Source of the DNA: Thermogemmata fonticola | GTDB taxonomy: Bacteria; Planctomycetota; Planctomycetia; Gemmatales; Gemmataceae | Assembly: GCF_013694095.1 (NCBI RefSeq) | Contig: NZ_JACEFB010000014.1 | Location: forward strand, 1 to 64,000 | Length of the DNA stretch: 64,000 bases | Direction: 5' to 3' | Shown here: positions 1-64,000 of the stretch, in pieces | Numbering within the stretch: position 1 is the stretch's first letter | How the letters are laid out: each line of letters begins with the position of its first letter | Position numbers and translations under genes: made by a program | Notes under the pieces: model-generated | Databases searched by the model: none | The model's input: the letters and a program-made list of their open reading frames with translations, nothing else | Told to the model about the DNA's origin: nothing

Positions 1-1
1 G

Positions 2-2848
2 ATCCGCTTCCTCACGGCGGGTAATGGAACTGCTGCGGCTCAGGAAAAGGAACCGACCTGTGCGAACGGTGGATCAGGCCGTCGGGAGGGTCCCGATTTT
101 TTTCCCCCCGCCTTCCCCGTGCCGCCGCCCCTAACAGCGGTTCCTGACCCTTTTCCAGAACCGTCCAAGGGCCAATGTGCTTCGGCGGTGGCAGAAATAC
201 CTGCACCTTCCGTAGAGGCGACAAGGGTACCCGTACCTTCCATAGCGGCACCATCACCTTCCATGCTGGACCGTGCTGAACCGATCCCGCCTCGTGGGGA
301 GGACGTGCCACGGCCTGATGGGGAACCGGTTTCGGTGCCTCCATTTTCTCCTCCTGGCGATTGGACCGCTGTGTTGTGCCGCCAGGTGTTGTGCTCTGTC
401 TGCTGGGGGGGTGAGCCGCGGGCCACAATACCTTGGCCGGAAGCAGGGGAAGTCTGGCTCGTGGCGGACGAGGGAGACGTACTGGCTGCGGAAGTGGGGA
501 AGGCTCTCGCGGGTCGCGGACTGTCCGTGCGCCATCAGGCGTGGGAGGCAGCCCCTGCGGGAACCCCGACGGGAAGCTGGGCGGGTCTGATTCTGGTAGC
601 GCCGCTTCAGGAACGGCCGTTCCATCCTGGGGTACTGGCCTGGTTGCAACGCGCGGCGAAGGCCTTCCCGCGATCCGGAGATCGACGGGCCTTCCTCGTG
701 GGTTTGATCCGCTTGGATGGTCAGTTCGGCTTGGGACCGCTGCGGCCGGATACACCGGTTGGGCAAAGCGGCCTGGCCGGCTGGATCAAAACCGCCCGCT
801 GGGAATGGCCGCATGTCGCTTGCAAGGTGATCGATGTGGCGCCGGAATGGTCCGAAGCTCCGGAAATGGCCGAGGAAGTGGCGGCAGAAGTGCTGGCCGA
901 CGGCCCGATTGAGATCGGACTGTCCGAACCGTGGCAGCGGTGGGTGCCGGTGCTGAAGGAGGAACCGCTGGACGGCCTCCGTGGGGATGGCCCGCTCCAG
1001 CCGGACGATGTGGTGTTGATCACCGGCGGCGGGCGCGGAGTGACGGCGGACTTGGCCCAAGCTCTGGCCGAGGCGGGACGCGGTACGCTGGTCCTGGTGG
1101 GCCGCACGCCCTTGCCGACAGGTGATCTGCCCTCCTGGTGGCCGGAGAGCGAGGAGGAGGCTGTCCTCAAGCGAGCAGTCGCCGAACATCTGGGACCTGG
1201 AGCTTCCCCACGTCAGATTCAAGAGCAGTACCAACTCCGGCGGGCACAGCAGGAATTGCAGCGGACTTTGCAGCGCCTGTCGGCCCAGGGCGCCCGGATC
1301 GCTTACTACAGCCTTGACATTGCTGACCAGGCCGCGGTGCAGCATTTGGTGGCCGAAGTTCGCCAGCGCTGGGGGCCGATCACGCGGCTGATTCACGGCG
1401 CCGGCGTGCTGGCGGACCGCCGCCTGGAGGACCTGACGGCCGAACAATTCGAGCGGGTGTACCGGACCAAGGTCATCGGCCTGGAACACTTGCTGGCGGC
1501 GCTAGGTCAGGAGCCGCTGCGGACTTTGGCGGTGTTCAGTTCGACGACGGCCCGGTTAGGTCGCACCGGCCAAGGGGCGTATGCCTGCGCCAACGAAGTG
1601 CTCAACAAACTGATGCAGCGCGAAGCCCGGCGGCGCCCTCAGACGCGCGTTATCGCCTTCAACTGGGGACCCTGGGATGGCGGCATGGTGACATCCGCGC
1701 TCAAGCGGCTGTTTGCGGCGGAAGGTGTCGGCTTGATTCCTCGCCAGGCTGGTGGCCGTTATGGAGCGTGGGAAATCCAGAAGTGGGACAGCGGAGTGGA
1801 AATTGTCATCAGTGCTCGGACTTCCGGGAAGGATGTTCCGACTTTCGCCTTGACCCTGGCCGGCACCAGCCCGGTGGGAGGGACGGGGGAACCTCTGGCC
1901 GCTCCGCGGATGCCCAGCCGGGGGAATGGGGAAGGGACGGCCTTCCGCAGCAACGGCGTGACACCCCATCCTGCGCCGCCGCGGGGAGCGGAGATGACCC
2001 TGGCATTCGAACGGCCCCTCGATGTCAGCAATCATCCGGTACTGGCCGACCATGTGCTAGAGGGGCGGGCGGTGGTGCCCGTGGCTTTGCATCTGGAGTG
2101 GCTGGCCCACGCGGCGGTGCATCGCCATCCCGGCTTGCAGTTTTGCGGCTGCGACCAGCTCCGGATTTACCACGGCCTGATGCTGGAGGCTAGCGAGTCG
2201 GCAGTGCTGCAAGTCTGGTGCGGTCCATCCTCCCGACAGGACGGCGGCTACTGGCAGACGGTGGAGGTGCGCAGCCGGGGAGCTGCCGGACGGGAATGGC
2301 TCCATGCCCGCGCTTGTGTGCTGGTGGCCGAGCAGTGGCCGGCCCCGCCGCCGACGGAACCGATACCAGAGGGCGGCCAGCCCTGGCCCTGGAGCATGGA
2401 GGATACGTATGAGCATTTGCTCTTTCACGGCCCGCAGTGGCGCGGCGTGCGGCACATTCAGAAACTGGAAGACGACCTGTGGCTGGCCAGGGTCCGAACT
2501 GCTCCGCCACCAGCCCAATGGCTCACCTCCCCCTTGCGTTCCGCCTGGCTGGCCGATCCCTTGGTCCTCGACGGCGCCTTGCAGTTGCTGATCGTGGCGG
2601 CCTACGAGCACTATCAACTGCGCTGTCTGCCCGTGGCTTTAGGGCGTTACCGCCAATACCGCCGTCACTTCCCGGCTACCGAAACCACCGTCCTCCTGCG
2701 TCTGCGTTGCCGGGAGCATGCCCTGGTGCAAGCCGACATCGAGTTCCGGGATGACCACGGCCTGATCGCTCAAATCCAGGACTGCGAGGCGGTCCTCCAG
2801 GAACAGTTGGCACGGGCCTTCCGGAACAACCGGTTGCGAAGTCATTGA
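2..2848 (+). CDS. PfaA-like polyketide/PUFA synthase, C-terminal part (KR-DH), cut by left edge
   Basis: The frame is open from the first bases of the window with no stop, so the GTG at 119 is probably an internal Val codon and the gene starts outside the window. About 948 codons are visible. A ketoreductase structural subdomain lies around nt 430-990. The catalytic KR follows at about 1010-1760, with a Rossmann loop (TGGGRGVT) and an SDR active site of the form FSSTTARLG...GAYACANEV. A C-terminal hot-dog dehydratase at about 1990-2800 carries HPVLADHVL. KR followed by DH is the C-terminal order of PfaA-type PUFA synthases (KS-AT-ACPs-KR-DH). The KS, AT and ACPs would lie upstream, which is inferred. 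The gene is followed after 79 nt by the PfaC-like gene on the same strand, so the two are probably co-transcribed. A different iterative type I PKS is possible, but the downstream PfaC partner argues for a secondary-lipid synthase. Confidence 0.8.
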   Translation: MRFLTAGNGTAAAQEKEPTCANGGSGRREGPDFFPPAFPVPPPLTAVPDPFPEPSKGQCASAVAEIPAPSVEATRVPVPSIAAPSPSMLDRAEPIPPRGEDVPRPDGEPVSVPPFSPPGDWTAVLCRQVLCSVCWGGEPRATIPWPEAGEVWLVADEGDVLAAEVGKALAGRGLSVRHQAWEAAPAGTPTGSWAGLILVAPLQERPFHPGVLAWLQRAAKAFPRSGDRRAFLVGLIRLDGQFGLGPLRPDTPVGQSGLAGWIKTARWEWPHVACKVIDVAPEWSEAPEMAEEVAAEVLADGPIEIGLSEPWQRWVPVLKEEPLDGLRGDGPLQPDDVVLITGGGRGVTADLAQALAEAGRGTLVLVGRTPLPTGDLPSWWPESEEEAVLKRAVAEHLGPGASPRQIQEQYQLRRAQQELQRTLQRLSAQGARIAYYSLDIADQAAVQHLVAEVRQRWGPITRLIHGAGVLADRRLEDLTAEQFERVYRTKVIGLEHLLAALGQEPLRTLAVFSSTTARLGRTGQGAYACANEVLNKLMQREARRRPQTRVIAFNWGPWDGGMVTSALKRLFAAEGVGLIPRQAGGRYGAWEIQKWDSGVEIVISARTSGKDVPTFALTLAGTSPVGGTGEPLAAPRMPSRGNGEGTAFRSNGVTPHPAPPRGAEMTLAFERPLDVSNHPVLADHVLEGRAVVPVALHLEWLAHAAVHRHPGLQFCGCDQLRIYHGLMLEASESAVLQVWCGPSSRQDGGYWQTVEVRSRGAAGREWLHARACVLVAEQWPAPPPTEPIPEGGQPWPWSMEDTYEHLLFHGPQWRGVRHIQKLEDDLWLARVRTAPPPAQWLTSPLRSAWLADPLVLDGALQLLIVAAYEHYQLRCLPVALGRYRQYRRHFPATETTVLLRLRCREHALVQADIEFRDDHGLIAQIQDCEAVLQEQLARAFRNNRLRSH

Positions 2849-2927
2849 CCCGTGCCCAAGGTGTCCGAGACATGCCCCTGGCAGAAGCGGGCAATTCCTG
2901 GAGCTTTCCCGGCAGGTGTAGCGACTT

Positions 2928-5900
2928 ATGAGAGCAGAGACCGTAGCGATTGTGGGCATGGCGATGCGCTTGCCTGGCGCTCAGGACCAAGAATCCCGGT
3001 ACTGGCAGGCGATTGTCCAGGGTGCAGATTGTTCCCGCGATGTGCCGCCGCAGCGGTGGATGCTCCCGCCGGAGCGCTGTTACGACTCCCGCGTAGGGGT
3101 GAGCGATTGCGTCTATTGCCGCCGGGGATACTTCCTCGAACCGTTTGTGCCCGATCTGCAGGGTTTGGACATCGATCCGTCCCTGGTGGCCCGGCTGGAC
3201 CCCCTGGTGCAACTGGTGCTGGATGTGGGGGCGCGGGCCTGGCGGAGCGCCCGCATGGAGCGGGTGGATCGTCGGCGTGTAGGCGTGGTGTTGGGGAATA
3301 TCTGCCTGCCGACAGAAGGTTCATCCGCGCTGTGCCGGTCGCTGCTGGGAGAGAGGTGGGGTCGAGCCAACGAACCGCTGCTCGCGGACAATCGGCGGGT
3401 GGCCGGTTTTCCGGCGGCGCTGCTCGCTCACGCCTTGCATCTGGGGCGGGGGGGCTATGCTCTGGATGCGGCTTGCGCCTCGTCCCTTTATGCCTTGTCT
3501 TTCGCAGTGGAAGAACTCCAAAGCGGGCGGGCGGATGCTATGCTGGCCGGAGGTTGCTGCCGTCCTGACTGCCAATACACCCAGATGGGTTTCGCCCAAT
3601 TGCGGGCTTTGTCCCTGTCGGGCCGCTGTGCTCCCTTCGACGCAGCGGCGGACGGCTTACTGGTCGGAGAAGGGGCAGCCCTGTTCGTCCTCAAACGTCT
3701 CCGTGATGCCATCCGGGACGGTGACACGATTCACGCCGTGATCCGGGGGATAGGCTTATCCAATGATCGAGCGGGTAATTTGCTCGCTCCAGCTCAGGAA
3801 GGCCAGCTCCGGGCTATGCGCCGCGCTTACGAGCAAGCCGGTTGCTTGCCCCAGGAAGTGGATTACATCGAATGCCATGCCACGGGGACTCCTGTCGGTG
3901 ATGCGGTGGAGTTTGCAAGCCTGCGGCAGTTGTGGGATAGGGGCACCTGGCGGGTCGGCCAATGCGTGCTCAGTTCGGTCAAGGCGACGGTGGGCCATTT
4001 GCTCACCGGGGCTGGAGCCGCCGCTCTGGCCAAGGTGCTGCTGGCTTTGAAGCACCAGCAACTGCCCCCGCAAGCGAACTTCACCCGCCCTTCTCCGCAA
4101 CTGGCTTATGCGGGCGGTCCATTCCGCATCGTGCAAGCCGCGGAACCATGGGACCGTCCCCGGCACCGACCCCGCCGGGCTGCTGTCAGCGCCTTCGGCT
4201 TTGGGGGTATCAATGCCCATATTGTGCTGGAAGAGTGGCAAGGTGACATGCCGCTGCCAGCAAAAGACATTTCCCCGCAGCGATTGATCCCCGTGGCCAT
4301 CGTCGGTTTGGCTAGTCACTTCGGTCCCTGGCAGGATGCTCCTTCTTTACTGGCCACCCTCCAGGGTACGCCGCCGCCTCCTCCCCGGCCGAAACGCCAG
4401 GGCTGGTCCTGGTCGCCCCGGCCCTGCCCCCCGGCGCACGCCATCGAGGAGCTGGAGTTTCCCACCGATCGCTTCCGCATACCGCCTCGGGAAATCGAGG
4501 AGACTCTGCCTCAGCAGTTGCTCATCCTGCAACTGGCCGATGCAGCCCTCGCCGATCACTGCGCAGGCCGGGAAGCCGGACGAACAGCTCGAACTGATGA
4601 CCCGCGGCGGACACAAAAACCTTCTACCTCTCCCCAGGAACGGGAAGCGGTTGCAGACTCGTCCTGTCCCGATCCTTCAAGTCACGCCTATCCGCGAATC
4701 CTGCCCACGGTGAGCCGGCATCCCACGTCCCACCGGCCAGGTGTTGATCCGCCGGGTGATGCACCCGCGGCCGGGCGGCCCCTTCCCCCGCCTGTGGCGG
4801 AAAATGGGGAGCGCTGGGGAGTCTTCATCGGTCTGGAACTGGACCCCAACACGATGAATTTCCATCTGCGCTGGAGTGCGCTGGCAGCGGGTCGGGAAGA
4901 GCTGGCCGAGCAGATCAGTCCGCCGCTCAATGCCAACCGGACCATGGGGGCACTTGGGAGCATTGCGGCCAGTCGGATCGCGCGCGCATGGGGAATCGGG
5001 GGGCCGGCTTACACCCTGTGTAATGAGGAAGCTTCAGGCTTGCGGGCGGTGCTGGCGGCGTGGCAAGCCCTTCAGAGCGGCACCATCGATTTGGCCATTG
5101 TGGGAGCGGTGGACTTCGCCGTGGACCCGCGTTCGGTGATCCCCGCAGGGTTGGTATACCCCGGTGAAGGAGCGGCTGTTTTCGTGCTGAAACGGCTAGC
5201 GGATGCCCAACGGGATGGTGACGCGATCTATGCGGTGATCCAGGGCGCGGGATGCGGTGAGGACGAACCGTCGGCCCTGGCGGAGGCCATAAAACAAGCG
5301 GGGTGGAACCTCGCAGAAACGACCCAGCTTCCCCGTGTCCACACCGCATCACTGATAGGACAATGTGGTGCCGCTACAGCAGCGGCGGACCTGGCCTATG
5401 CCGCCCTCCTGATGGGCGCGGCGGAACCGTCCTCCTTCTTCCGCCTCTTTGGCTCCCCGTCCTCCTCCGCAGGGGATCAGGCTGTCCCACCTCCGGCTTC
5501 ACGACGATGTTATGTCACGGCGTCGTCCTGTACGACCCATTTGGCTCTGGTGCTGGAGGAATACGTCCCCCGGCAGTCTGCACGACCCGTGTTCCCCCCT
5601 CCCCGTTCGACTCGGACCCTGCGCTTGCCGGTCGGCATGCCAGAGCCTGGTTCCATTTCAACAGCAGCAGCAACTTCCGCCTCCATCCCCGCTTCCTTAC
5701 TGCCGTTTCCTCTTTCTCCCCTCTCTGGACCCAGAGCCGAAGACATTCCCGTATCAGCGGGGAGAACTCCAGGAGCGACGAGCGGGTGCGGTCTCGTCGG
5801 CACTCCAGGGAGCATACCCCCCTCTTCTTCCAGTCTGTCAGCTTCTGGGGGCGTTGCCGGTGGGGCGGCGTTGCCGGTGGCAGGCCAGGCACCCCCTCTT

Positions 5901-8750
5901 CCGGAACCCGTAGCGATGAACGATCGGCTTCCTCTTACCCCCGAAGGTGGAATCCAGGCAGTGCCAGCGCTCCTCCTAGCGGCCTATGGCCGGGTTCAGG
6001 AGCAATGGCTAGGGGCACAGTCGGCCTTCCTGCGTACCCAGCAGCGATGGTTCACCTTGGCCGCCCGCCTGTGGGAACACCACCAGACCTTGCTGGCGAG
6101 TAACCCCTTGGCGGAAGAGCAGTGCTCAGACCCGGCTCCGGCCCAGAAATGGCTCCCCACTCCAGCCCAGGTACAGGAGAGAGGATTGCCGAATCGGGCC
6201 GAGACCGACCGAGTTATGCCGCCCCAGCCGGGCAGCCTGGCGATGACAGTGGTTTGTCCAGAGGGCGAGGTGCCCCGGAGCTTGAATTACGAGCAGTGTT
6301 GCCGGTTCGCCGCCGGCCGCATCGCCGAGGTACTGGGTCCCCGTTATGCCCTCATTGACACCTTCCCAACCCGCGTCCGCTTGCCGGATGGACCGCTGCA
6401 ACTGGTGGATCGCATCTTGCAGATCGAGGGCGAACCGCTTTCCCTCCAGCCGGGCCGGGTGGTTACCGAACATACGGTCCACGAACAGCGTTGGTACCTC
6501 GAAAGCAAGCGCATGCCGACAGCATTGTCGGTGGAAGCAGGACAGGCGGACTTATTCCTCAGCGGCTTTTTGGGGATCGATCTTCAGACACGAGGGGAGG
6601 CGGTGTACCGGCTGCTGGATGCGGTGGTGACCTTCCATCGCGGCTTGCCGCAAGTCGGAGAGACGATCCGCTACGATATTGCCATCGATGAATTTGTGCA
6701 GCAGGGGGGCGCCTGGCTGTTCCGCTTCCGCTTCGATGGTACGATCGGCGGCCAACCGTACATCACGATGCGGCATGGCACCGCGGGGTTCTTCACACCG
6801 GCGGCTTTGGCGGCTGGCAAAGGAATCGTCCAGACGGCCCTCGATCGGCAGGCACGTCCTGGCAAGCGCCCGGCGGATTGGCGAGAATTGGCGCCCCTGG
6901 AGCCAGCCTCTTTGGATGAACAGCAACTGGCTGCCTTGCGGCGGGGGGAGCTGGCGGCAGCCTTCGGACCGGCCTTCGCCCAGTTGGGATTGCGGCAACC
7001 CCGGACGCTGCCGGACGGCCCGCTTCGCCTGCTCGACCGGGTGCCTCACATCGATCTGCAGGGCGGACGCTTCGGACTCGGACTGATCCGCGGCGAACTG
7101 GATATCCACCCCGACGACTGGTTCCTCACCTGCCATTTCGTGGATGATCCCGTGATGCCCGGCACCCTCATGTACGAATGCTGCTTGCAAACGTTGCGGG
7201 TGGGATTACTGCGCCTGGGTTGGATTGGGGAAGCGGAAGAGGTGATGTACGAACCCGTACCGGGGATCGCCAGCCGCTTGAAGTGCCGTGGTCAAGTCAT
7301 TGGCACGACGCGCACTACTGCTTACGAGGTGACCATCAAGGAGTTGGGTTACCGCCCGGAACCGTATTGTCTGGCGGATGCCCTCATGTACGCCGACGGC
7401 AAGCCGATCGTGGAAATCCTCAACTTGTCCCTGCAGGTGAGCGGGCTGAAGCGGGAGGAGGTCGAACAGAGATGGCAGCGCTCGCACCGCCTGGGGAGTG
7501 TGGCCGATCGCAGGAGGCTGCCGTCCTCTTCAGACCCTGCTGCGGAGAAGAGTTTTGCCCCAAGCGTGCCAGCCTTCCCCTCTGAGGCGAGTGAGCCGCT
7601 GCGGCTGCTTTACGATTCTCGGCACATTCTGGCGTTTTCCAATGGCAAGCCTTCCGAAGCCTTCGGGGAACCGTACCGGATTTTTGATCATGAACGGGTC
7701 ATCGCCCGTTTGCCTGGGCCGCCGTACCAGTTCCTGGATGGCATCACGGCGGTGGAGGGCCAGCCGTTCGTCTTGCAAGCTGGGGCGAGTTGCGAAGCGG
7801 TTTATGACGTTCCGCCGTCCGCATGGTATTTCCAGGAACAGCACTCCGAATGCATGCCGCTGTGCGTGCTTCTGGAGATCGCATTGCAACCGTGCGGCTG
7901 GCTGGCGGCCTATTGCGGCTCGGCCCTGCTCAGCGACGAAGACCTATCCTTCCGCAACCTGGGCGGCTCGGCCATCCAGCACCGTCCGGTGACTCGTGCG
8001 AGCGGCCGGCTCTTCACACGCGCCCGCCTGACCCAGACGGCTCGCGCTGCCGGCATGATCCTCGAACATTTCGCCTTTGAGGTACGGGATGCTCTCGGCC
8101 CGGTTTACGAGGGAACCACCTATTTCGGTTTCTTCACAAAAGCAGCGCTCCGAGACCAAGTGGGGCTGCGGGAGGTCGCGGCAGAGCGGCGGGAACCGCC
8201 GGCCGGTCCGCCCGGCGTGCGGGAACCTTATCCCGTCCATCCGCCGTTTCCGGGACGGCAGTTGCGCATGATCGACTGGATCGAAACGTATCAGTCTGAT
8301 GGCGGCCCCTGGGGACTGGGGCGAGTCGTGGGCAGTAGCGCCGTTGACCCGTCCGCTTGGTTCTTCCAAGCCCATTTTTACCAGGACCCGGTGTGGCCTG
8401 GTTCGCTGGGGTTGCAATCGTTTCTGCAACTGCTCCAATATCTGGCCTGGCGGCGGTGGGGGACGGAAGAGACTTCGACTCATCGCTGTCCCCAGGGAGA
8501 GGGAGCAGGAACCGTGGCTCATCACTTACCGGCCAATGTTTCGTGGCAAGCTCCTGCCTTGGGTGTGCGCCATCACTGGAGCTATCGCGGCCAGATTATC
8601 CCGACCCACCAGCGCGTTACAGTGGAGGCCGACGTTGTGGCGATTGACGAACGGCAGCGGCGGCTGACCGCCAACGGATTGCTTTGGGTGGATGGCCGCC
8701 CCATTTACCGCATGGAGCAATTCACGCTGGAATGGCCGCCGGGAGGGTAA
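2928..8750 (+). CDS. pfaC: PfaC-like PUFA/secondary-lipid synthase subunit (KS-CLF-DH-DH)
   Basis: This 1940-residue multidomain protein extends and dehydrates acyl-ACP chains. Residues 1-440 form a complete ketosynthase: Cys183 in DAACASS, His317 in CHATGTP and His357 in VGHLLTGAG. Residues about 455-870 form a second KS fold in which the nucleophile position aligns with Glu701 (NEEASG), as expected of a chain-length factor. This half is interrupted by a Pro/Ser/Arg-rich insert. A low-complexity linker follows to about residue 1080, with no recognisable ACP (no DSL motif). The C-terminus holds four hot-dog units. Units 2 and 4 have clear FabA-type active sites: CHFVDDPVMPG with His1403 and AHFYQDPVWPG with His1816. 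Units 1 and 3 look like their pseudo-dimer partners. This is the PfaC layout. No PfaB, PfaD enoyl reductase or phosphopantetheinyl transferase is visible and they may lie upstream. Confidence 0.88.
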   Translation: MRAETVAIVGMAMRLPGAQDQESRYWQAIVQGADCSRDVPPQRWMLPPERCYDSRVGVSDCVYCRRGYFLEPFVPDLQGLDIDPSLVARLDPLVQLVLDVGARAWRSARMERVDRRRVGVVLGNICLPTEGSSALCRSLLGERWGRANEPLLADNRRVAGFPAALLAHALHLGRGGYALDAACASSLYALSFAVEELQSGRADAMLAGGCCRPDCQYTQMGFAQLRALSLSGRCAPFDAAADGLLVGEGAALFVLKRLRDAIRDGDTIHAVIRGIGLSNDRAGNLLAPAQEGQLRAMRRAYEQAGCLPQEVDYIECHATGTPVGDAVEFASLRQLWDRGTWRVGQCVLSSVKATVGHLLTGAGAAALAKVLLALKHQQLPPQANFTRPSPQLAYAGGPFRIVQAAEPWDRPRHRPRRAAVSAFGFGGINAHIVLEEWQGDMPLPAKDISPQRLIPVAIVGLASHFGPWQDAPSLLATLQGTPPPPPRPKRQGWSWSPRPCPPAHAIEELEFPTDRFRIPPREIEETLPQQLLILQLADAALADHCAGREAGRTARTDDPRRTQKPSTSPQEREAVADSSCPDPSSHAYPRILPTVSRHPTSHRPGVDPPGDAPAAGRPLPPPVAENGERWGVFIGLELDPNTMNFHLRWSALAAGREELAEQISPPLNANRTMGALGSIAASRIARAWGIGGPAYTLCNEEASGLRAVLAAWQALQSGTIDLAIVGAVDFAVDPRSVIPAGLVYPGEGAAVFVLKRLADAQRDGDAIYAVIQGAGCGEDEPSALAEAIKQAGWNLAETTQLPRVHTASLIGQCGAATAAADLAYAALLMGAAEPSSFFRLFGSPSSSAGDQAVPPPASRRCYVTASSCTTHLALVLEEYVPRQSARPVFPPPRSTRTLRLPVGMPEPGSISTAAATSASIPASLLPFPLSPLSGPRAEDIPVSAGRTPGATSGCGLVGTPGSIPPSSSSLSASGGVAGGAALPVAGQAPPLPEPVAMNDRLPLTPEGGIQAVPALLLAAYGRVQEQWLGAQSAFLRTQQRWFTLAARLWEHHQTLLASNPLAEEQCSDPAPAQKWLPTPAQVQERGLPNRAETDRVMPPQPGSLAMTVVCPEGEVPRSLNYEQCCRFAAGRIAEVLGPRYALIDTFPTRVRLPDGPLQLVDRILQIEGEPLSLQPGRVVTEHTVHEQRWYLESKRMPTALSVEAGQADLFLSGFLGIDLQTRGEAVYRLLDAVVTFHRGLPQVGETIRYDIAIDEFVQQGGAWLFRFRFDGTIGGQPYITMRHGTAGFFTPAALAAGKGIVQTALDRQARPGKRPADWRELAPLEPASLDEQQLAALRRGELAAAFGPAFAQLGLRQPRTLPDGPLRLLDRVPHIDLQGGRFGLGLIRGELDIHPDDWFLTCHFVDDPVMPGTLMYECCLQTLRVGLLRLGWIGEAEEVMYEPVPGIASRLKCRGQVIGTTRTTAYEVTIKELGYRPEPYCLADALMYADGKPIVEILNLSLQVSGLKREEVEQRWQRSHRLGSVADRRRLPSSSDPAAEKSFAPSVPAFPSEASEPLRLLYDSRHILAFSNGKPSEAFGEPYRIFDHERVIARLPGPPYQFLDGITAVEGQPFVLQAGASCEAVYDVPPSAWYFQEQHSECMPLCVLLEIALQPCGWLAAYCGSALLSDEDLSFRNLGGSAIQHRPVTRASGRLFTRARLTQTARAAGMILEHFAFEVRDALGPVYEGTTYFGFFTKAALRDQVGLREVAAERREPPAGPPGVREPYPVHPPFPGRQLRMIDWIETYQSDGGPWGLGRVVGSSAVDPSAWFFQAHFYQDPVWPGSLGLQSFLQLLQYLAWRRWGTEETSTHRCPQGEGAGTVAHHLPANVSWQAPALGVRHHWSYRGQIIPTHQRVTVEADVVAIDERQRRLTANGLLWVDGRPIYRMEQFTLEWPPGG

Positions 8751-8756
8751 AGGCCC

Positions 8757-8828
8757 AGGGGTTCGCCGGATTTGAGCGTGAGGATAAAGGGGTCTGCCGG
8801 ATTCGACCGTAAGGATGCTGGGGTTCCC
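8757..8828. repeat. Imperfect 31-bp tandem repeats between pfaC and oleA
   Basis: Two adjacent 31-nt units begin at 8757 and 8788. They share AGGGGT, TGCCGGATT-like and GTAAGGAT-like blocks, and a third partial unit starts at 8819 with TGGGGTTCC. They lie just after the pfaC stop in the 231-nt gap before oleA. No hairpin is obvious. They could be a regulatory spacer or a decayed duplication. Only the repetition is seen; any function is unknown. Confidence 0.5.
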
Positions 8829-8981
8829 ACGATCCGACTACCATCAGACGGAACAGGAAAGCAGTGTACGTTCGGTCGGCTGCCATCCGGGTGCACGAGT
8901 TCTACAGTGATGGAGATATGGTCGTTGTGGGTGTGAAGCATTTGGAGCTAAGAGTCGGGTGTCCGGCCACGGAAGCTGAGC

Positions 8982-10106
8982 ATGCGCTATTCGCAGGTGC
9001 ATATTGAGGCCATCGGCTATGAACTGCCGCCTGTGGTCGTTTCGACGGCGGATTTGGAGGCCCGGTTGCAACCGGTATATGAGGCGTTGCAATTGCAGCC
9101 GGGGCAGTTGGAATTGCTGACGGGGATCAACGAGCGGCGCTGGTGGGAGCCAGGTTATCCGTTGTCGGAAGGTGCTGCGGCAGCAGCACGCAAAGCCCTG
9201 GCGGCGGCTGAGCTGGACCCGGCCCAAGTGGATGTGCTGATCTACGCGGGCGTCTGCCGGGAGCAATTCGAGCCAGCAACGGCCTGCGCTGTCGCAGCCC
9301 GCTTGGGCATCGGCGGACACGCTCTCATCTACGATCTGAGCAATGCCTGTCTGGGGGTGCTCAACGGCGTGCTCGATATCGCCAACCGGATCGAATTGGG
9401 CCAAGCCCGCGCCGGCCTGGTCGTTTCTGCTGAGACGGCCCGCGAGATCAACGAAAACATCATCGATCAGATCATCCGCACGAGATCCTTGGAGCTATTC
9501 CGGGCATCGATTGCCACTCTCACAGGCGGTTCGGGAGCGGTGGCGGTGCTAGTGGTGAGCGAAGAGCTGTCGCGCCACAAGCGGCGCAAGGTGCTTGGCG
9601 GCGTAGCTCAGGCGGCCCCGGAGTATCACGCCCTCTGCCGTTGGGGCATGCGCTCGCTGCTGCCTGCGACTGTGCACACCGTGGAGAAGCTCTTCGGCAC
9701 GCAAGCGGGTGTCTTGCTCCAGCGCGGCTTGGATTTCGGCCTCAAACACGTCATGGTGCCCTTCATGGAAACTCAGGCTGGTGAGCTACTCAAATACGGC
9801 ATCGAAGTCGGCCTGCGCACCTGGAAGCGCTTCCTGAGTACCTTCGGTTGGGCCGTCGAGGAAATCGACAAAGTCATCTGCCATCAGGTGGGAGCGGTAC
9901 ATCGTGAGACCATGTTGCGGGCCTTTGGCATCCCTCCGGAAAAGGACTTCAGCACCTATCCTTATCTGGGAAATATAGGGACTGTTTCCTTACCCCTGAC
10001 GGCAGCGTTAGCTGAGGAACGCGAGTTCCTGCGCCCCGGAGATCGTGTCGGCTGGCTGGGTATCGGCAGCGGCTTGAATTGCCTGATGCTGGGTCTGGAA
10101 TGGTAG
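8982..10106 (+). CDS. oleA: OleA, head-to-head acyl-CoA/acyl-ACP condensing thiolase
   Basis: OleA joins two fatty acyl thioesters by a non-decarboxylative Claisen condensation to a long 2-alkyl-3-keto acid, the first step of long-chain olefin synthesis. The 374-residue length is typical. The thiolase-fold catalytic residues are all present: Cys123 in NACLG, His301 in CHQVG and Asn331 in GNIGTVSLP. Glu97 in REQFEPATA matches the glutamate that distinguishes OleA from FabH and reaches into the partner subunit. It lies 231 nt after pfaC and is followed by oleB, oleC and oleD in pathway-cluster order. FabH or an HMG-CoA-synthase-like function is unlikely given the Ole neighbours. The gene family is seen; the chain length and unsaturation of its substrates are inferred. 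Confidence 0.95.
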   Translation: MRYSQVHIEAIGYELPPVVVSTADLEARLQPVYEALQLQPGQLELLTGINERRWWEPGYPLSEGAAAAARKALAAAELDPAQVDVLIYAGVCREQFEPATACAVAARLGIGGHALIYDLSNACLGVLNGVLDIANRIELGQARAGLVVSAETAREINENIIDQIIRTRSLELFRASIATLTGGSGAVAVLVVSEELSRHKRRKVLGGVAQAAPEYHALCRWGMRSLLPATVHTVEKLFGTQAGVLLQRGLDFGLKHVMVPFMETQAGELLKYGIEVGLRTWKRFLSTFGWAVEEIDKVICHQVGAVHRETMLRAFGIPPEKDFSTYPYLGNIGTVSLPLTAALAEEREFLRPGDRVGWLGIGSGLNCLMLGLEW

Positions 10107-10241
10107 TAGGAAGCGATGGCAGCAAGCGGGTGTTTCCAGCGTGGCCTAGCGCCGAGCGGGCGTGGAGCGGCTATCCTGGAGCACGCGCGGCCCTTGGGCT
10201 GGTGAGAGGGAAGTGGCCCGTGAGATGGAAGTGACAAGACT

Positions 10242-11210
10242 ATGTCTATTCAGGAAGGGTTGCGTGTACCATCCCCGAAGATGCCGACGGTTGCGGGGTC
10301 CTTACACCCGGAATATCCCTGGACCTCGCGCTGGTTCGAAGTAGCCGGCGGCTGGCGGCTCCATTACGTGGATGAGGGGAGCGGGCCGCCAGTCGTGTTC
10401 CTGCATGGCAACCCGACCTGGAGTTTTTACTTTCGCCGGGCCATTGCTCATCTCCAGCCATTCTTTCGTTGCATTGCGATGGATCACATCGGTTGCGGTT
10501 TGTCGGATCATCCCTCGCCTCAGGAGTACGACTATTCCCTCCGGCGGCGCATCGACGATGTGGAAGCCCTGGTCGAACACGTGGCTCCGGGACAGCCGAT
10601 CGCGTTGGTAGTGCACGATTGGGGCGGGATGATCGGACTGGGGTGGGCGGCCCGGCATCCGGAGCGGTTGGCAGCGTTGGTGGCGATGAACACAGCGGCC
10701 TTTCCCAAACCGGCGGCGAAACGCCTGCCTTGGGGTCTGTGGCTGGCCCGCCATACAGCTTTGGGGGCCTTTCTCGTCCGTCGGACCCGCCTGTTCTGCC
10801 GCCTCGCTGCGCGCTGGTGCGTCGTGCGCCGACCGCTGCCGCCGGAGGTCCGCCGCCTGTATCTGTTGCCTTACCGCTCGGCGGCCCAGCGCTGGGCCAT
10901 CCTCCGGTTTGTCCAGACCATTCCCCTGCGCAGTACCGACGCCGGCTACGACATCGTCGAGCAAACGGCCGCCTGTTTTTCCCGCTGGCAGCGGGTGCCG
11001 GCTCTGCTGCTGTGGGGATTGGCGGACTTTGTCTTCGACCGGCATTTTCTCGAAGCCTGGCAGCGGTATCTGCCCCAGGCCCAGGTGCAGGCCTGGGCGG
11101 ACGCCGGACATTACCTGCTGGAGGATGCCCCGGAGGAAGTCCTGCCCGCTCTGCGCGATTTCCTGGTGCGACATTACCATTCGCTGTCGCCGCCGGAAGC
11201 CGTCCGTTAG
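10242..11210 (+). CDS. oleB: OleB, alpha/beta hydrolase (beta-lactone decarboxylase)
   Basis: OleB belongs to the haloalkane-dehalogenase-like branch of alpha/beta hydrolases and converts the cis-beta-lactone made by OleC into an olefin plus CO2. The protein has 322 residues. It shows the HGNPTW oxyanion region at residues 55-60, the nucleophile Asp126 in the HDWGG elbow and a C-terminal catalytic His in DAGHYLLED. Asp rather than Ser at the elbow is the OleB/dehalogenase signature. It starts 135 nt after oleA, and the oleC start lies 20 nt after its stop. In some bacteria OleB and OleC are fused; here they are separate, although the frame of oleC stays open far back through oleB. Confidence 0.92.
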   Translation: MSIQEGLRVPSPKMPTVAGSLHPEYPWTSRWFEVAGGWRLHYVDEGSGPPVVFLHGNPTWSFYFRRAIAHLQPFFRCIAMDHIGCGLSDHPSPQEYDYSLRRRIDDVEALVEHVAPGQPIALVVHDWGGMIGLGWAARHPERLAALVAMNTAAFPKPAAKRLPWGLWLARHTALGAFLVRRTRLFCRLAARWCVVRRPLPPEVRRLYLLPYRSAAQRWAILRFVQTIPLRSTDAGYDIVEQTAACFSRWQRVPALLLWGLADFVFDRHFLEAWQRYLPQAQVQAWADAGHYLLEDAPEEVLPALRDFLVRHYHSLSPPEAVR

Positions 11211-11230
11211 CAAATGGCTCGGAGCCGAAA

Positions 11231-13042
11231 ATGAAGTCTGCCCCGAGGGAGTCAGGGTCCATGCCGAGGATGATTTCTCCCGCCACGACGGCAGAGGCGG
11301 CGCTCAATGTTGCAATGCATCTGGTGCGTCAAGCGGCGGAGACGCCGCAGCGGCCGGCCCTGTATGTGCCGCAGCGTGCGGTGCGCGGGGACCGCCCTAC
11401 ACCCCACCGGGTCATCACTTATGCCGAGTTGAATGCCGACAGCGACGCCCTGGCCCACGGTCTGGAAGCCGCTGGTGTCGAGCGGGGAACGCGCGTGGCT
11501 GTGTTCATTCCGCCGTCGCCGCAGTTTTACGCTGTGGTTTTCGCTTTGTTCAAGCTGGCCGCCGTACCGGTGTTCATTGACCCAGGCATGGGATGGCAGG
11601 GTTTAAAACGCTGCCTGGAACGAGCGGAACCGGCAGCCTTCGTCGGTGTGCTCCGGGCGCATCTCGCCCGTTGGCTGTTCGGTTGGGCAAGGTCCTCGCT
11701 CCGCCTGAGCATTCACGCCGGGCGCCGCCGCTTCTTCTGCGATTACTCTTTGGAGGAACTTCGCCGCTTGGGCAGTACCCGCGGAACCTATCCGATCCCC
11801 GCTGTTTCCGCCGAGGAGATGGCTGCTATCCTCTTCACCAGCGGCAGCACCGGACCGGCCAAAGGAGCGGTGTACACCCACGGCATCTTCGCTGCCCAGG
11901 TGCAGATGCTTCGCCAGGCGTTCGGTATTGCGCCGGGAGAAGTGGACTATGGCACGTTTCCGCTCTTTGCCCTGTTCGGTCCAGCTTTGGGCATGAGTTG
12001 CGTCATCCCGGATATGGACGCCAGTCGGCCCGCCCGCCTGCGGCCGGACAAAGCGATCGCCCAAATGCGGCAATTCACCGTCACAAACATGTTTGGCTCG
12101 CCCGCGGTGATCCGCGTCCTGGGGGAATGGTACCATCAGCGCTGGGGTAGTTCCTTGGCCGGGTCGCAGGCATCGGCTTCATCACCGTCGGCACCGGAAG
12201 CGGAGGGTCCGCTATTGCCCGCTTTGCGCCGGGTAATCTCGGCGGGAGCACCGGCCAGTCCGCTGCAGTTGCAGCGTTTCACCGCCCTGTTGCCGGCTGC
12301 GGTTCCCATTTACACACCCTACGGGGCGACCGAAGCCTTGCCCGTGGCCAACATCGACAGTGGAGAAATCCTCCACGAGACGCAAGCGCTGACGGCGCAG
12401 GGGCGCGGCGTCTGCATCGGCCGGCCGTTGCCGGGCATCCGCCTGCATATCATTCCCATCACCGACGAAGCCATCCCGCAGTGGCGTGAGGAACTGGAAC
12501 TGCCCACAGGCGTCATCGGCGAGCTGGTGGTGCGGGGGCCAATCGTCACTCCTCGCTATTACAAGCAACCCGAAGCGACACAATTGGCCAAAATCTATGA
12601 TCCGACGACCGGCGAAATCTTGCATCGGATGGGAGACGTGGGCTACCGCGACGAACAGGGGCGCATCTGGTTTTGCGGGCGGAAATCCCAGCGAGTGGTG
12701 ACGCCTTGGGGAACCCTGTTCACGGATATGGTAGAACCAGTTTTTCATGGTCTGCCTGGAGTAGGGCGGACTGCCCTGGTCGGTGTGGAGCGCGGCGGGG
12801 TCACTTATCCGGTGCTGTGCGTGGAGTGGGACCGGACAGAGCCGTGGGCGGTTGTGGAGTCTTCCCTGCGGCAGAAGGCCCAGAGCCTGGAATCGACGCG
12901 CACCATCGCTGCCTTCCTGGCCCATTCCCGGCCCTTTCCCGTGGATCGCCGCCATAATGCGAAAATTGCTCGCGAATCCCTGGCACGCTGGGCCGATCGA
13001 CGCCTCGGTCCCCACTGGCAACCTCGACAGGATACAACCTGA
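11231..13042 (+). CDS. oleC: OleC, AMP-binding beta-lactone synthetase
   Basis: OleC uses ATP to adenylate the beta-hydroxy acid from OleD and close it to a beta-lactone. The adenylate-forming core is clear: the phosphate loop ILFTSGSTGPAKGA, the TPYGATEALP motif and the hinge region GYRDEQGRIWFCGRKSQRV. The same frame is open back to 10469, but that stretch is the shadow of oleB. The ATG at 11231 is preceded by GGAG with 6 nt spacing and gives 603 residues, a normal OleC length. ATGs at 11261 and 11270 are alternatives. The stop overlaps the oleD start in TGATG, which points to translational coupling. A short Ser/Ala-rich insert follows the central region (GSQASASSPSAPEAEG). Confidence 0.93.
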   Translation: MKSAPRESGSMPRMISPATTAEAALNVAMHLVRQAAETPQRPALYVPQRAVRGDRPTPHRVITYAELNADSDALAHGLEAAGVERGTRVAVFIPPSPQFYAVVFALFKLAAVPVFIDPGMGWQGLKRCLERAEPAAFVGVLRAHLARWLFGWARSSLRLSIHAGRRRFFCDYSLEELRRLGSTRGTYPIPAVSAEEMAAILFTSGSTGPAKGAVYTHGIFAAQVQMLRQAFGIAPGEVDYGTFPLFALFGPALGMSCVIPDMDASRPARLRPDKAIAQMRQFTVTNMFGSPAVIRVLGEWYHQRWGSSLAGSQASASSPSAPEAEGPLLPALRRVISAGAPASPLQLQRFTALLPAAVPIYTPYGATEALPVANIDSGEILHETQALTAQGRGVCIGRPLPGIRLHIIPITDEAIPQWREELELPTGVIGELVVRGPIVTPRYYKQPEATQLAKIYDPTTGEILHRMGDVGYRDEQGRIWFCGRKSQRVVTPWGTLFTDMVEPVFHGLPGVGRTALVGVERGGVTYPVLCVEWDRTEPWAVVESSLRQKAQSLESTRTIAAFLAHSRPFPVDRRHNAKIARESLARWADRRLGPHWQPRQDTT

Positions 13043-14034
13043 TGAAAGTGCTGGTCACGGGTGGCGGCGGCTTTCTCGGGGGAGCGATCGTCCGCTTGCT
13101 CCACCAGCGGGGCGATACCGTCCGCTCCTTGACGCGCACCCATTACCCCTGGCTGGACGAGCTAGGCGTCGAGCAAACCCTGGCTGATCTGGCCGATGCG
13201 GCGGCTGTGGCCCGCGCGGTCGAAGGGTGCGAACTGGTCATCCACACGGCAGCTAAGGCTGGCATCTGGGGGCGCTATGCCGACTTCTATGCCACCAACG
13301 TCCTCGGCACGAAGAATATTCTGGCAGCCTGCCGCCAGCACGGTGTGCCCCGCTTGGTATACACCTCCACACCGAGCGTCGTTTACGGCGGCAAGGACAT
13401 CATCCGCGGCGATGAATCCCTGCCCTACCCGTCCCGCTACAGCGCCTACTACCCGCAAACCAAAGCCGAAGCCGAGCGGCTGGTCCTGGCAGCCAATAGC
13501 CCAGAACTGGCTACCGTGGCCCTGCGCCCCCATTTGATCTTTGGACCCGGCGACTCCCACCTGATTCCCCGCCTGCTGGAACGAGCACGGCAGGGACGCC
13601 TCCGCCGCATCGGCCGTCGGGCTGTCCAGGTGGATGTCACCTACATCGACAATGCAGCCTATGCCCATCTCGATGCCGCCGATCGGCTCCAGCCGCATGC
13701 CCCCTGCGCGGGCAAAGCCTACTTCATCACCAATGGCCAGCCGGTGGACCTGTGGGACTTCATCAACCGCATCCTCGAACTGGCTCAACTCCCCCCTGTG
13801 ACCAAGACCATTCCCGCCTGGTGGGCACGCACCCTGGGTACCCTGTGCGAAACCGCCTACTGGCTCCTCCGCCTCCCCGGCGAACCCCCCATGACCCGCT
13901 TCGTCGCCGAGCAACTCTCCACCTGCCACTACTTCGACATTTCCGCCGCCCACCGCGACCTCGGCTACTATCCCCGCTTGACTCTAGAAGAAGGTTTGCA
14001 ACGTCTGGCCCAGCATCTCCGCCCGGCCTCATGA
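13042..14034 (+). CDS. oleD: OleD, NAD(P)H-dependent 2-alkyl-3-ketoalkanoate reductase
   Basis: OleD reduces the beta-keto acid made by OleA to the beta-hydroxy acid used by OleC. It is an extended short-chain dehydrogenase of 330 residues with a GGGGFLGG dinucleotide loop at the N-terminus, a TSTPSVVYGG segment providing the catalytic Ser/Thr region, and YYPQTKAEAE providing the YxxxK pair. It overlaps oleC by one base (TGATG) and closes the cluster. A second, clearly related SDR lies at 28073-29122. Confidence 0.93.
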   Translation: MKVLVTGGGGFLGGAIVRLLHQRGDTVRSLTRTHYPWLDELGVEQTLADLADAAAVARAVEGCELVIHTAAKAGIWGRYADFYATNVLGTKNILAACRQHGVPRLVYTSTPSVVYGGKDIIRGDESLPYPSRYSAYYPQTKAEAERLVLAANSPELATVALRPHLIFGPGDSHLIPRLLERARQGRLRRIGRRAVQVDVTYIDNAAYAHLDAADRLQPHAPCAGKAYFITNGQPVDLWDFINRILELAQLPPVTKTIPAWWARTLGTLCETAYWLLRLPGEPPMTRFVAEQLSTCHYFDISAAHRDLGYYPRLTLEEGLQRLAQHLRPAS

Positions 14035-14245
14035 TCGGCATTCCATGAACGGCATTCGCCCTGAGATCGCAAGTTGCCTTCTTGTGACCCCTGTCCTGTC
14101 GGATTCCGAATCTATGCTGAGACTTTCCCGAATGGAATGCGGAGCCATAGCCAAATGCCAGTTCCTCCTATTGCAAGCCTTCCGGCATGAGGGCTAAGAG
14201 GAAGGCGAATACAGCATGAGTCGCTGGAAAAAGGGCCGGCGCACA

Positions 14246-16069
14246 TCAGCCGACGAAGATCCCCTGAAGGGCCGAGATCGAGCTGGGGGGGAAGATCGGG
14301 GGAAGTGGCAGGACACTGGTAGCGTTGAGTCGCAGGACACGCAGCCAGGCGAGGGAGCCGCTCGCGGGAGCCGTGATGAGACTGGTGCGGCCGGAACCGT
14401 CCACATCGCGGGCCAACAGCCGAATGCCACTGCGGTCCGTTACCCCGTTGGCAAAAAACTGCAAGCGCAATGACAGTGCCTCGCTGGAGGCAACTCCATT
14501 CCAGACACGAACCAGGGACAAACCGCCAGCATCCAGACTGGTCATCAATTCGGCCCGTCCATCGCCATCCAGATCGCCGGCCGTGACATTGACGCCGTTG
14601 CGCCAAGTGGGGTCGAAGGCGAAAAATGCCGAGCGCTGCAAGCGGACTTGGCCGTCCGCCAGTGCAGCTCCGTCGTAAATCCGCACCACCGGCGACCACC
14701 CCGGCCCCGCACTAGCAATCAGGTCGGCCCGTCCGTCTCCATTCACGTCCCCCATGGCCACCCGCACCCCCGATCGCGCCAGAGGGTGAAGCACCTGGAT
14801 GTAACTGAGGTATGCCAACTGTGCCTGGGCCACCCGCGCCACCGTCACGACAGGACTGCCGCCGGCATCGGCACTGATGGCGACTTCCGCCCGGCCATCT
14901 CCGTCGATGTCTCCCGCCGCGAGAAAGACGCCGCCGCCGAATCCTCCCAGCACGGGGGTGACCGGAAGCAGGTCGGCCCCTGTGACGCCATCTACGATCC
15001 GCACTCGTGCCGCCACACCCGGCCCGGTGGCAAAGAGATAATCCACCCAGCCATCGCCGTTGACATCAGCACTCGTGGCCCGGATCACTCCGCGATAATT
15101 CGCACCAAACGGTGTGAAACTCAACCCGCTGAAAGACACATTCCCTGTGGCATCGAAGCCGTAAACCTGCACGGTCGGATTGCCTGCGGAACTGACCAGC
15201 ACCGGCGGGCGAGTCACGGGGAAGCGCACGGCCAGTCCTGCCGGTGCCGGTGCTGCCCAACCCAGATCATATAAGGCCGCCTGGTCCAGCGCCGACCAGC
15301 CGACCCGGCGCCCATAGTAGAGATACGGACTCATCGCCGCGGCTTGACCGCTGACGCGCACACCATCCGCCCAATGGGCGCGCTCCGAAGACAGCGGCAC
15401 CGGACCGCCATAAATGCTTTGCGCTTGCCGTCCCACAAATTGATTCCCTTGAACTTGCGACCACCATTGCCGCGCTGTGCCGATGCCCAGCACGTGGCCC
15501 AATTCATGCACCGCGGCGGAGTAGAAATCCAGTTGGTCCGCCCGCAATCCCGACGGATCCAGGCCAAAATACCAGTTGCGGCTGGAATCGAAAGCAATGC
15601 TTCCCCCCCACAGGGAAAAACCGCTCCACTGCCGCGTCGCCAAAAGCTGGCCCCAACTCGCTGAACCGGACCAGCTATAGCCCCCATAACCTCCGAACCC
15701 CGCCTCCGCTCCGGGAATGGACCGGCCGCCCACATACACAATGATCGTATCCGCCGGTACACGCAGATTGGGAAGGGAGTAGAGACTGCCGGTACCGGGA
15801 TGATAGACCGTCGCTGTCCAAGTGTTGCTTCCGGAGGGAGAAATCGCTGCCAAGCGTGCGTCAATCCGCTGCCCCATCTCATAGGCGGCTTGTTCCATCA
15901 CCTGCCGCGCTGCGGGATGAGTGGTGAAAAAGCCCGTGCCGCCATTAGCTGGTGAATCCAGCGAATAATCAATCCGAATGGTAATCGACGGGACCTCCCG
16001 TTCCTCCAGCACTTCCAAGCCCAAGACTGCCGCTGACCCGTATGACCCGCCGTTTTTCGGACGCTCCAT
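14246..16069 (-). CDS. Matrixin-like metalloprotease with FG-GAP/VCBS repeats, surface protein
   Basis: A 607-residue protein, probably exported. It begins with a planctomycete-type motif (LEVLEEREVPS, residues 18-28) in place of a normal signal peptide. Residues about 30-260 resemble a matrixin domain with HELGHVLGIGT: His188, Glu189 and His192 are in place, but the usual third zinc ligand is Thr198, so another ligand must serve if zinc is bound. From about residue 320 to the C-terminus there are FG-GAP-like repeats, each with calcium-loop motifs such as DVNGDGWVD, DIDGDGRAE and DVNGDGRAD, which predict a beta-propeller. It is convergent with oleD and alone on its strand here. The substrate is unknown. 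Confidence 0.8.
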   Translation of the reverse strand: MERPKNGGSYGSAAVLGLEVLEEREVPSITIRIDYSLDSPANGGTGFFTTHPAARQVMEQAAYEMGQRIDARLAAISPSGSNTWTATVYHPGTGSLYSLPNLRVPADTIIVYVGGRSIPGAEAGFGGYGGYSWSGSASWGQLLATRQWSGFSLWGGSIAFDSSRNWYFGLDPSGLRADQLDFYSAAVHELGHVLGIGTARQWWSQVQGNQFVGRQAQSIYGGPVPLSSERAHWADGVRVSGQAAAMSPYLYYGRRVGWSALDQAALYDLGWAAPAPAGLAVRFPVTRPPVLVSSAGNPTVQVYGFDATGNVSFSGLSFTPFGANYRGVIRATSADVNGDGWVDYLFATGPGVAARVRIVDGVTGADLLPVTPVLGGFGGGVFLAAGDIDGDGRAEVAISADAGGSPVVTVARVAQAQLAYLSYIQVLHPLARSGVRVAMGDVNGDGRADLIASAGPGWSPVVRIYDGAALADGQVRLQRSAFFAFDPTWRNGVNVTAGDLDGDGRAELMTSLDAGGLSLVRVWNGVASSEALSLRLQFFANGVTDRSGIRLLARDVDGSGRTSLITAPASGSLAWLRVLRLNATSVLPLPPIFPPSSISALQGIFVG

Positions 16070-16808
16070 AGGTGCTCTCTCTTTGCGATGGAGACCCAGC
16101 TTGAACCGTGAAGGCTGGGGTAACTGTTGCCGTAGCGTCCATGCTGATTACGCCGAATCTGTCAGTTTTCAGAATCGATTCTTTCCTGTCGAATATGCCT
16201 GCCTTCAGGAAATGATCTAGTATGCGGATGACACGGAGAGAGCGGGTGACCGGAGATTCCAAATCCTCTCAGTTTGTCGACTGCTGTTACGATCGCTATA
16301 ACTCGTCCATTCTGTGCGATCGTTACGATGGCCCTTTCCTGGACAATTGCCTCATCCCGCGCTAAGAACTCCGACGGGTATCCGTTGGGGGTAATGCCGG
16401 ACAAATAGAGAAGCGCGATACAAGGAGAACGTGGGGCCGGCGCGAACATCTTCCTGCACAGGGTGAGTTGGAGAGGGGCACAGTTGGCTTGACTGGCGCC
16501 GTCTCCTGTCAGACAGATTCCAGAAGGAATTTGATCTTCTGCCAGGCAAGATACCGGCATGTTCGCGACAGTTGTGCTTTATCAACAGGGGGAAGAGGGG
16601 ATATATTGGAAAAGAGGCGGTGAAGGAGGAATCGCCATTGTCCCAGGGTTGTAGTCAACTGGGGTTCAGAGGAAGGACAATAGCCCACGGGGAAATGGCG
16701 CACCCACGGAACCACTGCCTCCTGGTACAAACATGCTAGAGGGGAACCGGCGGTCCAAAACGACGCACGGAATGGGAAGGCGGCCCAGCAACCGAAGGAG
16801 GGGCCGAG
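16070..16808. other. Intergenic, no convincing gene
   Basis: The 739 nt separate two divergent genes (the matrixin protein and ppk1), so both promoters should lie here. Short frames on the minus strand (for example 16162-16560) have no ribosome-binding site or recognisable motif. The only clear signal is AAGGAGGGG just before the ppk1 ATG. Confidence 0.6.
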
Positions 16809-19181
16809 ATGCAAGCATCCAGTTCACAATCACTGATTCCACCGCCCGCGGCAGGAGTGCCTTCGGGAGCTTCTAGCGGTGCTCCGGCGGGCCTGTCCGT
16901 TTTACCTTCAGGGGCTGTTTCGCTGGATGACCCCAGTCTGTACATCAACCGGGACTTAAGCTGGCTGGAGTTCAACCGGCGGGTGTTGGAGGAAGCCCGC
17001 GATCCGAGCGTGCCGATGCTCGAACGGCTGAAATTCCTTGCGATTTTCAGCTCGAACCTGGACGAGTTCTTCATGGTCCGCGTGGGGAATACGCAGCAGA
17101 AGGTCCAGTCGCGGATTCCCACGGGCAGCGGCGCGGATCAGATGCCGCCGGCAGTGCAACTGGAACAGATCCGCCAGCGGGTCCGCGAACTGGTGGCCGA
17201 GCAGTACCGCTGCCTCCAAGAAGAGGTGCTGCCGGTCTTGCGCGAGCGCGGCATTGTCATCCGCTTGGCCCACGAACTGACCGAGGAGGAACAGCGCTAT
17301 GTGCGGGACCTGTTCCGGCGCGAAATTTTTCCGATTCTCACCCCCCTGGCGACCGACCCAGCCCACCCTTTCCCCCACCTCTTGAACCGCTCGCTCAATC
17401 TGGCGGTGGCCTTACGCCGGCCCGGCGAGGCTGAGACGCTTTATGCTCTGGTCCAAGTGCCGAGTGTGTTGTCCCGCTTCGTGGAATTGCCCGCGAGTTT
17501 GGGAGGAGGCGAGGGCGGCAAGGATTCCCGTGTGATTTCCCTGGAAGCGGTGGCCCGCAAGGCGGAGCAGAATGGCGAACTGCCCTCTTCCGCCGCAGCT
17601 CCCGGATATGGCCTGACTCCATCTCCTACCTTCGCGTTTGTTCCGCTGGAGGAGATCATCCGCCTGCATCTGAGCGATTTGTTCCCCGGTATGGAATTGA
17701 TCCGGGCGGTGGCTTTCCGCGTTACGCGCGACAGCGAATATGAATTGGATGATGAGGTGGATGATCTGCTCGAGGAGATCGAAGCGCATGTCAAGGCACG
17801 GCGGCGCGGCCATCCGGTGCGCTTGGAGATCGAAGCGGACGCTCCGCCGGAGTTGGTGCAATTCCTGGCCGACGGCTTGAAGCTGCCCCTGGCCGATGTC
17901 TATCTCATTCCCGGCTTGCTCGATTTGACAGGCTTATTCCAGGTGTACAATGTTCCAGGTTTTGCGGATCTGAGGGACCCGCCCTTTGTGCCGGCCCCCG
18001 TGCCCGCTTTTACCCAAGCTGCGACTCCGTGGGCTGCCATCCGCGCCCGGGATATTCTGCTCTTCCACCCCTACGAGTCGTTTGCCCCCGTGGTCGATTT
18101 CATCGAGGCTGCGGCCACCGACGAGCGGGTTTTGGCCATCAAGCAGACCCTCTATCGCACCTCCAGCGATTCCCCGATCGTCCGGGCTTTGCAACGGGCT
18201 GCGGATCGCGGCAAGCAAGTCACTGCAGTCATCGAACTCAAAGCCCGCCTCGATGAGGAACGCAACATCCTTTGGGCGCGAGAGCTGGAAAAGGCAGGCG
18301 TCCATGTCGTCTTCGGCTTCGTGGGGTTGAAAACCCACTGCAAAGTCGCTCTAGTGGTCCGCCGGGATGAGGACAACGTCATCCGCCGTTATGTGCATCT
18401 GTCCACAGGCAATTACAATCCCCACACAGCCCGCATTTACACCGACCTGGGTCTATTCACCTGCAATCCGGATTTTGCTGAGGATGTCTCGGCTCTGTTC
18501 AACTATCTGACCGGCTATGCAGCCTTGCCGCAGTGGCGGAAGCTGATCGTTGCCCCGGCCCGGCTTCAGCAGTTCGTTCTCGAACGGATCGAGCGTGAAG
18601 TGCAGCATCACACCAGCGGCAAGCCGGCGCGGATTCTGCTCAAAGTCAACGGGATTCTCGAACCGACCGTGGTCAAAGCCCTGTATCGGGCCAGCCAAGC
18701 CGGTGTGCCGATCGACATCGCCTGCCGGGGGATTTGTTCCTTGCGGCCTGGTATTCCGGGAGTCAGCGAGACTATCCGGGTCATTTCCGTCGTTGATCGC
18801 TTCCTGGAGCACAGCCGCATCTTCTACTTTGAAAATGCCGGGCATCCCGAGGTGTACATCGGCAGTGCCGACCTGATGGATCGTAACCTCATCCGCCGCG
18901 TGGAAGTGGTTTTCCCGATCGAACAGGCGGACATCAAGCAGCGTGTCATCGAGATATTGAACATCACTTTGGCTGACAATGTCAAAGCCCGGCAACTGAT
19001 GCCGGATGGGAGCTATCGCCGCCTCAGTCCTGCGCCGGGGCAAGCAGCGGTCCGTTCCCAGTTCCGCTTCCTGGAAATGTACAGCGAGGCGGGAAACCGG
19101 CCCCAGACGGAGATGAGCCGCAATACCGCCCCGCGTGTGGCTCGCCGCCGCGGGCGGGACAAATCCCGGCGCAGCAGTTGA
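16809..19181 (+). CDS. ppk1: Polyphosphate kinase 1
   Basis: PPK1 reversibly polymerises the ATP gamma-phosphate into polyphosphate. The 790 residues include a roughly 40-residue N-terminal extension and a Gly/Ser insert around residues 230-270 compared with about 700 in typical homologues. The core is complete: the helix start (YINRDLSWLEFNRRVLEEA), the phosphorylated His510 in GLKTHCKVAL, HLSTGNYNPHTARIYTD, and the second conserved His668 in VDRFLEHSRIFYF. The start is supported by AAGGAGGGG 5-6 nt upstream. It is monocistronic as far as can be seen. Confidence 0.95.
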   Translation: MQASSSQSLIPPPAAGVPSGASSGAPAGLSVLPSGAVSLDDPSLYINRDLSWLEFNRRVLEEARDPSVPMLERLKFLAIFSSNLDEFFMVRVGNTQQKVQSRIPTGSGADQMPPAVQLEQIRQRVRELVAEQYRCLQEEVLPVLRERGIVIRLAHELTEEEQRYVRDLFRREIFPILTPLATDPAHPFPHLLNRSLNLAVALRRPGEAETLYALVQVPSVLSRFVELPASLGGGEGGKDSRVISLEAVARKAEQNGELPSSAAAPGYGLTPSPTFAFVPLEEIIRLHLSDLFPGMELIRAVAFRVTRDSEYELDDEVDDLLEEIEAHVKARRRGHPVRLEIEADAPPELVQFLADGLKLPLADVYLIPGLLDLTGLFQVYNVPGFADLRDPPFVPAPVPAFTQAATPWAAIRARDILLFHPYESFAPVVDFIEAAATDERVLAIKQTLYRTSSDSPIVRALQRAADRGKQVTAVIELKARLDEERNILWARELEKAGVHVVFGFVGLKTHCKVALVVRRDEDNVIRRYVHLSTGNYNPHTARIYTDLGLFTCNPDFAEDVSALFNYLTGYAALPQWRKLIVAPARLQQFVLERIEREVQHHTSGKPARILLKVNGILEPTVVKALYRASQAGVPIDIACRGICSLRPGIPGVSETIRVISVVDRFLEHSRIFYFENAGHPEVYIGSADLMDRNLIRRVEVVFPIEQADIKQRVIEILNITLADNVKARQLMPDGSYRRLSPAPGQAAVRSQFRFLEMYSEAGNRPQTEMSRNTAPRVARRRGRDKSRRSS

Positions 19182-19303
19182 TCTGCTTGGCCTGTACCTA
19201 CCCCGCGCCGGCTCCTTCCGCTTTGGCGTCCCCTCCTTCGAGCTGCTCCGTGCAGCCTCCGCTCCTGGATTCCGATCACTTGGACAAGCAGCTTGCCGCT
19301 CTC

Positions 19304-19852
19304 TTATAGCCGGGTGGTTTCAAACGCTATCAGTCCCACTGCTTCATACCGGCCATTTTGGTGGTGATACACGTGGGTCATGAACGGGGCATTGCTCAGG
19401 GTGGTTCCGACCATGACAGCTAGGGCTACGGGCAGGCGGGCGTACAGATGCAGGCGGTTGATCCCGGCCTCCCGCAGCTCGTTCACTTGAGTCTTGACTT
19501 TGTCCAGATACGCATGCCATTGGCCTGTCTCACTTGTTAGTGCCTCCGGTTGGTGGATGGTGAAAACAGGGATGTCGGTTTCTTCAGGTTCCTTGGCTTC
19601 AAGCCAGCCCCGTGCTCGCAGGTCCTGGAGGACAGTTTCCTTGATGTCGCTGCCGATACTGAGGATCAACACCGCCTGGCGCTTGCCATGCTTCTTTTCA
19701 TGCAGGAGCATCCGCCGTACCAGGCGCCGTTTGTACCAGCGTTGATACACCGCATCTGCGAACTTAGTGGCGATGAAGCTCGCGATGCCGCTTAGGGCAG
19801 CCGTGGAGATCGCAACAAGATTCCGCGAGAAAAAATCGAGTACTCCATCCAT
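19304..19852 (-). CDS. Small membrane-anchored SAVED-domain-like protein
   Basis: I chose the ATG at 19852 because GGGAG lies 8 nt upstream; a GTG start at 19876 would add eight residues. The 182-residue product has one likely membrane helix (about residues 10-30), a basic stretch, and then a region resembling a compact SAVED domain, the fold that senses cyclic oligonucleotides in CBASS. The support is a beta-strand-like VLILSIGSDI near residue 65, a central helix region, and the C-terminal block HLYARLPVALAVMVGTTL followed by HVYHHQNGRY, which matches the P..lA..lG..l...VY pattern of SAVED proteins. No CD-NTase, nuclease or Cap2/Cap3 gene is adjacent. The family call is by motif only. An unrelated membrane protein is possible. 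Confidence 0.55.
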   Translation of the reverse strand: MDGVLDFFSRNLVAISTAALSGIASFIATKFADAVYQRWYKRRLVRRMLLHEKKHGKRQAVLILSIGSDIKETVLQDLRARGWLEAKEPEETDIPVFTIHQPEALTSETGQWHAYLDKVKTQVNELREAGINRLHLYARLPVALAVMVGTTLSNAPFMTHVYHHQNGRYEAVGLIAFETTRL

Positions 19853-19990
19853 TGCTCCGACTCCCGATGTTGCCACCAGGGGTGAGCTTTGTCCCCAAAC
19901 AAATATATCCCAGAGGGTGGCCTCTGCCCCTATATACGAGCAGGAGAGGGAAAAACTGACGAGGAGTGTGCGGAATCGAACTGCAGCCTA

Positions 19991-20032
19991 CGGAGCGGAA
20001 TCCGCAACCTGCGGAGCGGAGTCCGCGCTCAG
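19991..20032. promoter_or_regulatory. Paired palindromes upstream of the SAVED-like gene
   Basis: Two 21-nt units (from 19991 and 20012) each contain an inverted repeat, GCGGAATCCGC at 19995-20005 and GCGGAGTCCGC at 20016-20026. The 21-nt spacing puts them two helical turns apart, as for a tandem operator. They lie between the end of the DUF1501 gene and the start of the SAVED-like gene, both on the minus strand, so they could serve either as an operator or as part of a transcript end. Function is inferred. Confidence 0.35.
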
Positions 20033-20119
20033 GCCATTGGAGAAAAGGAAGTTATTCGCACCACCAGGGTAGTTTGGTGGCGCGGGGGAAGGGTTCCATC
20101 CACTTGCGGATAGGAACGG

Positions 20120-21505
20120 CTACATCAACTCGCGGATCGGAGTGGGGTCGTCCAGGATGGGAATGGGACGGCCCGTGTGGTCCTTGAAGGTGAGGTTGGG
20201 GTCGATACCGAGGTGGTGGTAAATGGTGGCGTGGAGGTTTTGAGGCGTGACCGCTTGCTGGACGGGATGTTCGCCGCGAGCATTGGTAGCACCGACGACG
20301 ACACCGCCGGGGATGCCGCCGCCCGCCAGCAGCACGGAGATAGCATTGCCCCAGTGGTCTCGTCCGGGCACCGGGTCATTGGGCAGGCCTTTATTGATCC
20401 GCGGAGTGCGGCCAAACTCTCCCATGACAATGACCAGCACCTGATCGAGCAGGCCGCGGACCTCTAAATCATCGAGCAGCGCGCTGACAGCCCGATCGAC
20501 CACAGGGACTTTGGTGCCGTGCCCGCGGTGGAGGGAGCTGTGGTCATCCCAGTGGGGCATATCGACGGTGACGAAGCGGACGCCCGCTTCTACCAACCGT
20601 CGGGCCATAAGGGTGTATCGACCCCAGGCGTTGGCGCCGTAACGCTCCGCCAGTTTCGCCGGCTCTCGTTCGATGTCGAAGGCGATGCGGGCCTGACTGC
20701 CGAGCATCAGATCCAGGGCTTGCTGCTGGAACTGATCCATCGACTGCATCACGCCGGACTGATCGACGTCTCGCCGCAATGTGTCGAAAGCGTGGAGCAG
20801 GTGCTGGCGCTCCTGAACCTGGGCCGCAGCCTCCCCAGAACCGGACAGATGCCGTAACCATTGCGGGGCGCGGATCGGGCGCGTGTCCGTGGCCCCCAGG
20901 TACTTGTTCTCCCGATCCACATCGAAGGGGCCATAGGCTCCGCCGAGATAGGCTGGACCCATGTAGCCGGGGAACAGGTAAACCGTTTCAGCCGAGGGAA
21001 GCCCGACATACGGGGGTAGGCCCGCTTTACGGGGGCCTTGAATCCGGGCTACGTAGGAACCGATCGAGGGGTATTTCTGCGGCAGATTGACGCTGTTAGA
21101 ACCGAGGCGGCCTGTGGTCATCCAGTGGGCCGCGGCGAAATGGTCCCCGTTATCGTGATGCAGTGAACGCAGCAAAGCCACCTTGCGGATCCGCTGAGCC
21201 ACTCCCGGCATCAACTCGCTGACGCATACTCCCGGAATTGCAGTTCGGCAGACGCCGAATGGCCCGCGGTATTCTTCCGGAGCTTCTGGCTTGGGGTCGA
21301 ACGTTTCCATGTGGCTGGGGCCGCCGTCGAGCCAGATGAGAATGACCGACTTTTCCCCGCTACCGGTTGTGGGTTGGGCAGCCTGGAGGCGGAAGTAATC
21401 GCTCAACGTCAAACCGGTCAGGCTCAGAACACCGGCGCGCAGAGCAGCCCGACGGGTCATTCCTGCACAATTTGTCTGCGGAGGGCCGGAATGGATCGTC
21501 AGCAT
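20120..21505 (-). CDS. DUF1501 family protein, Tat-exported
   Basis: This 461-residue protein belongs to the sulfatase-like DUF1501 family that is expanded in planctomycetes. The N-terminus has a twin-arginine pattern (TRRAALRAGVLSLTGL) followed by a hydrophobic stretch. Characteristic segments are VILIWLDGGPSHMETFDPK, RSLHHDNGDHFAAAHWMTTG and a C-terminal GEFGRTPRINKG...GRDHWG block. These genes often pair with a DUF1549/1553 cytochrome-like gene, but none is adjacent here. The biochemical role is not established. Confidence 0.9.
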   Translation of the reverse strand: MLTIHSGPPQTNCAGMTRRAALRAGVLSLTGLTLSDYFRLQAAQPTTGSGEKSVILIWLDGGPSHMETFDPKPEAPEEYRGPFGVCRTAIPGVCVSELMPGVAQRIRKVALLRSLHHDNGDHFAAAHWMTTGRLGSNSVNLPQKYPSIGSYVARIQGPRKAGLPPYVGLPSAETVYLFPGYMGPAYLGGAYGPFDVDRENKYLGATDTRPIRAPQWLRHLSGSGEAAAQVQERQHLLHAFDTLRRDVDQSGVMQSMDQFQQQALDLMLGSQARIAFDIEREPAKLAERYGANAWGRYTLMARRLVEAGVRFVTVDMPHWDDHSSLHRGHGTKVPVVDRAVSALLDDLEVRGLLDQVLVIVMGEFGRTPRINKGLPNDPVPGRDHWGNAISVLLAGGGIPGGVVVGATNARGEHPVQQAVTPQNLHATIYHHLGIDPNLTFKDHTGRPIPILDDPTPIRELM

Positions 21506-21622
21506 GGCGGGAACCCTTGATCAGCCAGGTGGGTCAATAGGTGGGATAGTCGTATGGGCAGGCATCCCTATATTAGCAACCGCTTGGCGAAGGTGAAAGG
21601 GGAAAAATCCAAGGTCTGAACA

Positions 21623-22564
21623 TTACATCGGATGACTCCAACCGCGGGGTGGAAGGGGTTGCCGGCGGCCATCGGGCAGTTCCAGCCAAAGAGTGGGGGG
21701 CAGGTCCGGTAGGCAAACGCCGATAGGGGTCAGGTGGGGAATGGGGGGATGGTCCAGTAGGCGTTGAGCTTGATCCGGGGCGAGGGTGAAGATCAGCTCG
21801 AAGTCTTCACCATCCTGGAGGGCGTGTTCCAAGGGGGAACGGCCGGTCTGCTGGCTCAGTGTGACAGCGGCGGGGGCGATGGGAATGTCCTGGGCGCGGA
21901 GCACGGCGCTGCACCGGCTTTGCTCGAGGATGTGGAACAGGTCTGCGGCCAGGCCGTCGCTGATGTCGCACATAGCATGCAGAGGCGCTGCCGCCAGCAA
22001 GGCCAGGGCTTCCCGGACGCGCGGGACAAAATCCAGGTGCTTGCCCAGGATACTGCCGCCCAAAGGGCCGGTGACGAAAATCCAGTCCCCCGCTTGCGCC
22101 CCGCCACGGGTGACATAACCCCGCTCATCGGCCTCGCCGAGCAGCGTGATGTTGATAGCCAAAGGAGCCGCCCAGCTATTCGTGTCCCCCCCTACAATCG
22201 GGAGATCGAAAGCCTCAGCCAGAGTGCGGATGCCCGTGTCGATTTCTTCCGCCAATTGGCGGGTGCTTAGGCCAGGGATGGGCGGATGCTGCGGTAGAGC
22301 CAGACTGACCAAAGCCGCATACGGATGGGCAGCCATAGCGGCGAGATCGCTAAGATTAGCAGCGAGGGCCTTGCGGCCTGCCCGTACCCCTCCGACTTCG
22401 GCCAGATGGAAATCGACGCCGTCCATGAGCATGTCGGTAGTCGCCAGCAAAGCCCGTTGGGGCGGGCGGAGTACGGCGGCGTCATCGCCGGGACCGAGCA
22501 ACATCCGGGGATCGGGCCGCGTGCGTTCACATAACCAGGCGATGTATTCGAATTCCCCATTCAT
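21623..22564 (-). CDS. thiL: Thiamine-monophosphate kinase
   Basis: ThiL phosphorylates thiamine monophosphate to thiamine diphosphate with ATP. The 313 residues are normal for the family. Landmarks are GEFEYIAWL at the start, the GPGDDAAVL metal/ATP motif, LMDGVDFHL, the GGDTNSW loop and LGEADERGYVTRGGAQAGD. The C-terminal half has the DISDGLAADLFHI motif. It is followed on the same strand by no obvious pathway partner, and other thi genes are not in the window. Confidence 0.95.
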   Translation of the reverse strand: MNGEFEYIAWLCERTRPDPRMLLGPGDDAAVLRPPQRALLATTDMLMDGVDFHLAEVGGVRAGRKALAANLSDLAAMAAHPYAALVSLALPQHPPIPGLSTRQLAEEIDTGIRTLAEAFDLPIVGGDTNSWAAPLAINITLLGEADERGYVTRGGAQAGDWIFVTGPLGGSILGKHLDFVPRVREALALLAAAPLHAMCDISDGLAADLFHILEQSRCSAVLRAQDIPIAPAAVTLSQQTGRSPLEHALQDGEDFELIFTLAPDQAQRLLDHPPIPHLTPIGVCLPDLPPTLWLELPDGRRQPLPPRGWSHPM

Positions 22565-22704
22565 GACGAACGACCTGGATTGCCTCGGGGCAGGTAACTG
22601 ATTCCCTCCAGCCGGAGGTGAATCGCTGCTTCGCCCCTTCCGGCATCAACTATCGAACGGCTTACTAGGTGGACCGGGGTGGACTGGTTTAGCGTCATGG
22701 CGAT

Positions 22705-23343
22705 TCACTGCCGACGCAGCGACATCCACCAGGCCTCCCGCCAAGGGCGAACATCCACCGCTACCATCTGGGCGTGGGAAGCTGCTTGGAGGCCGATGTC
22801 GGTGTCTTCAAAGACGACACAGGTGGCAGGGGGCACACCCAGGCGGCGGGCGGCTTCCAGAAAGACATCCGGTTCTGGCTTGTGCCGGGGCGTGTCCTCC
22901 GCTGTTACCAGCACGTCAAACCAATCCAGTAAGTCGAGATGAACCAGGGTCCGGGTAATCGTGTGGCGGTAACCGCCGGAAGCGACAGCGAGGGGCAATT
23001 GGCCGCGATAGCGGGCGGCGATTCGAACCACCGGCTCGATCCGGCGCACCTCCTGGAGATGACGCAGGAAGGTTTCCTCCTTGCAATGCACCATCCGTTC
23101 CACTTCGACCTCACTGAGGGATACACCAGCGTCCTGGGCGAGCACCCGGATGATCTGGGCCGTGGGCATGCCTCCCATGGCGTAAAACCGGTCTTCCGGG
23201 AATGGAATGCCATAGGGCCGGAGCATGCTCAGCCAGGCGCAATAATGCGCGGGCATGGTGTCCGCCAAGGTGCCATCGCAATCGAAGATCAGCGCCGCCG
23301 TACCAGGCGGTGGGGCCCATTCCTGCGAGGATTTCATCGTCAT
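22705..23343 (-). CDS. HAD-superfamily phosphatase/phosphomutase (beta-PGM-like)
   Basis: The 212-residue product has the full HAD set: the nucleophile motif IFDCDGTLADT, a helical cap, Ser/Thr in LAVASGGYRHT, Lys in EDTPRHKPEPDVFL and the acidic motif VVFEDTDIGLQAA. The cap and spacing resemble beta-phosphoglucomutases and related sugar phosphatases. The frame is open back to 23481, but that extension has no family similarity. The ATG at 23343 sits just before the conserved core. The start is uncertain because no ideal ribosome-binding site precedes either choice. The substrate is unknown. Confidence 0.82.
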   Translation of the reverse strand: MTMKSSQEWAPPPGTAALIFDCDGTLADTMPAHYCAWLSMLRPYGIPFPEDRFYAMGGMPTAQIIRVLAQDAGVSLSEVEVERMVHCKEETFLRHLQEVRRIEPVVRIAARYRGQLPLAVASGGYRHTITRTLVHLDLLDWFDVLVTAEDTPRHKPEPDVFLEAARRLGVPPATCVVFEDTDIGLQAASHAQMVAVDVRPWREAWWMSLRRQ

Positions 23344-23484
23344 GCCGTTAGCATAGGAATTCCTTTCTCGTGGTAACAGGCAGACTTTGTCGTTCGCTAG
23401 CCGCCGCGGGATTGTCTCCGCGGGGAGGACCAGCAGAGTAGCTGTTTGGCCAGTTGGAGCAGGAGAGGTTTGGACAGCCATACG

Positions 23485-24438
<954 letters not shown>

Positions 24439-24680
24439 AGCAGCGTCTCCAGCAGCTCGTGGGAGAGACTCGGTACAATTGAGAGACAAAAGAGAGTTAC
24501 GAGTCATGATAAATCCGCTTGCAGCCCCATGCTAGTGAAAATCAGCTGTAATCTGAGAATCATCGATTAGCCCAATCCGAAGCGCTTGTGAGAATGTCGG
24601 GCCCTGTTCAATATGCCGTCATAAGACTGGGCCTGGCTGGGGTTGAAGTAAGGAGGTGGTTCCGGCGGCAGGTTCAGCAC

Positions 24681-27600
24681 CTAGACCGCTTCCACACGGG
24701 TTGTGCCATCGATGAGGCGGAAGCGATAGCCGTTGGGGAAGGCGTCCGCGAACTCTTCCTGATGGCTGACGAGCAAGATGCATTTGAGATACTGGCCGAG
24801 CTTGCGTAATTCCTGGACCATGACCTGCCGGCCTTCACGATCCAGGCAACCGAAGCCTTCATCGATGATGACGCACTCTATCGGCTGGTGGCGGTGGCTG
24901 ACATACTGGCCGATGCCCAGAGCCAAGGCGACGGCTACGCGGAACTTCTGGCTGCCACTGAGATAGGCGATAGGAATTGCTTCGCCCCCGCTGCGCCGAT
25001 TGATGCACTCCAAGTCCAAGGCCCGGTCCGGACCGCTCCCATCCTCCGTTTGCGTTCGTTGCAGGTAGAGCGTGCCGTCGCTGAGGCGGTCGAGTATACA
25101 ATTGGCGTAACTAACAATCTGTTCCTCAGCCTTACGCAGCAGGTACAATTGCAACCCCTCGCGACCCAGGAGCTGGCCTAGTTTCTTCCACCGACTCTGC
25201 TCCAATTCTACTTCCCGGAGGCGTTCTTCCAGGTCGGCCCGTTCCTTCTGGTGCCGACGGAGCGTCTCGAACTCGACGCTTGCGGCCATCCAACGTTGAT
25301 GCAAGAGGTTGTCCTGCTTTTTGACCTGCTCAATCTGTTTGTCCCATTCGGCAGGATCGCGGCGGACTTCTGGTGGAAATGCCCGTTCCCGCTCTTGCAG
25401 TATCTGGAGCTGCTGTTGTAGTTCCTGCTGCTGTTGCTGGGCTTGTTGCAACTGCTGGTACAACGTCTCGACCGAGCGCTGTTCCAGTTCCGCTTGTTCT
25501 TGTTTCCATGCATGCCATTGACGCAATCCCGCGTTGTTGACCGCCTGCTGCCAGGCAGGGGGGAGGCGGCGTTCCTCCCGCTCGATTTGCTGCTGGAAGT
25601 GTTTCTGTTTCTCTTCTTCCGCTTTGCATTCGCTCTGCAGGCGGGTTCGAGTATTTTCCCGTTCGCGGATTGCGTTCTCCCGGCGTTGCATCTCGTTTTC
25701 CAGCGCCCGGATCGTCTTTTGCCGCGTTTCGATCTCTTGCTGAAGGACGGCGTCCTGGGTTTGGAGTTGTTGCTGTTGTTGCCGGATGGAAGCGGGATCG
25801 ACGTGGGGAGGAAGTTTCCGCTGGAGATCGTCCCGCTGCTGGAGGGTCTGCTTCCATTGGGCCTGAAGCACAAGGAGGCGGTCGCGCTGTTTGCGTAGGT
25901 CGTCGGCTCGGCTTTTGAGAACAGGAAGGCGTTTGATTTCGTCGCTCAACTGTGTCAGGTCCTCACGGGAAGGATAGGTGATGGCAGTCCAATCCACCGG
26001 AGGCTGGGAGCCGAAATTGGCCTGGCATTCCGGACTCAGCCGCCGCCAAGCATCGGTGCACTCGGCCTGGAGGGTTTGAATCTGTTCCGCCAGTTGCTGA
26101 GCACGCTGTTTGGCTTGTGAAAACTGCTCGCGGAGGTGCTCCAAGTGCTGGCGGGCTTGCTCGTAGGCTTGTTTTACCTCCTCATTTTGCTGCCGGATTT
26201 TCCGGGCTTCGATCTGGGCGGTGTGAAGGTCCGCTTGGGAAGCGGCGAGGGCATTCTGGCGGCGGTGTTCCTCGGCTGCGTAATGTTCCGCCGTTAGCGG
26301 TTGGCCGCAGAGACTGCACGTGGGCGCTCCCCGCAGGCTGTGAAACTCCTCCAACTGCCGGCGAGCCTGTTGCTCCAACGTTTGGGCTTGAATCAAGCGC
26401 TGCTGGACTGCCTCGTAAGCTCGCTGGGTCTGGTCCCGTTGCTGTTCCAGGGACTGGAGGTGTTGCCGGGCCTGTTGCCCTTGGGCGAACAGCTTTTGCT
26501 CCTGAGTCTGCGCCTCGCGCAGTTGAGCGACGGCCTGATGCAACCGGCTCTGCTGCCGGTGCAGGTGCTCCAGATGGGAGTAGTCCTCCTTTCGACGGCT
26601 GAGCCGATCGACTTCAGCGTCCAGTTTGCGGGATTGCTCTTCTAGGTCCGCCGGGTAGGGGTGTATTGCTTCTTCCAACCTTTGGATTGTTTCTTCCACC
26701 TGCTTCCATTGGTCCAGAAGGGCCACCAGAGGGGCCAGTTCCAGAAGGCGGCGCTGGATGGCCTCGCGCTGGGTCCGGTCCTGTTCGAGTTGCTGCTTGT
26801 GGGCAGTGTACTCCTCCTGGCGGCGGCGCTGCTCTTCCTGGAGGCGGGCGAGTTCGGTCTGAAGGGTGGCGAGTTCCTGGCGGATACGGCTGAGGCGGTT
26901 CAGGGATTCCTGGATGTTCTGCCGCGTGGTGATGATGGTCTCAACCCCAGGGAGGTGCTGGCGCAGTTCGCACCAGCGATGGTAGTCCCGCTCGATGGTG
27001 GGGGCTTGACGGCAGAGGGCTTGCGTCTGAGCCAGGCGCTGCTGGCATTCCTGAAGTTGCTGGCGGACTTCCACCCAGCGGATGCTTTCGCCGCGCCAGC
27101 GGTGCAACTCTTCCGAGCGTTCCCTACAGGCTTGGAGTTCATGTTCCGCTTGCTGGAGGGCTTGTTCGGCCTGCTGTAACTGCTCGTCTGTGACCGTGGG
27201 GATGCTATCGTACTGCTGGCGGACTGCCTCCCATTGAGTACGGGCATTTCTGTATTTCTCTTCAGCACACTGGTAGAGGCGATCGTAGCGCTCCAGATCG
27301 ACGACGTGTTTGAGGACCTCAAATCGTTCCTTGGGTTTGTATTGCAGCAATTTCTCGGCTTGACCCTGAAGCAGAAGCACAGAGGAGGTGAAAGTTTCAT
27401 AGTCGAAACCGAGCAGATGTTTGATCCAGTTTTTGAACCCTTCCTCCTTGTCGGTATTCGGGATGGGGACCCAGGTGTCGGAGTGCCGTTCGTAAGCCTG
27501 CCGTGTGCCACTCGCCCGTGTTTTGCCTCCTTTGCTACGGAGTTTTTTGAGGGTGCGGTAGACGCGGTAGTGCCTGTTGCGGATGCGGAATTGGAAGTCC

Positions 27601-27818
27601 ACCTCCAGCGCCTGGGCCTGTTTATGGATCAGTTCCTCGGCATTTTGCTGTCCGCCGCGGTGGGCGTTGAACAAGGCATAGGTGATTGCATCGAAGATCG
27701 TGGATTTGCCGCTGCCGTTAGGACCCGCCAGGACCCATAACGACGCTCCTTCAAAAGTGATAGTCTGTTCTTCCTTGTAGGAAAGGAAGCCTTTGAGTCG
27801 GATGCGGACCGGGATCAT
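24681..27818 (-). CDS. sbcC: SbcC/Rad50-like exonuclease subunit ATPase
   Basis: A 1045-residue SMC-like ATPase of the SbcCD DNA-end-processing complex. The N-terminus has the Walker A loop AGPNGSGKSTIFDA. Long Gln/Arg/Glu-rich coiled coils flank a zinc hook (CSLCG) near the middle. The C-terminus has the signature-like LSGSQKFRVAVALAL and the Walker B region VIIDEGFGCLD followed by VSHQEEF. An sbcD nuclease gene would usually be adjacent and upstream, but the 254 nt upstream hold none, and the next gene is an SDR. Confidence 0.92.
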   Translation of the reverse strand: MIPVRIRLKGFLSYKEEQTITFEGASLWVLAGPNGSGKSTIFDAITYALFNAHRGGQQNAEELIHKQAQALEVDFQFRIRNRHYRVYRTLKKLRSKGGKTRASGTRQAYERHSDTWVPIPNTDKEEGFKNWIKHLLGFDYETFTSSVLLLQGQAEKLLQYKPKERFEVLKHVVDLERYDRLYQCAEEKYRNARTQWEAVRQQYDSIPTVTDEQLQQAEQALQQAEHELQACRERSEELHRWRGESIRWVEVRQQLQECQQRLAQTQALCRQAPTIERDYHRWCELRQHLPGVETIITTRQNIQESLNRLSRIRQELATLQTELARLQEEQRRRQEEYTAHKQQLEQDRTQREAIQRRLLELAPLVALLDQWKQVEETIQRLEEAIHPYPADLEEQSRKLDAEVDRLSRRKEDYSHLEHLHRQQSRLHQAVAQLREAQTQEQKLFAQGQQARQHLQSLEQQRDQTQRAYEAVQQRLIQAQTLEQQARRQLEEFHSLRGAPTCSLCGQPLTAEHYAAEEHRRQNALAASQADLHTAQIEARKIRQQNEEVKQAYEQARQHLEHLREQFSQAKQRAQQLAEQIQTLQAECTDAWRRLSPECQANFGSQPPVDWTAITYPSREDLTQLSDEIKRLPVLKSRADDLRKQRDRLLVLQAQWKQTLQQRDDLQRKLPPHVDPASIRQQQQQLQTQDAVLQQEIETRQKTIRALENEMQRRENAIRERENTRTRLQSECKAEEEKQKHFQQQIEREERRLPPAWQQAVNNAGLRQWHAWKQEQAELEQRSVETLYQQLQQAQQQQQELQQQLQILQERERAFPPEVRRDPAEWDKQIEQVKKQDNLLHQRWMAASVEFETLRRHQKERADLEERLREVELEQSRWKKLGQLLGREGLQLYLLRKAEEQIVSYANCILDRLSDGTLYLQRTQTEDGSGPDRALDLECINRRSGGEAIPIAYLSGSQKFRVAVALALGIGQYVSHRHQPIECVIIDEGFGCLDREGRQVMVQELRKLGQYLKCILLVSHQEEFADAFPNGYRFRLIDGTTRVEAV

Positions 27819-28072
27819 ACCTACCTCTCCAACCGCCGAATGGCTCTATTTCCTTGTACACTCGGCAGGTTCCGCTGCCTATGCCAGTTGTGGTGTTACC
27901 AGGGAGCGGCTGTAGAGAGAGGACATTCGATTGGGTGGTTATAGATGGAGGGCAGTCGATGAGAGGCTGGCCGTCGGAGGGCGTCTCAGGCGGCGATCGT
28001 GGGTGGGGATGGGGCCGGCGAGACAGAAAGGGGGCAGGATCGAGGGAGGACCTGGCAGAGGATTCGGGCTAG

Positions 28073-29122
28073 TCAGGCGACGGGGAAGTTATTTTTGTAC
28101 CACTGCAAGGTGGTTTGCATGGCTTGATGGAAGGGGGTAGGGGGTTCGTAGCCGAGGCGCTGGCGGGCCTTGGCGATGGAGAAGTCGAGATTGAGGCCGG
28201 CGAATTTGAGCTGGGCTTGAGTGAGGCGTGGGGGGTGAGGGCGATTTTCCCGCCGAAACTTGCTTTCACGCCAATGGGCCAACAGGCGAGCCAGCCAGAT
28301 GGGGATCGGGGGGAAGGCACGCGGGCGGGGCAATCCCAAACCATCGGCTACGGTCTCGAAAAAGGTTCGCTTGCTGACATGTTCGCCATCAGTGATGTTG
28401 AAAATTTCCCCCACCACCTTCTCGTTCGGCGCCTCGATGGCTAGCAGAATGGCATGGAGCAGATTGCCGACATAGGTGGTGTTGAGAGCATATCGGCCTC
28501 CGGCGATGTATAAGACGCTGCGTTCCTTCAGGCGTGCCGCCAGCCGGGGAAGCAAGGTCCGATCCCGTGGGCCGTAGATAAATCCGGGACGGAGAATGAC
28601 GACCGGTAACTGCTGCTTGCGGTGGTATTGCAAGATGAGGCGTTCCGCTTCGACCTTGGACTGGGTGTAACCGTCGATGTGGCGTTCGGGCAAAGGTTCG
28701 CTTTCATCGGTGCCGTAGTGATGCCGTGCCTCGTAAACCCCCAAGGTGCTCAGATGGATGAAGCGGTGCAAAGGTCGACCTAAAGCTGCATCACACAGTG
28801 CTCGCAACCCCTCGACATTGACCCGGCGATACTCCTCATGCGGCCCCCAATCGCCGACCTTGGCGGCACAGTGCACAACTAAATCGACCCCCTCCAGGGC
28901 AGCAGGGAGAGAGGCTGGGTCCGTCAGGTCGCCCCGCACCACCGTGGCGCCCCATTGCTCTAGAAAGCGGGTCTCCGTGCCGGGACGTACCAAGGCGCGG
29001 ACATTGTCGCCCCGCTGGCATAAGCCTTCCACCACGTGGGAACCGACAAATCCCGTTGCTCCGGTGACTAACGCCGTGTAACGCCGCCGTGCAGCGCCCC
29101 TTTCGTCTATGGCTGCCGTCAT
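28073..29122 (-). CDS. NAD-dependent epimerase/3-beta-HSD-like SDR (OleD-like paralogue)
   Basis: A 349-residue extended SDR with a TGATGFVGSHV nucleotide loop, DLTDPASL, VVHCAAKVGDWGPHEEY, and the active-site pair LSTLGVYEA and YTQSKVEAE. It resembles OleD at 13042-14034 in several blocks (compare HCAAKVGDWG with HTAAKAGIWG). It could act on a sterol, hopanoid or sugar nucleotide, and the substrate cannot be read from sequence. It is alone on its strand, convergent to the region before sbcC. Confidence 0.85.
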   Translation of the reverse strand: MTAAIDERGAARRRYTALVTGATGFVGSHVVEGLCQRGDNVRALVRPGTETRFLEQWGATVVRGDLTDPASLPAALEGVDLVVHCAAKVGDWGPHEEYRRVNVEGLRALCDAALGRPLHRFIHLSTLGVYEARHHYGTDESEPLPERHIDGYTQSKVEAERLILQYHRKQQLPVVILRPGFIYGPRDRTLLPRLAARLKERSVLYIAGGRYALNTTYVGNLLHAILLAIEAPNEKVVGEIFNITDGEHVSKRTFFETVADGLGLPRPRAFPPIPIWLARLLAHWRESKFRRENRPHPPRLTQAQLKFAGLNLDFSIAKARQRLGYEPPTPFHQAMQTTLQWYKNNFPVA

Positions 29123-29497
29123 AACGTTTTTATCCTTCTGCTGCTGGCCATAAGTCGTATCTATCCGTCCAAGGCAGCCCGCATCCTTCGCGGATTTACC
29201 GGGAGCGGCCCTCTCCGGGCGGTTCCTAGACCATAGCCCTGGGAAGTAGAATTGCCGCCAGGCGATCCCTCATGCTTATGCTAGGAAAAGGAGGATTTCC
29301 GGGGTACGCCGTTGTGGCAGTCTGGAATGTTCCGGGCATCTCCGGACACAACGCCGAGGCCGACATAACCGGCGGGCAGAGACTCCTCCGACTGTCCCAT
29401 GCCTGCTATCGCCCCGTCGGGGAGAGGGAAACCAGAGGGAAGCTGTTAAGAAGGCTGGGTGTGAAATGATCTTTGCTACAAAGAGGGAAGGCCGGAC
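29123..29497. other. Intergenic, no convincing gene
   Basis: A divergent spacer between the SDR gene and the GGCT-like gene. A 65-codon frame at 29272-29469 has no recognisable motif and poor codon use. GGGAAGG just before 29498 is the ribosome-binding site of the next gene. Confidence 0.55.
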
Positions 29498-29875
29498 ATG
29501 AAATGGCTTTTTGTTTATGGCAGTTTGCGCCGCGGTCAGGAAAACCATCACTGGCTGGCCGGACAACGATTCCAGGGTGAAGCAGTGACCCGGAAGTGCT
29601 ACCGCTTGGTACAGCACGCAGGATACCCCGCCCTGGTGGTGGCGAAAAGCGAACAGGAAGCCCAGACGATTGCGGGAGAAGTCTGGGAAGTAACGGAGGA
29701 GTGCTTGGCTGCTCTGGATGCCTTCGAAGAAGTGCCCCGCCTCTACGTGCGGCAAAGCGTTTGTCTGGCCGATTCCTGGCCGCAAGAGGTGGAGGCCTAT
29801 TTCCTCTCCCCCCAGCAGGCAGATTGGGCCGCGGGGAACAAAATGCCCCAAGGCAAATCCGCAAAATCGGTGTAA
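29498..29875 (+). CDS. Gamma-glutamylcyclotransferase-like (GGCT/AIG2) protein
   Basis: A 125-residue single-domain protein with the family N-terminus MKWLFVYGSLRRGQENHHWL (YGSL substrate loop) and the conserved acidic segment AALDAFEEVP that supplies the catalytic Glu. Members cleave gamma-glutamyl amines or peptides to 5-oxoproline, but bacterial members are often uncharacterised. The start is supported by GGGAAGG upstream. It is shorter at the C-terminus than eukaryotic enzymes, as is usual for bacterial members. Confidence 0.85.
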   Translation: MKWLFVYGSLRRGQENHHWLAGQRFQGEAVTRKCYRLVQHAGYPALVVAKSEQEAQTIAGEVWEVTEECLAALDAFEEVPRLYVRQSVCLADSWPQEVEAYFLSPQQADWAAGNKMPQGKSAKSV

Positions 29876-30092
29876 CCGCCCAAAAAAATCCCGCCGTGGT
29901 AAAATATCGATCGCGCTGGCACGAATACCCCACTAGAACCTCAGACCGGGGTAAACCACGTAAGTGGAATGGTCCAATCTCATGGACCTCCTGTGCGGAG
30001 TGTTGGGCTTCTACCTTGTGCACGGGAACAAAGGAGGTGGGAACCGTTCCGAACCTTGATGATCGTCCCCATCTTCATGGGAGGGTTTAACC

Positions 30093-30869
30093 ATGTTGAA
30101 GAAGCTGTTGATTGTGGGTGTTGTCAGTTTTCTGGCCGTGGCGGCATTGCAGGGTACGCGTTTGGGGTCGTTTTTGATGTCGGAGGCGCAGTCGCTGCGG
30201 GAGCGGGCCGAAGCTGCCATTCCGCCGGAGCGGGAAATCGCTCGCCTGCGTCATGAGGTCCGCAAGCTGGACAAGGACATCCTGGAGGTGGTGAATCAAC
30301 TCGCCAAGGAGAACGTGCAGACCAGCCAACTGGAAAGCCGGGTCAAGGAGCTGCGAGCTAGCCAGGGACGGGCCAAGGAGCTATTGGAAGCCCGGGCGGA
30401 GGCGATCAAGAAAGCCCAAGAGTTCGTTATCTTCGATAACCGCAAGCTGACCGTGGCCGAAGCCAAGGCCATGCTGGAGGAAGGCGTGCGGCGCTACGCC
30501 TTGCAGCAGAAGACTCTCGAATCGATGGAACAGGCCTTGGCCACTCGCCTGCGCATCCGGGATACTCTGGCCAAACAACTGGAGGTCATGAAAGGGCAGA
30601 AAGCCGAATTGACTGCGACCATCGACGCTCTGGAGGCGGAGCTGCAAGTGCTGAAACTCCAGCAAATGGAGAGCAAGTATCAGACGGACGACACGCGCCT
30701 GGCCCGCATCAAGGAAGGCATCCGTGAACTGCAAGCGCAGATTCAGGTGGAGCGGGAAAAACTCCGCTTGCTTCCCGCTGCACTCGAGAGTTCGCCGGTA
30801 CCGGCTGCCGACAAGTCCGTGGACGACATCATGGCACCCCTGCGGGGACAGCAGCAGACCACGGATTGA
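30093..30869 (+). CDS. Membrane-anchored coiled-coil protein, unknown function
   Basis: A 258-residue protein with an N-terminal hydrophobic anchor or signal (residues 3-22) followed by almost continuous charged heptads to about residue 235. A short coiled coil (EIARLRHEVRKLDKDI) leads into long helices rich in Lys, Glu, Gln and Leu. The architecture recalls conserved planctomycete periplasmic coiled-coil proteins, but I do not recognise a named family. GGGAGGG precedes the ATG by 8 nt. It appears monocistronic. Confidence 0.75.
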   Translation: MLKKLLIVGVVSFLAVAALQGTRLGSFLMSEAQSLRERAEAAIPPEREIARLRHEVRKLDKDILEVVNQLAKENVQTSQLESRVKELRASQGRAKELLEARAEAIKKAQEFVIFDNRKLTVAEAKAMLEEGVRRYALQQKTLESMEQALATRLRIRDTLAKQLEVMKGQKAELTATIDALEAELQVLKLQQMESKYQTDDTRLARIKEGIRELQAQIQVEREKLRLLPAALESSPVPAADKSVDDIMAPLRGQQQTTD

Positions 30870-31236
30870 GCGGTAAGATAGCAGCCAATTGCTCCGAACC
30901 TGCCGCTTGCGAGCCGCCCTGCTTCTCGCCGTCAAGTCATAAATCCCATTCTGGCCTTCAGCGCCGGGTCGCGGTTGCCCTCCGCCGTGGCCCGGTTGCT
31001 GTTTGGCTGCCACTGCGCTAGGATAGATGTGGTTTCCATTTCGACGCCCGCGGCACCCCCGTATCGATATTTACGGCCCCCTCGCAAGTTTCCCTCGGCT
31101 CCTTCCTTATCTTCTTCCGGCAGGAAGTCAAAAGATCGTTGCAGGGAGCGGTGGGCTGGGGTAAAGTAGGGGCAACAGTTTGGGAATGGTAGTGCGTCGT
31201 TTCCACATGCAGAGGTTCAAGTGAGGAGGAGAAGGT
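30870..31236. other. Intergenic, no convincing gene
   Basis: A 367-nt spacer between two plus-strand genes. Nothing coding is recognised. GAGGAGGAGAAGG just before 31237 is the ribosome-binding site of the next gene, so the promoter of the oxidoreductase should lie here. Confidence 0.55.
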
Positions 31237-32709
31237 ATGGAACTGCTGCAACGCCGGGAGTTTTTGCAACGGTCGGCCTTGCTGGCAAGTGCTGCGGCTG
31301 TGTTAGGCGCGGAGCCGGTCCACCAGCAGGCAGCCGCCGCGAGTCGCGCAGCAAGCCGGGCGGATCGCTTGCGTGTGGCGGTGGTCGGGGTGCGCGGACG
31401 GGGCATGAGCCACGTCAACGGTTTCCTGAAGAATCCCGAAACCACGGTGACAGTCATCTGCGATTGCGATGAAGGGGTCATCAGCAATGCGATGCGGACG
31501 GTGGAGAAGGCCCAGGGGAAACCGCCCCGCTTCGAGAAGGACATCCGCCGCGTCGTGGAAGATAAGGAAGTGGACATTGTGGCCATTGCCACGCCGAACC
31601 ACTGGCATGCTCTGATGGCGGTGTGGGCGATGGAACACGGCAAGGATGTGTATGTGGAAAAGCCGGCTTCCCACAATGTCCGCGAGGGAGCCATCATGAC
31701 CGCCGTGGCGCGCCGCACCGGCCGTATCTGTCAAGTCGGCACGCAAAGCCGGAGCAATCCCGGCATGCGCCAAGCCATCGAATATGTGCAAAGCGGCAAG
31801 ATCGGCAAGGTCGAACTGGCAATTGGCCTGTGCTATAAACTGCGGCCGAGCATCGGTGATGTCGGGCGACGGGAAGGAGAGCAGAAACCGCCCGCGACGA
31901 TGGATTACGACCTCTGGTGCGGTCCTGCCCCTTACAAGCTTCCCCGACGCCGGACCAAAAATGGCACCGTCCACTACGACTGGCACTGGATTTGGGATTA
32001 CGGCAACGGCGACTTGGGGAACCAGGGCGTCCATGAGATGGACAAGGCTCGTTGGGGTCTGAACAAAAACACGCTGCCGCGCAGCGTCTTCAGTCTCGGC
32101 GGGCGCTTCGGCTATATCGACGATGGCGAAACGGCCAACACGCAACTCTGCGTCTTCGATTATGAACCGCAATTGCTCATCTTTGAAGTCCGCGGCCTAC
32201 CCACGGCGGACTACAAGGGGGCGAAAGTCGGTAACATCTGGGTCGGTACGGACGGTTATGTGGTTTGCCCCAACTATTCGGGCGGCGTGGCCTATGACAA
32301 GGCTGGCAAGGTGGTCACCAAGTTCAGCGGCGGCAACGATCAATACCACTTCGACAACTTCGTCCAGGCCGTGCGCAGCCGCAAAGCTCAGGATTTGCAC
32401 GCCGACATCGCCGAAGGGCATCTCTCCGCGGCCTTGTGCCACCTGGCCAATATCAGCTACCGCCTGGGTCAAGAGGCTCCCATCGGCAGCCCTCGCTCAG
32501 TCAGCGAACACAAAATCGTTCAGGAATTCGCCGCCGCTATGCTGCAACATCTCAAGGACAACAAGGTGGATGTCGAGAAGACTGTCGGCCGCTTTGGCCC
32601 CCTCCTGACCATCGACCCGAAAACCGAGCGTATCGTGGGCAACGACGCCGCCAATGCCATGCTCTTCCGCGAATACCGCAAGGGATTCGAGTTGAAGGAC
32701 GTGGGATGA
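31237..32709 (+). CDS. Gfo/Idh/MocA family oxidoreductase, Tat-exported
   Basis: A 490-residue NAD(P)-dependent oxidoreductase of the secreted planctomycete type. It has a Tat-like signal RREFLQRSALLASAAAVLG, then a Rossmann domain (VAVVGVRGRGMSHVNGF), the substrate/cofactor motif VYVEKPASHN and a C-terminal alpha/beta domain with DYDLWCGPAPY and WHWIWDYGNGDLGNQGVHE. Such proteins usually act on sugars or inositol, and the substrate here is unknown. A second member, with lower similarity, lies at 55060-56358. Confidence 0.92.
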   Translation: MELLQRREFLQRSALLASAAAVLGAEPVHQQAAAASRAASRADRLRVAVVGVRGRGMSHVNGFLKNPETTVTVICDCDEGVISNAMRTVEKAQGKPPRFEKDIRRVVEDKEVDIVAIATPNHWHALMAVWAMEHGKDVYVEKPASHNVREGAIMTAVARRTGRICQVGTQSRSNPGMRQAIEYVQSGKIGKVELAIGLCYKLRPSIGDVGRREGEQKPPATMDYDLWCGPAPYKLPRRRTKNGTVHYDWHWIWDYGNGDLGNQGVHEMDKARWGLNKNTLPRSVFSLGGRFGYIDDGETANTQLCVFDYEPQLLIFEVRGLPTADYKGAKVGNIWVGTDGYVVCPNYSGGVAYDKAGKVVTKFSGGNDQYHFDNFVQAVRSRKAQDLHADIAEGHLSAALCHLANISYRLGQEAPIGSPRSVSEHKIVQEFAAAMLQHLKDNKVDVEKTVGRFGPLLTIDPKTERIVGNDAANAMLFREYRKGFELKDVG

Positions 32710-32961
32710 ACCAGGAGATGAACGTGCTGGCGTAATCCGTGGCAGCTTGCGGGGGGAGGGCTTTCACCCCTCGCATCCTCATGGACATCACGATGTCCGC
32801 GATTCCTCTTTCCTGGAGGCTAGGCTCCGGAACCGGCCAGATATGCCAGGGCCTCCAGGGCTTCCCGCCGTGATGTATTCTCGTACCTGAATCCGAAACA
32901 TTGGCCTGAAAGTTGGGGCGTTAGCCTAAAGTTGTGTCGCCGTTTCCTCATGGAGGCTGAG

Positions 32962-33978
32962 ATGGCTACTGCTTTGTGGACTTGGGTGGCAGGCGGGCTT
33001 TTACTGGTACCGGTCGCTGAGCCGGCCAAGCCGGCGCCGAGCAAAGCGGATGAACCTCTGGCGAGCCGATACGACCCCCTCCGAGCGGCGGCCTATCTGG
33101 ATGGCGTGGCCGTGCACTGGACGCGCGAGCGACAATGCATCAGTTGCCACACGAACATGCTCTATCTGGCAGTCCGACCTCGGCTGGGCGGGGAGGATAA
33201 GTCCTGGCGTGAAGTGCGGGCGTTCCTGGAAAAGCAGGTGCAAAGCTGGTCCCAAGGGGGCAAGCCGCGTGGGGATACGTATGTGGTTGTCACTGCCTTC
33301 GCCTTGTCACTTCATGATGCTTTCACTAGCGGCAAACTCCAGACGAGCACGCGGGCGGCCTTGGATCGCATGTGGCAGCATCAGCGGGAAAGCGGCGAGT
33401 GGAACTGGCTCAAATGCGATTGGCCCCCGTTGGAACATGACGATTACTACGGCGCCGTCCTGGCCGCGGTGGCAGTGGGATACGCTCCAGATCGCTACGC
33501 CGAAACACCCCAAGCTCAAGCCGGCCTCAAGCGCCTGCGCCAATACCTGGAGCGCACACCACCCCCGGACCTGCACCATGCCGCCATGCTCCTGTGGGCC
33601 TCCACTCGTCTGCCGGGACTGCTCCGGGAGGAACAGCGCCGCCAGATCATCGCCGACCTGAAAAGCCGGCAGCAGCGCGACGGCGGTTGGGCCTTGCCAG
33701 CCTTGGGCCATTACAAGCGGCGGGATGGCTCACCCAACGATCCCCAAGCCCCTAGCGATGGCTACGCCACCGGCATGGTGACGTTCATTTTGCTGCAAGC
33801 AGGCTTGCCCCCCCAGGACCCCGTCCTGGTCAAAGCCCGGCAATGGCTTCTCCAACACCAGCGCGACAGCGGGCGGTGGTTCACACGTTCCCTCAATAAC
33901 GACAAAGCTCACTACATCACCAACATCGGCACTGCCTTCTGTGTTCTCGCTTTGCAGCAATTCCCCGAAACACGCTGA
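32962..33978 (+). CDS. Secreted squalene-cyclase/prenyltransferase-repeat protein with CxxCH motif
   Basis: I chose the ATG at 32962 because GGAGG lies 5 nt upstream and a signal peptide (MATALWTWVAGGLLLVPVAE) follows. The longer frame from TTG 32932 is unlikely. The 338-residue mature region starts with CISCH (Cys59-Cys62-His63), a c-type haem-binding pattern. It continues with alpha/alpha-barrel repeats typical of squalene/hopene cyclases and prenyltransferases (GEWNWLKCDWPPLEHDDYYG, RQQRDGGWALP, HQRDSGRWF). The cyclase DxDD acid motif is not seen. Cyclisation activity is therefore doubtful. A haem- or metal-bearing repeat protein is more likely. Confidence 0.78.
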   Translation: MATALWTWVAGGLLLVPVAEPAKPAPSKADEPLASRYDPLRAAAYLDGVAVHWTRERQCISCHTNMLYLAVRPRLGGEDKSWREVRAFLEKQVQSWSQGGKPRGDTYVVVTAFALSLHDAFTSGKLQTSTRAALDRMWQHQRESGEWNWLKCDWPPLEHDDYYGAVLAAVAVGYAPDRYAETPQAQAGLKRLRQYLERTPPPDLHHAAMLLWASTRLPGLLREEQRRQIIADLKSRQQRDGGWALPALGHYKRRDGSPNDPQAPSDGYATGMVTFILLQAGLPPQDPVLVKARQWLLQHQRDSGRWFTRSLNNDKAHYITNIGTAFCVLALQQFPETR

Positions 33979-34382
33979 TTCCTCCCACGCTATCATTCCA
34001 CTGGAAGTGCCGTCCTAGCCTGACGCGCCAAGCTCCGCAGCTTTCTAGCTGCCCTCTCCACCGGCGGGAATGTTCGACCTGCCTTTCCAACTTTTCCTGA
34101 CTACTCACTTTGACAAGTCCGGTCGGCACTTTACATCATGTCATGACGTGGTTAAAATCATGGTAATTCTCTGGGTAATCGGAGACGTGGCTTCCATTGG
34201 CAAAGATAGGTGTACCCCGGCTCGTGAAATAACACGGGAGGATCTCAGGAAGACAGCGTATAGTCATCGGAAGGGTATTGACGTTCTGATTTGTAATTGC
34301 GCATCGAGCGACGGAAACGAAGAGCTAAGAAGGGAAAGGGGACGCTGGGAACCACTTCTGCTTCCGGGAAAGGAGGTGAGGT
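33979..34382. other. Intergenic leader upstream of the cas operon
   Basis: The 404 nt hold no convincing gene. A frame at 34070-34624 is open mainly because it runs antiphase into cas6. A TTGACA-like box lies at 34110, and cas6 is preceded by a near-perfect AAAGGAGGTGA. No CRISPR repeats are visible here. Confidence 0.55.
34110..34137 (+). promoter_or_regulatory. Candidate promoter of the cas operon
   Basis: TTGACA at 34110-34115 is followed after about 15-16 nt by TTACAT/TACATC at 34131-34137. The match to a sigma-70 -35 box is perfect and the -10 box is weak. If used, it leaves a leader of about 240 nt before cas6. Inference from sequence only. Confidence 0.3.
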
Positions 34383-34997
34383 ATGCTCTGCGATGTGGTT
34401 TTCCACGTGGAAGGAAGGTTCCTGCCGACAGATCATGCCTATCCGCTCTATGCGGCCCTGTCGCGGCGCTTGCCGAAGTTTCACGATCCGCAGGGGAACT
34501 GGCGGTTTGCTCCCATCACAGGGCAGCCGGTGGGCGGGGGGTTGCTCCAATTGCATCGCCAGTCGGTGTTGCGGGTGCGACTGCCCGAACAGGATGTTCC
34601 GCGCGTCGTTTCCCTGGCTGGTAAACGCCTCGATATTCACGGATACACTGTTCTGTTGGGCACTCCTCATGTCGGGTGTATCGGTGCTGCCTCGGAGTTG
34701 CGAGCCTGGCTGGTCACCTTCCGCAACAATGTGGACCCTGCCGCCTTTCTCGACACCGCTGTGGAACAACTCCAGACTCGCGGCATCCGGGGGGAGCCAT
34801 CCATTCCCGTGCTGACTTCCGGCCCCCATCGTGGGCAACCGCAACGGCGCATCATCCGCATCAAGGGGCGCTCTATCGTCGGTTATTCCTTGGTTGTGCG
34901 GGGACTCAGTGATGCAGATTCACTGCGTTTGCAAGAAGAAGGATTAGGCGGTCGGATCCGTCTGGGATGCGGTTTCTTCGTTCCCATGAGGATGTAA
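34383..34997 (+). CDS. cas6: Cas6/Cmx6, MYXAN-type CRISPR RNA endoribonuclease
   Basis: A 204-residue protein that begins MLCDVVFHVEGRFLPTDHAY and ends with the glycine-rich loop GLGGRIRLGCGFFVP, both characteristic of the Cas6/Cmx6 family of MYXAN-type type I systems. Cas6 cuts the pre-crRNA within repeats. The ribosome-binding site AAAGGAGGTGAGG before the ATG is excellent. It is the first gene of a plus-strand operon (cas6-cas3-cas8a1-cas7-cas5), and cas3 starts 5 nt after its stop. No repeats for it to process are seen nearby, so the matching arrays must lie elsewhere or be lost. Confidence 0.9.
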   Translation: MLCDVVFHVEGRFLPTDHAYPLYAALSRRLPKFHDPQGNWRFAPITGQPVGGGLLQLHRQSVLRVRLPEQDVPRVVSLAGKRLDIHGYTVLLGTPHVGCIGAASELRAWLVTFRNNVDPAAFLDTAVEQLQTRGIRGEPSIPVLTSGPHRGQPQRRIIRIKGRSIVGYSLVVRGLSDADSLRLQEEGLGGRIRLGCGFFVPMRM

Positions 34998-35002
34998 AGT
35001 TG

Positions 35003-37369
35003 ATGCTTCTAGATGCAGGTTCGCTCTGGGCGAAAAGCGGACAGGACCGCCTGGTGGAATCCATGCGCCTGCCGCAGCATTTGCGGGATGTTTACGAGGC
35101 GGCCGGCTGCTTGCTCGATAGCAGCGGTGCAGACCAATTGCGCATCCTGGGACTGAACGAAACCGAATGGAGGGATCGCTTCCGCCGCTGCCTCTTGCTC
35201 GCTGCCGCTGTTCATGATCTGGGTAAAGCCAACGATCACTTCCAGCAAATGATCCGCGGCCAGCGGGATGTCCAAACCCATCCCCAGGGGTTGCGCCACG
35301 AGTGGGTCACCGTGCTGCTCTTACAGCAACTGCGCCATTGGCTCATGCCCGCGCTGGAGGATGAAGGGAAAGATTGGGCGATTGTCGAATGGGCTGTCGG
35401 AGGCCATCATCCGGCCGAGGATCGCGAGACACCTCCGACTGGCCCTCCCGAAGGGGGTGGATGCGGTCCCCACATCACCTTTTTGACGGATCATCCGGAC
35501 TTCACAACGATCCTGGAATGGCTGGCTGAGACGTTTCATCTAGCTCCTCCGCCCCACCTGTGCGCGAGGCGGTATGAGTTAATCGGTGATGACAGTGTCT
35601 TTGTCCATCTGGCTTGCTGGCATCGTCAGGCTCAAAAACTGTGGAGAAACTTTTCTCCGACAGAGAAGCGCTTACTGGCTGCTGTCAAAGCGGCTTTGGT
35701 TGCTGCTGACGTAGCTGGTTCCGCCCTACCATTCCGCTCAACAGCAGCGGGGAGCAAGTGGTCTTGGATTCTCCACGCTCTGGAGAACAAGCCGTCCGCG
35801 GAGGCGTTGGGGTGGATTGTCCAGTATCGCTTGCGCGGTCAGAAACCTCGCCCTTTTCAGGAGCAAGTGGCTCAATCGCCGGCCTTGGTCACACTAGTTC
35901 AGGCAGGTTGCGGCACCGGTAAGACGTTGGCCGCTTATCTCTGGGCGCAGAGGCGCTGGCCCGGCTATCGCCTCTACTTCTGCTATCCCACTACGGGGAC
36001 AGCCACCGAAGGCTTCCGCGATTATCTCTTCCCGCCGGACCTGGTTGAGTTGGAATGGTCCACGGATGATCTTGTGTCTGCCGGTTCTCGAATTACCGCT
36101 GCCGACATCCGTCAGCTCGGGGCGGGCCTGTTCCACAGCCGCCGTGACGTCGATTGGGACATCATTTTGACCACGGGGCGGGATGCCGCGCAGGAGGAAG
36201 TGGAGGCCTGGCAACGGCGAGACGCTCTGGAAGCCTGGTCCACCCCGATTGTCGCGTGCACCGTGGATACCGTCCTAGGACTGATGCAAAATCATCGCCG
36301 CGCCTTGTTTGCCTGGCCCGCCCTAGCCCAGTCCGCCTTCATCTTCGACGAAATCCACGCCTATGACGACAAACTTTTTCAGTCTCTCCTGCGATTCATC
36401 TCCGAGATGGTCGGCGCCCCCATGTTGTTGATGACCGCCAGTCTGCCGCGGATTCGGGAACAAGCCTTGCGTGACGTCCTTCAACGCCGCGGCTTGGAAC
36501 TGTTGGTCATTCAAGGGCCGCCCGAACTGGAAAACCGGCCTCGTTATCACCGCCTGAGCGGCGGCAGCTCCCTGCACCACGTGCTGAGCTGCATCCAGCA
36601 GGCTTTGCAACGCCAGGAGAAAGTGCTTTGGGTGGTCAACACCGTCGGCCGGGCGATGCAGATGGCTCAGCAGGCGGAAAGTTACGGCCTTCAGCCCATT
36701 CTTTACCACAGCCGCTTCAAGTACCAAGATCGCGTGGAACGACACCGAGATGTCATCGATGCTTTTCGGCGATCGGGTCCGGCCCTCTGCCTCTGCACCC
36801 AGGTGGCGGAAATGAGTCTGGACTTGTCAGCCGACTTGCTAGTGAGCGACTTGGCCCCCATTGCTGCTCTGATCCAGCGCCTGGGCCGCCTCAATCGCCG
36901 CGCCGCAGAGGGAGACCCTACCCGCCCCTTCCTCATCCTTGAACCGGATGATGTTCAACCTTACACCCCGGCCGAACTGGAGGAAGCCCGGCGCTGGTTG
37001 GACCGCCTGCCCCAAAGCTCCATCAGCCAGCGCGACCTTGTGACCGCCTGGCAGCAGAACAGTGACACTCGCTTGTCGTATGGCGATAGCACCTGGCTTG
37101 ATGGCGGCCCGAAAACCGAGGTCAAAGAACTGCGCCAGGGGACTCCGGGTATCAACGTCCTGTTACGCCAGGATTACTCTCAGGTGCAGGACCAGCCCCG
37201 CCAACTAGCCCGCTATGTTCTGCCCTTGCCGCCGCCCCGCTCCAAGGAGTGGAAAACCTGGCCTCGCTTCCGCGGTGTCCCTATCGCCCCCGACGAGGCT
37301 GTCGACTACGACCCTCGCCGCGGTGCCCAATGGAGAGAACAGTTTCGACTCGCCGCGAGGAGTGAATAA
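35003..37369 (+). CDS. cas3: Cas3 HD nuclease-helicase, MYXAN-type
   Basis: Cas3 degrades target DNA after Cascade binding. The 788-residue product has an N-terminal HD nuclease with AAAVHDLGKANDHFQQM and RHEWVTVLLL, then a DExD/H helicase with Walker A AGCGTGKTLAAYLW, Walker B FIFDEIHAYDD, the LLMTASLPRI motif and CTQVAEMSLDLSADLL with QRLGRLNRR. The start at 35003 follows GAGG with an 11-nt gap and lies 5 nt after cas6; the alternative 34967 overlaps cas6. All catalytic motifs appear intact, so interference could still work. Confidence 0.93.
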   Translation: MLLDAGSLWAKSGQDRLVESMRLPQHLRDVYEAAGCLLDSSGADQLRILGLNETEWRDRFRRCLLLAAAVHDLGKANDHFQQMIRGQRDVQTHPQGLRHEWVTVLLLQQLRHWLMPALEDEGKDWAIVEWAVGGHHPAEDRETPPTGPPEGGGCGPHITFLTDHPDFTTILEWLAETFHLAPPPHLCARRYELIGDDSVFVHLACWHRQAQKLWRNFSPTEKRLLAAVKAALVAADVAGSALPFRSTAAGSKWSWILHALENKPSAEALGWIVQYRLRGQKPRPFQEQVAQSPALVTLVQAGCGTGKTLAAYLWAQRRWPGYRLYFCYPTTGTATEGFRDYLFPPDLVELEWSTDDLVSAGSRITAADIRQLGAGLFHSRRDVDWDIILTTGRDAAQEEVEAWQRRDALEAWSTPIVACTVDTVLGLMQNHRRALFAWPALAQSAFIFDEIHAYDDKLFQSLLRFISEMVGAPMLLMTASLPRIREQALRDVLQRRGLELLVIQGPPELENRPRYHRLSGGSSLHHVLSCIQQALQRQEKVLWVVNTVGRAMQMAQQAESYGLQPILYHSRFKYQDRVERHRDVIDAFRRSGPALCLCTQVAEMSLDLSADLLVSDLAPIAALIQRLGRLNRRAAEGDPTRPFLILEPDDVQPYTPAELEEARRWLDRLPQSSISQRDLVTAWQQNSDTRLSYGDSTWLDGGPKTEVKELRQGTPGINVLLRQDYSQVQDQPRQLARYVLPLPPPRSKEWKTWPRFRGVPIAPDEAVDYDPRRGAQWREQFRLAARSE

Positions 37370-37429
37370 CCCTGGCTTGCAGCCGCTGAAACGAGGAATG
37401 TCCGGAATGGCCGATCAGGAGATGCACGC

Positions 37430-39160
37430 ATGCCCCGCTCCCGAAAATCCCCAACGGCGACCACGACCAAACAGGCAGCACCAGACGATTTGATCCTGCA
37501 TCTGTTCGCACCCGGCATGTCCCTGATGCACCGCGCCGGTCTGGGTGGATTGGCTTGTACCCTTGATGTCTTGCGACAGCGTTACGACAAAGGACTGCTC
37601 ACCGACGCGGAGGTCCGCCCGTTGATTCTCGATGGCCAACCTCAGTGGGACATCGAAGAGCAGCAGATCACTCTGCGTTTCGGTACGCCAGAAAATGCTG
37701 GAGCTTATCTGCAAAAACTTTTCCAATTCGCCTTCCAGATCACCCCAGAGGGGTTGATCTACCTGCCGGGCCAGCATGGTGACACTCAGCCGTCTCTAGC
37801 TGTGCTGGCGGACCTTCAAGCCGGGCTGCTACTGACCTTCCTCCAGCACGGCGGCACGCGCGACCTGGCCAAGGACGAAAGCACCGTCCAGTACGATCCC
37901 GGCGATGTGGACAACGTCCATGCCCTGCCGGTGACCTACAAGAAATGCTCCGGCTACAAACATCAGTCTCTGTGGAAAGAACTGGTGGATACCAAAGGCC
38001 GTTTGAAACAGACGCCTGTGGACCTGGATGGCCCCGTCTATCCGGGGGCGGTAGTGCGGCATCAGGCTTGGGGGGATTTGACCAAGCTCAAGGACCCCCC
38101 GGAACGGGCCTTGCCCCTGTACTTTGCGATGGTGGGGTGCTTGTCCCTGCTGGTGAATCGCGGTTTGGGAGTGCTGCTGATTCCGGAGGTGGAGAACCTG
38201 AGAGATTTTCTCGATGTCCGCCCCTTGATCACACCCCGGAATGCCCGGCAAACCCTCGTGGCGGGAGCAGCGGATGCCGCCCTGCAAGCGCAGGTCCGCG
38301 TCTGGTCCAGCCAAATCATCCGCCGAAGCGGAGGAAGCATTCCTGCGATCGATGCCATGACGCTGGCACCAACCCCCTGGTCCACGCAGCAGAAGTCCCG
38401 TGTGAACACGCTTCACGTCCCCCGCCTGGCGGATCGAGATTTGCAGCGCTACGAACGAGCACTGGCCTGTCTGCCGCTGCGGGTGATGGTACCTGCCGAT
38501 TCCACTCCCGACGGCAAATCGACGCGCAAACGCAAAACGGCCAAGGCGGAGCAACCAGGAGCGGTCCCACCGCCCTCCCCCGTCTATCGCCAGGAGAGCG
38601 TTGTCCGCCCGCACGTTGCCGAAAATCTGGCTTTGGGACGCCCCTGGTATGCCGGTTTCATCAAGTTCTACACGCGGAAGAATCCCGCCACGGATAAGCC
38701 CTACCTTGAGCAGCTTCGTTACGAGAAAGGAGGTTTGCATGCCATGATCGCTGAACCGAAGATGTGGGACGAGGAAGGGGAGCGCCGCCTTGTCGAAGCG
38801 GTGCACGAAGCTATCCGCCGTACCTTCGGGCGCATCCACCGCGAGACCGATGGCGAAGGGAAGTCCCCCTCGCAAGCGACCAAAAATCGCTGGGACAAAT
38901 TCCGTGAGGAACTGCGCCTGCGCCTCGCGGGAGCCAAGACAGCCAACGACGCCCGCCATGCTCTCTGCGACCTGTTCAGCCGGGCCGGTTATGTTCAGGT
39001 GTTATCCGAACATTGGCGGGACATTCTGCCCAAGCTCGCCGATGACCGCTGGCAATTGACCCGTGACCTCGCCCTGCTAGCTCTAGCCAGTTACACCGGG
39101 CGCGAAGACGAGAAAGCTGATGCGCCGGAGATTGTCGAGGGACAGGCCAACGCGACCTAA
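37430..39160 (+). CDS. cas8a1: Cas8a1/Cmx1 (DevT-like) Cascade large subunit
   Basis: A 576-residue large subunit of the interference complex. It is recognised by the N-terminal segment LILHLFAPGMSLMHRAGLGG, typical of MYXAN-type Cas8a1, the relative of DevT of the Myxococcus dev operon. The rest is poorly conserved in this family. It stands between cas3 and cas7 in the expected order. It would recognise the PAM and hold the target. Confidence 0.85.
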   Translation: MPRSRKSPTATTTKQAAPDDLILHLFAPGMSLMHRAGLGGLACTLDVLRQRYDKGLLTDAEVRPLILDGQPQWDIEEQQITLRFGTPENAGAYLQKLFQFAFQITPEGLIYLPGQHGDTQPSLAVLADLQAGLLLTFLQHGGTRDLAKDESTVQYDPGDVDNVHALPVTYKKCSGYKHQSLWKELVDTKGRLKQTPVDLDGPVYPGAVVRHQAWGDLTKLKDPPERALPLYFAMVGCLSLLVNRGLGVLLIPEVENLRDFLDVRPLITPRNARQTLVAGAADAALQAQVRVWSSQIIRRSGGSIPAIDAMTLAPTPWSTQQKSRVNTLHVPRLADRDLQRYERALACLPLRVMVPADSTPDGKSTRKRKTAKAEQPGAVPPPSPVYRQESVVRPHVAENLALGRPWYAGFIKFYTRKNPATDKPYLEQLRYEKGGLHAMIAEPKMWDEEGERRLVEAVHEAIRRTFGRIHRETDGEGKSPSQATKNRWDKFREELRLRLAGAKTANDARHALCDLFSRAGYVQVLSEHWRDILPKLADDRWQLTRDLALLALASYTGREDEKADAPEIVEGQANAT

Positions 39161-39272
39161 GAAAAACGGGGCTGGCCGCTATGCTGCAAAAACTTGTTCC
39201 AGTCCCACGAGGGAGAATGCCGGATCTGCTGATTTGTCTGTTCGTTGCCTGACTCTGGAAGGAGGTTGTGCC

Positions 39273-40181
39273 ATGACTCTGCATGTGTTTGCTAGCATCG
39301 TGACGCCCTATGGGACCGCCGCCAACAATCGGGCCGAGACTGAGGGCAACATCACCACTTTGCAGAAAATCATCTGGATGGGGGAGACGCACACGACGGT
39401 CAGTGCAGAAGCCATCCGTTTCGCTTTGCGCCGCCGCCTGGCTGAGTACGGCCCTACCAATCGCTCCTGGGATGAGAGAGCTAACAGCAACGTATGGCAA
39501 GACCCGGATTTTCAGCGCTGGAACTCGGATGGTCAGGAAGTGTGCATTGACGATGACCTGCTCGGCTTCATGAGTGCCGAAGCGGCCAAGGAGGGGGAAT
39601 CGTCGGGCAAGGCCACTGTGCGCCGGGCTGTGCTGGAAGTCACTCGTGCGGTTTCGCTCACCCCTTGGCCGGGGGATGTCACCTTCAACGCCGCTTCGCC
39701 CGGTGCCACTCCTTCCGCCCAGAAAAAAGGGACCAACCCCGTCCCCTACGGCACCGAACTCCATGCCACGCGCTACCAGTACAGCATCGCCATGACACCG
39801 GAACGCCTGCGCGACAAACGCCGAGCGGCCCAAGCGCTGGAATGCCTTTGCAAACTCGGTCCTGTGGCCGGCAACCACAGCCGCTTCCTCTTCGACTTTT
39901 CTCCCGAGGCGATCGCCATTCGCATCACCGACGATCCCGCTCCGCGCATGCTCTACTGCTTCGATACCGCCGATGAAGGCCGAACGGTGATCGCCCCGCG
40001 CCTCTATCAGCGCCTCCACAATGGCGACATTGTCCCCGAAGAGTTGATCGTCGCTGCTGTTCTGCCTCACGGAGAAGGGAATGGCCGCTGGCCGGAGAAT
40101 GTCACCGTTTGCAAAGGCGTCCAGGAAGCCTGTGCGACAGCTGTTAAGCGGATCAACGCCAAGCTCGGACTGGGAGGCTGA
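39273..40181 (+). CDS. cas7: Cas7 (DevR/Cst2-like) Cascade backbone protein
   Basis: A 302-residue protein in the DevR/Cas7 family, which binds crRNA along the Cascade filament. MTLHVFASIVTPYGTAANNR at the N-terminus and the segment ITTLQKIIWMGETHTTVSAE are characteristic, and the central helix region RLRDKRRAAQALECLCKLG follows. GGAGG precedes the ATG with 7 nt spacing. The frame is open back to 39120, but this would overlap cas8a1. The 112 nt between cas8a1 and cas7 hold only a doubtful 23-codon frame. Confidence 0.9.
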   Translation: MTLHVFASIVTPYGTAANNRAETEGNITTLQKIIWMGETHTTVSAEAIRFALRRRLAEYGPTNRSWDERANSNVWQDPDFQRWNSDGQEVCIDDDLLGFMSAEAAKEGESSGKATVRRAVLEVTRAVSLTPWPGDVTFNAASPGATPSAQKKGTNPVPYGTELHATRYQYSIAMTPERLRDKRRAAQALECLCKLGPVAGNHSRFLFDFSPEAIAIRITDDPAPRMLYCFDTADEGRTVIAPRLYQRLHNGDIVPEELIVAAVLPHGEGNGRWPENVTVCKGVQEACATAVKRINAKLGLGG

Positions 40182-40185
40182 AGCC

Positions 40186-40854
40186 ATGCTCGGCATCTTT
40201 GTGACTGTGCCCGTGACCTGCTTCCGCCGGCTTCTGTCCCGCGAGTATTTAGAAACCGAGCCGCTGCCGCCGCCGTCCACATGCTATGGCTTCCTCTTGT
40301 CACTTGTGGGGGAAACCGAGCGCCAGCGCCACGTCGGCTGCCGCCTCACGGCGGTCAACCTGAATCGCACGGCCCGGAGCGTCGCTCTGCGCACCGTCTG
40401 GCGCTGGAAAGAGAAACAAACACTGCCTGGTTGTGGCAGGAATATACGTCCAGACTACCAGCAGCTCCTGACCGGCGCCTCCGCTGAGCATCCTTTCGTC
40501 GAACTGCTGCTCTGGCTGGATTCTGCGGAAGAACAAAATGCCCCGCCCCATTTGGAAGAACGGGTTCAGCAGGCCCTGATCGATCCGCGGCAGGTGTCCC
40601 GTTTCGGCGGACTGTCTCTCGGCGAAAGCACCCATTTGGTCGATGAAGTCTGCCTTTGGGAGCGCGTCAAGGATCGTTATCGCAGCCAGAGAGGGCGAGC
40701 CTTCCTGCTGGCCGAGAGGGGGCGATACACTTGGCCGGTCTGGGCGGATCATGTGGCCTCGGCCCGTACCCGCTACGCTGTGGGGAACTGGGAGGACATT
40801 TCCCTCGATCAACCCCCCGAAGTCCACCGCTTACCTCGCATTCTTCCCCCTTGA
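40186..40854 (+). CDS. cas5: Cas5 (DevS/Cmx5-like) Cascade subunit
   Basis: A 222-residue RAMP protein that caps the crRNA 5' handle in Cascade. The N-terminal segment MLGIFVTVPVTCFRRLLSRE and the glycine-rich STCYGFLLSLVGETERQRH are diagnostic of MYXAN-type Cas5. GGGAGG precedes the ATG by 8 nt, and the start lies 4 nt after the cas7 stop. The next frame begins 9 nt after its stop and is the Cas4-Cas1 remnant. Confidence 0.9.
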   Translation: MLGIFVTVPVTCFRRLLSREYLETEPLPPPSTCYGFLLSLVGETERQRHVGCRLTAVNLNRTARSVALRTVWRWKEKQTLPGCGRNIRPDYQQLLTGASAEHPFVELLLWLDSAEEQNAPPHLEERVQQALIDPRQVSRFGGLSLGESTHLVDEVCLWERVKDRYRSQRGRAFLLAERGRYTWPVWADHVASARTRYAVGNWEDISLDQPPEVHRLPRILPP

Positions 40855-40863
40855 GGCGGCAAC

Positions 40864-41016
40864 ATGTTCCCACTGGACCTGATTCAGGCGCACGAGCCAC
40901 CCTTGCGAGCGATGGCCCTGCGTGCCTTGGGCTACTGCCCCCTCTTTTCCGCCTCTAACCTATTGGATGGAGGTGGAGAGAATCTCTCTGGTCAGTTCGT
41001 CCGCAGCGGAAAATGA
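40864..41016 (+). pseudogene. Remnant of a Cas4-Cas1 fusion gene (50 codons)
   Basis: An ATG 9 nt after the cas5 stop, with GAGGCGG upstream, opens a 50-codon frame. Its first half (PPLRAMALRALGYCPLFSAS) matches the usual start of the Cas4 part of MYXAN-type Cas4-Cas1 fusions, where P-L-R-x-M-A-L-x-A-L-x-Y-C-P-R-L-F-Y is normal. Similarity stops abruptly after this and the frame ends at TGA 41014. No cas1 body or cas2 follows; the next gene is a prepilin. I infer a deletion of the adaptation genes. A chance resemblance cannot be excluded because the frame is short. Confidence 0.6.
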
Positions 41017-41227
41017 CCAACCTATCCACCGGCCCTTCGCTCGCCTCCAAACACTTCCACTCCAGTACTAACGACTAGGGATTTTGGAAGCAGCCATCGA
41101 GCAATCCATAATTGACATGGCGCTTATTGGCCGATATGGATATTTGTGAGGCTAAACTGCCGGAATCATTCCTGAAAGGTTTCTAGCCCAACTGTATTTC
41201 TTGAGGAAAGCAGCAAGGAGGAGTAAC

Positions 41228-42199
41228 ATGAGACATCACAAAGCCTTTACTTTGATCGAGTTGCTGGTGGTCATCGCCATCATTGCCATCCTCATCGGTC
41301 TGCTTCTGCCGGCGGTGCAGAAAGTCCGGGAAGCAGCCGCCCGTACGCAGTGTGCTAACAATTTGAAGCAGATCGGCCTAGCGTTTCACAATTTCCACGA
41401 CGTTCGCGGAACGCTACCTCCCGGTGGGCGAGATGGTCGACCTGCAGGCCAACCCAACCAGAGTTGTTGCAACTGGGATGATCAGAATGCAGCGACCCTT
41501 AACGCCAACGGTCAACTGGATGATCGTACGGGATACAGTTGGAGCTATCAAATTATGCCATACATTGAACAAGATAACCTATTCCGTCTACCGAATCGTA
41601 CACAGCTTTATGTAACGCCTGTTAAAATTTATTACTGCCCTTCGCGCCGTGCTCCCCAGATTTACGGAAGCAGCGCCAAATCTGATTATGCTGGAAATGC
41701 GGGTACAGTCTTCTCGAATGGCACTCCGACCAACAATTCTGTCAATGCCGGTTCTGGTGCAGCAAATGGAGTGGTAGTTCGTACCAATGTGCCACAGATT
41801 AGCCTCACTATGATCACGGATGGAACTTCCAATACGGTGATGGTGGCGGAAAAGTGGTTGCACCCCAATCAATGGGGCAGGGATGGCGGTGACAATGAAC
41901 CGTATGTCAACGCTGGCTGGGATGAAGACATCGTCCGAATTGGCGGAGGCACATTCACCTATACTCATCCCCGCACAGGTGCGACGGTGACGATTCCTCG
42001 AACCCCGCAGCCTGACGCCGACGCTCCCAATCCGAGCAGTGGTTCAGTTTGGAATCAGCAGTTTGGTTCTTCGCACTCAGGCGGTATGAACGCGGTTTTC
42101 GCAGATGGTTCTGTGCGGTTTGTACGATTTGGTGTCGATCCGGCTGTCTGGGCCGCCACTTGTACCCGCAATGGTGGAGAATCTGTCACCCTTGAGTAA
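41228..42199 (+). CDS. DUF1559 prepilin-like protein
   Basis: A 323-residue protein with the prepilin-like N-terminus [18 protein letters not shown] and the same [22 protein letters not shown] as at 23485-24438. It also has the C-terminal [17 protein letters not shown] block of the family. AAGGAGGAG lies 5 nt upstream. It is followed 235 nt later by a small lipoprotein, a pairing common in planctomycetes. The body is less GC-rich than the surrounding genes, a possible sign of recent acquisition or relaxed codon use. Confidence 0.9.
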
Positions 42200-42434
42200 C
42201 AGATTTCCCACCGGATGCATTCCAGCTTTACTCCCGGTTTCCACTGACTTGCCCTGTCAAGTTTAGGCGAACGACGGGAGAGAACGACGGGCGGCTCTCC
42301 GCATACGCCGCCTGTTGCCTTCATAGTGACTGAATCGTGTCGCCTGATCTCTATCGAGGGAGTAGAAAGGCGAACTAAAGGAGACAACCAAACTGTTGCA
42401 CGACGGCTAGCAATGATGAAGTAAGGAGGAGGAT

Positions 42435-42668
42435 ATGGTTCGCTTGTTAGCGGGCGTCTATGTGGTGGTGAGCTTGGGTTTGAGCCTGGGTTGTGGTTCA
42501 TCTCCCGCCACAGTGCCTTTGACACCGGAGTTGGAACAGAAGCTCCGCCAGCAGCAGCAAGAAGTAGAAGAAGCGGAGAAGAAACATCAGAAAACACAGC
42601 ATCTGACTCCTGCTCAAGCTGCTGAGCGCGAAAGCCAGGAGGCCGAACGCTTTTTGCCGCGCCGTTGA
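42435..42668 (+). CDS. Small lipoprotein downstream of a DUF1559 gene
   Basis: A 77-residue protein with a hydrophobic signal and lipobox (LGLSLGCGSS), followed by a short Gln/Glu/Lys-rich helix. AAGGAGGAGG precedes the ATG. I do not recognise a named family. It probably sits in a membrane facing the periplasm. Confidence 0.75.
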   Translation: MVRLLAGVYVVVSLGLSLGCGSSPATVPLTPELEQKLRQQQQEVEEAEKKHQKTQHLTPAQAAERESQEAERFLPRR

Positions 42669-42806
42669 TATCGGACTTGGAGGAAGATTCCACTTTACGC
42701 CGACGTCGCTTCCACGAAACGAAGCTTTCGACGTTGGAAAAACGAATTCCTGACGTCCGCGGTGTAACGGAGCACCTTGATTTGAAAGTGGAGGGACTGT
42801 AGGCGA

Positions 42807-43550
42807 TTATCCTCCGCGGCATTCGGTGCGGACGATGCTGTCGGTCTGGAGGCGGAAGACATACTCGATGACGCACCAGGTGGCAATCGCTCCGAAGATG
42901 TGCCATAGCCAGTGACTGCCCATCGGCAAGTACAGTCCCATTTCCCAGTCCAAGAGGCGGAAGAACCAGCCGATCGAAAAGCTGAGCAGTCCGCAGAGGA
43001 CCCAGCCGCCGTGGCGGAAGGCGGTGCGCAAGAGCAAGAGGAAAATCGGTGTCACGACGATAGCAGCGAGGACAGCATAGGAAAGGTTGACTCGCCATTG
43101 GATGTTCCAAGTGGGGGGCAAGGTGCGGAAAAGGAGAAGTTGCACCGCCACGTAAAAGAGCAGGACGGCGGGGAGATACCACCAGCCGCGGCGACCCCAG
43201 AGTTGAGCGGTGAGATAGGCCGCACCACCCAGCCCTAGCAGGGAAATCGGGATGACATCGAGGAGGAAGAAGAGGCGGGAGGCACGGGTGGCGTGGTAGA
43301 GCGTTCCCCCAATACCTCCGGCCAGGAGGATGGGCAAGCCGCAGGTGAGGAAGGCATGCTGGCGGTAGCGCCCTCGCAAACGCCAAGCCCAAAGCAAGGG
43401 AATGAGGATAAACAAAGCAGCGGTGGCAGCATTCCAGGGTTCCGCCAGAGTCTGTTTCCCCAGTTCCTGGGGTGTCTCGACGTAGCGGGGTCCTCCGTCA
43501 GCCAGTCGGCCAGCCATAAGCTCCCCGCTCCACTCCTCCCGCGTCGGCAT
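42807..43550 (-). CDS. CREST/ceramidase-like membrane protein
   Basis: A 247-residue protein with about seven predicted membrane segments. Motifs resemble the alkaline-ceramidase/CREST hydrolases: YHATRASRLFFLLDV (His then Asp) and the C-terminal GSHWLWHIFGAIATW with the paired His. I chose the ATG at 43550 because AAGGAG lies 6 nt upstream; 43610 is the longer alternative. It diverges from the GT39-like gene with a spacer of about 200 nt. The substrate is unknown. It could be a ceramidase, or another CREST lipid hydrolase. Confidence 0.7.
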   Translation of the reverse strand: MPTREEWSGELMAGRLADGGPRYVETPQELGKQTLAEPWNAATAALFILIPLLWAWRLRGRYRQHAFLTCGLPILLAGGIGGTLYHATRASRLFFLLDVIPISLLGLGGAAYLTAQLWGRRGWWYLPAVLLFYVAVQLLLFRTLPPTWNIQWRVNLSYAVLAAIVVTPIFLLLLRTAFRHGGWVLCGLLSFSIGWFFRLLDWEMGLYLPMGSHWLWHIFGAIATWCVIEYVFRLQTDSIVRTECRGG

Positions 43551-43753
43551 CGGCAACTCCTTAGGTGAACACACTGCGAACAGTTCTGGCGTTTGTTCAT
43601 CTCTCATCATAGGTGTCGGGAAATCGGTGGCCGGGATTACCGGAGTTCTGCGTCCAGAGGTGGGACGCCGCTGGATTGGCTTTTGGGCAATTGTGCTTGT
43701 ACCAACAGCCTGATCCGGTTATGCAGGTGCTTTGTTCCGGGGAGGACCTGAGA

Positions 43754-45568
43754 ATGGAACGCCTGCCAGCAGCGGTATCCGGTTTTCCAGAGGGGGGGTG
43801 TTCGGTAGGGGAAAAGAGGCACAATTCCTGGCGTGGGTGGATCGACTGGCTTTGGCTGCTCGCTGCCTGTGTGTTGTCATCGCTTGTGATTGTCCATGGG
43901 ATTACGGGGGGTGAAATTGGTGCCACGTTCGATGAACCATTTTATGTGCAAGCGGGTCTGACCGCCTGGCGAAGCGGAAGCAACAAGCTGCTCATGCGGG
44001 CCGGTACGATGACGCTGGCCGTGGATGTGCAGACGTTGCCGCTCTATCTTTGGGAGACATGGCGGGGTGTGCCGTGGGAGTTGTCCCACGACTGGCCGCA
44101 GATGCTGCGGGTGGCCCGCATGGCCAATCTGTTGTTCTGGTGGCTGCTGCTCTTCATGGTCTGGCGCCTGGGCTGGCAGTGGGGAGGTCCGTGGGGAGGC
44201 CGAGGGGCAGTGGCATTTGTCGCCTGTGAACCGAACTTACTAGCCCATGCGGGACTGGCCACTACGGACATAGCCCTAGCAGCCTGCCTGCTGCTGTTCC
44301 TGGACAGCTTCTGGCGCGGACGGGATCAGCCGTGGTCGAGGCGTGTGCTGCTGCCGGGAGTGTTTTACGGCGTGGCACTGACAGCGAAAGCATCAGCCCT
44401 GGTGTTCGGTCTGCAAGGAATGATTGTGCTGGGGTTGTGGCATCTCTGGCAAAGCGGGAACAAGGTTCAAAGGGCACCCAGCGAGGGCGGCAACTGGCAG
44501 TTCGCAGGGAGGATGTTGCGATTCCTTTGGCAACGCAGTGTCACCTTACGTTGGGACATTGTTGCAATTGTGCTGGTCGGCCTGGCCGTCGCCTTCGCCT
44601 ATACCGGTTGTGATTGGGGTCCAGAGCCGACATTCATTCGTTGGGCTGAACAGCTTCCTGAAGGCCAGCTCAAGAGGGTGATGCAGCCGCTGAGCCATCG
44701 TCTGACGATTTTTACCAATGCTGGCGAAGCCTTACTCTATCAGATCAAGCACAACATCCGGGGTCACGGCACCTATTTGAATGGGCAGTGGTATCCGCGA
44801 GCCACGCCCTGGTACTTCCCAGTGGCATTGTCGATGAAAACGCCATTGTCCCTGCTAGGATTGTTCCTGCTGGCAATGGTGACAGCATCACGACAGTTGG
44901 TCAGTCCACTGGCAGCCTTGGCTCTGCTGGTGCTCGTGCTCAGCCCCACCTACCGGGTGCAGATCGGCATCCGCTTTATGTTTCCGGCTCTGGTGTTGGG
45001 GGTGATTGCGGCATCAGCAGCCCTGGGACGGTATGTAGGGACCAGCACCTCAGCAGCAGGATGGTGTCGGCCTGGTAGTCGCCGTTGGACCTTAGCACTG
45101 GCGGGGATTTTGCTCCTGATCCAGGCCGGGGAAGTGCGGCGGCACTGGCCGCATTTGCTCTGTTACATCAATGATATGTGGGGCGGGCCGCAAGCTCCGG
45201 ATTCCCTACTGCATGAGTCGAATTATGACTGGGGACAGGGGTTGCCGGAGCTGCGTCAATGGTGTCAGCAGCAGCAGGTGGATCGGATTGCGGTGTGGTA
45301 TTACGGCAAGGATCCTAGCGTTGAACTCCCGCCGTTGCAGCGCGCACCGTTGAGTCACTGGCCGCATCAGGGGAACCCTCAACAGATTCGCGCACTCTGC
45401 GGAGGAGGTAAGCTTCTAGCGGTCTCCGTAGGCTGCCTCCGTTGCAATCCAGATATCACACCCCACCACCGCGATATGCTTCGCTGGCTCCAAACCCGCA
45501 CTCCGCTCGCCCGGACTCGCCTGTTCCTCATCTATTCTCTCGAAGACATTCCAGAGGAAGCTCCGTGA
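43754..45568 (+). CDS. GT39/ArnT-like membrane glycosyltransferase
   Basis: A 604-residue integral membrane protein with many hydrophobic segments. The first periplasmic loop GGEIGATFDEPFYVQAG holds the acidic pair expected of the GT-C fold, and further loops and a C-terminal soluble part follow (YDWGQGLPELRQWCQQQQ). Such enzymes transfer a polyprenyl-phosphate sugar to a protein or lipid outside the membrane. I chose the ATG at 43754 because GGGGAGG lies 9 nt upstream; the frame is open to 43613. The acceptor is unknown. Confidence 0.78.
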   Translation: MERLPAAVSGFPEGGCSVGEKRHNSWRGWIDWLWLLAACVLSSLVIVHGITGGEIGATFDEPFYVQAGLTAWRSGSNKLLMRAGTMTLAVDVQTLPLYLWETWRGVPWELSHDWPQMLRVARMANLLFWWLLLFMVWRLGWQWGGPWGGRGAVAFVACEPNLLAHAGLATTDIALAACLLLFLDSFWRGRDQPWSRRVLLPGVFYGVALTAKASALVFGLQGMIVLGLWHLWQSGNKVQRAPSEGGNWQFAGRMLRFLWQRSVTLRWDIVAIVLVGLAVAFAYTGCDWGPEPTFIRWAEQLPEGQLKRVMQPLSHRLTIFTNAGEALLYQIKHNIRGHGTYLNGQWYPRATPWYFPVALSMKTPLSLLGLFLLAMVTASRQLVSPLAALALLVLVLSPTYRVQIGIRFMFPALVLGVIAASAALGRYVGTSTSAAGWCRPGSRRWTLALAGILLLIQAGEVRRHWPHLLCYINDMWGGPQAPDSLLHESNYDWGQGLPELRQWCQQQQVDRIAVWYYGKDPSVELPPLQRAPLSHWPHQGNPQQIRALCGGGKLLAVSVGCLRCNPDITPHHRDMLRWLQTRTPLARTRLFLIYSLEDIPEEAP

Positions 45569-45747
45569 GGTGTTCTTTTTCCACATCACCCGTGGATTCT
45601 CGATGACGTGCGGATGTCGCCATAACGATATTGCCCAATCAGGCATTGTTCCATCTTCTTTGCGGGAATGAGGCCAGCTGCTGGGAGCTTGTTATGCCAC
45701 TTGCTAGGATGAGCACAATACGGGCCAGTAGCGGTGGAGGAGGGAAA

Positions 45748-46869
45748 ATGGCTGTGAACTATCGGTTGGAAAGGGAAGAGGAGGTTTACTCACCGGCTCT
45801 GCTGGTATATCCCGCCTTGATTCGGCAGAACATCGCCTGTGTGTTGCGGTGGGCGGGCGGACCCCAGCGGCTTTGCCCTCATGTCAAGACGCATAAGACT
45901 CGCGAGATCGCCCGCTGGCTTCTGGAAGCCGGTGTGCAGCGGCACAAATGCGCGACGCTGGCCGAGGCGGAGATGCTGGCTCAAGTCGGCGCCCCTCAAG
46001 TGCTCATTGCTTATCCCCTGGTCGGGCCGAATCTGCAACGCTTGGCGGCACTCATCCGTCGCTATCCACACACGCATTTTGCTACGCTAGTGGATCATCC
46101 GGCGGCTCTGGCAGCACTGGCGTCGGCAATGCAAGGAGCCGGGACCGAAGTAGGCGTCCTGCTCGACCTCAATGTCGGACAAGATCGCACGGGAATAGCA
46201 GTCGGACCGGAAGCGGCGGCGCTATACCAGCAGATGTGCCGAAGTCCCGGTGTGCGTCCGGAAGGCTTCCACGTGTACGATGGCCACAATAACGCTCCGG
46301 AGCGATCGGAACGGGAGGCGACCGCGGAGCGGTTTTGGAAGGATGTCCTGGCCTTACGGCGGCAGTTGGAGGAACAGGGCTGTCCAGTGCCGCGCTTGGT
46401 CGTGGGAGGAACACCGAGCTTTCCCGTGCATTCCCGCTGGCAGCAGATCCCTGGCCTGGAATGTTCCCCTGGCACCTTCGTCTTGCACGATGCTGGTTAT
46501 GGCAGTAAGTATGCCGACCTGGCAGAATTGATCCCCGCCGCTGCGCTGATGACTCGCGTTATCAGCCGTCCGCATCCACGACGTGTCACTTTGGACCTGG
46601 GGACCAAAGCCGTAGCTGCCGATCCTCCGCTGGAGCGCCGCGTCCGGCTCCTAGATGTGCCGGAATACACCGTCGTAGCCCATAACGAAGAGCACCTGGT
46701 CATAGAGACCCCAGCCGCCGAGCAATTTCAGATCGGTGATGTCCTCTACGCTTTGCCCGGCCACATCTGCCCCACGGTGGCCCTGTATCGGGAATTGCTC
46801 GTAGTCGAAAACGGTATCGTGGCCGATCGCTGGTTGGTAGCGGCACGTGACCGGTCTCTGACTGTGTGA
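45748..46869 (+). CDS. D-threonine aldolase-like metal-dependent PLP enzyme
   Basis: A 373-residue protein of the alanine-racemase-fold type III PLP family that includes D-threonine aldolases and D-serine dehydratases. The PLP lysine lies in CPHVKTHKT near the N-terminus. The metal-site block NEEHLVIET and PGHICPTVAL at the C-terminus gives the His and Cys metal ligands. GGAGGAGGG precedes the ATG at 45748; the frame is open to 45631. It probably cleaves a D-3-hydroxyamino acid, but it could be a D-serine dehydratase. No pathway neighbours are recognised. Confidence 0.85.
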   Translation: MAVNYRLEREEEVYSPALLVYPALIRQNIACVLRWAGGPQRLCPHVKTHKTREIARWLLEAGVQRHKCATLAEAEMLAQVGAPQVLIAYPLVGPNLQRLAALIRRYPHTHFATLVDHPAALAALASAMQGAGTEVGVLLDLNVGQDRTGIAVGPEAAALYQQMCRSPGVRPEGFHVYDGHNNAPERSEREATAERFWKDVLALRRQLEEQGCPVPRLVVGGTPSFPVHSRWQQIPGLECSPGTFVLHDAGYGSKYADLAELIPAAALMTRVISRPHPRRVTLDLGTKAVAADPPLERRVRLLDVPEYTVVAHNEEHLVIETPAAEQFQIGDVLYALPGHICPTVALYRELLVVENGIVADRWLVAARDRSLTV

Positions 46870-46891
46870 CGACACTCGCCGCCGGGGCAGC

Positions 46892-48220
46892 TCAGAGGGC
46901 TGAAGCCCCAGGAGAGGATGAAGGAGTGGCGGCAGGGGAGCTGTCTGGAGTCTCAGATTTCCCCCTCGCCAGGGCCTGGCGAACAGCCTGCAAGAGCTTA
47001 TCAATGCTGAAGGGTTTTTCCAGGAGCAACTCTCTGGCAGGGATTTGCTGGAGTTTTGCCGCGGCAGCGCCGGTATAGCCCGAAACGAAAAGAATGGGCA
47101 GGGTAGGGCGGAGCGAATGAATCAGGGCCGCCAACTCCGGACCATTGCGCCGAGGCATGAGCACATCTGAGAGGACCAGGTCGAAGTGGTGCGGCTCGCG
47201 CCGGAAAATGTCCCAGGCTTCTTCCCCATCGCTGGCCAGCGATACGGTGTAACCGGCCTGTACTAAAACTAGACGGATGAACTCGCGCACCGCATCCTCA
47301 TCTTCTACCACCAGAATGTGTGGAGTCGTTGAAGCCGCTTCTGGCGGATCTGCTTGGGGTATCCGGGGCGGAGAGGCGGCAGGTGCTTGATCAGGAATGG
47401 TGGGTGCTTGATCTGGCAAGGATGAGGCAATGACCTCCGGTTGCCACCGGCCTAATCGCTGTCGCACGTGGGTGATGTCAATGAGTACCCGCACATAATG
47501 GGTTACGACACCGCGGGGATTCCGAAGGGGGGCCAGACTGAGCAAGTTGAACCAGAGAGTGCCGTCCTTGCGTTGCTGGACCAGTTCCACCAGGGCCGTT
47601 TGCCCTTGGCGAATGGCGGCACGCACTTCTTCCAGTCCCGGTTGATCCCGATACCGACCGCTGAAAATACGGCAGTTCTGCCCTAGCAGCTCCTCCGGGC
47701 GGTAACCAGTCAGGCGCGTCACCGCCCGATTGACGTACACGATGGGTTCCTGGAGCTGTTGCTGATCGGTAATGATGATGCCAGCCGAAAGAGCATCCAA
47801 AGCCTGACGCAGCAAATGAGCGTCGGCATCGGCTTGCTGAGGTGGAGTGACGTCCCGGAACAGACAGAGATGAACGCCGGGAAGGATATGCGCTTGGCAA
47901 CGGCTCTCGGCATAAAGGGTTTGTCCCACGGCGGTAAGGATACGCCATAACCCCTGACAGGTGCGCTGGCTGAGGAGTGTTTGCCAGCGGGAGGGAATGT
48001 GAGGCCGGTCGTCTGGCACCGTTAGGTCTTCCACCGTCCGTTGCAGCAATTCTTCGCGGGAGTAGCCGAGCAGATGCCGGGCGGCTGGATTCGCCTCTAC
48101 GCAGCGGCGGCTGTCGTCGAGCAGCAAGATTCCCTCCGGCGCATGCTCAAAAATGGCCGGGAAAAGCTGGGCCTCCGCTGCACTCGAAGAGACCGACCCG
48201 CTGGGCGATACGCTGCTCAT
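46892..48220 (-). CDS. PAS-PAS(LOV-like)-receiver signalling protein
   Basis: A 442-residue protein with no kinase domain. Residues 15-130 form a PAS domain (FEHAPEGILLLD, GYSREELLQ). Residues 135-255 form a second PAS that is strongly LOV-like: IVYVNRAVTRLTGY, GQNCRIFSG with Cys183 at the LOV adduct position, LEEVRAAIRQGQ and LSLAPLRNPRGVVTHYV. Two flavin contacts look altered, with Gln at the NY position and Leu246 at the flipping Gln. A Pro-rich linker leads to a receiver domain with ILVVEDED, phosphoacceptor Asp in LVLSDVLMP and Lys in LLLEKPF. The output is unknown. It may accept phosphate from an unlinked kinase. Confidence 0.85.
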   Translation of the reverse strand: MSSVSPSGSVSSSAAEAQLFPAIFEHAPEGILLLDDSRRCVEANPAARHLLGYSREELLQRTVEDLTVPDDRPHIPSRWQTLLSQRTCQGLWRILTAVGQTLYAESRCQAHILPGVHLCLFRDVTPPQQADADAHLLRQALDALSAGIIITDQQQLQEPIVYVNRAVTRLTGYRPEELLGQNCRIFSGRYRDQPGLEEVRAAIRQGQTALVELVQQRKDGTLWFNLLSLAPLRNPRGVVTHYVRVLIDITHVRQRLGRWQPEVIASSLPDQAPTIPDQAPAASPPRIPQADPPEAASTTPHILVVEDEDAVREFIRLVLVQAGYTVSLASDGEEAWDIFRREPHHFDLVLSDVLMPRRNGPELAALIHSLRPTLPILFVSGYTGAAAAKLQQIPARELLLEKPFSIDKLLQAVRQALARGKSETPDSSPAATPSSSPGASAL

Positions 48221-48647
48221 ATTTCCGCCGGCATCCTCCGCCGGAACATAGAGGCTCGGAAAACAATCCGCCTTCTCAACCCGTATCTCGGATCGAGATA
48301 TTTGCTATGACGTTGTCACTCTTCGATGCGAAACCCCTTTGTGTCTTACTCATGTTCTCAGGGAATGGCAAGTTAGATTATTCAATGAGTCCTGCGAATA
48401 TACTGCCACCGCCATCTTTTACTGTTACGTTTCTCGAGTTTATGGACCAATCGGGAACCTTGCTGTTACTTCCAGGTCGGTCCTACTGAAGAGAGGATGA
48501 CGGGCACAGCGCAGACAGTCCGTGTAAGCCACGATGGCCTCTCTATCGAGATTATCGATAGAGTTGTGGATTTTCTCCGGGAAGCTCGTGCAGCCGGTGC
48601 TGACCGGCGGTTGTCACGGTGCGATCAAAGTTCAGCTTGAAGCACGG
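48221..48647. other. Intergenic, no convincing gene
   Basis: The 427 nt separate two minus-strand genes and hold the promoter of the PAS-receiver gene plus the end of the glgX transcript. No coding frame of interest is seen. Confidence 0.55.
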
Positions 48648-50876
48648 TCACATTCGGGAAACGAGGATAATCATGGAGAAGGGGATGAGGGTATAGCGGC
48701 TGCCGGGTTCGATAACGGGTCCTTGTTCTTCCGGGATGAAGTCGTCCGGGCTGGGGAGTGCGGTATCGACGACGCGGTGCCAGGGGCGGCGGGTGGGGGA
48801 AGGGGGAATGCGGAAGTGGAGGGGCTGTTCCCAGGCATTCATGGCGACGTAGAAATCGGCATCGATGCGGTAATCGGGGTCGTGTTCGCGCCCGGTGAAG
48901 CGTCCATCCAGAGAGAAAGCGAGGGAGCGGGAAGTGGGAGAGAAGTCAGGTTGGTACGGTTCCACTCCGTGCCAGTGGATATCGGCCAATCCGGGATAGA
49001 CATCCGGGGGCGGCGGAGGGAGATAGCCAGGATGAGCGCGGAGGCCAGAAAGCCCCGCCTCGTCAGGTCGCACGGGACCAGTAGGTGGAAAAGGACCGAC
49101 CGAGCTGAGGCGTGGATCCGCGCCGTGGAGCGGCCCGACGAAAAAACGGCGGCGGCGCAGTGCGGGATGCCGCTTACGCAGCCAAATCATCTCCCGCACA
49201 AAACGCAGGAAATCCTTGTTTCGCTCAGCGAATTCCCAATTGACCCAGGAAATGTCGTTGTCCTGGCACCAAGCGTTGTTATTCCCTTTCTGGGTGCGGA
49301 GAAACTCATCGCCGGCCAGGAGCATGGGAACACCTTGGCTGATCAGAAGGGTGGCGATCAGATTGCGGACCTGCCGGCGGCGCAGGGCCAGAACCGCTGG
49401 GTCCTCCGTCTCGCCTTCAACGCCGCAGTTCCAGGAGTAGTTGAGATCGGTACCGTCGCGGTTATTCTCGCCGTTGGCCCAGTTGTGCTTCTGGTTGTAG
49501 CTGACCAGATCGTAGAGGGTGAAGCCGTCGTGGCAGGTGATGAAGTTGATGGAATGGCGGGGTAGCCGCCCGCTGTTTTGGTAGAGGTCGGCACTGCCGC
49601 AGATCCGGGAGGCGAGCTGACCGGCCAGTCCCGCTTCGCCACGCCAAAATCGGCGGACCTCGTCGCGGTAGCGGCCGTTCCATTCGCTCCAGCGCCGTCC
49701 GTAGGGGAAGGTTCCGAGTTGGTAGACGCCCGCGGCATCCCACGGTTCAGCGATCAGCTTGGTGTCGGCGAGTATGGCATCCTCAGCGATGCTTTCGATC
49801 ACCGGCGGTTCTACCATCAGCCGTCCCTGCCGGTCGCGCCCCAGGATACTGGCCAGGTCGAAGCGGAAGCCGTCCACGTGCATTTCGCCGACCCAGTAGC
49901 GCAGGCAAGTCATGATCAGGTCCCGCACCACGGGATGGTTGCAGTTGACCGTGTTGCCGCAGCCGGAGTAGTTCAGGTAATTTCCCTCTTCGTCCAGCAG
50001 ATAGTACAACTCGTTATCGAGACCACGGAAGGAGTAGGTGCGCCCGCGGTCGTCTCCTTCGCCGGTGTGATTGAAAACGACATCGAGGATGACTTCGATG
50101 CCCACAGCGTGCAGGGCCTTGACCAGATCGCGGAACTCGCGGTTCTGGCCGTGCTGGCGCGCGGAGGCGGCGTAGGCCGCTTTGGGGGCGGCAAAGGCGA
50201 TGGGATTGTAACCCCAGTAATCCACCAGCCGCTCGCCCGTTTCCGGATTGACAAAGGGACAGTTGCATTCGTCAAACTCGAAGATGGGCATCAGCTCAAC
50301 GGCAGTGATGCCGAGCCATTTGAGGTAGTCGATCTTTTCGATCAACCCGCGAAAGGTACCGGGATGGTGCACTCCACTGGAAGGATGGCAGGTGAAACCC
50401 CGCACGTGCAACTCGTAGATGATGGTGTCTTCCAAGGGGGTCAGGGGTGGGGCGTCATCATCCCAGTGATAGCGGCGGCTGTAGTGAACCATACTGCGGC
50501 GGCTGGTCCGCTGCGGATCGACTTCGCAAGTGCCAGCCCAGATGGCGCCATCCGAGAGCATGGTGGCGGCTGGGTCCAACAGCAACCGGGAGGGATCGAA
50601 GCGGGTGCGGGGAGTACGTGGCCCATCTACGCGCCAACCGTAGCGGAACGTCGAGGGTAAACCGCTGACCCGCACGTGCCACATGTCCCCTGTACGATGC
50701 CGGCGCGGGTCCAACTCGATCTCCGCCAAAGGCTCGTTCCCCTCCTCTGGCAGAATCACCAGTACCACTTTGGTTCCGTGGCGGCACATGAGCACAAAGT
50801 TGTGGCCTTCGGGATGATAGGTGACCCCCAAAGGCATGGGGCGTCCGCGGCTGATGGCAAATGTCGGGTGGCTCAT
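48648..50876 (-). CDS. glgX: Glycogen debranching enzyme GlgX
   Basis: GlgX cleaves alpha-1,6 branches of glycogen limit dextrin. The 742 residues comprise an N-terminal CBM48-like domain (PLGVTYHPEGHNFVL) and a GH13 barrel with the catalytic nucleophile in GFRFDLASILG, acid in LIAEPWDAAG and transition-state Asp in TCHDGFTLYDLVSYNQKHN, followed by GDEFLRTQKGNNNAWCQD. The longer frame to 51041 has no family similarity, and the ATG at 50876 begins the conserved N-terminus. No other glycogen genes are adjacent. Confidence 0.95.
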   Translation of the reverse strand: MSHPTFAISRGRPMPLGVTYHPEGHNFVLMCRHGTKVVLVILPEEGNEPLAEIELDPRRHRTGDMWHVRVSGLPSTFRYGWRVDGPRTPRTRFDPSRLLLDPAATMLSDGAIWAGTCEVDPQRTSRRSMVHYSRRYHWDDDAPPLTPLEDTIIYELHVRGFTCHPSSGVHHPGTFRGLIEKIDYLKWLGITAVELMPIFEFDECNCPFVNPETGERLVDYWGYNPIAFAAPKAAYAASARQHGQNREFRDLVKALHAVGIEVILDVVFNHTGEGDDRGRTYSFRGLDNELYYLLDEEGNYLNYSGCGNTVNCNHPVVRDLIMTCLRYWVGEMHVDGFRFDLASILGRDRQGRLMVEPPVIESIAEDAILADTKLIAEPWDAAGVYQLGTFPYGRRWSEWNGRYRDEVRRFWRGEAGLAGQLASRICGSADLYQNSGRLPRHSINFITCHDGFTLYDLVSYNQKHNWANGENNRDGTDLNYSWNCGVEGETEDPAVLALRRRQVRNLIATLLISQGVPMLLAGDEFLRTQKGNNNAWCQDNDISWVNWEFAERNKDFLRFVREMIWLRKRHPALRRRRFFVGPLHGADPRLSSVGPFPPTGPVRPDEAGLSGLRAHPGYLPPPPPDVYPGLADIHWHGVEPYQPDFSPTSRSLAFSLDGRFTGREHDPDYRIDADFYVAMNAWEQPLHFRIPPSPTRRPWHRVVDTALPSPDDFIPEEQGPVIEPGSRYTLIPFSMIILVSRM

Positions 50877-51044
50877 GGTTATTCCATCTGCTCCGGACGT
50901 TCTGCTCCTACATCGTGGAGATGGCCTGTTGTAGTCAGCAATCCTTGAGAGTCTACAGGAAAGCCGACATCCGGGAAAACTTCGGCAGTTGCAGGCGGAA
51001 CCGAAACCGAGGGGTTTCTCATAGCGTCGGAAGGCTAGCAACGG

Positions 51045-52532
51045 TCAGTCGGCCAGCCCGGCGGAGGACTGGCGCCAACGGAGGCGGTCGGCTAACGGAG
51101 TGTCAGCGTCGAGACGCTGCCAGGCGGCGGACAGGCGCTGGACGGCTTCCTGAGGGTCGGCTCCACGGAGCAAGCGGCTCAGCTCTGCGGCCGCCGCAGC
51201 CCGCAGACGTGCCTGATCCGGCGCCCGCAAACCCACCACCGGGTTCCGGACTTCCACCCGCACATAATGGCGAAGAGCATCTTGCAAGTGCAGGCTGCGT
51301 TCCGCATCGAAGCGGTAGCCATACCACACCTGCAGGCGCTCCCGGTCGAGATGGGCTGAGCGGAAAGGGCCGGCATTGAGAGCCGGTGTGCTGAGGATTT
51401 CCAGGCTGCGGGCTAGTCCGCCCAGTTCGCCGAGCAGCTCGAAGGCTGCTTCCGGAAAGCGGCAACGCTGCCGGACTACACCGAGATATCCTCCGGCGAA
51501 ATAGGGGACATAGTTGGGAGTGACGGTGGGAACCCACTTCCCCGCGCTCGTGTAATAGCCGCGGCTGCCAGGCAGAGGGGCGAGGAGAAAGCGGGGATCG
51601 ACACAGCCGCCCGGGCGAGGTAATTGTTCCAGGTCCCGCAGGCAGACAACGGCAAGCCAAGCCTGACCATTGGCCAAAGCCTGACCCGCAGCAGAGGACG
51701 GATTCGGAGAAACGGAGTCGGAACCGGCAGGGGGTAGGGGGAGACAACGATGTTCCGCCAGCGACGCTAACCAGCGGGCCGCCTGGGCAAACGCCGGCGC
51801 CGTAAGCCGTGGAGCAGCCGTCTGCGGATCGAAGAAAAACGGTGTGGAACGGGTCTGTTCGACGTCAGTTAGGGCCGGTCGGTCATAACAGGCGGCGATG
51901 CGGAAGAACAAGTCGGCTAGCTCGATACCGTGATAGGAGGGCAAACAAGGCTGGCCGCTCGCCTGGGTCATGCTAATCGCCAACTCGGCGAACTCTTCCC
52001 AGGTCGCCGGGGGAGCTGGAACGCGCTTCCAGAGCCGCTCGTGGGTGGCGCGGACTGGGGCATCTTCCAGGCGATCGCGCCGGACCACTACAAGGAAGGC
52101 GTCGCCCGCGAGAGGCAGGGCTTGGGCTTGCCCGCCCCATTCGATCAAATACTCGCGGTAGGGGAGTAGGACGTTGGTCCACTGGAAGGGATGGCCCGGC
52201 TGGCGGAAGGAGGCGGGAACGCGGGCTAGTTCGCCTCGATCGGCCCAACTTCCCAGCTCCGCGGCCGGTATTATGGCCATATCTGTGTCATCCCCTGCTT
52301 GCATCGTTTCGCTTCGCCATCGTACGTGGGCACCTGTCCGGTACGCCCAGCTCTCCACCAGGGGTCCCAACGTCGTCCGCCAGGCCGTATCGGGGCAGCT
52401 TAGGATCAGTTCTACACCCTCCCACCGGCGCTCCGCTTTCGGCGCCGCCTCTTCCATCTCACCAGCACAACCGCTGCTGGATAGCAAAATACTCGCGACG
52501 AGCAGCAATCTTGCAGCGCCCTTGAGGCGCAC
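51045..52532 (-). CDS. Extracellular solute-binding-like lipoprotein
   Basis: A 495-residue protein with a lipobox-type signal (RLLLVASILLSSSGCAG) and the two-lobed body of a family 1 extracellular sugar-binding protein. Supporting segments are VELILSCPDTAWR, SWADRGELARVP and PATWEEFAELAISM. The frame is open to 52844, but I chose the GTG at 52532 because AGGAAG lies 6-7 nt upstream and a normal lipoprotein signal follows. No ABC permease genes are adjacent, so it may be an orphan binding protein or a planctomycete surface protein. Confidence 0.72.
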   Translation of the reverse strand: MRLKGAARLLLVASILLSSSGCAGEMEEAAPKAERRWEGVELILSCPDTAWRTTLGPLVESWAYRTGAHVRWRSETMQAGDDTDMAIIPAAELGSWADRGELARVPASFRQPGHPFQWTNVLLPYREYLIEWGGQAQALPLAGDAFLVVVRRDRLEDAPVRATHERLWKRVPAPPATWEEFAELAISMTQASGQPCLPSYHGIELADLFFRIAACYDRPALTDVEQTRSTPFFFDPQTAAPRLTAPAFAQAARWLASLAEHRCLPLPPAGSDSVSPNPSSAAGQALANGQAWLAVVCLRDLEQLPRPGGCVDPRFLLAPLPGSRGYYTSAGKWVPTVTPNYVPYFAGGYLGVVRQRCRFPEAAFELLGELGGLARSLEILSTPALNAGPFRSAHLDRERLQVWYGYRFDAERSLHLQDALRHYVRVEVRNPVVGLRAPDQARLRAAAAAELSRLLRGADPQEAVQRLSAAWQRLDADTPLADRLRWRQSSAGLAD

Positions 52533-53001
52533 GTTGTGCTTCCTGTTCGTCCTGTGTTTCTGGGAAGATTCGCAGAGTGCCGGTGCGTTTTCCTGCTCGC
52601 TCGTGGCGGAGGGTGCCGCTTGACGCAATGGCGAGGGAGCGCAGGCAAATTCATTTGCCAGGGTAGGGATTCTGCTATTGGTAAAATTATGAAAAATTGT
52701 AAAGCCGGGCCTTTTTTGCGGTAAAGACGATTGCATGGGTCTTGCCTCAGGTAATACAATGCAAGCTAAGGATGCTTCTGGGGGGACTCGCACCCTTCCA
52801 AACTTTATGATGGGAAGTGAGGAAGGGCCAACCCACAGAGCCATCCTTCAAGCCCATGTGTTAACGGAACAGAACAGAGAACCCAAAATTTCTAGCACGA
52901 CCGTATGGGCGCCGCCGGATATGTGTGGTACGATAACCACAATCCCCTTGTTCATCTCTCAGGGGTAGGCGGTGCACATGGTTGAGTGGCGGGGCACGGT
53001 C
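52533..53001. other. Divergent intergenic region
   Basis: The 469 nt separate the solute-binding lipoprotein and the FHA gene, which are divergent, so both promoters should lie here. An inverted repeat (CCCTTCC 52793-52799, GGAAGGG 52821-52827) is present. A stretch around 52775-52800 looks faintly like a tRNA T-arm on the minus strand but does not fold into one. Confidence 0.5.
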
Positions 53002-53745
53002 ATGAAAGTCGAACTGATTGTGACAAGTGGCGTTCACCAAGGCCGAGTGATCCCTATTACTATACCGGAGTTTCTGATTGGGCGGGATACGCAATGCCAT
53101 CTCCGCCCGGCGAGTCAGGCAGTGAGCAAGATGCATTGCGCAATTCTTATACGCAATGGACAGGTCTTCATCAAGGACTTCGGTAGTACCAATGGGACTA
53201 CGGTCAACGATGTCACGATTCGCGGTGCGGAAGTCCAAGTGAAGGATGGGGCCACGCTCAAGATCGGCCCGTTGGATTTCCAGATGCGGATCGAAGTGCC
53301 CCCCATGCCCGCAGATGGTACGCCGCTGCCCGAAGCGACACCGGAGACAGCCGCCGCCTTGGCAGCCGTGCAAGCCGCCAGCAGTGCTGCCGCTTCCCCG
53401 CCGCGAGACACGACCCCGCAACCGGGCAAGCTCGTCAAGTCCGCGGAGTCCGCGGGTGGTTCCAAGGAACAGCCGGCCCTCCAGCCCCCCACCTTCACCA
53501 AAGGACAGGAAATCAGCGACCAGGATCGGATCGCGGCCATCCTGCTGTCCTTGGAAAGCGAAGAGGTACCTGAAGGAAGCACGGTGGCTGATGTGCCAGC
53601 CCTGAAAACAGTCTCCGAAGCCCAGGGGCAGAGCCAGGAAAGCGGCGGCTCCAAAAAGCCGGATAAAAAGCAGGTCCCGACGCGGGAAGAAATGTCGAAT
53701 GCCGCTAATGAAGCCCTCCGCCGAATCATGCGCCGCCCTCGCTGA
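53002..53745 (+). CDS. FHA-domain protein
   Basis: A 247-residue protein with a forkhead-associated phosphothreonine-binding domain in residues 1-100 (FLIGRDTQCHLRPASQAVSK, IKDFGSTNGTTVND). A long Pro/Ala/Ser/Lys-rich, probably disordered tail follows. MKVELIVTSG is the usual family start, so I chose 53002; 52972 or 52978 would add up to ten residues. Such proteins relay Ser/Thr kinase signals, and no kinase gene is adjacent. Confidence 0.85.
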   Translation: MKVELIVTSGVHQGRVIPITIPEFLIGRDTQCHLRPASQAVSKMHCAILIRNGQVFIKDFGSTNGTTVNDVTIRGAEVQVKDGATLKIGPLDFQMRIEVPPMPADGTPLPEATPETAAALAAVQAASSAAASPPRDTTPQPGKLVKSAESAGGSKEQPALQPPTFTKGQEISDQDRIAAILLSLESEEVPEGSTVADVPALKTVSEAQGQSQESGGSKKPDKKQVPTREEMSNAANEALRRIMRRPR

Positions 53746-53781
53746 GCGGTAGCACCAGAGTAGAGTTTCTCGAATCGTGGG

Positions 53782-53818
53782 GTATCACCCAACAGCCGCG
53801 GTGTATCACCCAACAGCC
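53782..53818. repeat. Two perfect 16-bp direct repeats before mutY
   Basis: GTATCACCCAACAGCC occurs at 53782-53797 and 53803-53818, a 21-nt period that places the copies on the same face of the DNA. They lie in the 129-nt spacer between the FHA gene and mutY, about 60 nt before the mutY start. They could be an operator for mutY. Only the repetition is seen. Confidence 0.45.
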
Positions 53819-53874
53819 TAGGATCAAAGGGCGACCGGTGTTTTGATCCTTTCCCATGTCTCTTTTCTCCGCCC

Positions 53875-55020
53875 ATGCCTCGGAAAATTGGCTCGTCGGA
53901 GCAGGAACCGGCACTTTGGCCTGGGCCGGTGCGTGCTGCACTCCAACGTCGTCTGTTGGTCTGGTTCGCCCAGCACCGGCGTTCCCTCCCCTGGCGCAAC
54001 AGCCGCGACCCGTATCGCATCTGGGTCAGCGAAGTGATGCTGCAACAGACGACCACCGCCGCGGTGATTCCGTATTACGAACGCTTTCTAGCTACCTTCC
54101 CCACGGTGGAAGCGCTGGCCCAAGCCGAAGAGGAGGATGTACTCCGGCTCTGGCAAGGCTTGGGGTATTACCGCCGGGCACGCCACCTGCACGCCGCAGC
54201 GCGCACTCTCGTGCAACATCACGGAGGCCGTTTGCCGGATGATCCTGACTTGTGGCGTTCCCTGCCGGGAGTGGGCCGGTATATCTGCGCTGCGGTGTTG
54301 TCGCAGGCATTTGATCGTCCCTTGCCGATTGTGGAAGCCAACAGCCTGCGGGTTCTGGCTCGCCTCTACGGCTACCGAGGTGATCCCCGGCAGGGAGCGG
54401 GGCAACGCTGGGTCTGGCGGGCAGCGCAAGCCTTGCTTCCGACCCAAAGGGTAGGAGACTTCAATCAAGCCTTGATGGAGCTAGGCTCGTTGGTGTGTAC
54501 GCCCCGGCAGCCCCGCTGTGCCGAGTGTCCCTGGCAGCGCTGGTGCCGCGCCCGGCAGCTCGGCGAGCAGGAGCGGATTCCACCGCCCGCTTCTCGCCCA
54601 GTACCGGTGGAAGTCCAGGAGCTTGCGGTGCTGATCCGCCGCGGTTCGCGATGGCTTCTCTGTCAGCGGCCCGCCACAGCCAACCGCTGGCCGCGCTTAT
54701 GGGAGGTTCCCCACGCCGAGATCGCTACCGCGAATGACGCTCGCGCCCAGCTCCCGGAAGTGGTGCGTCAGCTCACCGCTCTGGAGGTTCAAGCGGGGCA
54801 ACCTTTGACCACGCTGTGCCATAGCGTCACTCGCTTCCGCATCCATCTCCACGCCTGGTCTGCTCGGTATCTCCGCGGCACTTTTGCCTCCAGTTTCTAC
54901 ACGGCGGCGGTTTGGGTGACACCCCAGGAGTTGGACCGCTTTCCCCTCAGCTCCCCCCAGCGCCGACTGTTGGAAAAACAGGCTGCAAAGGCAGTCAACC
55001 TCAAGCTGGGGGAAACGTAA
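53875..55020 (+). CDS. mutY: A/G-specific adenine glycosylase MutY (catalytic Asp replaced by Glu)
   Basis: MutY removes adenine mispaired with 8-oxoguanine. The 381-residue protein has the catalytic Glu53 in VSEVMLQQTTT, the HhH motif LPGVGRYICAAVLSQAF, and the iron-sulfur ligands in CTPRQPRCAECPWQRWC (C-x6-C-x2-C-x5-C). It also has a C-terminal NUDIX-like domain (AVLIRRGSRWLLCQRP, WEVPHAE). The residue that is Asp in the usual PILDGNVKRV/DTNV motif is Glu154 here (PIVEANSLRV). This may be a family-wide variant or may reduce activity. Confidence 0.9.
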   Translation: MPRKIGSSEQEPALWPGPVRAALQRRLLVWFAQHRRSLPWRNSRDPYRIWVSEVMLQQTTTAAVIPYYERFLATFPTVEALAQAEEEDVLRLWQGLGYYRRARHLHAAARTLVQHHGGRLPDDPDLWRSLPGVGRYICAAVLSQAFDRPLPIVEANSLRVLARLYGYRGDPRQGAGQRWVWRAAQALLPTQRVGDFNQALMELGSLVCTPRQPRCAECPWQRWCRARQLGEQERIPPPASRPVPVEVQELAVLIRRGSRWLLCQRPATANRWPRLWEVPHAEIATANDARAQLPEVVRQLTALEVQAGQPLTTLCHSVTRFRIHLHAWSARYLRGTFASSFYTAAVWVTPQELDRFPLSSPQRRLLEKQAAKAVNLKLGET

Positions 55021-55059
55021 AGCAGTCCTCTACAATTCTCAGAGCATACGGCAGGTGGT

Positions 55060-56358
55060 TCAGACCAGTTTCCATTTGGCACGCGGCTCGCGGGACAGTT
55101 CCTTGTTGGCCGCGGCATCATCGAGGAACTGTTCGCGTGCCGGGTCCCAACGCAATTTGCGTCCCAAGCGGTAGCCGATATTGCCGAGATGGCAGATGGT
55201 GGCAGTGCGGTGTCCTACTTCCGCAGGACAGATGCAGGGCTTGCCGCTGCGGATGCATTCCAACCAGTTGGTGTGATGGTTCTGGGAGGGGTAGACCCGT
55301 TGCGGTTGATCGGGGAAGCGGACCTTGTTCCCTCCGTAGAAGCGGACTTCCAGTTGGCCGCGGCCGACGAGCAGGATACCGTCGGTGCCTTCAAAGACGC
55401 AATCGGCTCGCACATTTCCTTCAAATTCGTTATGGATCATGACTGTACCGTCGGCATAGATGAAGCGCAGGCCGGCACCGCGTTGGGGATTTTCGGGTGG
55501 GATGACCTCCACCGGTCCGCTCTCGTCCATCTTCAAAGCCCATTGGGCGATGTCGAAGTGGTGGGCGCCCATGTCGGCTAGGCCGCCCCCGGCATATTCC
55601 TGATAGTTCCGCCAAGCCGGGAAGTGATTGTGGACCCCCTTGGGGCACAGATCGGAGTGGTAGGGCCGCTCTGGGGCAGGGCCGAGCCAGAAGTCCCAAT
55701 CCGTACCGGGAGGTGTTTCCTGGGCCGGGAGGTTGCAAGGTCGAGCTGGCCCGCCAACGCCGATGCGGATCGTTCGGATTTTGCCAATCCAACCGTTCCA
55801 GATCATCTCCACGGCGGCCCGGAAACGGTTGCCGAATTCACTCCGCTGCTGGCTGCCCGTCTGAAAGATGACGCCGGCACGCCGGACTTCCTCCACGATC
55901 TGCCGGCCTTCCGCCACATTATGAGTCAACGGCTTTTCGCAGTAAATATGCTTTTTCGCCCGTGCCGCCAGAATGCAGGGCATGGCATGCCAGTGATCCG
56001 GTGTCGCAATGATGACACCATCCAGACCCGGATGGCGCAGCAGTTCGCGGAAGTCCCGATACGCCCCGACTCCCTTGTACACCCCAGACTTGCTCCGGCT
56101 GGCATAGTGACTTTCTACCCGTTGGCGGGCATGGTCGAGCCGTTCCTGCACCACATCGCAGACGGCTACCACCTGCACTTCGCTGCGCCCCAGCATCGCT
56201 CCCAAATGGCCGCGGCCCATCGTCCCGACCCCAATAACCCCCACGGCAATCCGTTCATTGGCCGCCACGGCAGACGCCCGCGACCAGACCCACGGCACAC
56301 TGGCCGCCGCGAGCGCGCCACGACCCGCTTGTGCCAAAAAACCTCGCCGTGTCCACAT
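55060..56358 (-). CDS. Gfo/Idh/MocA family oxidoreductase, Tat-exported
   Basis: A 432-residue protein with a Tat-like signal (TRRGFLAQAGRGALAAAS), Rossmann motif VGVIGVGTMGRGHLGAM, the CEKPLTHNVAEG motif and a C-terminal domain with GADMGAHHFDIAQWAL-like residues (GGLADMGAHHFDIAQWAL). The substrate is unknown. It is convergent with mutY and alone on its strand, apart from the fragment at 56421-56603. Confidence 0.92.
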   Translation of the reverse strand: MWTRRGFLAQAGRGALAAASVPWVWSRASAVAANERIAVGVIGVGTMGRGHLGAMLGRSEVQVVAVCDVVQERLDHARQRVESHYASRSKSGVYKGVGAYRDFRELLRHPGLDGVIIATPDHWHAMPCILAARAKKHIYCEKPLTHNVAEGRQIVEEVRRAGVIFQTGSQQRSEFGNRFRAAVEMIWNGWIGKIRTIRIGVGGPARPCNLPAQETPPGTDWDFWLGPAPERPYHSDLCPKGVHNHFPAWRNYQEYAGGGLADMGAHHFDIAQWALKMDESGPVEVIPPENPQRGAGLRFIYADGTVMIHNEFEGNVRADCVFEGTDGILLVGRGQLEVRFYGGNKVRFPDQPQRVYPSQNHHTNWLECIRSGKPCICPAEVGHRTATICHLGNIGYRLGRKLRWDPAREQFLDDAAANKELSREPRAKWKLV

Positions 56359-56420
56359 GGCTGTTCCTCCCGTTTCTACTCGAGTTTCCCTCCAGATTGG
56401 TCACACTCAGGGCAGATAAG

Positions 56421-56603
56421 CTACGGTGGGCCTGAATACACGCACCGGCAGGAAACTTGATTATACCTGAGGGAACCGAGATCGGAAGCAGAAAAAAACC
56501 AACCCCGGAGTAAGGCATCGGCCAACTTGGTCAGCAACTCCTCGAAGTCGGCCCGCAACTCTTGCATCAGTTCGGCACGATTCAGTTTCGGCGTTGTGTC
56601 CAT
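56421..56603 (-). pseudogene. Possible truncated small ORF
   Basis: A 60-codon frame starts at 56603 with AAGGAG 7 nt upstream. Its first 30 residues (LNRAELMQELRADFEELLTK) look like the amphipathic start of planctomycete insertion-sequence-associated helper ORFs. From codon 31 the sequence becomes low-quality (LRGWFFSASDLG), and the break falls on one copy of the 12-bp direct repeat. It is probably a remnant, but the family is uncertain. Confidence 0.35.
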
Positions 56604-56695
56604 AGCGAACTCCTTGAAACAACAGGAATGGGCTTATCTATTTTGCCACAGTTCCCCAGCCGGCGCCAGATTTATTTGTCAGACCCGGAGTAAGG
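56504..56695. repeat. 12-bp direct repeats bounding about 180 bp
   Basis: CCCGGAGTAAGG is present at 56504-56515 and 56684-56695, with a weaker match near 56816. The segment between them holds the start and ribosome-binding site of the fragment at 56421-56603. This could be a deletion or insertion footprint, or coincidence. Confidence 0.35.
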
Positions 56696-56932
56696 GAGTA
56701 AGAGAGTTGCTTTTTCGTTCAACCCCAATCGGCCATTTCCTCTAGCAAGCGATCCTCGCCGGTCTCCGCTGAGGCTTGCATGGCTTTTCGACAGAACCCA
56801 ACCTATTCTCTTTACCCGGAGCTGAATGGACACTTCCTCTGCTGGAAGCAAAATCGCTCCGTCAGCGCGGGCCGAACGGCAGGACGGAGCGGTGACAGTG
56901 AGGCAGGCTACGAGTACCGAGATTATTCCGGG

Positions 56933-57613
56933 TCAAGCAGCGGGCCGGACCAGCCGCTGGCGGACCAACAAGGCCACTCCCAGGGCGAATGCCACCCCGA
57001 GCGTTGCTGGGGCGGGTACCGGTTCCAGATCCCCTTGCTGATTGACCCGCCAGCCGCGCTGAATTTCCACCACGTGATCCTGGTGGTTGAGGTGCACCAT
57101 GGCGACCAGATTGGCATATCCACTCATCCAGGTGGTAGAGTTGAGATATTGATTGTAGTAACTCAACACACTTCCGCTCAGTGAGGGATTGTAGCTAGGA
57201 TTGACGATGTGCCACACGGCATGTTGGAAGGCGGCGGCTTCGTCATTGGTATCGACACTGGAACGATATTGCGCCCACATCGCTTTCAAATTGTTGATTT
57301 GAGTGGCAGATAATGTGGAACCGGGATTGGGGGCATTGCTCAAATCGGTGAGCATGTAGTTGGAGTAAGTGGTGTTCGGGGAGATGTACTGATTCTGCTC
57401 GATACAGAATGTGGCAAAGTTGTTGCCGGAGGTGTAAACCAAGCCGGGGATGGTACTACTGGAAGTCCAGTTGTATTGTCCCGCCGGACTGTAACCGGGG
57501 TTGACGTTTTGGAAAGTGACGGTGATCGGGCCGGCCCAAGCCGAGGAAACTGCCAGCAGAGAGGCCAGACCAACAATCCCCAAGCGGGGAGCCAGACACA
57601 GGTGGTACGTCAT
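56933..57613 (-). CDS. PEP-CTERM-like surface protein with thioester-domain-like Cys/Gln pair
   Basis: A 226-residue exported protein. The ATG at 57613 has AGGAG 7-8 nt upstream, while the frame is open to 57691. A signal peptide (VGLASLLAVSSAWAG) leads to a body with FATFCIEQNQYISPN (Cys70) and AAFQHAVWHIVN (Gln130). This Cys in an FCIx context followed by Gln in an xQxAVW context is the arrangement of thioester (TQXA) domains, which form a Cys-Gln thioester that captures host or surface nucleophiles. The C-terminus has a PEP-CTERM-like sorting tail with PVPAPATL, a hydrophobic helix and Arg-rich end (VRQRLVRPAA). Function is inferred. Confidence 0.7.
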   Translation of the reverse strand: MTYHLCLAPRLGIVGLASLLAVSSAWAGPITVTFQNVNPGYSPAGQYNWTSSSTIPGLVYTSGNNFATFCIEQNQYISPNTTYSNYMLTDLSNAPNPGSTLSATQINNLKAMWAQYRSSVDTNDEAAAFQHAVWHIVNPSYNPSLSGSVLSYYNQYLNSTTWMSGYANLVAMVHLNHQDHVVEIQRGWRVNQQGDLEPVPAPATLGVAFALGVALLVRQRLVRPAA

Positions 57614-57966
57614 GGTGCTGCTCCTGAAAGTTGTGTCGTGTGCTAGCCGCGAGCGATCCACCCGCTGGACCTTCGCGGCAGCAGGGGTCATCGCATTGAC
57701 ACTATACCGGCTCTAGGGAGAATTATCCATAAAAGTTAATTATTATTTTCTCACATGAATCAAGTGAAGGATGACTATGATATTACATGAAAAAATAAGG
57801 ATAATAATAACGGAAATTATAATGATGGCTTAGCGGCGATGGCCTGCCATGAAAAACGCTCTCGCCGGTGAGCCAACAGGAGCAGTTTTCCAGGAGTGAA
57901 AAGCGGCAGGCGAGATGTATGTAAGAAGAGCAGCGGATGAGTCCGAATGGAAGTGCTGGGTTGGAA
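57614..57966. other. AT-rich intergenic region
   Basis: The spacer of 353 nt between the PEP-CTERM-like gene and the esterase gene includes an unusually AT-rich tract at about 57720-57830, unlike the GC-rich surroundings. It lies upstream of the PEP-CTERM-like gene and probably holds its promoter. No gene is seen. Confidence 0.55.
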
Positions 57967-58914
57967 TCACGGTGCGTTCAGACCGCGGAGGTGTTTGTCG
58001 AACCAGTCGGCGAAGAGTTCCAGGTCTTTGTCCATGCCCTTCCAGCCGTGCCCGGCGCCCTTGCGGATGATCAGTTCGCAGGGAACACCGACTTGCCGGT
58101 ATTTTTCGGCTATCCGCTGGGCTTGGAAGAGCGGCACAAGTTTGTCGGCGTCCCCGTGGATGATGAGTGCAGGGGCGGAGTCCTTGCTGACGAAGTAGTA
58201 GGGGGAAATAGTTTTACCGATCGCCTGGCGTTGCTGCGGGTCCTCGATGACGACGAGTTTATTCGTTTGGGGATCGCGGGTCGTGAAGTCGAACGGCGGA
58301 CGGAAAGCACGCAGAGCACCTTCACCAAGTTGGACTTCCCCTTCCCGGCTCCAGTTCAGAAAATCAGTGGGTGGAAAGAAGCAAGCAACAGCAGCCACAC
58401 GGGAGGAGTGGCGCCGGAGCGGATCGCTCGCTTTGGGATCCGCCGGTTGAAAAGCATTGCCGAGCATCAGGGATAGGTGGCCGCCCGCTGACCCTCCCAT
58501 GACACCGAGCTTGTCCGGATCGATACGGAAACGTGCTGCATGCTGCTTGATGTAACGGACGGCGGCGTGCATATCCTCGACAGCCTCTGGAATCGTAAAC
58601 TTCGGCTGACTGCCATGCACCACGGCAAAGACGACATAGCCGCGTTGGACAAAGGGTTGCACAAAAACCGGATTGATCGCGCGTTTGTCTGACATCCAGC
58701 CGCCGGAGACGCAAAAGATGATTCCATAGCCGTTGGCTTTATCCTTAGGGGGAACAAACACGTCCATAGTCAAGGCACAGCCATATTTGCGGGCATAGAT
58801 GATGTCCTCCAGTCGGCCGCCTTGGGCGGGGAGTTCCTGGGCTAGTAAGGACGGAGTGATCCATGACGGAGCTGCCCAACCTAACAGCAGGCAACAAGCG
58901 AACAGGCGCAACAT
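57967..58914 (-). CDS. Secreted alpha/beta hydrolase (esterase/lipase-like)
   Basis: A 315-residue enzyme with a signal peptide (MLRLFACCLLLGWAAPSW). The ATG at 58914 has GGGGAG 8 nt upstream; the longer frame to 59418 lacks similarity. The fold is clear: GIIFCVSGGWMSD near the oxyanion region, GVMGGSAGGHLSLMLG nucleophile elbow (Ser in GxSxG), and HGDADKLVPLFQAQR plus GHGWKG for the acid and His. The substrate is unknown and may be a carbohydrate ester. Confidence 0.85.
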   Translation of the reverse strand: MLRLFACCLLLGWAAPSWITPSLLAQELPAQGGRLEDIIYARKYGCALTMDVFVPPKDKANGYGIIFCVSGGWMSDKRAINPVFVQPFVQRGYVVFAVVHGSQPKFTIPEAVEDMHAAVRYIKQHAARFRIDPDKLGVMGGSAGGHLSLMLGNAFQPADPKASDPLRRHSSRVAAVACFFPPTDFLNWSREGEVQLGEGALRAFRPPFDFTTRDPQTNKLVVIEDPQQRQAIGKTISPYYFVSKDSAPALIIHGDADKLVPLFQAQRIAEKYRQVGVPCELIIRKGAGHGWKGMDKDLELFADWFDKHLRGLNAP

Positions 58915-59090
58915 GAATGGTTTCTCCCCGGACCAGAGGAAAATGGAGGGAACGTGAGCCGATGGCATGTCGGTATGACATGGTAGCGGCCATTGGCATA
59001 GCTGGACAGAGGAATTCGGCCTGCGGATGTCACAGCGCAGTCCATGACGTGCCTCCCAAGATGTTGGGGAGGAGAAGAAACGGCGAAGGA

Positions 59091-60422
59091 TCAGGAGTGC
59101 GGGCGGCGAGGATGGGAGATGCGCTGTCGGAGCAGGTGCAACTCGGAGATGAAAGCGGTTCGGGATCGGGAATCGGAGGAGGCAGTGCTGGAGTGGCGCG
59201 GCAGGGTGTGATGCAGGTTGCCGCTGATGTCCAGAGCGGCGCCGGGTTTGTCCGAAGGCAAAGCAGCAGTGAGCAAGCCGACGCCAAAGGAAGTCAGACG
59301 ATTGCCAGACAGGTCCAAGGTGCGCAATTGAGCCAGCCAGTGCGGCCAGTGCGATCGGAGCCGGACGATCCCCCGGTCGGTAATACGGTTGCGAGGGAGG
59401 CAGAGGCGGCGGAGGCAAGGCCAGCGGCGAGAACCGAGCAGGCTTACTAGACCGTCGTCACCCAACTGCTGGTGACCCAGGTCCACAACACGTAGATATT
59501 CGGCAGCCTCCGAATGCACCAGCGGTTCGATGCCCGCCGCACTGATACGCACTTGGGGATGGCCGTGCAACTCCAGGAGGCCATGCTGTTGGGCCGCCCG
59601 CAGGAGTAAGGGTGAAGTGGCCAGGAGGGCCAGGCCGCGATCCCCCAACGGATTGCCACTTAGGCGCAATTGGTGGAGTTCAGGCCAGGGATGGGCCGCC
59701 AGTTCGCTCAGACCAGCCGCCGTGATGTCGTTGCGGGCGAGATCGAGTTCGTTCAGATGAACCGAGCAGGGGGTATCCGCAAGCAGGGAGAGGACCCGAT
59801 CGGTCAAGCGATTGTCGTTGAGGGCGAGGCAGCGCAGGTAGGGAAAGGAACAACCCCGGCGCCAGGGGAGCAAGGCGGCATCTTCCAATTGATTGAAGCT
59901 CAAATCGAGTCGCTGGAGCGATTGCAGAGAAGAGGAGCGAAACAGGGGCGTCAGATCGCAGCGGGTCAATTCCGCGCCGCAAAGGTCCAATTCTTCAATC
60001 CCCTTTAGCCAGGGGCAGTCCCACAGTTTTGGCCAGACGGCGACAGGTTCGAGTAAGCGGAGGCGGCGAATGGGCAAACGGGCGAATAACTCCGGAGCAC
60101 GGCGGAGAAAGACACTCGCGTCCACGGCCACGGCATCCGGCAGGCCATAACGGAATTGCGGCGGTGCGGCGAGCAGACCCTCTAGCTCATGAAACCATTG
60201 CTGGCCCAAACGCAGGTTCAATTCGGCTTCGCGCTCCCGCCATTCGGGTGGGGGTGGATCGCCGGTGGGAAGGTGGGCGAGGCTCAGTTGCAGGCGGATC
60301 AGTTCGGCCCAATCATGCTGGCCGCGGTCATCCAAATAGTCTGCCCAGCGCAGGCGCATCTCTTCCGCACCCGCAGCACCAGGTGGTGGGAAATCAGGCC
60401 AATTAGCAGGCGAAGGAGGCAT
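59091..60422 (-). CDS. TIGR02996-domain leucine-rich-repeat protein
   Basis: A 443-residue protein beginning with the planctomycete repeat-companion domain TIGR02996 (MRLRWADYLDDRGQHDWAEL). About nine leucine-rich repeats follow, such as LDLSFNQLEDAALLP, LALNDNRLTDRVL and LDLSGNRLTSFGVG. The start at 60422 gives the domain directly; 60458 is open but unlikely. Such proteins are numerous in Gemmata-type genomes and probably mediate protein-protein contacts. The role is unknown. Confidence 0.88.
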   Translation of the reverse strand: MPPSPANWPDFPPPGAAGAEEMRLRWADYLDDRGQHDWAELIRLQLSLAHLPTGDPPPPEWREREAELNLRLGQQWFHELEGLLAAPPQFRYGLPDAVAVDASVFLRRAPELFARLPIRRLRLLEPVAVWPKLWDCPWLKGIEELDLCGAELTRCDLTPLFRSSSLQSLQRLDLSFNQLEDAALLPWRRGCSFPYLRCLALNDNRLTDRVLSLLADTPCSVHLNELDLARNDITAAGLSELAAHPWPELHQLRLSGNPLGDRGLALLATSPLLLRAAQQHGLLELHGHPQVRISAAGIEPLVHSEAAEYLRVVDLGHQQLGDDGLVSLLGSRRWPCLRRLCLPRNRITDRGIVRLRSHWPHWLAQLRTLDLSGNRLTSFGVGLLTAALPSDKPGAALDISGNLHHTLPRHSSTASSDSRSRTAFISELHLLRQRISHPRRPHS

Positions 60423-60676
60423 AACACCACTGTAACCTTTTCTGCTGGTGCCTGCCAAGGATCAGATGACAGATTACGATGGCGCTTCAGATTAGCAGAG
60501 AATTGGCCAAGGGGAGCAACTATTCCCGCAAAATCATCCCATCGGTGGAATTCAGGCTTTGCCAGCAAAGGAGCACAGGGAAGGAATCCCTTAGGCAAGT
60601 CGGTCGAGAGGATTCCCCTGCTCGACGTTATCCGTGGGCTGTCAGTGGAGTCGGGGAATCGCTTGGCTCAGGAAAG

Positions 60677-61825
60677 CTAGGGGGCGGGGTGGGAATCCGG
60701 GCGAGGTGGGAGCGGGGCATACTGGATGCGGCGAAAGAGCAAGCGGGTAGTGGGATCGTGAGCTTGGATGGAAAAGGGACCGGCGGCGGCACGGTAGCCC
60801 TGGCGGGGGTTGTCATGGGGCGGCCGGGGGTCCTCCCATGTGACGACCGGGAAGCCGTTGACCCAAGTGGTCAAGCGCCGGCCATCCGCAATCAGAGTGA
60901 CGGTGAACCATTCCTCATCGTTACTCACCACTCGACGAGCGGGGGCGCGGCGATAAATGCCGCCGGTCCCGAAATCCAGCGGTTGGGTCCGGTCGTTGTT
61001 TTTGTAACCGTTGTGAATTTGGACCTCGTAGCCGTTCTGATATTGCCCAGGGATACAGCGGAAGAATACGCCGCTGTTGAGATGCTTGCCTAAAGTGCGG
61101 CAGTCGAATTGCAAGAGGAAATCCGCGGCATGCACGCTGCTGACCAGATCACCTGGCCCACCCTCGACGAGCAATTCGCCTTGATCCGTGACGCGGAAGC
61201 GGGCCTGTTGGCGCTTCGGATCGGTCCGATTAACGGTCCAGCCGTCGAGGTTTCGGCCATTCCAGAGCGGTTGCAACTGTTGGGGACGCAGGCGAAGATG
61301 GCGCAAGCGAGCCGGTTGTGGACCAGGAGCCGTGATGCCAATCGTCGCTGCTGGAGGACCAGTTGGACGCTTGGCATTGATTCGAGAAAATCCCTTACCC
61401 TCATAGCGGATTTTCTCACCATCGCAGAATACTTGGAGTTGGTCGAAGGTGTCACCGCGGTGTTCCAGTACGTGATCGTGGGGCAGATATAACCGGGCGG
61501 GTCCGGCCACTTCCGTTACCATTTCCCAGGAGTTCCCGAAGCGACTGAAGGGCCAGGCGGTGCTGCCCTCTTCCAGATGCCAGACACCATCTCGAACGGC
61601 GTTCTTCCCCTGACAGTGCCAACCGAAGGTGGTCTGGCCATCGAAGAGCAGCAGCCAGCCTTCCGCAGCTTGGGCCGAAGTGAGGCTTTGGGGTGTAGCG
61701 GCATCGGCGGAGGGGGCGTTAGGAAACGGGGCAGAGACAGCCGGCAGAGTGACAGCCAGAAGACACAAACCAGTCAGGGCGGAGTCGAAACGGTAGCAGC
61801 GGACTCGGCAAACGGATGGCAACAT
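60677..61825 (-). CDS. DUF1080 (3-keto-disaccharide hydrolase-like) protein
   Basis: A 382-residue secreted protein with a signal peptide and two concanavalin-like DUF1080 halves: LLFDGQTTFGWHCQG at the start and LWNGRNLDGWTVNRTD in the middle. The second half has the typical SGVFFRCIPGQYQNGYEVQI and GTGGIYRRAPAR segments. Some DUF1080 proteins cleave 3-keto-disaccharides. The exact substrate is unknown. It lies near other secreted sugar-type proteins but not in an obvious operon. Confidence 0.9.
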   Translation of the reverse strand: MLPSVCRVRCYRFDSALTGLCLLAVTLPAVSAPFPNAPSADAATPQSLTSAQAAEGWLLLFDGQTTFGWHCQGKNAVRDGVWHLEEGSTAWPFSRFGNSWEMVTEVAGPARLYLPHDHVLEHRGDTFDQLQVFCDGEKIRYEGKGFSRINAKRPTGPPAATIGITAPGPQPARLRHLRLRPQQLQPLWNGRNLDGWTVNRTDPKRQQARFRVTDQGELLVEGGPGDLVSSVHAADFLLQFDCRTLGKHLNSGVFFRCIPGQYQNGYEVQIHNGYKNNDRTQPLDFGTGGIYRRAPARRVVSNDEEWFTVTLIADGRRLTTWVNGFPVVTWEDPRPPHDNPRQGYRAAAGPFSIQAHDPTTRLLFRRIQYAPLPPRPDSHPAP

Positions 61826-61889
61826 GGGAATCTCTCCAGGAGGGTTTTTAAGTCAAATCGGGGCGGAAGATTGTGCGTGTCCGGCCCGT

Positions 61890-62765
61890 TCAGGATTCCG
61901 AGGCAGCGAGTGCGGCCGGCAGCCCCTCGCGGATGCTTGGGTAGCGGGGTTGCCAATGCAGAGCATGACGAAGGCGGCTGTTGCGAATGCGACGGTGGTT
62001 AGCACGCGGTTCTGGCAGATCGGCGAAGCGAGGCGGTGGTGCTCCATACAACTCTGCCAGGAGAGTATAGAACTCTTGTCGTGTCACTGGTATGTCATCA
62101 ACAACGTTATACAGGGCTGCTGGGGGGGACCGATCCATAGCCAAGCGGATGGCCGCGACCAGATCATCCACGTGGATCAGGTTGAGCCAGCGGTGGGGAT
62201 CGCCGGAGATCGGTTCGTGCTGGAGGAGTTGTTCCCGGCGGCGCAGGAGGCGATTAGGGCCATAGATACCGGCACTGCGCAGGATGATGGCGTGCGGCAA
62301 GCACTGGCGCAGGAGCAGCTCGGCGTCCCGAACCACGCGGCCCGATTCGTCACTCGGTTCAGCGGGGCTGTCTTCATCCACCCAACTGCCATCGGATTGT
62401 CCATAGACGCTGGTGCTGGACAAATAGACGAAACGGCGGGGGGCTGGTAGACGCTCCAGTACATGTTCCAGGCCGTGCAGGTAGACCTCGCGCATGCTGC
62501 GTCCACAGAAGCGATCGTAACCGACGGCATAGAGCACCGTGGCCTCCGCCGGGAAAGGGGGCAAGGATTCCGGGGCCAGAACGTCCCCGCTCAGGGGGAG
62601 GATGCCCTGCTGAGCGAGTAACTCGGCCCGCCGGCGCGTCAGAGCATAGACGGTCCGTCCCGCCTGCCGCTCTTGCTGAGCCACGCGCAGGCCGACATAG
62701 CCGCAGCCGAAGATCAAGAGCGGTCCGGAAGTTGGTTCGGTGGGATGAGCAATTGCTATAGGCAT
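61890..62765 (-). CDS. YeeZ-like SDR, NAD-dependent epimerase
   Basis: A 291-residue atypical SDR with the nucleotide loop LLIFGCGYVGLRVAQ, segment TVLYAVGYDR and active-site region YLSSTSVYGQSDGSWVDED. The C-terminus has NVVDDIPVTRQEFYTLLAEL. Related proteins are called YeeZ or NAD-dependent epimerase/dehydratase. The substrate is unknown. It is divergent from gdhA with a spacer of about 150 nt. Confidence 0.85.
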   Translation of the reverse strand: MPIAIAHPTEPTSGPLLIFGCGYVGLRVAQQERQAGRTVYALTRRRAELLAQQGILPLSGDVLAPESLPPFPAEATVLYAVGYDRFCGRSMREVYLHGLEHVLERLPAPRRFVYLSSTSVYGQSDGSWVDEDSPAEPSDESGRVVRDAELLLRQCLPHAIILRSAGIYGPNRLLRRREQLLQHEPISGDPHRWLNLIHVDDLVAAIRLAMDRSPPAALYNVVDDIPVTRQEFYTLLAELYGAPPPRFADLPEPRANHRRIRNSRLRHALHWQPRYPSIREGLPAALAASES

Positions 62766-62918
62766 CGCGGAGTATTATAGGCGAGGTCCCCCTTAGCATT
62801 TATGCTAAATCTTTGACAGGGGCCGTGAGCGCCTCTCCTCCCGCTTTCCTCCCTGCGGTGTGCGAGCCGTCAGGCGCCGGCCCGGAACGTTTCCTCTCCC
62901 CGTCTCCGGAGGTGATGC

Positions 62919-64000
62919 ATGTCCAGCGTCGTGATGCGGCAGGAAGCCTGCCCGGCCACTTTGTTCCACACCTCGCCCACCTACCAGATGGCTTGCCGCC
63001 AATTGGAACTGGTGACAGAGGTGACCAATATCGATCCGGGCATTGCCCAACGGTTGAAGGTGCCAAAGCGGTCGATGGTGGTGGCCGTACCCATTCGGAT
63101 GGACAGCGGCCAGACTCAGGTGTTCATCGGTTATCGCGTTCAGCATTCGCTGACCAGTGGTCCGAGCAAGGGCGGCCTGCGTTATGCGCCCAATGTGGAC
63201 CTAGGCGAAGTGGCAGCCCTGGCCATGTGGATGAGCTGGAAATGCGGCCTGATGAACTTGCCCTATGGTGGCGCCAAGGGAGGGATTGCTTGCGACCCGG
63301 CTTTGCTGAGTATGGGAGAAAAGGAGCGCTTGACCCGCCGCTTCACCGAAGAGGTGCTCAGTATCATCGGCCCGCGGGTGGATGTCATGGCTCCCGATCT
63401 GGGTACCGATGAACAGACCATGGCCTGGATTTACGACACCTATTCCATGAAGGTCGGTTATGCCTGTCCGGAGATTGTCACTGGCAAGCCGGTGGAGTTG
63501 GGTGGGTGCGTCGGGCGACGGGAAGCCACGGGACGAGGGGTGGTCTTCTGTATCCGCGAAGCACTCGATGAACTCGGCATCATTCCGGAGAATGCCACAG
63601 CAGTGGTGCAGGGATTTGGCAACGTTGGCTCCGTGGCCTGCGAGGAATTACACCGCCTGGGAGTTAAGGTGGTGGCCATTGGCGATCGCTATGGGGCTAT
63701 CCGCAATCCCCGCGGGATCGATATCCCCGCTTTGATCCAGTACGTCAACAGCCCAGGGAATGTCTTGCACACGGTGCAAGGTTTTCCGGAAGCGGAAGAG
63801 ATGGACCCGGCGGAGCTGCTGACCACACCCTGTACGGTCTTGGTTCCGGCGGCGGTAGAACGGGTAATTACGGAGGCCAACGCCGCCCGCCTCCGCTGCC
63901 GTATCCTGGCGGAGGGAGCCAACGGGCCAACTACACCGGAAGCCGATGCCATTCTGGCCCATTCCGACATCTTTGTCATCCCCGACATCCTCTGCAACGC
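62919..64000 (+). CDS. gdhA: Glutamate dehydrogenase, cut by right edge
   Basis: About 360 codons of a Glu/Leu/Phe/Val dehydrogenase are visible, reading off the window end. GGAGG at 62908-62912 lies 6 nt before the ATG at 62919; an ATG at 62914 is out of frame with the gene. The substrate loop GPSKGGLRYAP, the catalytic Lys region LPYGGAKGGIACDP, MAPDLGTDEQTMAW and GFGNVGSVACEEL nucleotide fold are all present. It interconverts glutamate and 2-oxoglutarate with ammonia. Confidence 0.95.
   Translation, partial: MSSVVMRQEACPATLFHTSPTYQMACRQLELVTEVTNIDPGIAQRLKVPKRSMVVAVPIRMDSGQTQVFIGYRVQHSLTSGPSKGGLRYAPNVDLGEVAALAMWMSWKCGLMNLPYGGAKGGIACDPALLSMGEKERLTRRFTEEVLSIIGPRVDVMAPDLGTDEQTMAWIYDTYSMKVGYACPEIVTGKPVELGGCVGRREATGRGVVFCIREALDELGIIPENATAVVQGFGNVGSVACEELHRLGVKVVAIGDRYGAIRNPRGIDIPALIQYVNSPGNVLHTVQGFPEAEEMDPAELLTTPCTVLVPAAVERVITEANAARLRCRILAEGANGPTTPEADAILAHSDIFVIPDILCN

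What the first reader, a model, noticed from the sequence alone, without database searches (positions are those of the whole stretch)
2..14034. Pfa-type lipid synthase directly followed by a complete oleABCD cluster
The order is PfaA-like (KR-DH visible), PfaC-like, then oleA, oleB, oleC and oleD on one strand, with an oleC/oleD start-stop overlap. OleA normally draws on the general fatty-acid pool; in Shewanella the linked use of Pfa products gives a polyunsaturated C31 hydrocarbon although the clusters are separate. Here they are adjacent, so the synthase may feed OleA as a dedicated donor. The product, perhaps a polyunsaturated hydrocarbon or ketone, has not been shown.
Basis: partly seen in the sequence, partly recalled or inferred. 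Interest (0 to 1): 0.8.

Follow-up and report, generated by a model that had tools for sequence, protein, structure and literature searches.

The report
Lipid synthase feeding a hydrocarbon-making cluster
This planctomycete carries one seven-gene cassette that very probably builds polyunsaturated acyl chains and joins them head to head into a long hydrocarbon; the arrangement is already known from Geobacter and others, and the only unusual point is that the synthase has lost the domain that normally releases free fatty acid.

Summary
Window 2-14034 holds the end of pfaA (KR-DH), pfaC and a complete oleABCD on one strand, with catalytic residues conserved in OleA and in PfaC's KS and two FabA-like DH domains. 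The window begins at a contig start. The missing part lies at the end of contig C11, which holds pfaD and pfaA KS-MAT; the two contigs break at the two edges of the ACP region. The cassette is therefore pfaD-pfaA-pfaC-oleA-oleB-oleC-oleD.

The adjacency is not new. The same order is published for Geobacter bemidjiensis, which makes the C31:9 hydrocarbon. Pfa "Type I" clusters, including Gemmata's, were proposed in 2011 to feed Ole. I find the order in many phyla (67 of 76 testable loci). In the window's family, OleA occurs only where PfaC occurs (26 of 28 against 0 of 9 genomes). So "dedicated donor" is well supported, but it is a known kind.

One feature looks new. PfaC of this genus (two species) lacks the PfaB-type acyltransferase present in 75 of 81 PfaC homologues. 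The loss arose at least three times, and every AT-less pfaC is followed by oleA. That suggests, without proving it, off-loading by OleA alone.

The parts
2..2848 (+). 3' part of pfaA: last residues of an ACP, then KR and PS-DH; the 5' part (KS-MAT) is at the end of contig C11
   Evidence: KR 2.2e-38, PS-DH 7e-13; TIGR02813 positions 1905-2581; first residues IRFLTAGNG match the end of the G001 ACP (LRDVLLFLTSSGKN) by eye
2928..8750 (+). pfaC: KS, chain-length-factor-like domain, two FabA-type DH regions; no acyltransferase domain
   Evidence: KS 2.9e-67, FabA 3.3e-72; invariant C183, H317, H357, H1403 and H1816; no AT
5540..6197 (+). Pro/Ser-rich linker between CLF and DH1, where 75 of 81 homologues carry the PfaB-type AT (about 310 residues)
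8982..10106 (+). oleA (thiolase-fold acyl-ACP/acyl-CoA condensing enzyme); Glu97, Cys123, His301 and Asn331 conserved
   Evidence: PRK09258, 463 bits; invariant columns; aligned to Xanthomonas OleA 3row
10242..11210 (+). oleB (haloalkane-dehalogenase-like beta-lactone decarboxylase)
   Evidence: conserved position in relatives
11261..13042 (+). oleC (beta-lactone synthetase, AMP-binding superfamily); exact start uncertain (11231 or 11261)
   Evidence: (NF045786, 599 bits; cut-off 900)
13042..14034 (+). oleD (2-alkyl-3-oxoalkanoate reductase)
   Evidence: NF042422, 447 bits; cut-off 580; TGATG overlap with oleC

Best explanation
The locus encodes one pathway, pfaD-pfaA-pfaC-oleABCD. The Pfa synthase (KS-MAT-ACPn-KR-DH, KS-CLF-DH-DH and a PfaD enoyl reductase) builds polyunsaturated acyl chains on the ACPs of PfaA. 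OleA takes two of these chains straight from the ACPs and condenses them into a 2-alkyl-3-oxoacyl product. OleD reduces this, OleC closes a beta-lactone and OleB removes CO2, giving a long polyunsaturated olefin, by analogy hentriacontanonaene (C31:9). In this genus the PfaB-type terminal acyltransferase is gone from PfaC, so OleA is probably the only exit for the chain. Shown here: the genes, domains, conserved active sites, gene order, co-occurrence and AT loss. Inferred: co-transcription, substrate, product and the exclusive off-loading.
For: Domains and residues. The split gene is continued on the neighbouring contig. The same contiguous seven-gene order in most relatives examined. The same order in Geobacteraceae, Acidobacteriota, Verrucomicrobiota, Elusimicrobiota, Gamma- and Betaproteobacteria. 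67 of 76 loci with enough downstream sequence have oleA directly after pfaC, median gap about 57 nt. Family co-occurrence 26/2 against 0/9. pfaC and oleA trees share the same cross-phylum groups, for example Verrucomicrobiota with Betaproteobacteria, which points to joint transfer. All genes are held under purifying selection between the two congeners, with synonymous sites near saturation. Literature: G. bemidjiensis has the same order and makes C31:9 (PMC4882568); co-expressing pfaA-E with oleA in E. coli gives a 31:8 ketone, also in a fadD mutant, so without acyl-CoA synthetase (PMC6463001).
Against: I found no product, transcript or protein measurement for a planctomycete of this kind. The pfaC-oleA gap here is 232 nt, longer than the median, though no sigma-70-type promoter was found in it. 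The ACPs themselves fall in an assembly gap. Three AT-containing relatives keep oleA elsewhere (G014, G024, G028), so adjacency is not obligatory.
Confidence: 0.75

Rival explanations
1. The Pfa synthase makes free polyunsaturated fatty acids for the membrane, and OleABCD works mostly on the general fatty-acid pool; the adjacency is co-inheritance without substrate coupling.
For: OleA of other bacteria uses the general acyl-CoA/ACP pool (established for Xanthomonas and Micrococcus; own knowledge). In three relatives the two clusters are apart.
Against: No genome of the family has OleA without PfaC. The PfaB-type AT that releases free PUFA (PMC12895367; PMC8174602) is missing here. Coupling has been shown with Shewanella genes (PMC6463001).
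Confidence: 0.12
2. The AT-less synthase is still unloaded by another acyltransferase (the MAT of PfaA, FabD, or an unrecognised thioesterase), so the AT loss has no bearing on OleA.
For: PfaA keeps a MAT and a FabD-like protein exists on C8. AT presence and oleA adjacency are not statistically linked (6/6 against 61/70, p = 1).
Against: No PfaB-type AT elsewhere in G000 or G001. In the Moritella system pfaB cannot be dispensed with (PMC12895367).
Confidence: 0.35
3. The synthase has decayed: AT loss made it unable to make a product, and the cassette is on its way out.
For: Loss of a domain that is essential in other systems (PMC12895367).
Against: All genes are open in both species with amino-acid conservation far above that of synonymous sites; OleA is 95% identical while 63% of fourfold sites differ.
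Confidence: 0.05

Closest known systems
Geobacter bemidjiensis pfaD-A-B-C-oleA-B-C-D-pfaE tandem cluster (PMC4882568; Type I of Shulse and Allen, PMC3098273)
   Same: Same gene content and order; Type I also covers Gemmata obscuriglobus; the proposal that it feeds Ole is the same.
   Different: No AT in the PfaC of this genus; no pfaE next to the cassette (phosphopantetheinyl transferases unlinked).
Shewanella / Photobacterium pfaABCDE plus oleABCD (PMC6463001)
   Same: Homologous enzymes; OleA condenses Pfa-made chains; adjacent in P. profundum SS9.
   Different: There PfaB is a separate protein and EPA or DHA is also made; pfa and ole can be apart; a PfaT thioesterase is linked in many strains.
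Xanthomonas campestris OleA / OleABCD
   Same: Catalytic Glu, Cys, His and Asn aligned; same four enzymes.
   Different: Uses the general acyl pool and no Pfa synthase (own knowledge); OleA distantly related (longest branch).

Membership tests
Pfa-type secondary lipid synthase, Type I (PMC3098273) | pfaA with KS-MAT-multiple ACP-KR(-DH) | tested here: inconclusive
   KS-MAT on C11 and KR-DH in the window; the ACPs fall in the gap. The congener G001 has one contiguous gene with 2 ACPs.
Pfa-type secondary lipid synthase, Type I (PMC3098273) | pfaD enoyl reductase | tested here: met
   TIGR02814, 603.8 bits against a cut-off of 449.25, directly before pfaA.
Pfa-type secondary lipid synthase, Type I (PMC3098273) | pfaBC fusion, i.e. 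an AT domain within PfaC | tested here: not met
   No AT by Pfam or by a purpose-built HMM that scores 261-498 bits in 75 of 81 homologues. It is therefore an AT-less derivative, not a standard Type I.
Pfa-type secondary lipid synthase, Type I (PMC3098273) | FabA-like dehydratase/isomerase domains in PfaC | tested here: met
   FabA 3.3e-72; two HFxxDPVxPG motifs with invariant His.
OleABCD head-to-head hydrocarbon pathway | All four genes, in order | tested here: met
OleABCD head-to-head hydrocarbon pathway | OleA catalytic Cys-His-Asn and the dimer-crossing Glu | tested here: met
   C123, H301, N331 and E97 align with Xanthomonas OleA and are invariant in the 17 aligned sequences.
OleABCD head-to-head hydrocarbon pathway | Head-to-head olefin in the cells | not testable with these tools
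   Needs hydrocarbon extraction and GC-MS.

The most novel reading that the evidence does not exclude
In a few lineages, this genus among them, the Pfa synthase has given up its terminal acyltransferase and depends wholly on OleA to unload its ACPs. It is then a hydrocarbon-only megasynthase that cannot deliver free polyunsaturated fatty acid to the membrane.
Probability: 0.4. Interest if true: 0.5.

Novelty: new variant of a known kind. Interest (0 to 1): 0.33.

Why it matters
The pfa-ole coupling itself is known. The AT-less form is a natural experiment on an open point: whether OleA takes chains directly from the Pfa ACPs, as was suggested for Shewanella genes, or needs PfaB first. It also shows that pfa-ole is a widely shared cassette in planctomycetes and other non-marine bacteria, so its product is unlikely to be only a cold- or pressure-adaptation lipid.

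Tried and rejected
Adjacency as a novelty: rejected, since the order is published and common. A separate PfaB elsewhere in the genome: not found with a relative's AT domain, nor in four other AT-less genomes, where only weak MAT-like hits of 22-32% identity appeared. Recent gene transfer as the cause of the 95% identical OleA in the congener: rejected, because fourfold sites differ as much as in neighbouring genes. A link between AT loss and oleA adjacency: not significant (p = 1). The pfaA ACP array elsewhere in the assembly: none found. OleA-like proteins of other class members (39-41% identity) as unlinked ole clusters: they have no oleB, C or D beside them. Thermophily of the genus: only hints (16S G+C 58.6%; highest IVYWREL share for the window genome among those compared), with exceptions, so not claimed.

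Full report
What is there. The window begins at the first base of contig C14 of a 4.8 Mb, 61-contig genome. Its first 14 kb hold, on the + strand, the 3' part of pfaA (KR and polyketide-type DH), pfaC (KS, chain-length factor, FabA-like dehydratases), oleA, oleB, oleC and oleD. oleC and oleD overlap by one base.

What lies upstream. pfaD and the KS-MAT part of pfaA lie at the end of contig C11, on the + strand, with pfaA running off the contig. By eye, the last residues of C11 (DSGSVA) match the start of an ACP in the congener G001, and the first residues of the window (IRFLTAGNG) match the end of one. The two contigs share no end overlap, and no ACP array turned up elsewhere in the assembly. 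The break is therefore the ACP region, and the join is inferred. In G001 and many other relatives the same genes are contiguous.

How common the arrangement is. I fetched the surroundings of pfaC from 23 relatives and mapped each domain by tblastn. A collection scan added 79 named loci. The order pfaD-pfaA-pfaC-oleABCD recurs in Gemmataceae, other Planctomycetota, Geobacteraceae and other Desulfuromonadales, Acidobacteriota, Verrucomicrobiota, Elusimicrobiota, Gamma- and Betaproteobacteria, Sumerlaeota and others. Of 76 loci with enough sequence downstream, 67 have oleA directly behind pfaC, median gap about 57 nt (a few genomes occur twice in this set). In the window's family, 26 of 28 pfaC-bearing genomes have OleA, and none of nine without pfaC has it (Fisher p = 4e-7, not corrected for kinship). 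The two exceptions are fragmented assemblies whose pfaC lies on a short contig. Trees of the PfaC dehydratase region and of OleA show the same cross-phylum groups, such as Verrucomicrobiota with Betaproteobacteria. The cassette seems to move and persist as a unit.

Literature. Shulse and Allen (PMC3098273) defined Type I pfa clusters, including Gemmata obscuriglobus and Geobacter, noted that ole genes are often linked to such clusters, and proposed that Type I supplies olefin precursors. A 2016 review (PMC4882568) states that G. bemidjiensis carries pfaD, A, B, C, oleA, B, C, D and pfaE in tandem and makes hentriacontanonaene. PMC6463001 shows in E. coli that pfaA-E with oleA gives a 31:8 ketone, also without acyl-CoA synthetase, and notes pfa and ole adjacent in Photobacterium profundum.

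The variant. PfaC of the window and of its congener G001 lack the acyltransferase domain that sits between CLF and DH in relatives. An HMM built from relatives scores 261-498 bits inside PfaC in 75 of 81 loci and finds nothing in six: G000, G001, L138, L143, L168 and L173. In the 19 AT-bearing rows of the alignment the SLG nucleophile motif and the HC motif are kept; in the two congeners the region is replaced by a low-complexity linker. The tree needs at least three changes for five of these; L173 was not placed. No PfaB-type AT was found elsewhere in G000 or G001. PfaB is described as the terminal acyltransferase that decides the PUFA product and is required in the Moritella system (PMC12895367); earlier work cited in PMC8174602 has its AT release free fatty acid. 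All six AT-less pfaC are followed by oleA, but so are most AT-bearing ones, so this is consistent with off-loading by OleA alone without being a test of it.

Is the AT-less cassette alive? Between G000 and G001 fourfold-degenerate sites differ by 48-71% in every gene, while protein identity is 55-95%, highest in OleA. This is purifying selection on all parts. OleA active-site residues align with the Xanthomonas enzyme and are invariant in the 17 aligned sequences.

Verdict. A real, functional-looking pfa-ole cassette of a known kind, in an AT-less variant that I did not find described in the papers searched. The product is inferred, not shown.

Noticed in passing
window 8982-10106 against L053/L054 (G001): OleA is 95% identical between the two congeners although fourfold sites differ by 63% and other cassette genes are 55-86% identical; stronger constraint on OleA than in most other pairs compared.
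   Followed up: partly
window OleA residues about 226-262 (about 9657-9767): Many Gemmataceae OleA carry an insertion of variable length after LCRWG that is absent from Xanthomonas OleA and from several relatives such as L061 and L062.
   Followed up: no
L178-L183 (G058, G046, G056, G050, G047, G045): Other planctomycete families have an OleA-like protein (39-41% identity) with no oleB, C or D beside it; possibly a different condensing enzyme.
   Followed up: no
L184, L185, L186, L187 (G028, G024, G014): In three relatives with AT-bearing pfaC, oleA (with or without oleBCD) lies far from the pfa genes.
   Followed up: partly
L199, L200: 16S G+C of the two AT-less congeners is 58.6%, above four of the five other relatives measured (53.8-58.1%; the fifth has 61.7%); with a high IVYWREL share this hints at moderate thermophily.
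   Followed up: partly
window 14246-16069, - strand: A large gene with a metalloprotease-like HELGHVLG motif and FG-GAP-like repeats (seen by eye) converges on oleD; it is not part of the cassette.
   Followed up: no
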